DNA of 64,000 nt from Diplosphaera chodatii. Its lineage: Eukaryota; Chlorophyta; Trebouxiophyceae; Prasiolales; Stichococcaceae. The position numbers were made by a program, and so were the translations under genes. Positions within the stretch are counted from its first letter, which is position 1. Every line of letters starts with the position of its first letter. Shown piece by piece: positions 1-64,000 of the stretch. The notes beneath the pieces are model-generated. The model ran no database searches. It had not been told where the DNA came from and was given only the letters and a program-made list of their open reading frames with translations. The stretch covers positions 1,426,001 through 1,490,000 of the forward strand of contig JAALGY010000062.1 of the NCBI GenBank assembly GCA_032358165.1. The letters run 5' to 3'.

Positions 1-563
1 GCAGGCTGCAGTCGACAGTGATTACCGAGAGCTCGCTCTGCGACTCCTCCTCGAGCAGATACTCCCGGCCGTTCTCACCCCGCACCGGCGCATTGGACGG
101 CGTCACCTTCACGGCCGAGACGCGGACCCAGAGCCTGGGAGTGGGAGGACATCAGGGTTCGACGGTATCAGGCCGCCAGTGCACTGATCGCTCAACAAAC
201 TCAACCCACCAGTGCAGGCGGCTGCTGCTTGCAGCGTCGCCCCACAACACTGCTCACAGGGTGATGTCAGCACATTTGTGCAGGAGATACATGAGTGCCG
301 GGCAAAGTCGAGCAAGTTACAATCGCGAGACACGAAGCAGGTCGCTTTTCGGATATAGCCAATATATGCGATGCGGTTTGTGAGAGGCAGCCCGCGCACC
401 AGATCGCGAAGATCAGGCCCAGTGCAGCTGACAGCGGGATGAACACGTTGACAAACGTCGGGGACAGCGCTGGCATGGCATAGTGATGAGCCTTCTCCAA
501 CACCGAAGCCACAGGCTGCAACACAGCCGCCGCGGGCTGCAAGACCGACGCCACACTCGCCAT
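1..563 (-). CDS. V-type H+-translocating pyrophosphatase, N-terminal part (runs off left edge)
   Basis: Membrane proton pump that uses pyrophosphate hydrolysis to acidify vacuoles or acidocalcisomes. Only the N-terminus lies in the window. Exon 1 (563 to 400) starts with the ATG at 563 and encodes an Ala/Val-rich leader, then the first membrane helix (residues FVNVFIPLSAALGLIFAIW). The donor is GTGCGC at 399. Exon 2 (134 to the window edge) resumes in phase as LWVRVSAVKV and contains the cytosolic motif YLLEEES, equivalent to the YLIEEE stretch after helix 1 of plant AVP1-type (type I, K+-dependent) enzymes. The catalytic core is outside the window. The leader carries a short internal repeat (SVLQPAAAVLQPVASVLE). 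An in-frame upstream start near 752 exists, but 563 follows a better context and gives a family-like N-terminus. The gene is head-to-head with the HPt gene. Family assignment rests on about 80 residues. Confidence 0.72.
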
Positions 564-1029
564 GGCTGCTCTCAGCGGCACGCGTGCCAGACAGCGTGTG
601 TAATTGCAAGATTGACAACTTGGCTGCAGCAGCGTAACAGAGTTTGCATGCAGAATTGGGTTCCCTGAAGGAGTCATTAAGTACTGGCCATCAAGTGAGT
701 TTAGTAAGATGAGGGCCCGGCGATGCAAATCCGGTGTTGCAGATTTGGCCATCTAGGTCGCGCAAACTGTCCACATGTGTCTGCAGCAAGCCCAGGCATA
801 CTGCATCGCTCATCTCGATCGCTGACATCGCGCCGCGCCAGGAAGTCACCCCTTTGCCAACCGGCAACTTGTAATCAGGTTAACCTCAAGTACAACCTGT
901 GCGGAAGCTTGTGTGCAGAGGACAACAACTGTACTGGGGGCCATTGACAAGCCTCCAGCTTCCACACAGCCATGTCGAGCGCCCTCTGCTCAACGTGACG
1001 GCGACCCTTGAGCCCAGCACACGGTGCAA
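564..1029. other. intergenic region between divergent V-PPase and HPt genes
   Basis: About 470 bp between two divergent start codons, so it presumably carries both promoters. I see no conserved element, repeat or additional gene in it. Confidence 0.5.
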
Positions 1030-1741
1030 ATGGCGGACGCACAGCTTGCGCAGGTGCAGGCACAGCTGGATGCGCTGCACAATCAACTACGGGCGGATGG
1101 CCTGCTGGACGAGCAGTTCACGCAGCTGTTGCAGCTGCAGGATGAGAGCAACCCAGACTTCGTTGCCGAGGTGCGCTGGGTGCATCAGGGGATCGTGCCG
1201 GCACCCCTCCGTCATGCCAGCTGCAATGCTATTGTGTCGCAGGCATGCTCAGCGCTGCTTGCATGCATCCGCAGGTGGTGCAGCTGTACTTTGAGGACTC
1301 CGGCAGCAAGCTGGACAAGCTCGCGGTCAAGCTGTCGGGCAGTGATGGAGCTACAAATGGTGGCGCCAGCATCGACTACAACGACGTTGATCAGCTGGTG
1401 CACCAGTTCAAAGGCAGCTCCGCGTCGTTTGGCGCGCAAAGCATCGCAGCTGCATGCGTGCGGCTACGGGAGGCGTGCCTTGCACATGACCAGAGCACCT
1501 GCCAGGCGCTTCTGCAGCACATCCAGCAGCAGTTCCAGGTTTGCATGTGGCCCTTGCATACTGTGGGGCCCACGACCTGACGCGACTCACAGCTGCCACA
1601 CTCCACCTGCTGCCCTGTTCCTGCTAATTGCAAGAACAACCACATCATGTGCGTGTACTGATGCAGACACTGCGCACCAAGCTGGACGCGTTCATGCAGC
1701 TGGAAATCCGGCGCAAGCAGCTGCTGGGCGCCGGCCAGTGA
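1030..1741 (+). CDS. histidine-containing phosphotransfer (HPt) protein, AHP/YPD1 type
   Basis: Shuttles phosphoryl groups from hybrid histidine kinases to response regulators in the cytosol and nucleus. Three exons: 1030-1170, 1275-1538 and 1667-1741, all joined in phase 0, giving about 158 aa, the usual size for plant AHPs. Exon 1 ends DFVAEV and continues QLYFED, the standard alpha-B/alpha-C region. The phospho-accepting histidine lies in VHQFKGSSASFGAQ (exon 2), matching the family HQxKGSS motif. The C-terminal helix TKLDAFMQLEIRRKQL is also typical. The ATG at 1030 was chosen because it begins the first amphipathic helix. Several TGTAA motifs, the usual chlorophyte polyadenylation signal, follow the stop (1915, 1982, 2014). 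It is a canonical HPt, not a pseudo-HPt, because the His is present. Confidence 0.9.
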
Positions 1742-2160
1742 GGCACAGATCGTGTGACCATTCGTCGGTGGGCAGCATACGCAACAACGCATTCTTTTGG
1801 CGGCATGCAAAGCCGTCAATTGGCAATAATGATTTGTTTTCCTGGGGGCTTGTGTGCAACCTACCAATAACTGTGCTTCAGGACCACGAATCACGGACGT
1901 TTCGTGGTCATGGTTGTAACTCTTCGAGGGCCTGTCAACATGTGCACGGCGTGAGGCATGCATGATCTGTTCCAAGGCAAGTGTAAAGTCTAGCGAAGCT
2001 GGGCATCGGCACTTGTAACGTGTGCTTGCCCTGTTGTCATACCAGAGTGTACACGAGGATGCAGCATTGTGTTGCAAATGCCTCTACATGCCTGCCCTCA
2101 GCAAGGAATGTCGAGGCAGCATATATGTGTTGGTCCACTATCACACACGAAGGAAGCACA
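1742..2160. other. convergent intergenic region with TGTAA motifs
   Basis: Tail-to-tail spacer between HPt and CTU2. It contains three plus-strand TGTAA motifs (1915-1919, 1982-1986, 2014-2018) compatible with HPt 3'-end formation. No gene is visible. Confidence 0.45.
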
Positions 2161-4767
2161 TCAGCCACCGTCGTCTTCATCATCCACCAGCAGGTCCGCT
2201 ATGTGGACCCGCATTCGCTGTCGTAGCTGCCCTGCTAGCGACCCTAGCCCATCCTGAGCATTGTCTGCCCCAGTCAACAACGCACCCTGTCGCACTGTTG
2301 CCAGCAATGCCTTGCTTCGGTACAATACATGCTCTGGCAGCGCTGGGGACAAGGCTGCGTTAGCTCCCGATGTACCGACCATGCCCCCAGGGCCGGGCTG
2401 TAGATGCTGAATCATCTGTTGCCGGCAACTCCTGCAGCACGAGCTGCTGAGGTCTGCCCAGAGCTGCAGTTTCCAGAACACAACACGTCAGCTCACATGC
2501 ACCATCGATTAGGCCACAATGCCACCAAACGTTTCCAACCTGGGCATTGATAGCTAACGTACGTTGCCATGTTCTGGAGGCGCTGCAGCTGCAGCTAAAT
2601 GACTGAGCTCTGCATCCGCAAGCGGCGCGCTGCAGATGCAGCACAGCGGCTCGCCTGCTGCGTCCGCTGGTGGATCTGGTGAGTTCCAAGGGAAAGCCTG
2701 CAATGCGGACCTCAAACTCGACCATGGACTGCCATCAAACAGCACTGTCTCTGTGCAATCATTGGTCGCCTCTGAAGTGCCCTGGGCAGGTGCCACACCG
2801 TTCTCACCTGCAGCTTTGACGCTGTGCGCACGATGGTGGAGACACATGACGCCATGCTCGCCTGCAAAGACCAACGCACACATCGATTGGAAGGAATCTT
2901 CAAAGCTGTATTGTGCACTGCTGCCCGTGCACGGAGGGATGCCTGGTCAAGCTCAGAAGCGAGCGAGCAAGCGATGGCTGAATGCAAGCACCGAGGCGAC
3001 CCACTCACAGCTGGCCCCAGACATTTCACCTGCATTGTTTCAACAAACTCGCCCGCCAGCGTGTTCAAGGATGGCTTGCCGAGCGATGGCAGCAGCGGGA
3101 CTGACGGCACGACAGGCAGCCCCTTGAAGTGGCACACCAGCGCCAGGTCACGTGCGGCGACATCCTTGACTGGCAGCACCACGACCGGCTGCCGACCTCC
3201 GTGCCTGCATCAGCATGCGTGCCACGTTCCGGTCCCACCCGCAAGACTGCGCTGGCTTGCTGACCAGCAGATGCAGCAAGACCCACCTTGCATCGTGGAA
3301 CTGCAAGTCCCCTGGCAGCGCATAGCCGCTGCCCTTGGACATCGCCGCTACAATGTGTGCTGCCAGGTGCGTGGCGCTGCAGCCCAGCGCAACCTGCATG
3401 CAACGCGCTTGTCGTAATGTGCACCATCAGCCCATGGAATGGACCACTGAGAAGGCACTCCGCAGTGGCCATAGAGCAACCGCACTGGGCAGCCACGTAC
3501 CTTGTTGCAGCCCAGCTCAGCCGCTCGCCGCAGCAGCAGCGCAGATCGCAGAGACGCCACCAGGTCCTCCTTCCCGGTCTTATCTCTCACCGCCTGCAGC
3601 AGGCGATGAGTGCATGAGGAGGCTCAATACGAGTCAAGCTCGGCAGCCCGGGCCAGCTTTCATCCGCTGCGGCACATGAATGATGTGTGCAAGCACATCG
3701 GAGTTTGGAAAGAGTAATGCTAGACAGCAAGAAGGACTCTGCCTGGACGAGGTCGGCCAGCTGCTGCCGCCGCGCGCTGCCGTCGTTGGGCGCCACAGTG
3801 CCGCCGCTGCAGAACACGTCTTCCAGGCCGATGGCGTGGAATCCGATGGCGTGTCCCTCAGTGCCGTGGTGTGCAGATGCCCTGATGGCATCTGACGCTG
3901 CTGCCGACTGCTGCGGCGACTGCCCCCAGGCGCCACCCTCCTCGACATGCACCACGTGCAGGTCGAAGGCGATGACGCCGCGCTGCAGCCGCTCGGGCGA
4001 GGGGTTCCGCAGCCCTATGAGGGACTGCAGCAGCGCCCGCGAGCAAGCTCCTGCACATGCATGTGGACCATTATGAAGGGGTTCACATGGATGCATGACT
4101 CAACACCCGCAATGCAGCCCTCGTTGGATTACTCTCAGAGCGCTAAACTGAGCCAAACTGAGCGGAGGTCCCACCTCCCGAGAGCGCGAGCAGGACCCTG
4201 TCGCCGTGCTTGACGCAGCCCATGTTGCGCATGGCGTCGCGCACCTGCACACACGGCCGGCTACTCACCTTGCTGCAGCAGCATTGTAAGTTGACAAGTT
4301 AGTTGACGTACTAAGCAGCTGCCACTGTGTATGCACAGCCCACCTTGCCAAGCGTGACGGTCCACAGGCACTCAGAACACAGGGCGTCACCCTGCCGTGA
4401 CGAAACCTGATGCAGCATCGACGGTGTAGCTTCAGTGCAGGCTTGTCCTGCCACTTCTCAGTCATCCCAAATGACCTGTGAAGCATTTGCTTTCATGAAC
4501 CGCGGGCTACACACCCACCTGGGGCGCTCTGCTTTGGCACTTCATGCATGTTTGGGGCGCCGCAGCCCCTGGCGTCGCGCCATCTCCATTGCAATGGCCG
4601 CTGCCACATCCCTGAGTGCCGCACTCCTCCTTCGATGCTCTCCAGCTGAGCGGCAGACCACCGTTGGCCCTGACATCGTGATCAGATGCGGTGGCGCCCG
4701 AGTCCGCCAACCTGCTGACATCCACACTTTGAAGCTCCTCGTCGTCGAGGCTGCACCCTCGTCCCAT
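2161..4767 (-). CDS. CTU2: cytoplasmic tRNA 2-thiolation protein 2 (CTU2/NCS2)
   Basis: Partner of CTU1 in the complex that thiolates wobble uridine-34 of Lys, Glu and Gln tRNAs. At least eight exons are recognisable. N-terminal zinc-ribbon-like pairs CMKC and, after an intron, GDALCSEC align in spacing with animal CTU2. An adenine-nucleotide PP-loop GDRVLLALSGG continues across an intron as ACSRALLQ. Then come VRDKTGKEDLVASLRSALLLR, ATHLAAHIVAAMSKGSGYALPGD, VVLPVKDVAARDLAL, the signature GKPSLNTLAGEFVE followed by STIVRTASKL, a Cys pair in CCICSAPLAD, CCRSCRQQM, and the acidic tail IADLLVDDEDDGG before TGA at 2161. The ATG at 4767 is the best start in frame with CMKC, but an additional upstream exon cannot be excluded. 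Head-to-head with DNAJC3. Confidence 0.87.
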
Positions 4768-5194
4768 GACGCAGATTCGGTGCCAGCTGCATGCACGGGC
4801 GATGTATTGGCCACTTGAGGTGTCACAGGAGGCCGCGAGTGCATGAGTCGATGTCAAGCCAATGACATGGTGCCAGCTGGCAGCACAGCACATGTCGAGC
4901 AGGTTGGAGGTGCAGATGACCGCAGACGCAGATCTGATGACCGACGTGATTCAGCAAAGTAGCTTATGCTAGTAGCAGGCTGTGCGCCTGGTCTGGAACT
5001 CGTCAGCACATGCGCGCCTGCACATCATTGCTGCCAGCTCATGATCTGCACGCTGAAACAACCAATGTGACGCCGTGCAGCACTGATCAGCGGTACCCAG
5101 CAGCTGGTTGTCCGCTCATGATCTTGAATGTAGTCTACGCTGACGTCGAGTCCGGCTGCAGCTACCACATGCGCATGCAGCTGCAGCGTGTTCA
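4768..5194. other. intergenic region between divergent CTU2 and DNAJC3
   Basis: About 430 bp between two divergent starts, presumably promoter and 5'UTR sequence. No further structure was recognised. Confidence 0.4.
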
Positions 5195-8041
5195 ATGGCC
5201 TATGCAGCCCTGCTCCATCGTGCGATCTTATTGCTCTGTGGCCTGGCGATCGGTACCACAGGTCGGAATCGATGCAAGTCACCGTGCTCACCTCATAAGT
5301 GCCTGACACGGCGATTGCAGCTGGCCATCATTGCTCTACAGGGCGATGGCATGCGTACTGTATTGTGGCTCCTGCCGTAAGGTGATACCTTGCTGCTCAT
5401 ATGTTACACTAGTGAGAGGTTCTCACATGCTGCATCCTGCTGGCACCCTGCAGGGGGGGCTGCCGCCCCCGGCGCAGCGGCGCACCTGAAGGCGGGCGAC
5501 GCAGCGGTGTCCCGGGGCGAGTGGACGGCGGCCGTCAGGCAGTACACCGCGGCCGTCGAGGCGGACGGCCGCGCGGTGCTGGCGTACCGCAAGCGGGCCA
5601 AGGCGCACAGCGGGCTGGGGGACCACAGGGCTGCGCTGCGGGACCTGGGCTCGGCCCTGGAGCTGGACCCCGGCTCCGTCGCCCTGCACCTCGAGCGCGG
5701 CCGGCTGCGGCGGGACCTGTGCGACTTTGCGGGGGCGGAGGCGGACTTCAGGGCGGTGCTGGAGGCGAAGCCGGCGCACTCGAAGGCCGAGCACGAGCTG
5801 GACAGGGCATCGCGCGGGCTGCAGGCCCTCGAGGCAGCGCGCATCGCCAGGTCGGCACCAGCTCAAGCTGCGAAACCGAAGCACCGTCCACATTCCGATG
5901 GCACAGCAAGCAGCTCCCCAGCCAGAGTGACGAGCACCGTCACATTGCAGCTGCTGTTTGCTGCTGGAGCCTCAAGTGCTGTTCGCACGGACCGTGAAGG
6001 CTTGGCGTACTGCAGGGAGACGGGGGATGCCGCGGCCACGCGCGCGCAGCTGGCGACGCTGTTCGAGCTGGCGGCCTTCTGCACGGAGGCCAAGCTCGCG
6101 GAGGCGGCGCTGCAGCTGGCCGAGAAGGACTACAGCGGCGTCGTGGCCCTCACCGCACAGGTGGACTGTTCGCTTGCATCCGCTAACTTTGACACTCGAA
6201 TGCTTGCCCAATCCGATGCTTACAAGAGCGCAAGCACGGCACGAGTGGGCCTGTGGCATGCTGTCAAGCTGCGATCCCTGCTAGGATCCCTTCTTCTGTG
6301 GCCGCACAGGTGCTGAAGGCGGAGCCGTCGAACCAGGAGGCGCTGCTGGCGCGCGCCCGGGCATATCTGCAGCTTGCGGACCTGGACATGGCCAAGCGCC
6401 ACCTGGGAGAAGCGCTCAAGCACGACCCCGACAGCCAGGAGGCCATGGCCGAGTTTCGCAAGCTCAAGAAGCTGGCCAAGCTGCAGGGGCAGGTCAGTCG
6501 GCGTGCATGGCTCCAATCTGTGTTGAGCTCTTTGCAGCAGATGGCAGGTATCACACGCAGTGAGGGCGGTGAGTGCTGGGGATGGACGTGCGGCCCACAT
6601 CCGCATGGCTGTGAGGGTGCTGCTCTGCAGTTGTACAGTTGTTGCAAAACGGCTCGGATTGGTGCAGGGACGGAATGCGTTGGAGAACGATGACTGGAAG
6701 GCCGCTGAGAAGGCCTTCATTGATGCGCTGTGGGTGGATCAGACAGCCAATGCCGTCAATGCCATCTCCTGGATCGGCCTGTGCAAGGTGTGCGCCTACG
6801 ATGTCAGCGAGAGGGTACTGCCTTACTTTCCACTCTGGTGACGAGCTGGCGTTGGCCCTGCCCCATGCTTGCTACCTCCGTCTTTCCATTTGTCAAGTAA
6901 GTGCCTCTGTTGCCGCTACACAGGCGCAGCTGGAGCTGCCAAACAATGCAGAGGCGCTGCGTGCGTGCAACGCAGCAGTTGACATGAACCGTGATGATGC
7001 AGAGTGCCGTGTGCTGAAGGTGCGAACCCTGAGTGCGCCCTTGCATGTGTGTGAATTGCAAGGCCAATCGTCCAGCATTGCTGCAGCCTGCGTCAAACTA
7101 TCTATTGTACATGTGCCAGGTGCGGGCTCTGCTAAAGGACAGTCAGTATGATGCGGCCATTGCTGAAGCTCGGGCAGCCCGGGATGCGCACAAAGATGAC
7201 CGTACAGTGCGTGAGGTGTGTGTAGGCGCCATCAGCCACCTTGCAGACAGCAACCTCACCCACTTGCCCGACGACTGCAGTCCGGTTTGATAATCTTGAG
7301 CTTCTCATTGCAAGTGGCTGGCTGCAAACTTTGGCCGTGCTCATGCAGGTCCTGCACGAGGCAGAGAAAGCAAAGAAGATGGCAGAGCGCAAAGACTACT
7401 TCCAGATACTGGGTATTGACCGTGATGCATCGCCCCGTGATGTCAAGCAGGTGACTGTCGAAGCGGGCCATAGCACCTGCAGCAATCTGGCAGGGCACCT
7501 GCGTGCAGTCTCGTTGTCAGGATTTGCCTGCATTCCACACGAGGTTTTGTTGCTGGCAAAACGCTGCTCAAGCTGGTGGGTACCGGTGTCGCCCGGCTGT
7601 GCGCAGGCGTACCGGCAGGCGGCCAAGCGGCTGCACCCGGACAAGGCCCGGGCGGAGGGCGTCACCAAGGAGGCCGCCGAGAAGGCCTTCCACGACCTGG
7701 CAGAGGCCTACGAGGTGCAGCTGCATCCAGCTAGTGCATGATTGCTGATGTCCGTGCACCCCGGGGACGAAGTGCTGCAAGCCTGTCTGTAGATAGCGTG
7801 GCACACTTCATGAGGCAAATGCAAAGAGCCACCTTGGTGATCTCCACGCTCTCTGGGGCAGACTGCTGAGCGGCTGCAACCCTTTCGTGGCAATCGGCAG
7901 GTGCTGTCAGACGAGGAGAAACGGGAACGCTGGGAGTCCGGCGAAGACATTGAAACATCCGAACACAACGAGGGCCATGGGCACCCCTTTTGGCACATGC
8001 AGCAGGGCGGCGCCCAGTTCCACTTTCAATGGGGGGACTGA
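5195..8041 (+). CDS. DNAJC3: ER-lumenal TPR/J-domain co-chaperone DNAJC3 (P58IPK)
   Basis: ER-lumenal co-chaperone that delivers unfolded proteins to BiP and stimulates its ATPase. Ten exons: 5195-5261, 5454-5850, 6016-6160, 6310-6492, 6668-6787, 6924-7019, 7120-7215, 7349-7450, 7607-7714 and 7901-8041. They sum to 1455 nt with every phase consistent, encoding 484 aa against about 500 in animals. Exon 1 is a cleavable signal peptide (MAYAALLHRAILLLCGLAIG). TPR repeats occupy roughly residues 30-350, including KLKKLAKLQG and the GRNALENDDWKAAEKAF repeat. The J-domain starts at RKDYFQILGIDRDASPRDVKQ and has the HPD motif in KRLHPDKARAEG. The C-terminus FHFQWGD resembles the FKFHF(N) end of animal P58IPK. 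No KDEL-like signal is present, as in other family members. Confidence 0.93.
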
Positions 8042-8470
8042 GGCCCGCTGCGCCTTGCTGGCACCATTGATCTGGAACAGCGCCGTGACTGTTAGTGTAT
8101 ACTGCAAAATTGTTTGTACCTCAGGCGAACTGCAATGCACCTTAGCCAAACTGAACAGCTCGTCTGTTGAAACTTCCATCATAGATGACCTCCTGGCGGC
8201 CAGCTGTGTTATCGGACGAGAAGCGATCATGTGTACTCCAGCTGCCCCCAAAATACCCATGCTGAGAGTGACCTCCAACATCAGTGGGCAGCACAGCAGT
8301 GTAGCAGCCAAAAAACGTTAACCGACGAAACCAGTGTTGCATGTCCGTACTTCAGTTTACCAGGGTGCTATGACAGTCTGCGGGTTGTTAGTCAGGTGCT
8401 CACTCACACCATGCTTCCGTGCGTAACGCGTGGTGGGACGGTGCGTCATTGGGTCCTGCTCTCGCTGCTA
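8042..8470. other. convergent spacer between DNAJC3 and acetyl-CoA synthetase
   Basis: 3' flanks of two convergent genes, about 430 bp. I see no gene or repeat here. Confidence 0.4.
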
Positions 8471-11400
8471 TCACTTGGACTTCTTTGCCGGGCGCTCCTT
8501 GATGAGTTGATCCACCACTCCAGGGTCTGCCAGTGAAGAGGTGTCCCTGCAAGGTTCACATGGCTGTCAACCGCCAATGCTGCCACTTTGAACAGGGTTG
8601 ACTCATGCGCTGTGGAGTTGCACGGCGGTGCAAGAACCTGTTGGCTGCCCTCAGCACCTCAGCAACCTGATGGGATTGCCATAGGTGCCAAGTACCAATG
8701 CTGCATCCTGGACACAGCAGACTCACCCCAGGTCATCGTCCTTGTGGTCGGCGATCTTGCGCAGGATGCGCCGCATGATCTTGCCGGACCGTGTCTTGGG
8801 CAGCCCTGCGCAAGGCATGACTCTAAGCAACAGCACACTACATTGCCCCACACTCATGCAGCCGCTGTCAGCTGTGACAAAGTGATGGTCGCCAGGCATG
8901 CGTCGCAGCACACATGAGATGATGCATGGTGGGTGACATACCTGGCGCCCAGTGGATGACCTCTGGCACGGCAAAGGCGCCTGCAGGCAGCAGGTGCACG
9001 CGGGGCATCAGCTTCTGCTGTGTGGCTGCACAGGCCAATGCCACCTCACACCGATGCCGAAGGCGATGGCTGGTCGGAGGAGCTCACCGATCTGGGAGCG
9101 GATGTGGCCGACCAGCGCCTTCCTGACGCCCTCGCGGTCGCCCGCCTTGCCCGCCTCATCGCTCAGCGTCACAAACGCGTAGATGGCCTGCCCCTTCACC
9201 TCGTGGTCGATCCTGCAGGCGCGACAGTGCTGTTGTCCAAAGCGAATAGGCAGCTGTGAGTGCAGACAGCCTCCTCGTTCCTGGACATTGCACTTCTTTC
9301 TGTAGGCTACAAAGGCCTGGCACAGGAGTGCGTACCCAATGACTGCTGCCTCAGAGCAGGCAGGGTGGCCAGTGAGCGTGTTCTCCACCTCTGCTGTGCC
9401 GATGCGATGGCCTGCAACAGAGAACACACTTCGATACGTTCGACACCGACTGCGCCAGGCATGTATCTAAGACCATGATGATGTTAGTGCATTTCGATGC
9501 AAATGCCATGTGAGCGCACCAGAGACGTTGATGACATCATCGACGCGGCCTGTGATCCAGATGTAGCCGTCGGCATCAATGCGTGCGCCGTCGCCCGCAA
9601 AGTAGTACCCCTGTCAACATGTACCTGATATGTTCGAGCTGATGCACCTGCTGTCTACCAGCTGGTCCACAACCAACTCGCGAGCCTGGCATCATGAGGT
9701 GTTTGCAGGCGCTCCGCACCTTGAAGGGCTCAAAGTACGTCTTCTCAAAGCGCTCGTGATTTTGGTACAGGTCTGCAAAGACACGTTGTCATGCTGGTCA
9801 TATGAAGGGGTTTGATTGCGTCCCAGGGCTGCTGACTGTCTCTTAGCAGTTGTGTTGTGGTCAGCGTCGCTGTGCACACACAGCAGAAGTGCTGGGCAGC
9901 ATGCACCTCGCATCATGGACGGCCATGGCCCCTTCAGCGCCAGAATGCCTGCACATCATGGCATAGCATGAAGTAACTCACATGCCTGATGCTAGATTCA
10001 GCACAACATCAGCAGTTGTCTGTTATACAATGCATCACAATGTAAAACAGCTTTGCAGCACACCCTGTGCCGGCCGCTCCTTGATCTCCTCGCCCTTTTC
10101 AGTAAGCAGCACAGGCTGCACGCCAAAGAACGGCAGCGTCGCGCATCCCGGCTTCGTCGGCCATGCGCCTGCATCAGGAACAGTGCTTACAGGCTCCTGT
10201 CATCCTCGGAGCAGGTTATGAGGCTGGGGAACTGTGGCCTGCATGATCGGAGAAGTTGTTAAGGTATCCACTGCCTGTCGCACCTGCCAAAGGTGTGAGA
10301 CATGCGCTGCCTGTTTCTGTTTGCCACCTGGACATTGCATGGGTATATCTTAGAAACATAAGTCACCAAGGTTGAAAACACCGTATGTGATCTTGAGAAC
10401 CTCAGTATCCGGGGAGACAAACAAAATTTGACTGTGTACAGTGGTCCGCAACACCCACCATGTATCTGCAAATACAAGTTTATTCTATCAGTGTCAGTAG
10501 GGTCGAGTGCTACTTGGATGCACAGTGTCACAGCCACCGCATCTGTTGCGGCAGCTTGTCCCGCAGCACGAGCAGGCAGTGTTGCAAGCGAGGCGCATGG
10601 CGCACCTACTATCGGGCAGCGCCCCTCCCCCACTACCTGGTCAAACCACTTCCACGCCGCGTCACCTGTCAGAAAGAGGAACACATTGTCGATGCCTCTC
10701 GGCCGTAGGCTGGCCGTGATCGCAATGCTGCAAGCTCAAACAGTTAGCACACTCACCAATGGGCTCGCCGACGGTGCCCAGCACGCGCAGCGAGGAGCGG
10801 TCGTGGCGCTTGACCGGCGCATCGCCGTGCTGCATCAGCGCCCGGATGAGGGTGGGCGCCGTGTAAAACACCCGCACCTGCACATGACGCATGCATCTGA
10901 CCAGGTCGACTGCCCATCACCCGGTTCAGGCACATGCATAATCCTCGCAGCTTCACAGGCTTGCTTGTTACACCGAGTCACTCTGGACGACAAGGTGCGC
11001 ACCCTGTAGCGCTCGATGACCTCCCACACGCGGTCGACCGTCGGGAAGGTGGGCGTGCTGCCGAACAGCACCTGCACCCAGTGCTCGCTTGTCACCCTTT
11101 GAACTGACAGAGTTGGGCCCCCTCCCGGCCTGCAGACTCTGCATGCAATATGACATGACTTGCCTGCGTGGCGCCGACCAGCAGGGGCCCATAGGCGAGG
11201 TAGGTGTGGCCCGTCACCCACCCGCAATCCGCAGTGCACCAGAACACGTCGCCAGGCTGCACAACGCACTCACAGTCCTCAGCATTCCTCTTGCAACCCT
11301 CAGCACGTAGCATAGACCATACTGTCCAGATGTGCTGTGTGCAGCGTAACTCTGCAGTTCAGATGACCTGCAGGTCGAAGACATAGCGCGTGCTGACGGC

Positions 11401-13486
11401 AGCCTGCACCATATACCCGCCTGCGCAACAAGAGGATTGCCTTGGGTTGAAGTTGCCTGCAACTGGCATCTGACCTGCACACTGCTGCTGTTTAATCGAG
11501 GTGTACGACGCACCTGTGCTGTGCATCACGCCCTTCGGCTTGCCGGTGGAGCCCGAGGTGTACAGCAGGAACAGCGGGTCCTCAGCATCCACCCACTCTG
11601 GCGGGCAGTCGTTGGACTGCTGCCTGACTGCCTCCTGCCACCACACGTCCCTGCAGCAGGTGGGGCCCATCTGCAAAGTGGTCTGCTACGTATGTTTTAT
11701 GCCAGGTCTTCACAAGCACTGCAGCTCGTGCAGCGTGGCAGCGTGGCAGGGACGCACCGGCCGGCGACCCAGTGCGTCTTGTTGGCGGGCAGAGCGGTCT
11801 TCTCAAACACCAGGCACGCCTTGACCTGTTGACACGCATGCTACAGCTTGGGGCCACGTGCGGCCGGAGCAGCAGTAAGAAGCCCTTTGCGTGACGCACT
11901 GTTCATCCAGAGGGAGGCTGGGCACGCTGCACACCTTGTGGCCGCCCTTCTCCGTGAGCTTCAGGGCGTCATCCACAATGCTCTTCAGCCCCATCGTCTT
12001 CGCGCCGCGCCACACGCCCGTTGCCGTGATGACCACCTTGGCCCTGCACCGCAATGGCATGCCACACAGTGGCATACGCTGCAGCATTGAATAGCAGTAT
12101 ATGCCGTCGCCCAAGCGTGCTGCACGGATGTGCTGAGGGCGCCAGACTCACTTGCAATCCAGCAGGCGCTGCGACAGGGCCTCCGCACTGAAGCCCGCAA
12201 ACACAACCGTGTGCATTGCCCCGATGCGGGCGCATGCCAGCATGGCAATTGGCAGCTCGCAGATCATTGGCAGGTACACCCCTGCACCCGCAGGTACACA
12301 GGTGTCAAGGTGGATACATGACTAGTGCGGACAGTGGTCTTCAGGACGCCGCAGAATTGGATGGCACCGCCTAGGACTGCATGCGCACCTACAGCATCCC
12401 CCTTCTTTACGCCCTGGCTCTTCAGCCAGTTGGCCTGCACGGCAGATATCAAAGCACCCATGAGTGATTCCAATGTGTAAAGATGCTACCTAGACAGGGC
12501 ACATCTTGCTGCGTTGCCTCAGGTTCTGTCATGCTGCGCACCAGGCGGCAGGTCTCGTCCAGCACCTCCCTGTAGGACATGGTGCGGGCCCGGAACACGG
12601 GTGCGCCATTGCCTTCCCACAGGAAGCAGGCCTGGTTGCCGCGGCCAGCCTCCACCCACCGGTCCAGTGCATTGTAGCAGCTGCAGGCGTCGACGGCACG
12701 ACACTTGTGCCTCACATCGCATGCTGGGATTCGCAACAGCAGCAGACCACAGGCTCGGCACTCATCTACAGGCGGTAAGCTGCGGCTCACATGTTGGTTC
12801 TTGCGCCGCGGAACCATTCGATGGAGATGGGCCCCTTTCGCATGTCAAAGTTGTAGCGGTGGTGGTCCGGCAACCACTTCCTGTGCCAATACAGGTCCTC
12901 CGCCATCTGAAGCGCCAAAACCGGAAGTCAGGCCCTGCCGCTTGCTGCTCATGAAGCACCTCGATGCAACAGCCCATGAGGCAGCTATCATCACTGTTGC
13001 AGGCGGTGCCAGGCGCAGCCTCGTGTGGCACCTTGGCCCAGAAGTCGGCAGGCGCCTCGATGCTCCACTTGTAAAGGCGCTCATACTCGGCGCGGCCTCC
13101 ACTGAGAACAGGGATGCGGCCCATCTCCGCCTGTTGCCCCACAACGATTATGACCGCCAATGCTTGTCTGCTGGTTGGATTCAAAACTGCCAATACATGC
13201 AATTCTGACCTGCACAGGCGATGTTGCCGAGGTTGGCTGCATGCTGATGCTGGTGTCGTCATTTGCCTGTTCCTGCACCGCCCCTGCGAACAGAACCAAG
13301 AATTTGCAGTAGGGTTGTGAGTCATTCATGCAGCCCCATACATTGCAACAATGATCATGCATTTGTTCCGACAGTCGCATGCAGTGCATGATCTTCACGC
13401 TTTCTGTTGGCTCTTTCTCAGGCAGAACATGTACCCGATGCAGGTGTCACCGCCAGGTGACGCGCAAGAACAGCGATGCGATCCAT
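8471..13486 (-). CDS. ACS: acetyl-CoA synthetase (AMP-forming)
   Basis: Converts acetate, ATP and CoA to acetyl-CoA. Many exons on the minus strand. The likely N-terminus is three phase-0 exons: [12 protein letters not shown] (ATG at 13486), [21 protein letters not shown], and [23 protein letters not shown] followed by [11 protein letters not shown]. Then [20 protein letters not shown] and [23 protein letters not shown]. The ATP-binding P-loop is [19 protein letters not shown] (about 11510-11580), followed by [64 protein letters not shown], and the regulatory Lys motif [18 protein letters not shown] (about 8770-8830). It ends [18 protein letters not shown]. No convincing transit peptide is visible, so it is probably cytosolic. 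Identity is certain; the first two exons are inferred from phase and context. Confidence 0.92.
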
Positions 13487-14054
13487 GGTTGCGCAACAGT
13501 TGCGCTGCAGGACGTGCCGCACCAACGCCGCAGGCGCCGTCCTTCCTTTGGTACACCAACCCCTGTGCGATCAACTGGCAATCCAGCGCTCGGTTCTCTC
13601 ACCTTTGGTCGTCAGCTTGCAATATCACGGCAGAAGGCCGCCGTTTGCAAATTCTGCAAATATTTACTCATTGTCAAGTGCTAGTACCTGTGGGGCAGCT
13701 GAGGTCAGCAGCCCACGATCACAGAGCGTGAGCGTGTGGCGGTCTCTGATACGAGACAGCAGCGTCACCGCATGTCGGGTCAGTTCCGTCTGACAACTGA
13801 CGTGACGCAGGGTGAGTCTTGACACTGTCTGATGTGTATGATCAAAGATCGATGACTCATGGCCAGCACAGCAGATTTCCAGCAGATTTCCATGCACATG
13901 CTGGCCACCGACGCCTAAGCAGGTGTCTTGCTTGCTTCTCAACCCTTCTGTCCGCTGACATCAAGGTTGCTGACATGACCCCGCTATTGTGTCCGACATG
14001 TAAGGGCAGACGTCTAAGTGCTGCAGCAATGCGATCCTCCAGGCTGAGCGGCCT
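13487..14054. other. spacer between ACS start and VPS34 stop
   Basis: About 570 bp containing the ACS 5' region and VPS34 3' flank, both minus-strand. An open frame on the plus strand crosses it but is a shadow of VPS34 exons (see rejected items). Confidence 0.4.
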
Positions 14055-19926
<5,872 letters not shown>

Positions 19927-20431
19927 GGTGTCAAGCCTGGCCGCATAAGATTGTTCACATGATCGCCGCGGTCATGCCAGCACCATCAGTGGCGCCAACA
20001 TCAGGCTTTGTTACATCATGGCTGAGGATTGCTAGATCATCAGGACCATTTGCTGCACAATGCTGGACCAGGACTTGGTCAACGATGCCAATCGATGCAG
20101 CAGGCAAGCCAGAAGCAATCCCGACGTGCAAGCACTGAGCCTTGGCAAACAACAAACTGTCGCGTGTGCACACCACGGTTTGGTGGCTTGGGACAGCTGC
20201 TCAATGCTGTAGCCTCTAAACTTTGCATGAACGCGGCTGTGCTGCACACCGGAGGTCCGACACACAAGCCCTGCAGATCTCGAAATGAAACGACACGTGC
20301 ACACCAGCAGAGGTGCAAGTGCAGCATGGGCACTCAACCACACCCACAGTAGCTGTGTGCATGCGAAACACCATTCCTCTGTCACCCAGACTGATTGGAA
20401 CGTTCAGCAGCCTAGACACAGGTAGGCAGCC
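19927..20431. other. intergenic region between divergent VPS34 and COA3-like genes
   Basis: About 500 bp between two divergent starts. Presumably carries promoters. No motif or repeat stands out. Confidence 0.4.
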
Positions 20432-20753
20432 ATGCACGCTGTGCGCGCAGCAGGACTGGCGCAGCCGAAGAAGCTAATGTCAAACACCGCCATGGCAGCC
20501 ATCCTCGCGTCCTTTGTTGGCATCAGCTACTACTGGAGCATGCACTCCGTGGGCAGCACCGACTTGGAGAAGGAGGTCGCCCGTGAGGTGGCGCCATTCC
20601 CCACACCTCCCCAGCATATGCTGCCACATGGTCTCGTGTCCTTTGCCGTTCAAGCATTGTGTGCTCCCAACGTATATCCAGAGTATTCTCGATGATGTGT
20701 GTTGACAGGTGGAGCGCCAGCAGCGCGAGGCAGCCAGGCAGCGCGGCGAATGA
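20432..20753 (+). CDS. small single-pass mitochondrial protein, COA3/CCDC56-like
   Basis: Two exons, 20432-20587 and 20709-20753, joined in phase 0, giving 66 aa. A basic N-terminus (AVRAAGLAQPKKLMSNT) precedes one hydrophobic segment (AAILASFVGISYYWSMHSVG), then a charged helix (TDLEKEVAREVERQQREAARQ). The pattern, including a membrane segment ending G-x-x-Y-Y and a following S/T-x-G motif, matches the cytochrome c oxidase assembly factor 3 family, which sits in the mitochondrial inner membrane and supports early COX1 biogenesis. The protein is short and the family has little sequence signature, so another small inner-membrane factor is possible. Below the size most gene finders report. Confidence 0.62.
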
Positions 20754-21664
20754 CAAGCAGCATCGCTAGCAGGCAACATAGTCTAGGTGAACATCCAACG
20801 TTGCACAGCGCCTCGGTCAGCTCGCAGCGCCGGTGCAGGTCGGAAACGAGGGGACGAGGGGACGGCAGTCTTGGGAGCTACAAGCAGCAGGCATGGCGAA
20901 TTGCAATTCCAGCAGCCACCGCATAATACATACAGGCGGCATGCGACTGGCGTCCTGCACAACATAGGCAAGGCTTTGGTTACTCGCTGCATGATTTCAT
21001 GTGGCATGTCGGACCGTGCTCAGGCCCCACAACCACTTATGCACATATCAATGGATGTTGCCAGTTTGCCACAATACTTCTGGCTGGAGGTTAGCTCAGG
21101 AAAGGACATGCTTGCTTGTTGTTCAGGTGCTTGCAATGATCACTTTGGACCGGAGTTGAAGTCAACGCATGAGGATGCCTGTGAGCCTATGGGCTTGCAA
21201 GCTTTTGGTGCAGCGCTCATCATGGTGCTAAGCTGCCCATGGTGTACAGCGGGAGCCATTGCTGCAGCCCGTGTCAGAGGGGCCCACGGGGTATTGGATG
21301 TTCCACAACCAGGCAGCGCCAGCGCACATATAAGAGATGTGCCCATATGTGTTGCCTCAAGAGCGCTGCCACCCGTGTGCCCCAGTGTGATTGATCACTG
21401 CTGTCAAACCGCATTGCTACAGTAATGTGCCTGGTAGCCTGACTTGGACATGAGAGTTCCATGTTCTTCCAACCAATGCTCTGCCTTGTCGATCTGTTGA
21501 TGTCGTGCTGCATGCTCCTGCCCGTCGTATGCGAAGCTACGCCAGACTGGGGACATGGTGGGCCTGTGCTATGCGCGCTATGCTTTGCATGATGATGTCT
21601 GTTCAACGCATCGTTCTCGCAGTAGACTGTACAACCGCGCGAAGGTGTCACAATTGCCACCAAC
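20754..21664. other. intergenic region, no supported gene
   Basis: About 910 bp between two plus-strand genes. A 212-codon open frame crosses it but has no signal, domain or codon bias supporting coding. I see nothing else. Confidence 0.4.
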
Positions 21665-22548
21665 ATGACAGCAGCTGCAGCTGTCAAGGCTGCCCGCGCG
21701 CCCACGGCCTTCGAGCGCCGATTGCATGAGGTGGATCCTCGGGATGGCCTGCAGACGTGCTCTGCTCACAGCTTTGTGCATGACAAAGGAGTTTGTGTTA
21801 GAGTTTCAGCTGTGAACACGATCAAATGCATCTGTCACGGCCGCTGCGTACGTGCAGGTGTGCAAGCAGGTCCCTAGCGGTAAGGTGAGCACGTACGGGG
21901 CGCTGGCAAAGGTGCTGGGCAGCAGTCCCCGCGCGGTAGGCCAGGCGCGGGTGTTGTACCTGTTTGAGACGCTCTGCCATGTTCTGGCTTCTGCTCTGCA
22001 CTGGCAATGCCAGAGCAGCCTTGCGGCGAGCATGTCATGCACAGCATGCACAGCACAAAGGTGTCACTGCTGCGCCATCCTCGCCCGTGAAGTTTGACAT
22101 CTGATCATCCAACAAGATTGAGTTCGACGGCAGCATGCAGCTTGCTTTGATTTGCTATGTGGCTCAATTCCCTTCCTGATGTGTGCAGGCTTTGAGAAGA
22201 AATCCGTATGCTCCAGTAGTGCCGTGCCACCGCATTGTGGCGTCATCACTGGACATCGGCGGCTTTATGGGAGCCATCGGCACAGAGATGCCCACGGTGC
22301 TGATGAGTAGAGTCTCCAGATGCTGCAGCATCTGGAATGGATATGCACTGCCTCATGCACGCTTGTCTCTATGCAATGGTGCCTTCTACATTGAGCAGCA
22401 GCGCTGCAGCGGTATACAAGATCACACGCAGCCTGTTTCCCACATGCAGGTGCAGAAGAAGAAGGCGCTGCTGGAGAGCGAGGGCATCAAGTTTGACGGC
22501 TTCAAGGTGGCAAGCGCTGATGCAGTCCTGCGGCACGAGGACTTCTGA
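21665..22548 (+). CDS. O6-alkylguanine-DNA alkyltransferase, single-domain (ogt/MGMT family)
   Basis: Suicide repair enzyme that transfers alkyl groups from O6-alkylguanine to its own Cys. Four exons, 21665-21730, 21858-21944, 22189-22296 and 22450-22548, all phase 0, encode 119 aa. The protein is essentially just the C-terminal DNA-binding domain: a helix with VPSGKVSTYGALAKVLGSS, PRAVGQALRRNPYAP containing the Arg finger, and the active-site motif VVPCHRIV with the acceptor Cys present. It then has GGFMG and a C-terminal helix KKKALLESEGIKFDG. The conserved PRAVGQ/ALRRNP junction requires exon 2 to end at CAG followed by GC rather than GT. It lacks the N-terminal domain of human MGMT, as do short fungal/bacterial relatives, but is not an alkyltransferase-like (ATL) protein because Cys is not replaced by Trp. 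Confidence 0.85.
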
Positions 22549-22877
22549 CGGATGATTGCACACAGGCAGCAATTGGAGTTGGGATCAGTCTCTGAGAATT
22601 GACGAACCGCAAACGCTAGGCACAAGACGCTGCTGACAACCGGGAGGACAGGATATCGGCCTCTAGGCAACAGACAATGAAAGCATGAACTGCAAGAGCG
22701 CGTTTCAGGTTCAGTATTGACACGATGAAAGCAATCAAGCTAGGTTTCTGAGTGTCATGACGTCAGCAGTGTAGCAAGTGCACCAGGGATTTCGTCTGCT
22801 GGCGTGCAGCCCTTATGTGCAGCAATGCCAACCTTACGGCTGGGTGTGCCGCGACTAGGCTTCCAAATTCAACTTCA
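22549..22877. other. convergent spacer between alkyltransferase and adenylyl cyclase
   Basis: 3' flanks of two convergent genes, about 330 bp. I see nothing in it. Confidence 0.4.
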
Positions 22878-25800
22878 TCAGGTTGCAAGCATCTCCTGTA
22901 GCACATTCTGGGATGATGCGGCGATGTCCATCGCTGTCTGTGTGGCGCTGGCGCCTTCGCACTTTGATCTGCCCTTCCTGCTGCGCAGCGCGGCCCCAGA
23001 GCGCCGCCAGACGTCCCGCAGCAACGCGGCCCCCGGTACTGCGGTCCCACTGGCGAGGCGTCCGCCCTGCTGCCACGGACTTTCATCAGAGGATCAACAG
23101 CCGGCAGCGCATGCACAGTGTGCGATAAGCATCGCCAGTAGGAGGGTCCAGCAGTCAGCAAGTCAGCAGCATGGTGTGTATAATGCTTCAGGGAGAGTGG
23201 TGTGTAAGCAAGAGGGTTCTCACCCCCAAGAGGTTGGCTGTGGACTGCACATAGCGCAGGGCATCTGCATCGCCTGCCTGTGCTGAGTTCTGCAGCAGCA
23301 TGTCGAGCACTGTGGCTGCTTCTGTCGCTTCGGCCTCTGTGAGCTGCTGGCGGGAACCCTGCAGTATATGAAAGCATCAGCACCTTGGCACTTGCCGTCT
23401 GCGTCCTCGTGAGCTGCAGTCTGGCACCAGTGCGGTGCACATGAGTCTGATTTGTTCTGTCCACTGTTATAAGCGCACCAGTGTGGGCAATCCCTGGGGT
23501 GTGGGTGCACTGCTGCCGTTGTCAGAGTCGTCTGAGTTATCATGGACGTCCTGCAGACAGACTTCGCCACTTGATTCAGTGATTGCTGAAAAGCTGAAGT
23601 AGCTGCTTCACGGCAGTCATGCTGCAGGGAGGAAGTTGACCTGGGCGCTTGCGGGCGCCATGCAACAGCACAGCGCCACGCCATGCCAGCGCCGCCGCCG
23701 CCGCTCCTGCCCAGGCAGCGGGCACCCCAGCAGGTGCAGCGCCTGCGACGGGCACCAGGGAGTGCATGCGGTGGCATGGCGCGTGTCAGACAGCACACCA
23801 CATGACACCGGCTGCAAGCACCCAAGTCATGCGCAGTGCTGACAGTGAACCTCTCATGTGCAGCTGCGCTCTGTTGCGAGCACCCACCTGCAGCGCGTGG
23901 CAGATGGCACCCTGCAGGTCGCCCAGCTGCAGCGCCAGCTCTGCCATGGTGCGCTCCCAGGCAACACGCCGCTCACGCGCCACGTTCCGCCTGACAGCCG
24001 CGCCTGGACAGCTGACCGTGCGGTCGGCATCCAGGCATCTTTTTGACATTTTGGCATGCACAATGCCGTGGTGCGCAGCTGAGGGGCATGCCGACGGTGG
24101 GCCCTGGCCATTCAGCCTCGCCAACGGACAAAACTGCGGCTGCATCAGGCGTAAGTGGCTTGACAGGCACCACAGCATTGACAGCACCTGAAGCGCCATC
24201 CTGAGCCGTCGCGGCAGCGGTGGCGAGCGGAGCAGCAGACAGGCGAGCTAGGTGGGCCTCAGCACGCGGGTTGCCGCTCCCGTCCTGGGACCCGGTCCGC
24301 CGGTCCATCAGCCACACCCAGACCTGTACATTGGATGTTTTAGACGCTGCAGTACGTCAAGGTTGCTGCCTGGGGAGAATGTCATGCCAATGATGTGGGC
24401 CAGCACAGCAGACCATCTACTGCAGCCGCGGATGCAACGACATGCAGGCATTGCAGACAGGAGGTCAGTTCACGGCAGGTGCGTCACACCTTGTTGGCCT
24501 CCTGCTCGTAGTCGTGCAGGGCCTCGGCCAGGGTGGCCGCGCGGCCGAGCAGGTGCAGCGCCTCCAGCTGCGCGCCCCGCTCCAGGGCCTCATTCGCGGC
24601 CCGCTCCCACCAGTCGGCCGCCTGCCACACGAACGTGAAGTGCTCATTAATCCACGAGAACCTGCTAGTTGAACGGCACATCAGGTCAGACATGCCCCAG
24701 CGGGAGTCATGGGTGTGACAGCATCGTTGCTGAAGTCCAGCGGGCAGGGCGTGATGAAGTTCTAGGTGGCCATGCTGCCCAGCATGATGTCTGGGCTCAC
24801 CAGCAGAGCGTGGCGCCACTCGGTGACCTCGACAGTGGCGCAGGCAGCGCTGTAATTGTACGCGATGTTGGCCGCCGTGGGGGCTTCCGGCCCTGCGTCC
24901 CCCCGCTTCAGGGCTGCCTCCTGCGCCTCTGCCACAGCTGCGTGCAGGCGCCGCCGCTGAGAGAACGGGATGAGCTCGTACGCTACCTCCCTGGCCAGCG
25001 CCTACACCAAGCAGCAGAATGCTCCGCACAGAGTCGGCAAACAAACTTCTGCATCAGATGCACTTCCTGCTGGCTCACAACACCGTCTCGCAAGTACTTC
25101 CGATGTACACATGTTTCATGGCAGGCAAAGGGAATGAGGACTCTGGAAATGAGGACTGTGCTGGCGGCACACCTGCGTCCAGGCCCAAATGCCATCGTCA
25201 GGATCGAGCCGCAGGAACTGTGCCGCCGCCAGGCTGTGCAGGTCACCCTGCAGTGCTGCAGTCGTGTCCACCAGCGGGTGCACCGCCACCAGTAGATCAA
25301 GCGGCAAGCGCATGCCCACCGCTGCTGCAACCTGCGCAGCACCTACATGATGCTCAACAGCACGATGACTGGTGCTTGCCTGTCTGATTATTCCGCTCAT
25401 GCAGAAGTAGCGCAAGAGCCTTGGTACGACATCCACAGGCCTTATGGCCTTGACAGCAAACACACGTTGAAGACATGGGCCACCTTGAGCGTGAGCTGCT
25501 GGCTGGGCGGCAGGCGGTCGATGCGGGCGGTGATGACAGCGGCGACTGAGGCGGAGCTGCGCACCACCGCCGCCGACGCCTCCAGCAGGGCGCCCAGGCT
25601 GCCCCGCACCCGGCCCCCGCTGCTGCCTGTCACCGCCTGGGCGAAGAACACCATGAAGATTAGATGCATTGCTACCTTGGATCTAGCTCCAGCTGTGCCC
25701 GACGTGTGAACTGCGGTGGGCACTTAATGCTGTCAACAACCCGAGGTGCTGATACTCGAGCATTTTGTGACTTCCACTGCAAGCGTGCCTGCCGCAGGTG

Positions 25801-28800
25801 GACGGCCATCTCCTGAATGAAGAGTGGCAGGCCGCAGGAGCGCTCGTGGATTGCCGCAGCAGCCTGCACAAGGCAGCAATCCCCTGAACGGCTTGTCACA
25901 TGAGCTGTGCAAGCATACACTTTGTTGTGAGAGCGCGTGGTCAGGCAGGAGCACCTGTGCCAGGAAAGCGGCCGGGGCGGCAGTCCCGTCAAAAGTGTGG
26001 GCCACCAGCGCCGCCGTCTCCTGTGCCGTGAAGGGCTGCAGGCATATGCGGGTGGTGGTCGGCGCACCTGCCAGACCCTGCACCAGATGCACGGATCAGA
26101 TGTGGCGTGGGGTTCGCACGCTTTCAGCAAGCCATAGCAAGTGAGGCACGCCAGGCACTGCAGTACCCTTATCATGGCACGGCTGTCATGCAATGTGCAT
26201 CGGATCGGAGCAGTCATGTGACCGCGAAGTTGCCTGGAAAAGTTGCACTCAACGGACTGCAGTTGTCGGGTGTACCTGCAGGACTGCCGGGAAGCCGCTG
26301 GCTGGGCCGCTGCCCGTGCCACTGCCATGCTGAAACTCGTTCTCAGCTGTGGCGGCATGGTTGCCAGCCGGGCGATAGGCTGCAACGACCAGCAGGTCGC
26401 TTGGCAGAGCTGCTATGAGCGCTGAGAGTAGACGACAGGATGCGGAGTCGAAGTGCTGCAAGTCCTCGAACAGGACCACTATCCGTCCATACAACACCAC
26501 GAACTCCTGCAAGGCAGCAGACCTCCACGTTGGGACTGCAGTTGATGACCTTTGGTCGCGTGGTCACAAAGCCTGTGTGCTCCGGTAATGGGCATGCAGG
26601 TTCTGCGTCCGGGCACGGCGTCAAGGCACAAGTACAGACATATACATATATGTCTATGATGATGCCTCTTGCTATGCTACCTGGAGCATGGCAACGAGCA
26701 GCTCCTGCACCCGCTGTGCCTTGAGCGCATGACTCATCGCAATGCCACGAGCAGTGACTGTCGAGTGCGCCAGGAACCGGGAAGTAGCCGCCCTGCCTGG
26801 TGGCCGTCGCTTCCGTGGCTCTGTCCCAATACAACAGGGTGCTCTCATCCCTCTGCTGTCTGTTGTAGACTTTGTGCCGGACGCTGGTCATCAAATGAAA
26901 ACCTTGCATGGCACGTCACCAGCACGGAAACTCCTCGCATCTCTGTGCCTCCCTGCTCATCCAGGCTGATTCAAGCTGTTGAGAGGACAGGCTAATGCCA
27001 CCTGCAGGCGTGGCGGTCGGCACCGCACTGGCGCTGCGGGCCAGCGGCACAGATGCACCGCTGCTGCTGCCATGCCGCCATGCTGAGCGGGCGCTCTGGG
27101 GCAGCGGGGCCGTCGACGCCGCATCACTGCCCGTCGGAGGCCTGTTGGTGTCGCCATCGCCGCTCCAGGGCGGCCTGCGTGTGTTGACAGCGCAAGGGTC
27201 ATGCAGGCCCAAGCATCCAGAATGCGTCACTGCAAGCACCTCCACATAGTGTACTCACGTAGCGACAGGGTGCTTGCCAAATCCGACTCACCAATGAGAT
27301 GCCGCTGAGAATGGCGAGAGCGGCAGCGATGATGCCGTCGCACTGATTGACACCATCGCAAAGTCGGAGGTTGACCGCTTGCGGTTGAAGCTGGGCACCC
27401 TGCATACAGTCGACCATACAGTCGACCACACAGTATCAGTCACATGCGACGCAGTTGGTGAGGCACTTGGTCGCGCTGGCAGAGCAGCAAGCACACCCTT
27501 GACCAGCATACTTGACCGTTGGCGGCAGGGAAGCAACCGCCGAGGCCACGCTGCCCGGCGAACTTCCCCGACTCGATTGCTGTGCTGACAGAGCACATCC
27601 GAGTGTCGACAGGCGAGACCCCTGCAGTCAATCCAGCCAGGCTGGAAGTGTGATATGGCACGCTCATGTTGTTACTACATAGTTCAGATAATTCCATTGC
27701 ATGCTTTGCCAACCCTATCGAGGCAGACATTCTGACTTTGCAAAACACCTGTGGGCTGGGCAACGGCTGCTCATGTGGCGCAAGCTGCTGCATAGCATCT
27801 AGGCTGCCTGTTGAGCTGCGGCTGCGTTGCGGCATGATCGGCAGGTCGAAGAGCGGCAGCCCCAGTGCTGAGGCAACAAGCGGCAGGCCCACCTGAATAC
27901 AGACTTCAAACTTTACATGGCAAACTACCATGGCAACCAGTCTGACGAACAAAGAATACCTCTAATACCCAACTGCAAATCACGTGCGCATGCCATACAG
28001 TATGACACACTGCTCGTACGGGAGGTGTGCGTGCACATGTCTCAGACTGAGCTGCTTCCGGTCTGCCATGCGCACCTCAACATCGGAGATGCGCTCTCGG
28101 CACCGTGCACCCCAGCGACTGGTTGGAGCACTGGTGGACTCCGCTACATCGTGTCGACACAGAGTCTGGATTGCACCTCGCCATGGGTGCAGCACCTGGC
28201 GGTGATCAGCGCGTCAGAAGCGGGCAAGTCCTGTCACTGCCGTGGTGCCACGATGAGGACTGCACTTCGCATGCACAGTAATCCGGCAGTTGCCAGAGCC
28301 GCCGCAGCCTCACCTGACTCTTTGTGGCTGCCTCTGCTCGCCCAAAGAGCAGGTGGGTGCTGCTGACGCCTGGCAGCCCAGCTGCCAGCAGGGCGGCAAT
28401 GACGCGGCTCTTGCCGATGCCGGCCTCACCCTCCAGCAGGATGATGCCCCCAGAAGAGTCCTCACCAGCCAGCAGTGCTCGTATCCTGCCCTGTATGGGT
28501 CCGATCACCTCCTGCATGTCAGCATTGTGCTTATTGCAGATGAGCGTGACAGGAATGCTGTTATTGCTGCAGAACATCAGTCGAGGCAGCAAAGGTGGCG
28601 TACTGTTTGCAGCAATACCCAGTACCTCTCGACCGATGATGGGCGCTTGCTCATTGGGGCCTTGCAACAAGGAAGTGGGGCTTCCACCATCGACCACCTC
28701 TGCAGCAGCTGCCGGGGTATGCTCCCCGAAAGTACTCGTGGTGAAGCTGGAATTAGCTGCCATTGTAGGTGTAGGCGCTGCTGCTGGCCCTGCCGGCAGC

Positions 28801-31800
28801 ACCTTGAACACGTCTACTGGAAACTTCTTGCCCTGCATGCACGCGCATGCAAGCAGACTGCGAATGGGGCATATGTGCTGGTCTACACGTGCTGCTGGTA
28901 TGGAACACCGTCTGCACTGCGGCGTATCTGGGGACCACATCGAAATGATGCAGGTGCTGACCTTGACAAGCATGGGCTCGAGGGCCACAAACTCAGCCGT
29001 ACCCCGCGCCATCTCGCGGGTGCGGGAGTCACACAGCACCGCATGTCCATTTCGGCTGGCCACACCCATCAGCCGCGCTGCAAGGTTGATGGCGTCGCCA
29101 AACATGGTGAATCTGCGATGCCAGCCATGCTGACACATCAATATGCGCAGCATGCCAGAAGCAGATGAACGAGTGTTTCGAAGCCATGACGTCATACATA
29201 TGTAATTGAACGCTGTGGCTCAGTGCTTACTCTGATCGCAGCCGTGACCCTACACAGGCGCACAGCAGTTGCCCGGTTGTGACGCCTATGCAGCCTCGCT
29301 CCCCAACTGCCTGTTGCAAAATAATGGTATCGTCAAAGCATTCGTGTGGCCAGACGTGTGCGACAGACATGTGACAAGATGCAGATCAGTGTGTGCTCTA
29401 AGGTTTGATATTAGAACAGTTTCGTAGTATGCAGAGTTCCACACATAGCAGATGCACCTGCAAGTCTCTGATAATGGCAAGCGCTGCAGAGAGGCCACGT
29501 GCGGGACTGTCGTCATGAACCATGCGCAAACCGAACGCTGCAACAGCTAGGAAGCCCTTTTCATCGCAACGAGCCTGCACAATCACCATGGTATATCAGG
29601 TGGCTCAGTGCGCTGAATGGCTGGCAGCAGCGTGGCGGCAGCAGAACACATGCATCCTGCATGCGTGCATGCCACTGTGCTCTGCGTTTTGCTCTAGGGG
29701 GTTAGACCTTGCACCTGTAGGAATGACCCGCCAGCAGACTCCAGGACTTGTTGCACAGCATTTACTGCCGCCTGAACACTAGCCAGACCGTCCCCAGCAC
29801 TTGTGTCAACTTCCTGTTTGTTTGCATGAAGGTGAACTTTGGCAAGCGTAGACATGTGTTCACCTCATCATTGTACAGCGAGACAAAGCAGCTCATGGGA
29901 GAATGCAGCCTGGTACTGCAAGACCTTGCTCGCTCTCGGCTTTCTCCATCAGCGCACACCTGCAGACTGGGGATGCCACAGAAGACTGTGGTGCAGACCC
30001 GCAGCTCGTTGATGTAGTCACCGTGCCCCGCCTCGATGCGCTGCCGCAGGTTCTCCATAACATGCATCCGCATGACCTGCCGTGCAAAGATGTACGACAT
30101 CGAACCACTGTCGAGGCCAGGTTGTGATCGTTGGCCCTCATGCTCACAAGTGATTGCAGACAAGCATACAGTGCATGAAGTGGTCCACAAGTAATCACAT
30201 TCTTTGTCATGTGAGGCAGCAGGGACTTGGCAGCAGTTCAGGGTGAAGCACCACCTTGACTGCCTGGAGCTGGCCCTGTGTGTGCAGGGCCATGAGCTCT
30301 TGGCCAGCCTTCTGCTTGACTGCCTTGACATTGGTTGCCACGTCGCTATGCAGGGCAGCTGTCTGGCTGCCGCCGTCTGGTGCTGCTGTGGCATGGACGC
30401 TCAGCAGCAGAGCGTGGCCATCCGCAGCTGGTGCGACCTCGCAGACGTCCCCAATGCTCGAGATCACTTCAGGGCTCAGCAGCACCTCCCCTGCGCACAT
30501 GTAGGCACATGATCACATGATGATGCTGCAGCACCTTGCTTATGGTTTGGCAAAGCCTCACTGTTACAGGTCGTGACATATGCCAGCTGCACAGGCAGTT
30601 TCAGGTATGTGTCACCCGACTGCACGATGCGGTCTGCAGCGGCCAGCTGCACCATTGGCTGGCGTCTGCCATTGGCATCTGTGGCAGATGCATGTGGGCG
30701 GTCCCCCATGAAGAACTCCCATCTGGGCACACTGTCCTCGCCCCTGCCGCAAAGCGCTTGCTCATGGCAGCCACCAACATGGAATACGCAAACTGTTCCG
30801 GCCGCCACCATGATCTGAACCACATTCGGAAGAAGATGCCGGTTACTATGGCTGACATCAGCGCATGGCAAGGGTACAAGGACGTGCAGCAAAGTGTCGC
30901 ATGTTAACGGCACTGTGATGATCACAGCTGTGCCTTCAGCGGCGAGCTGCATGCACACAGTCCCCACCTTCAGTGACAGGGTGCGCCGCGCCCAAGCAGT
31001 CGATGCGGACATCGCCGACTTCTTGTGACGAAGTGCCCGCTGCAGCTGGCTGCCTTGTGTCTGTAGCGAGCTGCCAAGTAACATACCTGAATCACACAGC
31101 TGCCTGATCAGGCAAAACCAGTGTCGATGGGCAGGTGTATTGTAGAAGAGTCGCAGGCTGCATGCCATGCCGCACTAATGCTGATGCATTGTGAACAGAG
31201 CGCAAGGTTGCATGCATGCAGGAGCCAACCGCGTTACTCACCACTCACAAGGCTGCCAGCAGATGATGATGCAGCAGTGCCACTGAATGATGGCGGACCA
31301 GCATCATCACGGAGGCTGGAGGCTGCCAGCAGACTTGGCAATTGCTGCTGAGATGCGCCCAAGGAGGAGATGTAGGAGCCAGCTGTGTCGATGCTGCTGG
31401 TTGCGCTGATGTCACTTGCTGCTGACCTGTGTGCCTGCATGCAGCAACCAGAAATGTTTCCCAAACAGGGCTTACCTGCACACAATGCCATGCATGAGCT
31501 GGACGTATGATGATCTTGTAAACATCAGCAAGCGAGGTGCTGCTGACCTCGAGCCAAGTGGGATGCTGCTCATGTAGGCCGTGCAACCGCTGTGGCGGCA
31601 TGATGTCATCTGACGCCTGTGCTGCTGCCAAGGAGCTGCTGCCAGATCGCCAGCTGCCGATCGTTGTGGCCAATTTGCTGGCGCGTCTCTGCAATCGTAA
31701 GCGGCCAGGTGGCTGGTTGCTGGCAGCAGCACCGCCTTCAATGATGCTGCTGGCATTTACAATTGCTTGCTGTCCAGCACCATTATGCAGTTCAGTGGCT

Positions 31801-34800
31801 GCAGTCAGCAGCCAGTAACATAATGTCAGCAAGCCGGATCATGAGCCATCCACATGCAGGTATCGCAAGGTGGCATATGCTGTTGATGACATGTACAAGT
31901 CTGCTATACATGGCAGCACCTGATGTTAATGCTGCACCGTCCGATGCTGCAGAGAGCACCGCAAGAGCGCCTAGAGGTGCCAATGCGGTACAGTCAGGTG
32001 CCAGCATCTGTGATGATGGACATGCTGCTGCAGCGGCGGCATCAGCTGGGCTCTGGCCAAGGGTCTTGCCAGCAACTGCAGGTCGAAGCGCTGGCCGCAG
32101 CTGTGGCAGCACAGCAGCAGCAGGCGCAGTGGATGGCTGTGAGGTGGAGGCAGCAAGCACGCTTGGCTGAGACGGGGGCTGCCAACAGGCCTCTACTTGT
32201 TGCAGCAGGGCGGTGTGGTCGACCGGTGGCAGCGGCGGCAGGCTGGCCGTGCTAAAGTAGCTGCCAATCAGTGCAGACCTGCAGCCAGCCAACACCAGTG
32301 CTGTTCGAGGCACTCCTGCCCAGCAGCAATCTTATTGATCTGTCACATGGAAGCGATCAGCAATGTTTATGCGCACCCAGCACTGGTGGCAGAGCCTTGG
32401 CTGGTGATCGACTCTGCCTGCCGCAGCTGGCTGAGGGACTCTGTGCTGGCAGCGCTGGGTGCCGCCCCCTGAGGTGCTGCTGCCTCGTCGGCACCTTCAC
32501 CGTGCAGCAACAGCGCAGACGCTGCAGCGGCTGGCGAGGGCGTCGGCAGGGAGCTGAAGGTGACAGTGCGATGCAGTGGTTTTGCTTCCGTCTGCTGCTT
32601 CTGCAGCGACGGGAGCTCCTCTGCGCTCTGCTGCACAGCGCGGGGGGACAGCGGCGCGCTGTTGTTGCGGTGCAGGCGGCGCTTCTTGGCCGACGACAGC
32701 ACTGCGACCACCTGCACAGCACCATGGTTGCCATGACCATTGGCAATGACGCCCCTTCACTACAGGCGAGCCAGTCATGAGAACCAGACTCCAACAGTGA
32801 CCAGTGCTGATTGACACCAGACCTGGTGGTAGATGTGTGCCAAGGGGTTGGCAGCGCCGCCATCCGACAGCTTCCGATCGGTTGTGTCGACCTGCGCGGT
32901 GCTCCCTGCTGAGTGCGCCCTGAGCTGGGCTGCGGAGGTGGCAGAGTCGTCCAGTGTGCGCAGGGTCGGTGGTGTGGGTCGGCTGCTGGTGGAGTCGATG
33001 CTGCGCCTGCTGGGGTCGCTGAGTGCGCGAGCCCGCCTCTGCCTTGAAGGCGGCGCAGGTGGGCTGCGCTGGCCTGTGTTCAGGAATTGGGCAAGTCGCC
33101 ATCAGCGTCGACGTTAGACAAAACGTGGTAGATCAGATGAGCACAAGGCTCACACCTGAGTTCAGGAGACCTGCAGACAGTGTCGAGGAATAGCACGCCT
33201 GTTCCTCGCTGGGCGTGCACCTGTAGCCACTGCGGACGTGCTGTTGGCAGCAGCTGACAGGCGTGACGGCTCATTGTGCTCCTTCCCCCGCAGCAGCCCG
33301 GCAAAGCTGTCCAAGACACTCGCGGTGCGGCGCACTCGGCGCTGCGGGCTGCTAGCACCCACGTCGCCTGCCGCAGGGGGTGCATCGGCGCTGCTCAGCG
33401 TGACGCGGCGGCTGGGCGGGTTGCGCGGCTGCCGGGGCACCGGGCTCACCTCCCCGCTCGGCAGCATCCGCATTGCGCCTGCAGGAGCAAGGCGGTCATG
33501 TTCCTTCTGCTGGCAGGGCTTGGGACCGGCAACAATCTGCACCACGGAGGCATGACCTATGGCCAGGCGCCGCAAGCGCACCGTAGTCCTGCGAGAGCTG
33601 CGAGGCACACCGCACGCAGCGCAGTGTCGCCAGCTTCAGGCCCCCATCACTGGAGGACGTCACCTCCTTGTCGGTTGGCGCAAAGGCCACGATCATCGAG
33701 TCGCCTGCCAAATCAAAATCCTCATGAACATCGACAACAGCATGTCCCTCTAGGTGAGCAGTGAGTTGCCATTGGCACATGCGATGCATGCCCAAAGGGT
33801 GGTGCAGGCATACCTGCAAACTTCATGACGTCGCCGCCATGAGCAGCGATGAGGTCAATGACCTGCAGCATTGGGGTTGCGCATTACAGCACGACCCTCA
33901 TGACAGCATCTGCTCGACATTGTTGCATGTGCTGAGAGCAACCTTCGTGAAGTAGTTGTTCATGCACTTGGTTAGCAGCTCGACACCAAAGGCGTGCTGC
34001 GGTCCGCGGGATAGCTGCTCCGTCAGTCGAGTGAATCCTGAGATGTCTGCCACCATCACTGCACCCTCGAAGGTTTCCATCGTCGGCTTCAGCACCTGCA
34101 GTGTAGACAGAGACACACTCTACATCTTTGCCGACTAAGCCTGTGCTGACACTGACTTCCAGGTTCCGTGCTGCTGCTCCTGCAACCTGCAGCGTCACAT
34201 CCCAGCCAGGTGCACACCTCAGCATTGCCATCCAGGCTGTGCAGGTGCGCTGCGGCCATCTTCTCTCGAAGCATATGGGGCACGAAGGGCGCCAGCATGG
34301 GCAGCGCTGCAGCAGCAACCGCCACAGCTGATGCATGGTCCAAAGCTGCCTGCTTCTTAGCATCAACTGAGCTCTGCTTCTGTGCTTTGGGCGGCTTTCG
34401 GCCTTTGAAATGCACATCCTTTCCTGCAGCGTCAAGAGCAAAAGTTTGTACACGTGTACTCGCGCCATTTTATTTCTGTGCAGCCTCCAGGATCTGCACC
34501 ACACCAACTGGAAGTAATTTCCACCATCACGGCGACAAGGGGTGGCGGCTTGGGCCCCTCACCAGCAGGCAGTGCCTCGTCTGGGTCGAGCTGTCCCGAG
34601 CGCTGTCGTGCCTTGAGGTCAGGCGCTAGTGGTGGCCTGCCCGCAGCCCTCCAGCGAGAGGTCACCTTGGCAGTGAGTTTCAGCAGGTTCCAGCTGGTTT
34701 CAGCAGGCACCTCCACAGCTTCCGCTGCCGCCCATTGGTCCATCGGCTGCATTCGACCAATGAGCTTTGTAGTGATGTGCCCCCTGCCAGCAGCCCGCTC

Positions 34801-36511
34801 TCATATGACTTCAGACGAGGAGGCACAGTGCTGACTGCTTGCTACGAAAAGATGTACAACCGCACCTCTTGGCGGCTGCCGTCGGCCGAGGTGCAGCGTC
34901 GTGGGCTGCTGCTGTCCTGCTGCCGTGACAAAGTCAGCGGCTGCATGCGCGGGCTCTCCGAGTGCAGTGTCAAGCGCGACCTCTGCGGAGCAGCTGAGGC
35001 GCTGCGCACAGATTGGCGACCTGGAGTCCGCACGCTGTCTGCCGGCTGCTGGAGGCGCTGCGTGACATCAGTGCCAATCGCCAGGTGCTCCGGTATGTGG
35101 AGAGATGCCGTGCCTAAGTCTGCCGGCGGCGGGCTCAGGGAACGCCGCACCCTGGCCGACACAGAACGGCCAGCCGCGGCCAGCAGCGGCGGCGGCCCGG
35201 ACGCCGCAGGCTTGCCCGGTCGCAAGCGATCCAGGCCGCTGGCACGCCGCACGCCCAGCGGCGGCGTCGGCTGTGGCGCAGGCTGCATCTGCGCCCCGGG
35301 TGCAGCGGCACCATCGCGTGACCTCGTCCTGCGGCCGCGCATGCGTGTGCTGGCACGGCGGATGCTGCCGGGCACAGCCAGGAGTTGCAGTGCCGATGGC
35401 TTTTTGGCTGATGGCGGCGCAGGTGGCTCGGGCACAGCAAGGACCATGTCCAGGTATGATGTTGATCCGCCTGCAACATGTAAGACCCTGCACGAATTTC
35501 CTGGCGGTCCCATGACCAGGCTGCGTCTCTGCAGACTTTCTCTTGTTTCTTGGGGCACAGGATCGAGCGAGTGGAAGAGCATGTTCTCTCACCTGACATG
35601 TCCCTTCGAAGTGCTTGAAGGCTGTCGTTCGCCTCACCCGTGCCACCTCTGCTGCTACCTCGTGGCTCGCTTACTGGCAGCGCAGAGCGACCAGGAAGAG
35701 CTGATGCCTGCCCCGCCGAGCTGTCGCTGGCCGCATTGTGGCCTGCAGGCCTGATCCTGAGGACACAGGAACGAGTCCCAAAGGATATAGATTGCTTACA
35801 CAGTCAGCAGTGATGCTGGCAGCACCACAGCTACCAGCTGACATGCTCCTGGACACTGCATGAGCAGCGCATCTCATACCCTGCTGCGGAGCCGCTCGGC
35901 TTAGCTTCTGGTTTCGCAGTAGGCTGTTGCTCGGGCTGCTGTGACAGCGACTTCTGTTGCCGCTGCTGCTGAACCTGCTGCTGCTGTTTCTGATGTGGCT
36001 GGTTGCCCCTTGAATGCAGCCGGCGCTGCCGGTCATGCTCCGCCGCCTCCCGGGCGGCCTTGTCCCGCTTCGCAGTCTGCTCCATAGTACGCTTGAGGTC
36101 CCACAGCTCGAGGATGGACTCCGCCTGGCGCTCGCGCCCCTTGGCCGCTGCAGCGCTGAGGCCGGCGCCTGGGGCTCTCTGCGCCGCGGGGTGCGGCACG
36201 CTGGCGCTGCGGCGCAGCATGGCGGCCAGCTCCGGCATGGACGCCCGGGCAGCAGACGGCGGGGCCGCCTCGCTTCCGCCGCTGCGGGCGGTGTGCAGCG
36301 GCACCGTCCGCGGCTGCGCTGCCACGTCAGCCCAGGTGCTGTCAGGAGCAACGTTTGTCATGGGTCCGTCCGTGGCAACGCTGTCAGCGGCGCTGTGCGC
36401 TGACAATGGGCTCTCCAACCTCTGTGGTCGCAAACTCAGCTGGTCCGATGGGTGCGGGCGGCGCCATTTGCCTTGCTCCCAGTAGGATCTGATGGGCGGG
36501 CGGTAAGCCAT
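22878..36511 (-). CDS. soluble-type adenylyl cyclase (ADCY10/sAC-like) with N-terminal extension
   Basis: Makes cAMP; this family is typically bicarbonate/calcium regulated. Very large multi-exon gene. The N-terminal Gln/Ser/Arg-rich extension (36511 to about 34.88 kb) begins MAYRPPIRSYWEQGKW. Cyclase domain 1 has GAVMVADISGFTRLTEQL (about 34.05 kb) and GGDVMKFAG continuing DSMIVAFAP, both metal-binding Asp present. A long low-complexity coding insertion follows (about 33.5-31.1 kb), then the rest of domain 1 (VGTVCMQLAAEG; VPRWEFFMGDRP). Cyclase domain 2 (about 30.1-29.0 kb) has ELRVCTTVFCGIPSLQ, DEKGFLAVAAFGL and MFGDAINLAARLMG; its first metal Asp is missing, as in animal sAC. The STAND-type ATPase has Walker A LEGEAGIGKSR (about 28.42 kb) and Walker B IVVLFEDLQHFD (about 26.47 kb), followed by helical/TPR-like repeats ending SSQNVLQEMLAT. 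The stop is TGA at 22878-22880. Exons upstream of 34.75 kb could be a separate gene, but a 130-bp intron with matching phase links them. Confidence 0.83.
26636..26655. repeat. short A/T-rich inverted repeat in an adenylyl cyclase intron
   Basis: Two 9-nt arms (AGACATATA and its complement) separated by CA. Probably incidental intron sequence. No function inferred. Confidence 0.4.
27406..27429. repeat. 12-bp tandem duplication
   Basis: The unit TACAGTCGACCA occurs twice in tandem, followed by a partial third copy, within the adenylyl cyclase gene. If exonic it would add a 4-residue repeat. Short and of uncertain significance. Confidence 0.45.
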
Positions 36512-37220
36512 ACAGGGACGGTAGCGTGTCTCATCAGATGCCCGCTAGGCGCCCGCTGATGCTGCGATGTGGCCTGCGGCTGTGCGGCAGCTTGGCTCTG
36601 CCGATCCCCAGTGCCACTTGCGTAGCGACAATAGCACCACAACATATCAGATTATCAAGGGTGACCCTAACACATCATTTCGTGCAGAATTGCTGATGAA
36701 CCATCCTCGCGTGCCCAATAAGCGAATGCCTACAGCACCTACAGTACTGGCCAGCCGGAGAGGCGCCTAGATGATGGCGATAAACACGTGTAATGCTGCT
36801 GTAATCTCTCTGTAGCTCGTTGATGATCGAGCTTGTGGTACGAAGCGATCTTGACAGGTTGCTCCCGTGCTTGATGTATCAGCCTGCGATCCTGCCGGAC
36901 GGACACACACGGGACCAGCGCATGCCCGCACCCGCAGGCGGGTATTGCCCAAAAGCAGCATATGGGCCCACAAGTTGTACCGACGGTCATGTATCTCGCT
37001 TCCAGTGTCAGTCAGCGCAGGGATCTGCACGTCAGTTTTCCGAGTTTTCTTGGAGGGTTACGTGACCGCAGCCGGGCTTTGCAGGGACTCCATGCACAGA
37101 TCTCCAGACGACGGACAGCGGCGTGTGTTCCCGGGGGCCGGGGGCGCACACACCCGGCAGCCTGCGCTCGTTGCCGGCCCGGCGGTGCTCCTGCACACGC
37201 CAGAGCTTCTTGTTTGTCCC
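36512..37220. other. intergenic region between divergent adenylyl cyclase and NARA5-like genes
   Basis: About 700 bp between divergent starts. An open frame continuous with the NARA5-like gene runs back to 36867 but lacks conserved features before the transit peptide, so I treat it as 5'UTR/promoter. Confidence 0.4.
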
Positions 37221-38561
37221 ATGGCGATCGCCACAGCCAGTTTGGCGGGCTGCCACCTTGAGCGCCTGCTTTCTTCCTCGGCAGCGTCGTGCGCGAGTTT
37301 CGTCCCCGTGCGGCATCTGCCGCAATCGTGCGCCGGCTTCTCCGCACGATCCTCCAGCGGTCAGGAGATCTGCAGCCGCACGCGGCTCAGCACCACAAAT
37401 CAACAGCGGCGGTGCACCATGGCAGCCTACAGCAGAATGGCCGACGGTTTCGACTCAGAGTACATGCCGGCCCACAGCTCAGGGGAGGCCTGGGATGTGC
37501 TGGGCCTCGGGCAGGCCATGGTCGACTTCTCCGCCTGCGTGAACGATGAGTTCCTGCACCATCTCAGAGTCGAGAAGGGCTCCCGCAGGATAGTCACAGT
37601 GGAGGAGCGTGCGGCGGTCCTCCAGCAGCTCGACGGCAGCTCATACCAGGTGAGCGCCGGCGGGTCACTTAGCAACACGCTGCTGGCGCTCGCGCGCCTG
37701 GGCCGCGCGGAGGATGCGCTGTGCGGCCGCGGCCCGCTGCGCGTGGCCTTCGACGGCATCGTGGGCGGCGACGCGCTGTCGGCCTTCTACTCGGCCCAGA
37801 TGCGCGACGCCGGCGTGTCGGTCCTGGCCGAGCCCGGACCCAACAGCAGCACGGGGACGGTCATGGTGCTGACGACGCCGGACGCCAACCGCACGATGCT
37901 GTCGTACCTGGGCACCCCGGCGCCGGTGGTGCTGGACGCGCGGCTGGAGGCGGCCATCGCGCACTCCAGGCTGCTGGTCATCGAGGGCTACGTGTGGGAG
38001 ATGCCCGACGCCGTGGCCAGCATCGGCGCCGCGCTGGAGGTGGCGCGGGCACACGGCACGTTGGTGGCGCTGACAGCAGGGGACGCGGGGCTGGTGGCAC
38101 GCAAGCGGGAGGAGCTGTGGGGCGCCCTCCACGCCGGCGTCGACCTGCTGTTCACCAACAGGTCGGAGGCTTCAGCCCTGGTGGGGACCGACTGCAATGC
38201 GCAGCAGGCGGCACTGGCGCTTGGGCCCCACGCCGACATGGTGGTCGTCACCGATGGCGCGGACGGCTCCTGCATCTCAGCCCTCGGCAGCTTGCAGGTG
38301 GTGCCGCCCTTCTGGGCGCAGGATGCGCCTGTGGACACCTGTGGCGCAGGGGATGCGTACGCTGCCGGTGTGCTGTGGGCCTACCTCCGCGGCATGGGCG
38401 TCGCTGCCATGGGCCGCGCCGGTGCACGCATTGCCAGCCAGGTGATCTCACAGCAGGGCGCGACCTTGTGTATGGAGGATGCAGCAAAGCTAGTGCAGCA
38501 GCTCCCAGCAGCAGAGTCCTCACCCGCACTCAGCAGCCTGAGCAGCGCCGACATGTGGTGA
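37221..38561 (+). CDS. NARA5: chloroplast pfkB-family carbohydrate kinase, NARA5-like
   Basis: Single uninterrupted frame of 446 aa from the ATG at 37221. Residues 1 to about 65 are Ser/Ala/Arg-rich with almost no acids, typical of a plastid transit peptide; a second ATG at 37420 starts the mature-like part. The core matches the plant NARA5 subgroup: DVLGLGQAMVDFSACVNDEF, VSAGGSLSNTLLALARLG, DGIVGGDALSAFYSAQMRDAG, TGTVMVLTTPDANRTMLSYLG, VIEGYVWEMPDA and the catalytic anion-hole/base motif VDTCGAGDAYAAGVLWAYLRG. In Arabidopsis NARA5 is needed for accumulation of Rubisco and other plastid-encoded photosynthetic proteins; its substrate is not established to my knowledge. Intronless and strongly GC-rich, unlike every other gene here. 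The longer frame upstream to 36867 is probably untranslated. Confidence 0.88.
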   Translation: MAIATASLAGCHLERLLSSSAASCASFVPVRHLPQSCAGFSARSSSGQEICSRTRLSTTNQQRRCTMAAYSRMADGFDSEYMPAHSSGEAWDVLGLGQAMVDFSACVNDEFLHHLRVEKGSRRIVTVEERAAVLQQLDGSSYQVSAGGSLSNTLLALARLGRAEDALCGRGPLRVAFDGIVGGDALSAFYSAQMRDAGVSVLAEPGPNSSTGTVMVLTTPDANRTMLSYLGTPAPVVLDARLEAAIAHSRLLVIEGYVWEMPDAVASIGAALEVARAHGTLVALTAGDAGLVARKREELWGALHAGVDLLFTNRSEASALVGTDCNAQQAALALGPHADMVVVTDGADGSCISALGSLQVVPPFWAQDAPVDTCGAGDAYAAGVLWAYLRGMGVAAMGRAGARIASQVISQQGATLCMEDAAKLVQQLPAAESSPALSSLSSADMW

Positions 38562-39089
38562 TGACGACGGCCAGCGTCATAGTGCACCATGGCAATTTTT
38601 ATTGGAGAGCACGCATGGCCTACGGCCACCACGCGACGGCGCATCAGCACCATTAGCAACTCTTAGCATTCGCCTCTGAACCGAAAGGCGGTCACGGCGC
38701 TCTGAGCCACCACCAGGAGTTTTGAACCCAGCACTCTGCGCTGCAGCAGAGGGCGTCTGTCAACAATAGATTGTAGTGTAGCTGTCAGTCTGCCTGCGAA
38801 GCTTGGGCAGTTTTGTGATTGCTTGATCTCGAGACATCGGCTTGCTATTGAATGCGTTTGGTAATGCATCAGCTTGATCATGGCAGCTCCTGCATATTTA
38901 CAAGCTTGCCCTGGTGTGCCCTTTCCCTTGGCGGCTTGGCCTAGTGTCCTGTCCACGTGTACATCTCATCTTCCACCTAGCAGATGAGGAGGTGCAGACG
39001 GTCAATTTGCTGCTGCGTAGCACCGATACTAGTCTCGACACGTCTACTTAACATATTTGTGACATCATGGCAGGCATCACTTCCTGCAC
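38562..39089. other. intergenic region, nothing recognised
   Basis: About 530 bp between two plus-strand genes, with no supported gene, repeat or motif. Confidence 0.4.
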
Positions 39090-39824
39090 ATGCGCGTTGC
39101 GGTCACCTGCAATGCGATTTTGCCAACCTGCACACCAGCCACAGCGGCGTTGCAGCATGTACTCCGTGCAGTGCCACGCACGCGCAGACTCAGGTCGTCA
39201 GGAGCAGCTGCTCACACGGCGGTAGGCTGGCAGGAGGCCTGTCAAGCCTGCATGTGGCAATGCACCAGCATTGCATGCATGCACAGTTGCGCCAATCTTG
39301 GGTGCTGCTGATCACCAGAATCATCCCAGCCATCATCATCCCAGCATGGCTCCTGTAGATGCAACCACAGCACCAATCCCTGACTCACATTTGTCGCACC
39401 CGCTGCTTGCAGGAGCGTCGCAGCAGCGATCATCAGCAGCCCCATCCTGCTGGCCGCAGCAGCAGCGCAGGCAAAGAGCTTGAAAGAGGCAGAGCAGGAG
39501 TGAGCTCCCATGCAACGTCGTCTTGAGCAAAATTGATCGCCGGCCGTACTTCATCTGCATATTTGTGTTTTGTTGCATGCGGTTGCACAGGAAGGAGGCG
39601 AGGAGAAAGGCGTTGAAGGAAAAGGCGCAGGGCACCAAGGAGACGGGGAAGCCGTTTGAGGGTGAGCGTCATCGATGTGCATTCTGTTGCAGTGGTGCTG
39701 ACTGGCACGCAGCAGTGTGTCGTTGTGCGGACATCAGGGCCGTTTTGCAGGTGAGGAGTTTGGCAGCAACTATGTGCCGCCAGAGTCGCAAAAGATCAGT
39801 CCAGCATTCTTCAAGAAGATATGA
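39090..39824 (+). CDS. unrecognised 111-aa putative organelle membrane protein
   Basis: Proposed exons 39090-39193, 39413-39499, 39591-39661 and 39751-39824 have GT-AG borders and phases that all agree (336 nt). The N-terminus is basic, Ala/Thr/Arg-rich and without acids (MRVAVTCNAILPTCTPATAA), consistent with a plastid or mitochondrial targeting peptide. Then comes one hydrophobic helix (SVAAAIISSPILLAAAAAQA), a strongly charged Lys/Glu helix (KEARRKALKEKAQ), and a tail EEFGSNYVPPESQKISPAFF ending in a Lys-rich terminus. I do not recognise the family. The last three exons look clearly coding; the first is chosen on phase and targeting character and is less certain. Convergent with FAD synthase. 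Confidence 0.55.
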
Positions 39825-40330
39825 ACCAGGGTGCGGACATATTGCAGCAGCGGCCCCAGTGTCAGCAATTTTGCGAGCAGTCAGCTTCTGATCTGGGTTT
39901 TGAACACGGCGAGCAGGACTGCATCTGGTTTTGGAGTAGTTCGGGAGGGCAGGCATGTGCCGCCCAACAACACCGTAGGAAAACGCTTTCCCCCTTGCGA
40001 AGGGAAACAATCTACAGCCAATATCGCAAATGCGCATACCTGAAGCATGAGGAGCAACCCATTGCAAAAAGATAACCAACACATGCTTCCAAGTGGAAAG
40101 TATGGGTTGTGAATTTCTAACCTCAAGTCAGAATTGATAGCGCTGCAGGGGCATAGTTGCATGTCGATGCTGAATGTGCAACACAGCACCTCCTGCCTGA
40201 GGGCGGATGACCCAGAACAATTGTCAGTGAGCAGAACGCTCAGCCGGCTTCGATGCCGCTGACAACCGATGCACCGCAGAGAGCCGGCGCCCTCACAGGC
40301 GTGGATGCTGTGCGCCCGCACTGGCAAGCA
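39825..40330. other. convergent spacer
   Basis: About 500 bp of 3' flanking sequence of two convergent genes. No gene or repeat seen. Confidence 0.4.
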
Positions 40331-43300
40331 TCAGAAGTGGGTCTGCGGCCGGGCGGCGCTGTAGCGCGGGGAGTTGGCCTCCTCGCTGCTGATGGCGCCG
40401 GGCGGCAGCTCCCGCCGCAGGAAGTCGCGCGCCCTGCCCAGCACCTCCGCATCCTTGCCCTCCAGTGACAGCACGATGCCCACGCCGTCCGGCTGCACCG
40501 GCACCAGTGACGCATCAGCACTCCTTCATGATGAGCGATGCTCCTATGCCAGTGTGTCACCTGGGCACACCGCCCTCTCGCACTGCTCAGGATGCCTGCG
40601 CTCGAGTGTTGCATAGGAGGGTTTGCAAGACTCCATGGTGTATGACCATGAGCTGCAACCTGCTCAAGTGGTGGGATGCCAGCGCGTGGTGCTGTTCTAG
40701 CGGAGCCCGGTGCAGTCGTACCAACATCACCTGGCCAGTCACGGGGTATGACCCCACTGACAGCATGTCGTGCATGCCGCTGTTCAGGCGCTGCAGCGTT
40801 GGCGTGATGGCCGTCTCATCATTCAACGACAGCCGCAGCACTATGGACTGCCACGGGCTGCTGGTGTCGCCGCCCCGCATCAGGTGGTCCTGCAAGGTAC
40901 GCGAGGTGTTCGCAGCTGACCCGACAGAGCGTTGGCTGGAAACATGAATGTCGATTGGTACAAGCACAAGCTTGACAGCGACAATAGGACTGTAAGCAAG
41001 ACAATCTACAGCACAGCACCTTCAGCGTGCGCCACTTTTGCTGCAGCAGGTCTGGCACCCCGGGCAGCACGTAGACATTGCGGCACCGGGGCAACGAAAA
41101 TGGCGACACCCGCCCATCCTTGAACGTGTGGTCAATCAGCTCGCACTCGCCTGCAAGACTTATGTATCCTTAGAGACCCGTTGCGGTGAGCGACTGCAGG
41201 ACGCAGTGCAGGTTTAGGAGACCCTGCACAAATGTCATGTGAGGCCAGGCGCCAGCCGATGTATCACATGATTGGCATGGCACAGGTCTGAGTCACGTGT
41301 GTGGCAGGTCACCTTCAGGCACCTCCGCCAGCTTGAGGTGCGCGGCGGTCAGGTGCTCGCCGAAGTAGGCCCGCAGGCGCTGCTCCATCTCCGGGTCGCG
41401 GGACAGCTTCAGCCCAAAGGCCTCGGCGACGCCCTTCAGCGTCACCTGGGGACGGCGCCACGTATCAGCCACCAAACATGCAGGTCTCCAACGCGCACAG
41501 CACCACATGTACACCGTCCATGCAGTTGTCACGTTCAGGCAGCAGGTGAGCCTACATCATCTGGCGTTGGTCCGACGCCACCTGAGGTGATCACCTGCTG
41601 ACAGTTGCATCATGTTGCGTCAGATGGACAGAACTCGAGGAGCGAGCAGTGATATTGCGAGACACGCATGTTATGATGGCTCTGGCAAGGCTATAGTCAT
41701 GAGGAAGATTGTTTACCAGGTCCATCTCGTGGGACAGGTCGTGCACGGTCGAGGCAATCGCTGCCACCTCGTCAGCTACGATGACCACCTGCATAGGGAT
41801 TGCGTGACCCTGAGCACACTCTGCACCAGCATGCGAGCTGAGCACTATTACGGCGAGTGCCTGCAGCAGTGCACATGCGGGAGGTATAGTCACATATGCA
41901 GGGTCGTCCTACCTTTTTGACATGCCAGCCAATGGCGCGCAGCTCGCTGCACAGGAATGCTGTGTTCACATCCTCCACCTGCAGAGTCCACCGACATGAA
42001 GCGAAGTGAATGTCATGGGTCATCTCGATTTCATTTCCTCAGTATACTCGTCTAGCATGAGCGCTGCTGAGGCTGAGCCTTAGAGATCGCCAAGTCTAGC
42101 TTGTAATCACCATGCCAGCTGTGCCGGCTAGGCTTTGAACTGGCTGCCAGCTGGCTCCTGCACTGCTTCCAGAAGCGCAAGCCCACCTTGGCCGCCAGGA
42201 TCTCGTCGCCGACGATGACGATGCCGGCCGACTGTGTGAGGGCGTGGCCCGTGCTGGGCCTCGCCAGCTCCGTCCGGGCGGCCCGCCCGGCGCGCTCCAT
42301 GCGGCCGTCCGCCAGCGCGTGCGCCGGGCAGAAGCTGCCGTCCTCCTTCTGCAGCGCGCTGCACTCGGACAGGCACTCGTAGTGTTCAGGGCGTGCGCAT
42401 GTGCCTGGCCTCAACCACTGAGAAGCGCACACGGGGGCAGCGGCTGCCTCATGAACAACAAGCGTGGTGCCCAGTAGCACATCCAGGGATGATGGACCAG
42501 TGTTGTCCTCGGATCTGACGTGAGCTCGGAGCTGCGTGGCTCGAATGCAACAAGGATGCACCTGTTGGGGTTGGTGTTGTTGGTGCCTCCCACAGAGGTG
42601 TAGCCGCGGTCATACAAGGCACAGTAGGGCGCAGCTGTGCCGCGCAGGAAGGCCCACACGTCTGCATATGTCCACTCCAGAACGGGGTTCACACGCATGA
42701 AGGGCGGCCAGCCGACGCTGGAGGGGCAGAAGAACTCCTGGCCATCCGCATTGGGGTCGCCCCTGTACGGACCAAAGGATGTCGTTTGCCAGTCACCAAC
42801 TTCCACAACCGGGTGTGTATAGGTGGCTGTGCCAGCGCAGGGACCGTGAAGCAGGGCTCAAAGCAGGCATGACGTCCTCTGTAAAAGCTTGTACAACCAC
42901 TGATGATTGGTCACCTGCGGGTGCCCAGGATGATGGCACGTACGCCGCTGTCTACAAGCTCTGTCAGGCCCGCCTTGAAGTCGCCGGTCAGCACCTGGCG
43001 CCCATAACAGACCACATGTGGCTTGACTGACCTGCACCAACCATCCGGGCATTGTCACTTGCACACAGACTCATGTTTGCATACCTCCAAGTTGAGGCCA
43101 TACTGCCGGTCCATCGCTGACACAAAGTCGCGGATCTCCCGGAAGTCGTCATCACGCTCGAACACAAAGGTCCGCATGCCGCCGCACCCGCCAGCTTGTG
43201 CACTGTACATGCCATCTGACAGCTGCAGCTGCTGCAGGGCTTCCGGCTCAGGTGCATTGCCTGATGATGGCCGTGCATCACCAGGCACAGCGCCGTTCGC

Positions 43301-43643
43301 TCTGACGCTGCCGCTGGCGGCCACATCATTGCAGGCACCAGTCCCCCTGCGCCGCTGCTCAACCGCTGCCCGGATGAGATGCAGCAGGACCGTCGAGTCT
43401 TTGCCACCGTTGAAGCTGAATGCTGTGCCTGTGGGCCTGTCCCACAGCGCGACCACACGTCACTCGCAGTATGTGTGTTAAGTTGCAGTATTATCAGCAT
43501 GTGATTGGGGTACATATTGCATGGTCGGGCGCGCATGCGGCGCACCCGTAGAGGTCCAGCGTCCGCTGGACTGCGGCAATGGCTTTGTGGCACTTGAGCC
43601 TCAGCACATCGTCCAGCGTATCTATGTTCTCAAGAATGTCCAT
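40331..43643 (-). CDS. FAD synthase: PAPS-reductase-like domain fused to molybdopterin-binding (MoCF) domain
   Basis: Adenylylates FMN to FAD. The start is ATG at 43643 (MDILENIDTLDDVLRLKCHKA). The adenylyltransferase domain comes first: FSFNGGKDSTVLLHLIRAA (PP-loop-like motif, about 43.39 kb), FERDDDFREIRDFV, then WQTTSFGPYRGDPNADGQEF, MRVNPVLEWTYADVWAFLRG and YDRGYTSVGGTNNTNPN (about 42.8-42.55 kb). The C-terminal MoCF domain follows: AGIVIVGDEILAAKV (about 42.22 kb), LKGVAEAFGLKL and NVYVLPGVPDLLQQKW (about 41.07 kb). It ends SPRYSAARPQTHF with TGA at 40331. Kinase-first order matches plant homologues (Arabidopsis At5g03430 type); animal FLAD1 has the reverse order. A Ser/Gly/Ala-rich stretch is inserted after the PP-loop helix. 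No obvious targeting peptide. Confidence 0.9.
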
Positions 43644-44191
43644 GCCGCTGAATGCAATTGTCTGCAGATTGTGCTACTGAAGCTGCTGAAGCTTAATGAC
43701 CATTCAGGTCCATCAGTCAAGGGCTTGGATCAATGCTCCCAATGCAGTGCAAATTGACACATTTGAGCAACTGATGTGCAATAATGAATGTGGCATTGAT
43801 GTGCACATGAATGCAATGCCTGCCACCAAGGGGCGCATGCATGCGCAACATCTGTGATTGCGTTCAGCAGTCTCGCCTCGGCATATATCGTTTAACATCG
43901 TTCATAGCATTCAACAGACTGCGTCTACATAGCAAAGCATCTGACGTGTCCGCGCAGCTCCCTGCGTGCCGCGTTGAAGCCTTGCATGTGGCAATCCTTG
44001 CTGCTGTTGCGCGTCATTTGCATGTTCCCCTGAGGGGTAGTGCCACATAATGCAAACAACCCATTGATGTTGATGTATCTATCGTGGCCACCTGCCATCC
44101 TGCTGAAGCTGCGATAGCATAGAGCAGTTGGTCCACATCCGCCGCTGCGGGGAGCCGCGCCCCTTTCATCGGTGTAAATCAATCTGCAGCC
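43644..44191. other. intergenic region between divergent FAD synthase and DRG2
   Basis: About 550 bp between divergent start codons; presumably both promoters. No element recognised. Confidence 0.4.
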
Positions 44192-47103
44192 ATGGGGATC
44201 CTGGACAAGTGAGCGTACAACCGTGATGTATGGTCTCAACACGCATGCAGCTTCAGATGTGTCACAGCATCGTGAGGTGGCTGACGCTGACCGTCCTGTG
44301 CATGGTTTTCTGCAGGATTTCGGAGATCGAGCTGGAGGTATATTTGGAACCCCATTGTCAATGTGACTCATTTGATAACCGTTTTGTTCCCGTACCATGT
44401 ATGCTGATATTGCTGCCATGTTGCGCGCAGATGAGCCGGACCCAGAAGAACAAGGTGAGCACCCTGCTTGCAGTGCTCACGTCAATTGTCAGCCCGCTTC
44501 GTGGCTGCACTGCGTCATGCATGAGACCTTCCTGCCTTGTCGCCGTAGGCAACGGAGTATCACCTGGGCCAGCTCAAGGCAAAGCTCGCGAAGCTGCGCA
44601 CAGAGCTGCAGGCGCCTGCAGCTGGTGGCAAGGGCGGCGGCGAGGGCTTTGAAGTGCAAAAGTATGGCGATGGCCGCGTTGCGCTCATTGGTGGGTGCCG
44701 CTGCCTGCCCAACAGTGCACACAGTGCTCAAGTCTGGGATGTATGGCAGAGGTTGGGCAGCGAGAAACAGATGCTCTGGCATGGTGACGGCTGCTCAAAA
44801 AGGCGGCATCAGGGATATGACGCCAGCCGTCAAGTTATCAGTGACAGAGTCTGTCGGCTTGCTGCAGGGTTCCCATCGGTGGGAAAGTCCACGCTCCTGA
44901 CGCTGCTGACAGGCACCACCTCTGAGGCAGCCAGTTATGAGTTCACAACTCTCACCTGCATCCCCGGCGTCATCCACTACAATGATGCCAAGATCCAGGT
45001 GAGGCCGTCCTCTAGGCGTCTGTAGACGGCGGTGATCAGAAGCTGAGGACGTGTACATTGCATTGCACAACGCTCCATATACAGGATGGCCGACGACATT
45101 GGTCCATGCCTCCTTGCAGCTGCTGGATCTACCAGGTATCATTGAGGGTGCAGCACAGGGAAAAGGTGAGCACAGAGCTGCAGTTTTTACAGGATCCCAG
45201 AGACAAAGAGTCAGCATGAGGAAGTGTCCATGATGCTGAAAGAGTTGATCTGTTGGCTGCGTATTCATAAAGGCAGAGGGCGGCAGGTCATTGCAGTCTG
45301 CAAGAGCGCAGACGCCCTGCTCATGGTGCGGTTTCCCATTGGCTGCATGTGGCTGGCCGCAGTCCTCAGTCTACGCTCACTGCAACTACACCACGCGCAA
45401 CACGTTCTGACGGCGAGCTGTTCAACGTCTCAGGTCCTGGACGCCAGCAAGCCGACAGGGCACAAGGAGATCCTCACCAGGGAGCTGGAGTCGGTGGGCA
45501 TCCGCCTCAACAGGAGTCCGCCCAACATCTTCTTCAAGTGCGCCGTTCTGTTGCATTGTACACGATCCTCCTGCCCTGTGTATCCAGCCTGCTTCCATGG
45601 CAGTATGCTGACCGGGACAATCGACTGAGGACACGTGCCTGATCTGGTGCATTGCTGGGTTGCAGCAAGAAGAAGACTGGTGGCGTGGGCATTTCCAGCA
45701 CACAGCCGCTCACACATCTAGACGAGAAGATGATCATGCGCATTCTTCAGGCAGGTCCCATCCGCCTCATCGTGCTGATTGTGTATCTGACCGGGGCAAT
45801 CCAACCAATCTGTCTGCTGACGCTGCTCGACTGTACTGCAGGAGTACAAGATCCACAACTGTGACCTGCTGTTCAAAGAGGACTCTACAGTAGACGACCT
45901 GATTGATGTGATAGAGGTGAGTGATCAGCTGTACAGCGTCTGTTGCCACACGTGGGCTGCTCCACATCAACACGCTCCTGACAGGCCACCTGCCGCCATT
46001 CACAGGGCAACCGGAAGTACGTCAAATGCTTGTACGTGTACAACAAGATAGATGTCTGCAGGTAGTGCTGCTGTGAGCGGCGACTGTGCGTCCTGTCAGC
46101 GCTACACCTCAACTTGCACCATTGCTCTGCACACAAGATTGCTCAAGGCGTGGCCTGGTCTGACCCGTGCGCTGGCTGCGCAGCATGGAGGAGGTGGAGC
46201 AAATAGCGCAGCAACCCACCAGCATCCCCATCTCGTGCACCCAGGAGCTCAACCTGGACACGCTGCTGGAGATGCTGTGGGAGAAGATGGGTTTGGTGCG
46301 TGTGCCCCTGTCTGTTCGATCTCCATGTTGAGGTCCTAGCCGACATGGCTTCTTCTGTCAATTATGTACTCCTGCTGGTGAGCCCCACCTTGCAGGTGTT
46401 GCTTTGGGGCATGCAAATGAATGTACGCAGGAGGCCCAGCCCAAAGTCCGGCTTCAGTAGGGCTCTGGCGTGGTAATGTGCTCTTGCTCATGCGACGCTG
46501 GTACATGCAACAGGTGCGGGTGTTTACAAAGAAGACGGGGGCGAAGCCCGACTTCAGCGAGCCGGTGGTGCTGTCGGCAGACCGTGGCGGCACAACCGTG
46601 CAGCACCTGTGCGACCAGCTGCATCGCTCGCTCGCCAAGGAGTTCAAGTACGGCGACATGGCAGCCTCGCCTGCTGTATACCTACCATTGCAGTGTTCAT
46701 TGTGCCCATGAGTCCTGCGCCTGGGAGGATGTTGCCAGAGGCATGTGCGTAGGGTCTTGGCTCCTGCATCTATCCTCTTTGCAGATCTGACCTTCAGGTG
46801 ATTTTCGTGCAGGTATGCTCTTGTGTGGGGCTGCTCGGCAAAGCACAACCCGCAGCGGTGAGTGTCAAATGCACTCAAGCCAGGCACTGAGCAGTCACGG
46901 AGGAATGTGGCATGCACCTGGCACTATATGCACGGCAAAGGCGTGTGCCTGCACACCTGGCGCGCAGAAATCATGTCGGACCCGACAAGCCCACGAACGT
47001 GCTGCTCTGCAGGTGCGGCCTGTCGCATTCGCTGGAGGACGAGGACGTGGTGCAGGTCCTCAAGTCCAAAACGGCAGCTGCAGAAGACGGTGCGTCGGTA
47101 TGA
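44192..47103 (+). CDS. DRG2: developmentally regulated GTP-binding protein 2 (DRG2)
   Basis: Cytosolic OBG/DRG-class GTPase associated with ribosomes, stabilised by DFRP2-type partners. Fifteen exons: 44192-44208, 44316-44337, 44431-44454, 44549-44690, 44868-44998, 45120-45165, 45273-45325, 45434-45537, 45666-45750, 45842-45916, 46006-46061, 46184-46295, 46514-46647, 46813-46857 and 47013-47103. They total 1137 nt (378 aa; human DRG2 is 364). Motifs: [34 protein letters not shown]1 [25 protein letters not shown]3 [24 protein letters not shown] (G4) and the TGS domain ([11 protein letters not shown] to [13 protein letters not shown]). EYHLG and the C-x-PGV region favour DRG2 over DRG1. The first three coding exons are only 17, 22 and 24 nt. 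The intron after exon 9 begins with GC. Confidence 0.95.
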
Positions 47104-47463
47104 CGCTCAACTAGAGTCTGTGTGAAGCTGCTGTATGATCGGCTCGAGTGCCTTGCCGTCTATCCTCACCACATCACCTGCGGGGTCATCCTGCACAGGC
47201 CGCGGCCGCTTCAAGACGCAAGCATCGGGGCCAGCCCGCATCGCAGACAGGGAAAAGAAGGCGCCACTGAAGACATGACAATACAATGTCCCAGTGCCAG
47301 GCTGGGTCTGGGCTCTGTTGCGATGCCATGTGTTTGCATAGCATTCCGTCAGGATGTGTCAATAGCGTAGGAAGCATCAGGCAGCCTGATATGCTGTTCG
47401 CACCGCCTCACATTCGGTGCTGACAGACGAGACAAAGCAACGAAACCAGTGTTCTACATACGA
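47104..47463. other. convergent spacer between DRG2 and the papain-type protease
   Basis: 360 bp of 3' flanks. Nothing recognised. Confidence 0.4.
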
Positions 47464-49765
47464 TCATGAGACGGTGTAGGCTCCCGAGCCGATCATACAG
47501 TTGCCCCACTGCTCCTGCGTGCGCAGTACCCAACCAAAACCCGAGTACCCCCAGTAGCTGGACCACGAGTTCTTGATGATGTACACCGGCAGGGTGGAAG
47601 TCCCGTCCGGCGAGGGGATGTAGCCGCAGCCGACCACTTGGATGGCATGCGTGACATAGGTGCCATTGCACACAATGGCCCCGCCTGCATAGTTCTGGAA
47701 CTCTGGGCCTGCCGCCACTGCTGCCTGCAGACCGCCACAGCCAAGTCCGCGCCATGCATGTGCAGGCTATGTGACCTAAACAACGTACTGCAGTACTGTT
47801 CGTTGGGGCAGCATGGAATGGACTCACCACAACTGGTTGCTTCAGGACGGCTGTCACCACACCCTGGTCATTCTGCGGCGTCACGAGCTGGTAGTCTTTG
47901 ATCAGGTTGGACCCCAGCTGCCTGGGCTTGGTGGTGTAGGGGCAGCTGCCGGTCGACACCCAGGTGTTGCCACTGCACAGCACAAGTCATTGATGATGTC
48001 AACACTGAGCACCCTCGGTGGTGCAGAAGTGCAGCGATTGACCATGCGGATGAGGTTCGACCCCCCTTACAGGGCACGCTATCTGCCCCAAAAGCAACAC
48101 GCTGGCAGTAGTCGTTGCCCGCAACTGCCCTGCATGCACCTGACATATGGCGCTGCGGCCTCGGACGGAACTCCGCCATTGGCCTTGGCGAAATCAAATG
48201 CCGCCGTGGGCCAGCCGCCCTGGCACCCATCATAGCTCGAAGCATAGGAGCAGTCCACCAGCATCTGCATCAACCAAAAACAAACTGAGTGCCCGGCACA
48301 GCACGACCATGCAGCCAACATGAGCGGTATCACGGCCACCTGATGCTCACATCACTCACACGGTGCGTATGCCAGGATGGCCCACCTGCTCTGACAGATC
48401 CATGAAGTTGCCGGCGTCCATCGTGATGTTCTGCATCGCGGTCCACGACTCCAGCTGCGCTGCACTCGAGAACGCCCAGCAGCTACCGCAGCCGCCCTGT
48501 TCACAAATGCGCAGCATGGTCATGATCATGCACTGCTGCACCAATGCGCGCGATTGGTGGGACGAACATGGTCTGCAGGGAAAGGCCTGCAGTGTATGGA
48601 TGCTATTCGATCATCGACAGTACCTGGTACTTGACCGGGCTGACGACGCCCCGCCCAAGCGGGTTGTACTGAGCCATGCCCCAGTTGACGGAGCAGTCGC
48701 TGGTCGCCAGGCTGGCGCTGCTCGCCTGCAGCAGCTGCCTGCATGCACGAGGGCAGAGCCGGTGGTGCCACCCAGCCACTGCTGATCAGCACCTTCAGCA
48801 GTGCAACACCAGGCCCTCGGCAGCGCGAGCCCCGACAGCCGGCCCATGCGCACCTGTGCGACTCGCCGCGCAGGCCGCTCAGGCGGCGGCCAGCCTTGAC
48901 CCTGTCGCCCATCGCGGGCGGCGACTGGGGCGCCATGAGGAACTTGGCGGCGAAGTCGGCGTAGCTCAGGTCCGTGAAGTTGGTGATGCCCAGGATGTAG
49001 GGGTTGCTGCCCTTCGCGTTCTCCGCGACGATGTACTCCAGGTTCTTCTTGAAGTGGGTGCGCGCGGTGGCCTGCTCTGCGGTGGTCCTGTACTTGCGCC
49101 CGCGGCTGGCCTGCAACGAAGGAGAAAGAAATTAGTCAGAAAGCTAGTCGTGCTTCAGCCAGCACTACAGCGTCTGAGATGCATTGGCTACAGCACACCA
49201 GTCACAGCAGCAGAGTTGTTCATCAGCATCAAGGCAGCCTGTGCGGAGGCGGTGTCAGTCACCCGGTAGCTGTTGAAGGAGCCGTCGGCGTCCTTGAGCT
49301 GCTGCGTCAGGTTGGCCTGCACCGCACGCCACTGCGGGCTGGCCCAGCCACTGGCCGGCTTGCCCGCCTGCCGCCCCTGCCCGCCCGCCGGCCGTTTCGT
49401 GGTGAAACCTTCCTACTCTCAGGTAAACCACACCGCTTAGCAACTGGTAATTTCATGGCCCTGCATCCATGCCGCTGTTGCAACCATACATGCGCCACTG
49501 CAACGAGACTGCACCTCTGGATTAGCATCGACATGCAGCAGGACACAGTGGCGTGTCTCATGTCTCATCTCACACGTCTATGCACTTCGCACACGGCGAT
49601 GCGTCCTGAACTGGTGTGCCGATCATCAGTAAGCGCACTGCAAAGCCAGCACGAGCTCACCATTTCCATCAGCTTCTGCGGGTCGCATCGGGCTGCGGGG
49701 AGGAACGCTATCACACACAGTATCAGGCCTGCCAGTGCTGCGCTGGAGAAGCCTGCGGGCTGCAT
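47464..49765 (-). CDS. secreted/vacuolar papain-family (C1A) cysteine protease precursor
   Basis: Lysosome/vacuole-type protease made as a zymogen. ATG at 49765 starts a clear signal peptide (MQPAGFSSAALAGLILCVIA). A linker exon contains SPQWRAVQANLTQQLKDADG. The I29-like propeptide has ARTHFKKNLEYIVAENAKG and ITNFTDLSYADFAAKF. The mature enzyme begins near VNWGMAQYNPLGRGVVSPVK and continues YQGGCGSCWAFSSAAQLES with the oxyanion Gln and catalytic Cys. Then MLVDCSYASSYDGCQGGWP, catalytic His in THAIQVVGCGY and Asn in IIKNSWSSYWGYSGFG. Stop TGA at 47464. All catalytic residues are present. Cysteine spacing after the active site departs from typical papains near CMQGSCGQR, so an extra disulfide is possible. 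Head-to-head with a wall-protein gene; a palindrome lies just upstream of the start. Confidence 0.9.
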
Positions 49766-49780
49766 GCTTGCTGCTCCTGA

Positions 49781-49808
49781 CTGATCGTAAGCAGCTGCTT
49801 ACGATCAG
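49781..49808. repeat. perfect 28-bp palindrome immediately upstream of the protease start codon
   Basis: The 14-nt arm CTGATCGTAAGCAG is followed directly by its exact reverse complement with no spacer. It lies 15 nt upstream of the protease ATG, so within its 5'UTR or core promoter, in the region shared with the divergent wall-protein gene. It could be a dimeric transcription-factor site or an RNA hairpin. Confidence 0.9.
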
Positions 49809-50902
49809 CAGTGGTGGAGGGCACCTCCTGCCTGGCTGCGCTGCACGCTGCGCGTGACGAACACACGGAGGGGACGCCACAGCGTTGCAGTTTCTATATG
49901 CTCCCTGTTGCTGTTTTTGTCCGTTGACAGTCTGTGGACGTTGTAGCGAGCAGCGCTGCAAGGAACAATCACGCCTTCAGCTGACCAGTAAATTGCCCAA
50001 CAACAACAACAACCAGCTGCGTGTGACGAACTTATGATCCCGGAGGTGATGTAAAACGTAGATATGCTGACATCAGGCACGTATGCGCCAGGACTGTGAC
50101 CTGCACTTGGTCTGTGAATACTGACGTCAAACCACGTGACCTTCAGGTCTCACACGCTAGGCTGAACGCGACGTACCGCAGGGCAGCCTGCCGGCACGCG
50201 GGCCCAATGGTGTGGCAAAGGCTTCGGTCACAGATGCCGCTTGTATCCATGCCGGAAGCGCTGGCGTTTGCATTCAGCCAGTGTCGTCAGCCCACCCCGT
50301 GCGGCACTACAACAGAGTTCAGGTGCAGCATCAGTAAGCCGACAGCCGTCTGTGACGTTGCCCGTGCGCTTTTCGATACTGAACCTGTTGTGACTGCGGT
50401 CCGCCCTGCCAGTGTTATGCAGTGTCTACGTGTTGGTAGTGCCGCAACGTCAGCAGCAGCGCACTGAACACGTTCGACGTTCGTCGCGACAATCAACACC
50501 CCGTGATCGCAGGTTGTGCCATCAGCAGACAACTGCCGACTCACGGTGAGTGCTGCGAGCCGTGCACACATGCTGAGCACAGCGCCGACGTGGAATGCTG
50601 CATCGCACTTGATGTTCTGCCCAGCAGCGCAATGCAGGCATACACGGCTCGCTCGACGGATGTCGATGCATGATGGCTGCATGCAACGAGACGACCTGCA
50701 ACGTTTCGCGCCAAGCTGCACCATCTGTGGTCATGTGCATCGCTTAAGCATTGACAGACTTCTGCATATCACGTCGACGTGTGCACTGCAGAGAGGCGGG
50801 TGTGAGCAGGACGACAGGAGGCGGGTCGGAGCGAAGGCTCCAGACAGCTAGCACGCGCTTTGACGACCTGCAAACCGGCTGCGCGAGTCAGGATTGTGCA
50901 AC
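49809..50902. other. intergenic/promoter region of divergent protease and wall-protein genes
   Basis: About 1.1 kb. Contains a short AAC microsatellite near 49998-50013 and several open frames without coding character. No gene is supported. Confidence 0.4.
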
Positions 50903-51818
50903 ATGGCGCCTGAATTGGCTGCGCCATTCTCAGCGTTCATCTTGGCGCTCGCCTTGATGCCGTTGATCTGCACAGAGGCTGCCACTGTTGGCATGCGCCA
51001 TCAGGTACCCCATTGTTGCCAACTCACCCCAATCGGACACCATCCAGCTGATGAAACACGGTCAATACCTGTGTGCTTCAGTGCACAGAGCCGATCTCGT
51101 GCATGCGTTGTTTGCAAACTTGACAGCTGTCTTCCTCGATGTGATCGCCGCGTCAGCTGCTCAGGGTCGTTGCGTGGCAATCTCTGCACAGGTCCTCGCC
51201 GAACGATCGCTGCGGCAGAGTGCACGGCCCGTGCCCACCCCCGCCCCGACCCGCGCACCCACTCCCGCACCCACCAGGGCGCCAGCGGCGAGTCCAACCA
51301 GACCGCCGCCGCCACGGCCGCCGTCACCACCGCCGTCGTCGCCGCCTTCGCCGCCGCCACCCCCAACCCAGTCGCCACCCCCGCCGCCACCCCCGCCGCC
51401 CCCTTCCCCGCCACCCGCCTCGCCCCCGCCATCATCCCCTCCGCCATTCCCACCGCCGCCCAGCCCACCGCTCGCACCCGGCTACTGCTACGGCGCCGGC
51501 GGCGTGGTCATGTACACCAACCCCGCGGCGCCGCTGCTCAGCTACGGCGGCGCTTTGGGCGTCTGCTCCGCCATTGGCCGCGCCCCGGCTGACCTGGCGG
51601 CGGCCGACCCCAGCGTCGCAGCCACCATGCAGGCGTGCGCCGTGCCGAGCGGCACGTTCGTGTACGTTGCGGCGCCCGCGTACACCTCCGAGGAGGACTA
51701 CTGCCCCTTCGTAGAGATCAGGAAGACGGGGGCGGCTGCTGCGTACTCGGCCACGCTGTGGCCCCAGCGCTTTGCCTGCAACGCCAAGGGCTTTGGCGCC
51801 TGGGTGGTCTGTGCCTGA
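50903..51818 (+). CDS. secreted proline-rich (hydroxyproline-rich glycoprotein-like) protein with C-terminal Cys domain
   Basis: Likely extracellular-matrix or cell-wall glycoprotein. Exon 1 (50903-51004) encodes a signal peptide (APFSAFILALALMPLICTEA). The proposed acceptor at 51164 joins in phase 0 to exon 2 (51165-51818), giving about 251 aa. Exon 2 encodes PTPAPTRAPTPAP repeats, then a rod of about 65 residues of SPPP/PPPP type, the substrate pattern for prolyl hydroxylation. A globular domain of about 110 residues follows with six cysteines, beginning GYCYGAGGVVMYTNPAAP and ending KGFGAWVVCA. The architecture of signal, Pro rod and globular domain resembles volvocine/chlorophyte pherophorin-type wall proteins, but I do not recognise the globular domain as pherophorin; a C-type-lectin-like fold is possible. 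The intron position is inferred and less certain than the exon 2 frame. Confidence 0.75.
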
Positions 51819-52148
51819 CTTAACATCAGCTTTGTGAGTGATCAGTCTATGTATGTATCTCGGACGAGTTCAGTGCAACTGCGCCCAGTTTGTATCTGCC
51901 TCAGCTTTCAGTTTGATGCACCGCTATTCTGCGGACAATAGGCCACATGCATGCCATGGTCTGCGCTCAGTGGTGTCGTGTAAGGTTTATTCGAGATGAT
52001 CTGTGCCACAGGACTTCAGCAGATGTCAGAACCGTATGGGCTTGTGACTTGCCATGTGCATGAACGCTGGTTGCCGTCATGGCCTTGCCAGATTCGGGCT
52101 GCAAACCCCGCAGATGTACCCAAATGGGTAAATGTTATAGCTAGCAGC
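51819..52148. other. spacer between wall-protein and CPOX genes
   Basis: 330 bp between tandem plus-strand genes. Nothing recognised. Confidence 0.4.
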
Positions 52149-54429
<2,281 letters not shown>

Positions 54430-54957
54430 CGGGGGGACACGGCCAGCAGCGGCGCGTGCAGGCTGCTGTCCTGGTGTGCAACACAGCCCGGCCATGGCCA
54501 AGTCTCCGTGAGCGCTTTGGCCACAAGGTAGCGAGGAGCGGCAATGGTGTGGCACCCATGCTGCTGTTGCTGGAGACGCCTGTGCGATGATGAGTAGGGT
54601 ACTTACAATGTCGGAACTGCTTGCTAGTGTATCTTCTGACACATCTCTCAGTAGCCATCTGCAGTCGGGGTATGTTGCCGCAGCAAACATTCTGCCATCT
54701 CAGTTATTTCAGGTGTTGGAGCGTTATTGACATGTGTGCGCAGTGCCACAGCATAGAATGATCATGCCATTACTTCATATTCATTCCAACCAAATGCAAG
54801 AGTGGAATGCACACGCGACATACGTTTGAAATACCTCGATACATGCATGTTCTGTAGCGTTCAGAACACCATGTATGCTGGCAGGGGACACACAAAGCAG
54901 CCGTCACTTCAGCGTATGTCCGTTGTATCATGGACGTCATTACCTCGAATGACCACT
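54430..54957. other. convergent spacer between CPOX and bestrophin-like gene
   Basis: About 530 bp. One minus-strand TGTAA (complement at 54603-54607) could serve 3'-end formation of the bestrophin-like gene. Nothing else seen. Confidence 0.4.
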
Positions 54958-57900
54958 TCATACGGCTTCAGCAGTCTCGGTGCCAGCACCGTCGCTGGCG
55001 CCACCATCTGCGGCAAGCAGAGGCTGCCGCGCATCGTCTGCCGCTGCCCCCGGCCGCCGCTTGACCGGCAGCCGCCCCAGGCGCTGCACCTCCTCCAGCG
55101 GCACCACACGCTCCTCTGCCTCTGCCGGAATGCTGATGTCCGGCAGCGCCGGCTGTGAGTCAACAAGAGCAGTTGGGATCGCCAAGCTGGTATGACCTCA
55201 CAGCAACCATGATGTGCGCGCTGCAAGCATGCACTGCATAGTGTCTCTGGACGGCACACCTTGTCGTGCAGGATGCCGGCAGCATTCTGCAGCAGCCGCT
55301 CGTTGAACAGGTACTGCAGCCGCGCTGTTGGCAGGTCGTTGGGCGAGTACACGAAGGGGCTGCAGGATGTAGGAGTCCACCGCTTCGATGCACAGAATGC
55401 TCAACAGTGCTCAAGCGTCAAAGGACACGTGCTGTGTGTGCAATCAACTGGCACTTGACACGACATGCAGGTGCAGGCAGCAACTCACTCCTCAAGATCC
55501 CTTGCAACCTGCAGGCAAGCAGACTTTCGGTTCAATGCACAGCAGTATGCTTTCAAGTGTGCTCAAGCTTGCCTACCAGACTTGCACTTTGGACAGGCCT
55601 GCAACGGCAACCGTGGCGCCGGTCAACCTGCTGCGCACCTCGTTGGTGGACCAGTAGGTCAGCACCGCGACAAAGGTCAGCAGCCCAGCGGTCCACACAT
55701 CCCGCACGAAGGACACCAGCATGAAGGGCAGGCTGATCGCGTAGGACACCAGGAACAGCGTCAGCAGCTGCGCCCAGGGGAATGGGAACGGCGTGTCCGC
55801 CAGTATCCTGCCGGAGACAGGACAGTCATGAGACGACTGGCGACCAGCACAACAGAACTTGACACCTATGCTGAGCACATAGAGTTTACTTGTCACTGCA
55901 AGAGTGTGCCTCACAGGAGACACACACTCCGCATACAGGGGCCATGGTACGAGTCGTGGCGGCCCACCTGCACTGCTCGAAGCTGGCGTAGCCGTCGGCG
56001 AGCCGCGCCCACACGTTGGCCAGCACCGGCGCGTCGATGTTGAGGCCGCCCGCGTGGCGCCGCGCCGCCAGGCTGGCGTACATCCACCCCAGCACAACGT
56101 TCACGCGCTCCCCCGCGCCCGCCTGGTAGCTGCCTGCGCCAGGAAGGCCAACTTCAAGTCTATCCGACTGTCGGTGACTGTGAACCTTGCTGACATGTCG
56201 CTCTGCCATCAACACTGACACCCGATGGGCTTCCCTCAAGCCTGCCCAACCGTGCCTCTACGAGGACAAGCTCAGCTGGAGCTGCGGCTGGTGTGCAGGT
56301 GCAGGTCAGCAACAAGGCAGGCGCGCAGGGTGTCCCTCGTCCGCCTAGGGACCTCACAGCTGTCAGTAACTGTCAACGGCTGTCGGAGACTTCTGGAGCA
56401 GCAGTCCACCTGCCCATGCTGACTCACCTGAGCTCAGGTTGTTGCCAAAGAAGCCGCCAGTCTTCATGACGGGCGCCTTGCGCGGGTCGGAGCGCCGAGT
56501 GATGACATCCAGCTCGCTGCCTGTCACGCCGCCAATCACAGCGACCGGTGTCGCCCTGCAGACAAGCCACACTCGCCGTCTACACCATGCACAGCTTGTT
56601 CTGATTGGTGTTGACAACCAGGTGCTGCTGCGTGCGACTCCCATCTGTCAGCCTCCCCAAGGGCGCGGTCACAAGTCAGTGGTCAACATGGCGAGAAAGA
56701 AGTCAGAAAGTGGTCACAAGCAATTCACAACTAAGTCTTTGCCAGCAGGGACAGCAAGGGAACCAGCTTGGTGAAGCAGCATAACCCTCACTTGTTGAAG
56801 GCGTCACGGTGGCGTGTGCTGGCACGGATGAAGAACAGGTCGTACAGCAGGCTGCGCTGGAATGTCTGTTTGTCCAAGTACAGGGCGTCCTGCAGGCATC
56901 ATTTTGCGCAAGGTGCACTCGCCCACATGTCTGCAGGCAGCTGCTGCTGCATCATCATGGAGGCTGGCTTGGGCCAGCTAGTATGCACGATCCTTCTGCA
57001 TGGTGGGGCAGCGCACGCTGTGCAGAGGCAGCACGTCGATCAGATCATGCTGCCGAACAGGCCTTCAGGAGGAAAACCCCACATTCGGGGGCGGCGCGCC
57101 GGCGTAGTCGTGCGGCACCAGGTTGGCCAGCTCCCAGTCGCCGCGCAGGTGCTGCATCGCCAGGCCGTGCAGCAGGCTGGTCATGTGCACCTGCGGCGCC
57201 GACAGCTTGCATGAAGCCTGACGCGCACCAGTGCGCCCGCCGGCTGCCGGATTGATAGAGACAGCAGGGTCGCCTCAAGTCCCTGACGTGCGGCCCACCA
57301 GGCATCCACTCCAGGCAGTCAGGCGCAGGTGCGGCGCTCACCAGGCCCCGCTGGAAGCGGTCGGCGTCAGCGCGCCAGGCGTCCCCCGCATCACCCGGCG
57401 GTGTGTGCTCATCGAACGACAGCGCCTGCAGGGCCCATCTGCACACCGTCGGCTTCTGCCCTATGCTGCACATGCTGGAAGCAACAGCGAGATCGGGGCA
57501 GGACACCTGCCTGAGCACATGCGTCGGCCCATCGTGCTGTCATCGTCTGGCTGCCGTCGCGCCCAGCGATGTAGCGCTCGTGTGCCCACTGCGCCCTGTG
57601 ACCAGGGACACAATGGCGTTCACACCGCCAGCGTCATGAATGGGGTATGTGGATCGATCAGACGAGCGAAAGGCCTGCCGCACCTGAACACCACGATGAA
57701 CCCCACGATGGTGCCAAACATCTGGTAGGGAAATGGCGACAGCCATACCGCCCGCACCCAGTCGCCCTGTAGTGCATCAACATGTATAGGGCCGCTGCGC
57801 TTTCCCTACTTCTGAGCTGCAAACGTGTGTCGCCGATGCTACCCAGGTCACATGTCACCCACCTGATACAGCGACAGCCAGACCGCCAAGGCTGCGCTTG

Positions 57901-57991
57901 CAAGCGCTGCAGGGCAGGACCGCGGGATGGCGCTTCCATACGCCCGAAACAGCAGGCCCAGCGCCCAGCCGCGCTTCGTGTAGGTGATCAT
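54958..57991 (-). CDS. bestrophin-like anion channel (RFP-TM/UPF0187 family)
   Basis: Predicted membrane channel for chloride or bicarbonate. ATG at 57991 begins MITYTKRGWALGLLFRAYGS, the characteristic N-terminus of the algal/fungal/bacterial branch. TM1 is SAALAVWLSLYQ, then SPFPYQMFGTIVGFIVVFR and the next exons. A middle region has HMTSLLHGLAMQHLRGDWEL, LQALSFDEHTPPGD and YDLFFIRASTRHRDAFNK. The later membrane hairpin is FPFPWAQLLTLFLVSYAISL, then PFMLVSFVRDVWTAGLLTFV, followed by STNEV and the ion-binding-loop counterpart PFVYSPNDLPTARLQYLFNE. The C-terminal tail is acidic and Ala-rich (PDISIPAEAEERVVPLEEVQ) and ends at TGA 54958. Related Chlamydomonas proteins (BST1-3) are thylakoid bicarbonate channels; whether this one is plastidic is unknown and no obvious transit peptide is seen. 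Exon borders are approximate. Confidence 0.85.
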
Positions 57992-58576
57992 GGCTGAAGC
58001 GGGCTGTCAGAAGCGCCGTGATCAGGCACAAGGGCAGTCAAGGCAGCGTGAATGCGCTGTTAGCGCCTGCTGCATGCGCGCATGCAGAGGCAAACAAGGA
58101 GTGTATAATGTTGCAGCGTTGCGTCAGCAGGTCAAGTTCCTACACAATGCTGCCATTGCTGCTCCGGTCGCAGCAAGCATTGACTGGCGACAGTGCGCTG
58201 TTGTTTATTGCAATCATGATGGTTTGGATTCAAAACCATGCACCAAATAACAACCAGACAGAGCAGCACTCCGAAGACGAACGCAGCCTCTGCTGATCGT
58301 GGGCAGCGCTCACATATGATGTTATAGTGGCATTGCACCTGCTAAAGGACGTCAGCACGTGCGGTCGGGACTATAAACACATGTTGGGACGCTGTGGGTC
58401 TTCGTTGGGCACCTCAAGAGCTTCAACCATTATTGCGTTAGTAGGACTCCTTCGCAGGGTCCGCCATGAACCGTCTGTAGGGCACGAGGCGTGTCAGGCC
58501 GGCGTAGTGGGACAGCGCGCTACAGTTTGATGTAGGCCGCTAAATTCCGACTACCGACCACTATCAGCTCGCTGCA
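57992..58576. other. intergenic region between divergent bestrophin-like and selenoprotein T genes
   Basis: About 585 bp between divergent starts; presumably both promoters. No motif recognised. Confidence 0.4.
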
Positions 58577-59679
58577 ATGAACCTCGGGGGCATGCTCGTT
58601 GTTGCTGTCTTGGCCTTCGTGATCAGCGCTGATGTGGGTGGTCTGCTGCGGGGCGAAACCGCCAACGCCCAGGTAATCCTGATGTTGTTGCTGTGCCGCG
58701 CTCGCACAAATGCTCACTATACAGTACTCTCTTGGCCATTCTCTCTTTATGATTGACATGGTCTGTTGCGTTCTGGGCATAAGTATGCTGTGAGCGAACA
58801 TCGTTCTGAAGGACTCGAAGGGAAGTGTTACAGGGTCTGCTGGTGGCACAGGAACCCTCAGCAGCGCCAGCTGCCGCACTCGATAGCGCCAGCCTAGGTG
58901 GCTGCGTGCACATCAGCTTCTGCGGCAGCTGATCCTACCGGGGGGCGTTCGTGCAGGCGCAGCAGGCCATTGCACAGCGCTTCCCGGGCACGGAGGTTGT
59001 CCCCAGCAACTACCCGCCACCCCCGCACAAGGTGCTGCCGACCTTGCCTGGTCGCTGTGTTGAACCTGCACAGTCCCGCTTCCGTCCAGTCCGGTGGGTC
59101 ATGCTGACAGGGTTGTGTTGGTGTTGTTGCGCAGGTCGTGCTCGCTCGACTGCTGGGCTATCTGCAGTACTCGGCGATCGCGGCAGCCATCTTTGCTGAG
59201 CGGGTGCTGCCGGCGCTGGGCTGGCCAGTCACCCCGCAGCTGGCGCAGACTATAAAGGACAAGCGCTTCGGCGTGATCCTGGGCTCCTGGTGAGGGGTGG
59301 CCGGGCGTGGCCATGTTGACGATCTGGCCTGTGCCGGCTCGCTGTATCATTGCTTCCAAAGGAGCTGCAGCCAAAAGTAGCACATGTGGTGTCCGTAGGT
59401 TTGCAGGCAACATGATCGTGAACAGCCTGACGAGCACAGGGGCCTTCGAGGTGTTTTTCGACGGCCACCAGGTGAAGCCCTCCACCTGCCTGCACACATT
59501 TGATGCGGGTCATGCGTGCCCATGCCACAGTTGCAACAGACAGCATCGATCTGCCTCGAGCTCTTTGTCGACACAACGTTGCACGGGCGCAGGTGTACAG
59601 CAAACTGCAAACAGGGCAACTGCCAACAACCCAGGAGCTGTTTTCGAGCATTGAGCGCCTCATGCTTCCCGCCCACTAG
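58577..59679 (+). CDS. SELENOT: selenoprotein T (UGA-encoded selenocysteine at 58930-58932)
   Basis: ER-membrane thioredoxin-like oxidoreductase. Five exons: 58577-58672, 58834-59031, 59135-59289, 59399-59471 and 59593-59679. Total 609 nt, 202 aa including Sec, phases consistent if TGA at 58930 is read through. The N-terminus is a signal/anchor (MLVVAVLAFVISADVGGLL). The redox motif is HISFC-G-S-U-SYRGAF, a CxxU matching CVSU of animal SelT. Next come AIAQRFPGTEVVPSNYPPPP, a hydrophobic hairpin LLGYLQYSAIAAAIFAERVL, FGVILGSW/FAGNMIVNSLTSTG, AFEVFFDGHQVYSKLQTGQL and LPTTQELFSSIERLMLPAH before the true stop TAG at 59677. Sequence downstream of the TGA continues as conserved SelT across four more exon segments, so it is not a stop. 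A SECIS element follows in the 3'UTR. Automated annotation would probably truncate this gene. Confidence 0.95.
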
Positions 59680-59766
59680 GTCCAGGGTACTTGGCAGCGG
59701 CCATGCTGAGCATCGTGCAGCCTGTCCAATTCAGCAGGTGTGGGCATCCACCAGCTGTTGGTTTGT

Positions 59767-59844
59767 CAGCATCCTCGGATCATGACGGCTGCCCCTGAAA
59801 CGGCCACATGCCGTAGGGGCGGTCTGAAAACCACTGAGGTGCTG
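59767..59844 (+). promoter_or_regulatory. SECIS element (form 2) of selenoprotein T
   Basis: Stem-loop 88 nt after the stop codon. Helix 1: CAGCATCCTC (59767-59776) pairs with GAGGTGCTG (59836-59844) with one bulged T. The SECIS core has ATGA at 59782-59785 opposite TGAA at 59825-59828, forming the non-Watson-Crick quartet. Helix 2 is 10 bp (GGCTGCCCCT with AGGGGCGGTC, two G-U pairs). An internal loop contains the conserved unpaired A residues (59798-59799), 12 nt after ATGA. A terminal mini-stem ACGGC/GCCGT closes a CACAT loop, which makes it form 2. It recruits SBP2/EFsec to decode UGA as Sec. Confidence 0.92.
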
Positions 59845-60014
59845 TCAAAGGCCACTGCTGAGAGGTGGTCGACACTAGTTCATCAGATCCCTGGGTCACT
59901 GTCGTTGTCCTGGCACAGCCTGTTCTGTCTCTTTGTACATGCAAGCACATCAGCCTCAAACGACCTCGTATAGCCTTTCAAACTCCACAGAGCACAGCAC
60001 ACGCCACATGCATC

Positions 60015-63000
60015 TCAACCAGCAAGCGAGCGGGCCTGCGCCATAGGCAGCGCCCCAAACATGCGTTCTGCCTGGCTGCCCCTGTCCATCGCGCGCTGCT
60101 GGCGCTGATCGCGAGCCACCTGCAGATATGCCTCAGCAGGCGGCAGCTGGCCACTCGGCACCTCGTCGCGGATGATCTGCACCACGCGTACAGGCACTGG
60201 TGATGGATCCTCCTGGCAAGCTTGTTTTGTCACCACCTTTTAGCAAAATGTATCGAGGACCGCCTCTGTGCAGGGCGGTGTCATCGCATGGTCCATCTTG
60301 CCCTCATACTGCTGTGCAATGCGTTGCTCACCAGCCACACGGTATGCAGCCTTCAAAGCGGGTGCCTCATACCCTTCCACAGCCAGCTTATTGCAGCCAC
60401 CCAACCATTGGCATGGGACCGACTGCTGGCAACACACCTTCGATGCCCAGGATCGCTCAGTCCGGGATGCAATGTCACGCAGGTCCCGTCCCGACAGCCC
60501 AGCTGTTGCGGCCGCCAGCTGCTGCAGCTCCTCGTCACTCAGCTGCTGTGCATAGGTGCGCATGATCTCCACCCTGCCAGCCATCGAATCAGCATTTTCC
60601 AGCCAAAGAAGGGGCATCGCAGCAAAGCCAGTGACTCACAGCAGTGTGCTCATCTTTCAGGAGAGTACATACCTGCAGGCCTCGTCCGGTAGCGGGAAGG
60701 TTATGCTGGTGTCAAAGCGGCTCAGCAGGGCCAGGTCCTACAGCCAATATGACACAGAAGGGCTGGAATCTACCTCGGAGGATATGCTGCAGGTTGTGGC
60801 ATGGCGCGGACAATGCTTGCAACTTCACATCGCAGAGTATGACCAACCAATGTGCTGAGCGGGGTACCAGGTCAGCGCGCCGGTTGGTCGCGCCGATGAC
60901 AATAGACTTCTTGCCGGCATCAAAGCCGTCCATCTCACGCAGAAGCACCCCAAGCAGCTTGCGCGTGGCCTCATGCATGTCTCCGCTCCTGCAGAGGCCA
61001 GGAAGCTAGCTACTACGTTTCAACCTTGAGACCCGTTCGGATAACATGTGACAGTTGAGGCTGTCCAAGAAGCATATCACAGTCTGTGCATGGTGGACAG
61101 CCACCAGCATGAGTGGCGTACCAAGCAGACACAGGGTGGGCTCACCGAGCAGTGGCCAGGCTGTCGATCTCGTCAAAGAACAGGATGGCGCCGTCCAGCG
61201 TCTCGGCCGCCTTGAACACATCGGCCAACAGCTTCTCCGACTCGCCATACCTGCAGCACCAGCAAAGCAGTAAGCACGGGCACTTGCTTTGACTGCGGAA
61301 GGTGACTTGAACGGTGCATGTCAGCTGTTGCCGACACCAACACCGTCCATTGTGGCAAGGACATAGCGGGAATCCAGCAATAGTGGCTGCACACACATCG
61401 AACCGCAGTCGCTGAATTGGCTGCAGTAGGCCAGGACATGAAGGCGCGCACCACTTGGATGACACACCCTCCAGCGGCACATACACCAGCGGCACGGCAG
61501 CCTTCGTGGCAATTACCCTGCACAAACATGTCAGCACGGTCGACATTGACAACAGTACCCTGCAAACAGGATCCCAATCAGCACATACGGTCACAAAATG
61601 AATGCACCAGGAACAAGCTGTACTGACGAAGCAAGGCATGGCAGGGGTGCATCACAGCAGGGCAAGCTGACCGTGCGCTGGTGGTCTTGCCGCAGCCGGG
61701 CGGCCCCTCGAACAGCACCGCCCGCGGCCTGTTGCTGCCCCTGCCGGGGCTCTTGCGTGTCTTCGCCGCAACGGCTTCGTACACCTCCGGGTGCGTCAGT
61801 GGCGACAGCAGTCCATCCTCGATCACCTGCTTCTGTGTCTCGTACCCTGCATGCGGATCCCTGATCTGGTTGGCAACATGACCAAAGGCCCTGATCCCGC
61901 TGGGACAGTGTGCAACGACAGAGCAGCACTGCTGTCACCCAACACACACTGCTGGTGTACGCTGTCTCTGTGACACGAACCTGCCAGTGCGCCCCAGTCA
62001 GTGGCTTCCGACTGTGCGGGCGGGTGCACGATGCAGCCCATCTTGGTCAGCTTCTCCACAGCGCGGTTCGCCTCAGGCGAGCCATAGTCGTAGGCAGCAC
62101 TGCAGGACAGGATGCATAGGAGTTTGCCCTCCTGGCCTGTGCAACACGAACACTGCGATGCGCATTGGCATGGCAAGGCGGCTCGTTGGGGGAGCAGTAG
62201 AGGGATGCACACCCAGTGAGTGCAGCGTCTGGTGCCCGGTTGCCGTGCGGTTCGCGTTGCGGGTCCGCCCGCTGCAGGGGTGGCGGCCCCGGCGCCAGGC
62301 CATGCTCATCGCCATCGTCACCATCGCCGCCTGTGCAGCAACAGCACGGCCTCTTGATGGATGCAGCAACACATTGGTTTTACACATTGGGTTAACTCTC
62401 TTGAGGTACACCATGGTATTGGACACCACATAGCAGACTCACCAAAGTGCCATTCGAAGGTGCCACGAGGCAGGCCCCCCAGCGCGCCGCCCAGCTGCCC
62501 GAACAGCTCCTCCCCGCCTGCACAGCAGCGTCCTGCTAGCCGAGGCTGCAAATGAAGGTTGTCACGTTTCTGTAGAATTAGCTGCACCGCAATGATGGCG
62601 GGGGCATACCAGGAAACATGCGTGCCATGTCCTGCAGCGCGCCCTCCAAGAAATTCTCAAACGGCCTGGCCTGTTGTGTGCAAAGGTCCACAGTCATCAG
62701 TCAATCCTGCACACTGCCTTGTGCCTGTGAGTGAGCAACCACAGGGTCGCAGTGCCAACAGTCAGCCAACCTGCAGGCCTGCGTCAGCAGACGATATGGT
62801 GTTGGCGGCGCGCATGGCGTGGGCGACCGCCTTGATGTCATCTGGTCCCAGCGGCCCACGCTTCAGGAACTCGACAAGGGACTGGCCCCGCCCGGTTCTG
62901 GGCATGTGCACCTGCAGCACCGTCAAGTGACAGGGCATGCTGCTTAATAATGACCTGCTGCAGAACACGACACAGCGCGTTGCACAGCTGGTTGCCATTG

Positions 63001-63862
63001 GCCGCGAAGCACGCGTCAGCAGGCATCTGACCTGCACGGTCAGCGCCTGGGCAGCGTCCCTGCTGGACCGTGCATCTGGTTCAAGGCTGAACACACGTGC
63101 TGCGCCGCACTCGGCAACCTACAGGGCACATTCACACGTCAACTTACCCTGCCATCCGGTGGGGTTTGCGTGCCTAAATGCAGTACCATCTTATGCTGCC
63201 AAAACAGCTGCCCAAGCACCTCGAGCCGCACCTTCAGCTGCACGCTGCCTTCAGTGACGCTGGCAGGCTCAGCCCGCCCGCCAGACAGCGCTGCTATCAC
63301 ATCGACCAGCACCGCTGTGGGGTCCGCACCCGGCCGCACCGGGATGCGCACCGACAGCTGCCCATTCACAGTGCCAATGGCCGGAACTCGTGGCCTGAAC
63401 GATGTGACCTCAGAATAGTTCTGAACGCCAATCGCCCATTCCAGCAACCCATGCACAGGCATAGTAATACACAAACGGTACCACAACCCACCTGGCAAGG
63501 GTAAAGCCCGCGGGAAGGGACGCCTCATGCCGGTGCAGCTCGTCGTCCAGCTCTCGCCAGATGGGCGCCAGCGCAGAGCGTGCTGCTGCAATCCAGTGAG
63601 CCTCTGCGCCGTCCGCGCTGCTGCCTGCAGCCTGCGCTCCCAATGCCGGGGTTTGCAAGCTACCCCATGGTTGCCAGACCTGCAAATGGTCCATCGAGTG
63701 CAACATCAAACGATTTGTCTGCGAACAACCATTAGAGCTTGCCTGTGAGCTTCCTTCAGGCTCGCACAGCGCCCGTGAAGCTGTCGCTGCTGTGGTCCCC
63801 GCCAACAGCAGAGCGGCAGCCCACTGCAGGAAGCCTGGAGCCGCATCACCGTGGCATGCAGC
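60015..63862 (-). CDS. organelle-type AAA+ ATPase (start unresolved, near window edge)
   Basis: Single AAA module preceded by a long N-terminal region. From the 5' side: a hydrophobic/Ala-rich segment FLQWAAALLLAGTTAATASR, SALAPIWRELDDELHRHEAS, SFRPRVPAIGTVNGQLSVRI, AEPASVTEGSVQLKVRLEVL, FENFLEGALQDMARMFPG and YDYGSPEANRAVEKLTKMGC. The ATPase then has GYETQKQVIEDGLLSPLTHP, Walker A FEGPPGCGKTTSAR (about 61.7 kb), YGESEKLLADVFKAAETLDG, Walker B ILFFDEIDSLATAR (about 61.17 kb), LLGVLLREMDGFDAGKKS, sensor 1 VIGATNRR and AAATAGLSGRDLRDIASRTE (sensor 2 region). It ends VQIIRDEVPSGQLPPAEAYL then MDRGSQAERMFGALPMAQAR, TGA at 60015. No zinc-protease domain follows, so it is not FtsH. The true ATG may lie in the last 140 bp or beyond the window. 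Substrate unknown; the N-terminus suggests plastid or mitochondrion. Confidence 0.8.
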
Positions 63863-64000
63863 CTGTGTGGTGGCCACAGAAGAGGTGAGTGGGTGTGCAC
63901 CGGCATGCTATTCCCAAGCCGATTGAGCATCATTGTCATAGTCTCGTGCCTGGGCTGGCGCCTGTGCCACCTTGGCGGTTGCAGCAACATCTGTCGGTGA

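Follow-up and report, generated by a model that had tools for sequence, protein, structure and literature searches.

A gene encoding selenoprotein T (SelT), in which an in-frame UGA interrupts the conserved active-site motif, has been identified on the forward strand at positions 58577-59679 of the window, the 64-kb stretch C52:1426001-1490000 of an 85.6-Mb assembly of 55 contigs. We regard it as almost certain that the gene is functional, that it comes from an alga which decodes selenocysteine (Sec), and that it encodes selenoprotein T with the UGA read as Sec. The evidence comprises the structure of the gene, a SECIS element downstream of it, the constraint evident between two copies of the gene and several genes of the Sec machinery.

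According to the mechanism proposed here, the SelT mRNA would retain the UGA within the CxxU active-site motif and the SECIS element in the 3' UTR would recruit SBP2 and eEFSec with Sec-tRNA-Sec, upon which the ribosome would insert selenocysteine at the UGA and then read on to the TAG. The product would be a thioredoxin-like oxidoreductase of the Rdx family with a hydrophobic N-terminus, probably located in the ER and serving a redox function.

Gene structure and domain organisation of SelT

The gene is made up of five exons with a joined coding sequence of 591 nt, comprising 196 codons followed by TAG. Exon 1 (58577..58672) carries the start ATG and encodes the hydrophobic N-terminus, exon 2 (58852..59031) holds the CxxU motif, and exons 3 (59135..59289) and 4 (59399..59471) are followed by exon 5 (59593..59679), which ends with the terminal TAG. 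The in-frame TGA, codon 59, is situated at 58930..58932. One intron precedes the exon with the TGA and three follow it, all of the GT-AG type. The earlier note had placed the ATG at 58577 and the TGA at 58930-58932 in a C-G-S-U motif, with SelT sequence continuing through three further introns; these coordinates are correct and the three introns have been found. For exon 2 another acceptor at 58834, which is in frame and would add six residues, was considered and dropped as it is not conserved in a second copy of the gene on contig C35; that copy conserves the acceptor at 58852, which is the one adopted.

The TGA codon is placed in the CxxU motif FCGSUSYRG near the start of the Rdx domain. When the Sec codon is entered as Cys, the protein scores 58.9 bits against the Pfam family Rdx (PF10262; cut-off 22.6) and 77 bits against the NCBIfam family TIGR02174, CXXU_selWTH (cut-off 34.2). 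The five-exon model, these family scores and the SECIS element agree with the claim of the earlier note that a complete SelT gene with an in-frame UGA is present. A hydrophobic insert, visible in the sequence, lies inside the domain of the 196-residue protein and stretches the match to the 74-position Rdx profile, which spans residues 51-189. We take this size and the hydrophobic insert within the domain to be typical of SelT, unlike the short SelW. Comparison with the PDB gave no close relative, the best match being C17orf37 (4e-7) followed by Selenoprotein W (0.32). A search of the whole genome with PF10262 gave no matches at E <= 0.001 and missed SelT itself; as the exons of SelT split the domain, this result is uninformative on other SelW or SelH genes.

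Two relatives in the protein collection align to the query with 70% identity across 63% of its length (P0001) and with 63% identity across 61% (P0002). Both continue the same protein, but their sequences open only seven residues downstream of Sec. They appear to be SelT genes truncated at the TGA, which is what the earlier note had expected of standard pipelines. The model described here thus offers an annotation of SelT, supported by two copies, at a place where ordinary pipelines would cut the gene.

The genome also encodes two RbcS genes, one past 1.3 Mb on contig C32 and the other past 2.1 Mb on C21. Nuclear rbcS is a trait of the green lineage, and the two genes suggest that the organism is a green alga.

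SECIS element downstream of the gene

A SECIS element has been identified at 59774..59838 on the forward strand, where the Rfam family RF00031 is matched over its full model with 45.1 bits (gathering score 35; E 5.4e-6 in the 64-kb window). No other Rfam family exceeds its gathering score in the window, and none of 14 control genomes matches the RF00031 model at E <= 0.001. SECIS scoring had been named beforehand as a test of the locus, and the score lies above the cut-off. The element is of form 2 with an ATGA / TGA core. Its helix 2 has 10 bp, the apical bulge contains AAA and the mini-stem has 5 bp; the lower helix is interrupted and reaches 59762-59849 in the fold. The core quartet, 10-bp helix 2, unpaired A residues, mini-stem and bulged helix 1 that had been described for this hairpin from the letters of the sequence are all seen. 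Folding gives -29.4 kcal/mol (z -4.00) for the 65-nt element and -45.6 kcal/mol (z -5.88) for a version of 93 nt, a stability that none of 200 dinucleotide shuffles reaches in either case.

In a genome-wide SECIS search, for which 133 of 846 first-look candidates were scored, four matches were found at E <= 10, a threshold at which 4 of the 14 control genomes match too, none of them over the cut-off. The third match, with 28.6 bits, is that of the C47 gene treated below; the fourth, with 20.6 bits, is situated on C44, and the count of selenoproteins is to be read as a lower bound.

A second copy of SelT and constraint beyond the TGA

A search of the genome with SelT gave ten exon-level matches, all belonging either to the gene in the window or to the copy on C35. 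The C35 copy has the same TGA and exons of the same lengths (96, 180, 155, 73 and 87 nt), and its protein is 93% identical to that of the window copy; the introns are 52-72% identical. The C35 SECIS scores 33.9 bits, just below the RF00031 cut-off of 35, and each of its three helices contains a single disrupted pair. Covariation of SECIS pairs between these two sequences is no better than in shuffles, 375 of 500 of which reach it.

After the TGA the two copies differ at 36 sites, distributed over codon positions 1, 2 and 3 as 3, 5 and 28. The dN/dS between the copies is 0.128 over the 137 codons after the TGA and 0.158 over the 58 codons before it. Purifying selection acts on the SelT codons after the TGA; a protein stopping at the TGA would not show such dN/dS and third-position bias. 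The diverged pair of SelT genes makes it possible to see where in a selenoprotein gene constraint acts.

Standard translation halts at a TGA, and the locus could accordingly be a pseudogene or could end there as a short peptide, with the remainder spliced out or untranslated. We consider this extremely improbable in view of the low dN/dS over the codons after the TGA, the equal exon lengths in both copies, the match to Rdx on both sides of the TGA and a stretch of 78 nt spanning the TGA that is exactly identical between the copies. On codon shuffling, a run of that kind containing the TGA has P 0.005 and the longest identical run between the copies P 0.023; these tests are modest, were chosen post hoc and count whole codons, so that conservation of the protein contributes to them.

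Compared with C35:1406500-1476499, the whole 64-kb window shows colinearity to some 65 kb in 15 blocks of 73-80% DNA identity, counting only blocks of more than 250 bases. SepSecS, eEFSec, SelD-like sequences and both types of tRNA-Sec likewise each occur as two loci, placed on different contigs. These paired loci suggest two diverged subgenomes, for which hybridisation, an old duplication or a mixed culture are possible origins.

Machinery for selenocysteine incorporation

Four matches to tRNA-Sec exceed the gathering score among the 53 of 7507 first-look candidates that were scored, and all four have the anticodon UCA and G73 beside the acceptor stem. The tRNA-Sec model also matches every one of the 14 control genomes at E <= 0.001, with 5 over the cut-off, and therefore only the gathering score together with the anticodon is counted as evidence. 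Two of the genes have an intron in the anticodon loop, of 14 nt at C33:1112294-1112393 and of 13 nt at C50:478213-478311. These introns follow A37, and letters of the intron pair with the anticodon. The other two genes, at C19:1662629-1662714 and C25:2430986-2431071, are intronless and identical to each other. Between the mature form of the C19 type and that of the C33 type there are 17 differing sites; both sides are changed in seven pairs, six of which go from one standard pair to another.

Fragments of SepSecS have been identified on C9 and C31 that score below the whole-protein cut-off of a model matching 1 of 14 control genomes; the exon on C9 has seven matches in the PDB, all of them SepSecS (best 1.9e-13). 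Fragments of eEFSec are found on C44 and C13 with 38.7 and 35.6 bits (cut-off 27), a model to which none of the 14 controls matches, and an exon of eEFSec has a weak PDB match (E 0.013). An L7Ae exon on C25 is SBP2-like, its best PDB match being SECIS-binding protein 2 (1.6e-6; next 0.059). Four of 11 L7Ae matches were examined, among which only that on C25 is SBP2-like and a second SBP2 copy was not identified.

SelD/SPS-like fragments on C26 and C27 score 57 bits (cut-off 125) and do not discriminate, since the model matches all 14 control genomes; a motif search for the active-site residue of SPS found none. PSTK is matched with 26 bits over the P-loop part only, at two loci (C22 and C13), and the C13 P-loop frame has no PSTK match in the PDB. 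The SelD/SPS and PSTK assignments are uncertain. Our estimate for Sec insertion is unchanged by the uncertainty of SelD/SPS, because the other evidence carries the claim. The SelT gene had earlier been taken as the mark of a Sec-decoding genome in which tRNA-Sec, SBP2 and EFsec should be sought elsewhere, and the tRNA-Sec genes with UCA anticodon, together with exon fragments of SepSecS, eEFSec and SBP2, bear this out.

A DUF3253 gene pair with an in-frame TGA

A pair of genes with a DUF3253 domain and an in-frame TGA has been identified at C47:1423080-1423693 and C15:1598483-1599144. The C47 gene model has two exons, a DUF3253 domain that scores 78 bits when the TGA is entered as Cys, and the TGA in the motif ATCUPSD, and a SECIS-like match of 28.6 bits, below the cut-off of 35, lies 14 nt after its stop. 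The C15 copy has the motif STCUPSE and a SECIS-like match of 29.2 bits, also below 35, positioned 26 nt after the stop. Three relatives were considered; the residue aligned to the TGA is Cys in P0003 and in P0005, and P0004 does not extend to that site. From these sequence features the pair is probably a second selenoprotein of the alga, a candidate that is directly checkable.

DUF3253 was absent from the literature searched, which is weak evidence as other names are possible. The candidate could correspond to the hypothetical selenoproteins of Ostreococcus (PMC2375036) or to the 'Hypo' or 'MDP' families of PMC7539508, as far as the available portions of these papers describe them.

Candidate redefinition hairpin adjoining the UGA

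A hairpin is predicted at 58938..58987 on the forward strand, starting 5 nt after the UGA and lying within the 78 nt that are identical in the two copies. The 60 nt after the TGA fold with -34.8 kcal/mol and z -4.06, a stability reached by 1 of 200 shuffles; for the 75 nt after it z is -2.72, reached by 2 of 200. Among 2000 synonymous recodings the fraction folding equally well is 0.001 for 60 nt and 0.0005 for 75 nt. A fold scan over 177 windows per copy gives its lowest z at the TGA in the C35 copy, and in the copy of the 64-kb window the cluster at the TGA (z -4.24) is second to one near coding position 420. Hairpin covariation is not obtained because both copies are identical there. It is plausible that the hairpin following the UGA is a redefinition element (SRE), and the SelT gene thus points to a candidate of this kind in an algal SelT.

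That stronger cluster covers SelT coding positions of about 417-483, with z down to -5.2 in the window copy and -3.88 in that of C35, and the hairpin is accordingly not the sole fold outlier of the coding sequence.

A hairpin adjoining the UGA could alone favour readthrough, and the accessible part of PMC4561486 describes readthrough with an SRE that does not depend on Sec, so that the UGA might be read through, or reassigned for example to Trp, without selenocysteine. This reading is very unlikely when set against the SECIS in both SelT copies, the tRNA-Sec genes with UCA anticodon and the position of the UGA at the Sec/Cys of the CxxU/CxxC motif. In the gene model of the C47 DUF3253 gene, TGA also appears to serve as the stop codon. 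The readings of the TGA as an ordinary sense codon and of the locus as a pseudogene were both rejected in favour of a selenoprotein gene in which the UGA specifies Sec.

Comparison with known selenocysteine systems

The SelT gene itself is ordinary for green algae. According to the sections available of the respective papers, over half of the 36 algal genomes surveyed encode SELENOT with Sec (PMC7539508), a green-algal SelT has CxxU and Sec (PMC9404770; Chlamydomonas Cre14.g616950), and the SECIS of Ostreococcus SelT has a mini-stem that is long (PMC2375036). As Sec-SelT is thus already documented in green algae, the gene is less unusual than the earlier note implied.

The literature searched gave no description of three features of this Sec system, namely a Sec-containing DUF3253 protein, intron-bearing and intronless tRNA-Sec genes coexisting in an alga, and a redefinition hairpin in the coding region of an algal SelT. 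Taken jointly, these three are put forward tentatively, at a little short of an even chance.

The SelT described here is like that of other green algae (Cre14.g616950, Ostreococcus) in its CxxU motif and Sec, the comparison being with the published descriptions; it is unlike them in its two diverged copies and the candidate hairpin after the UGA. Signals from redefinition structures are mentioned for SELENON and SELENOT in the available text of a review (PMC8704476), and for UGA-containing eukaryotic SPS genes in that of PMC4561486. The hairpin resembles the SREs of these sources in being a stem-loop just 3' of the Sec UGA and is unlike known SREs in that it is predicted only and is identical in two copies of one genome. 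An intron-bearing tRNA-Sec of Daphnia was reported as the first in eukaryotes, according to the available part of PMC5330540. The algal genes are like those of Daphnia pulex, as described there, in the short C-loop intron 3' of the anticodon and in being duplicated, and they are unlike them in belonging to an alga and in the presence of an intronless pair alongside the intron-bearing pair.
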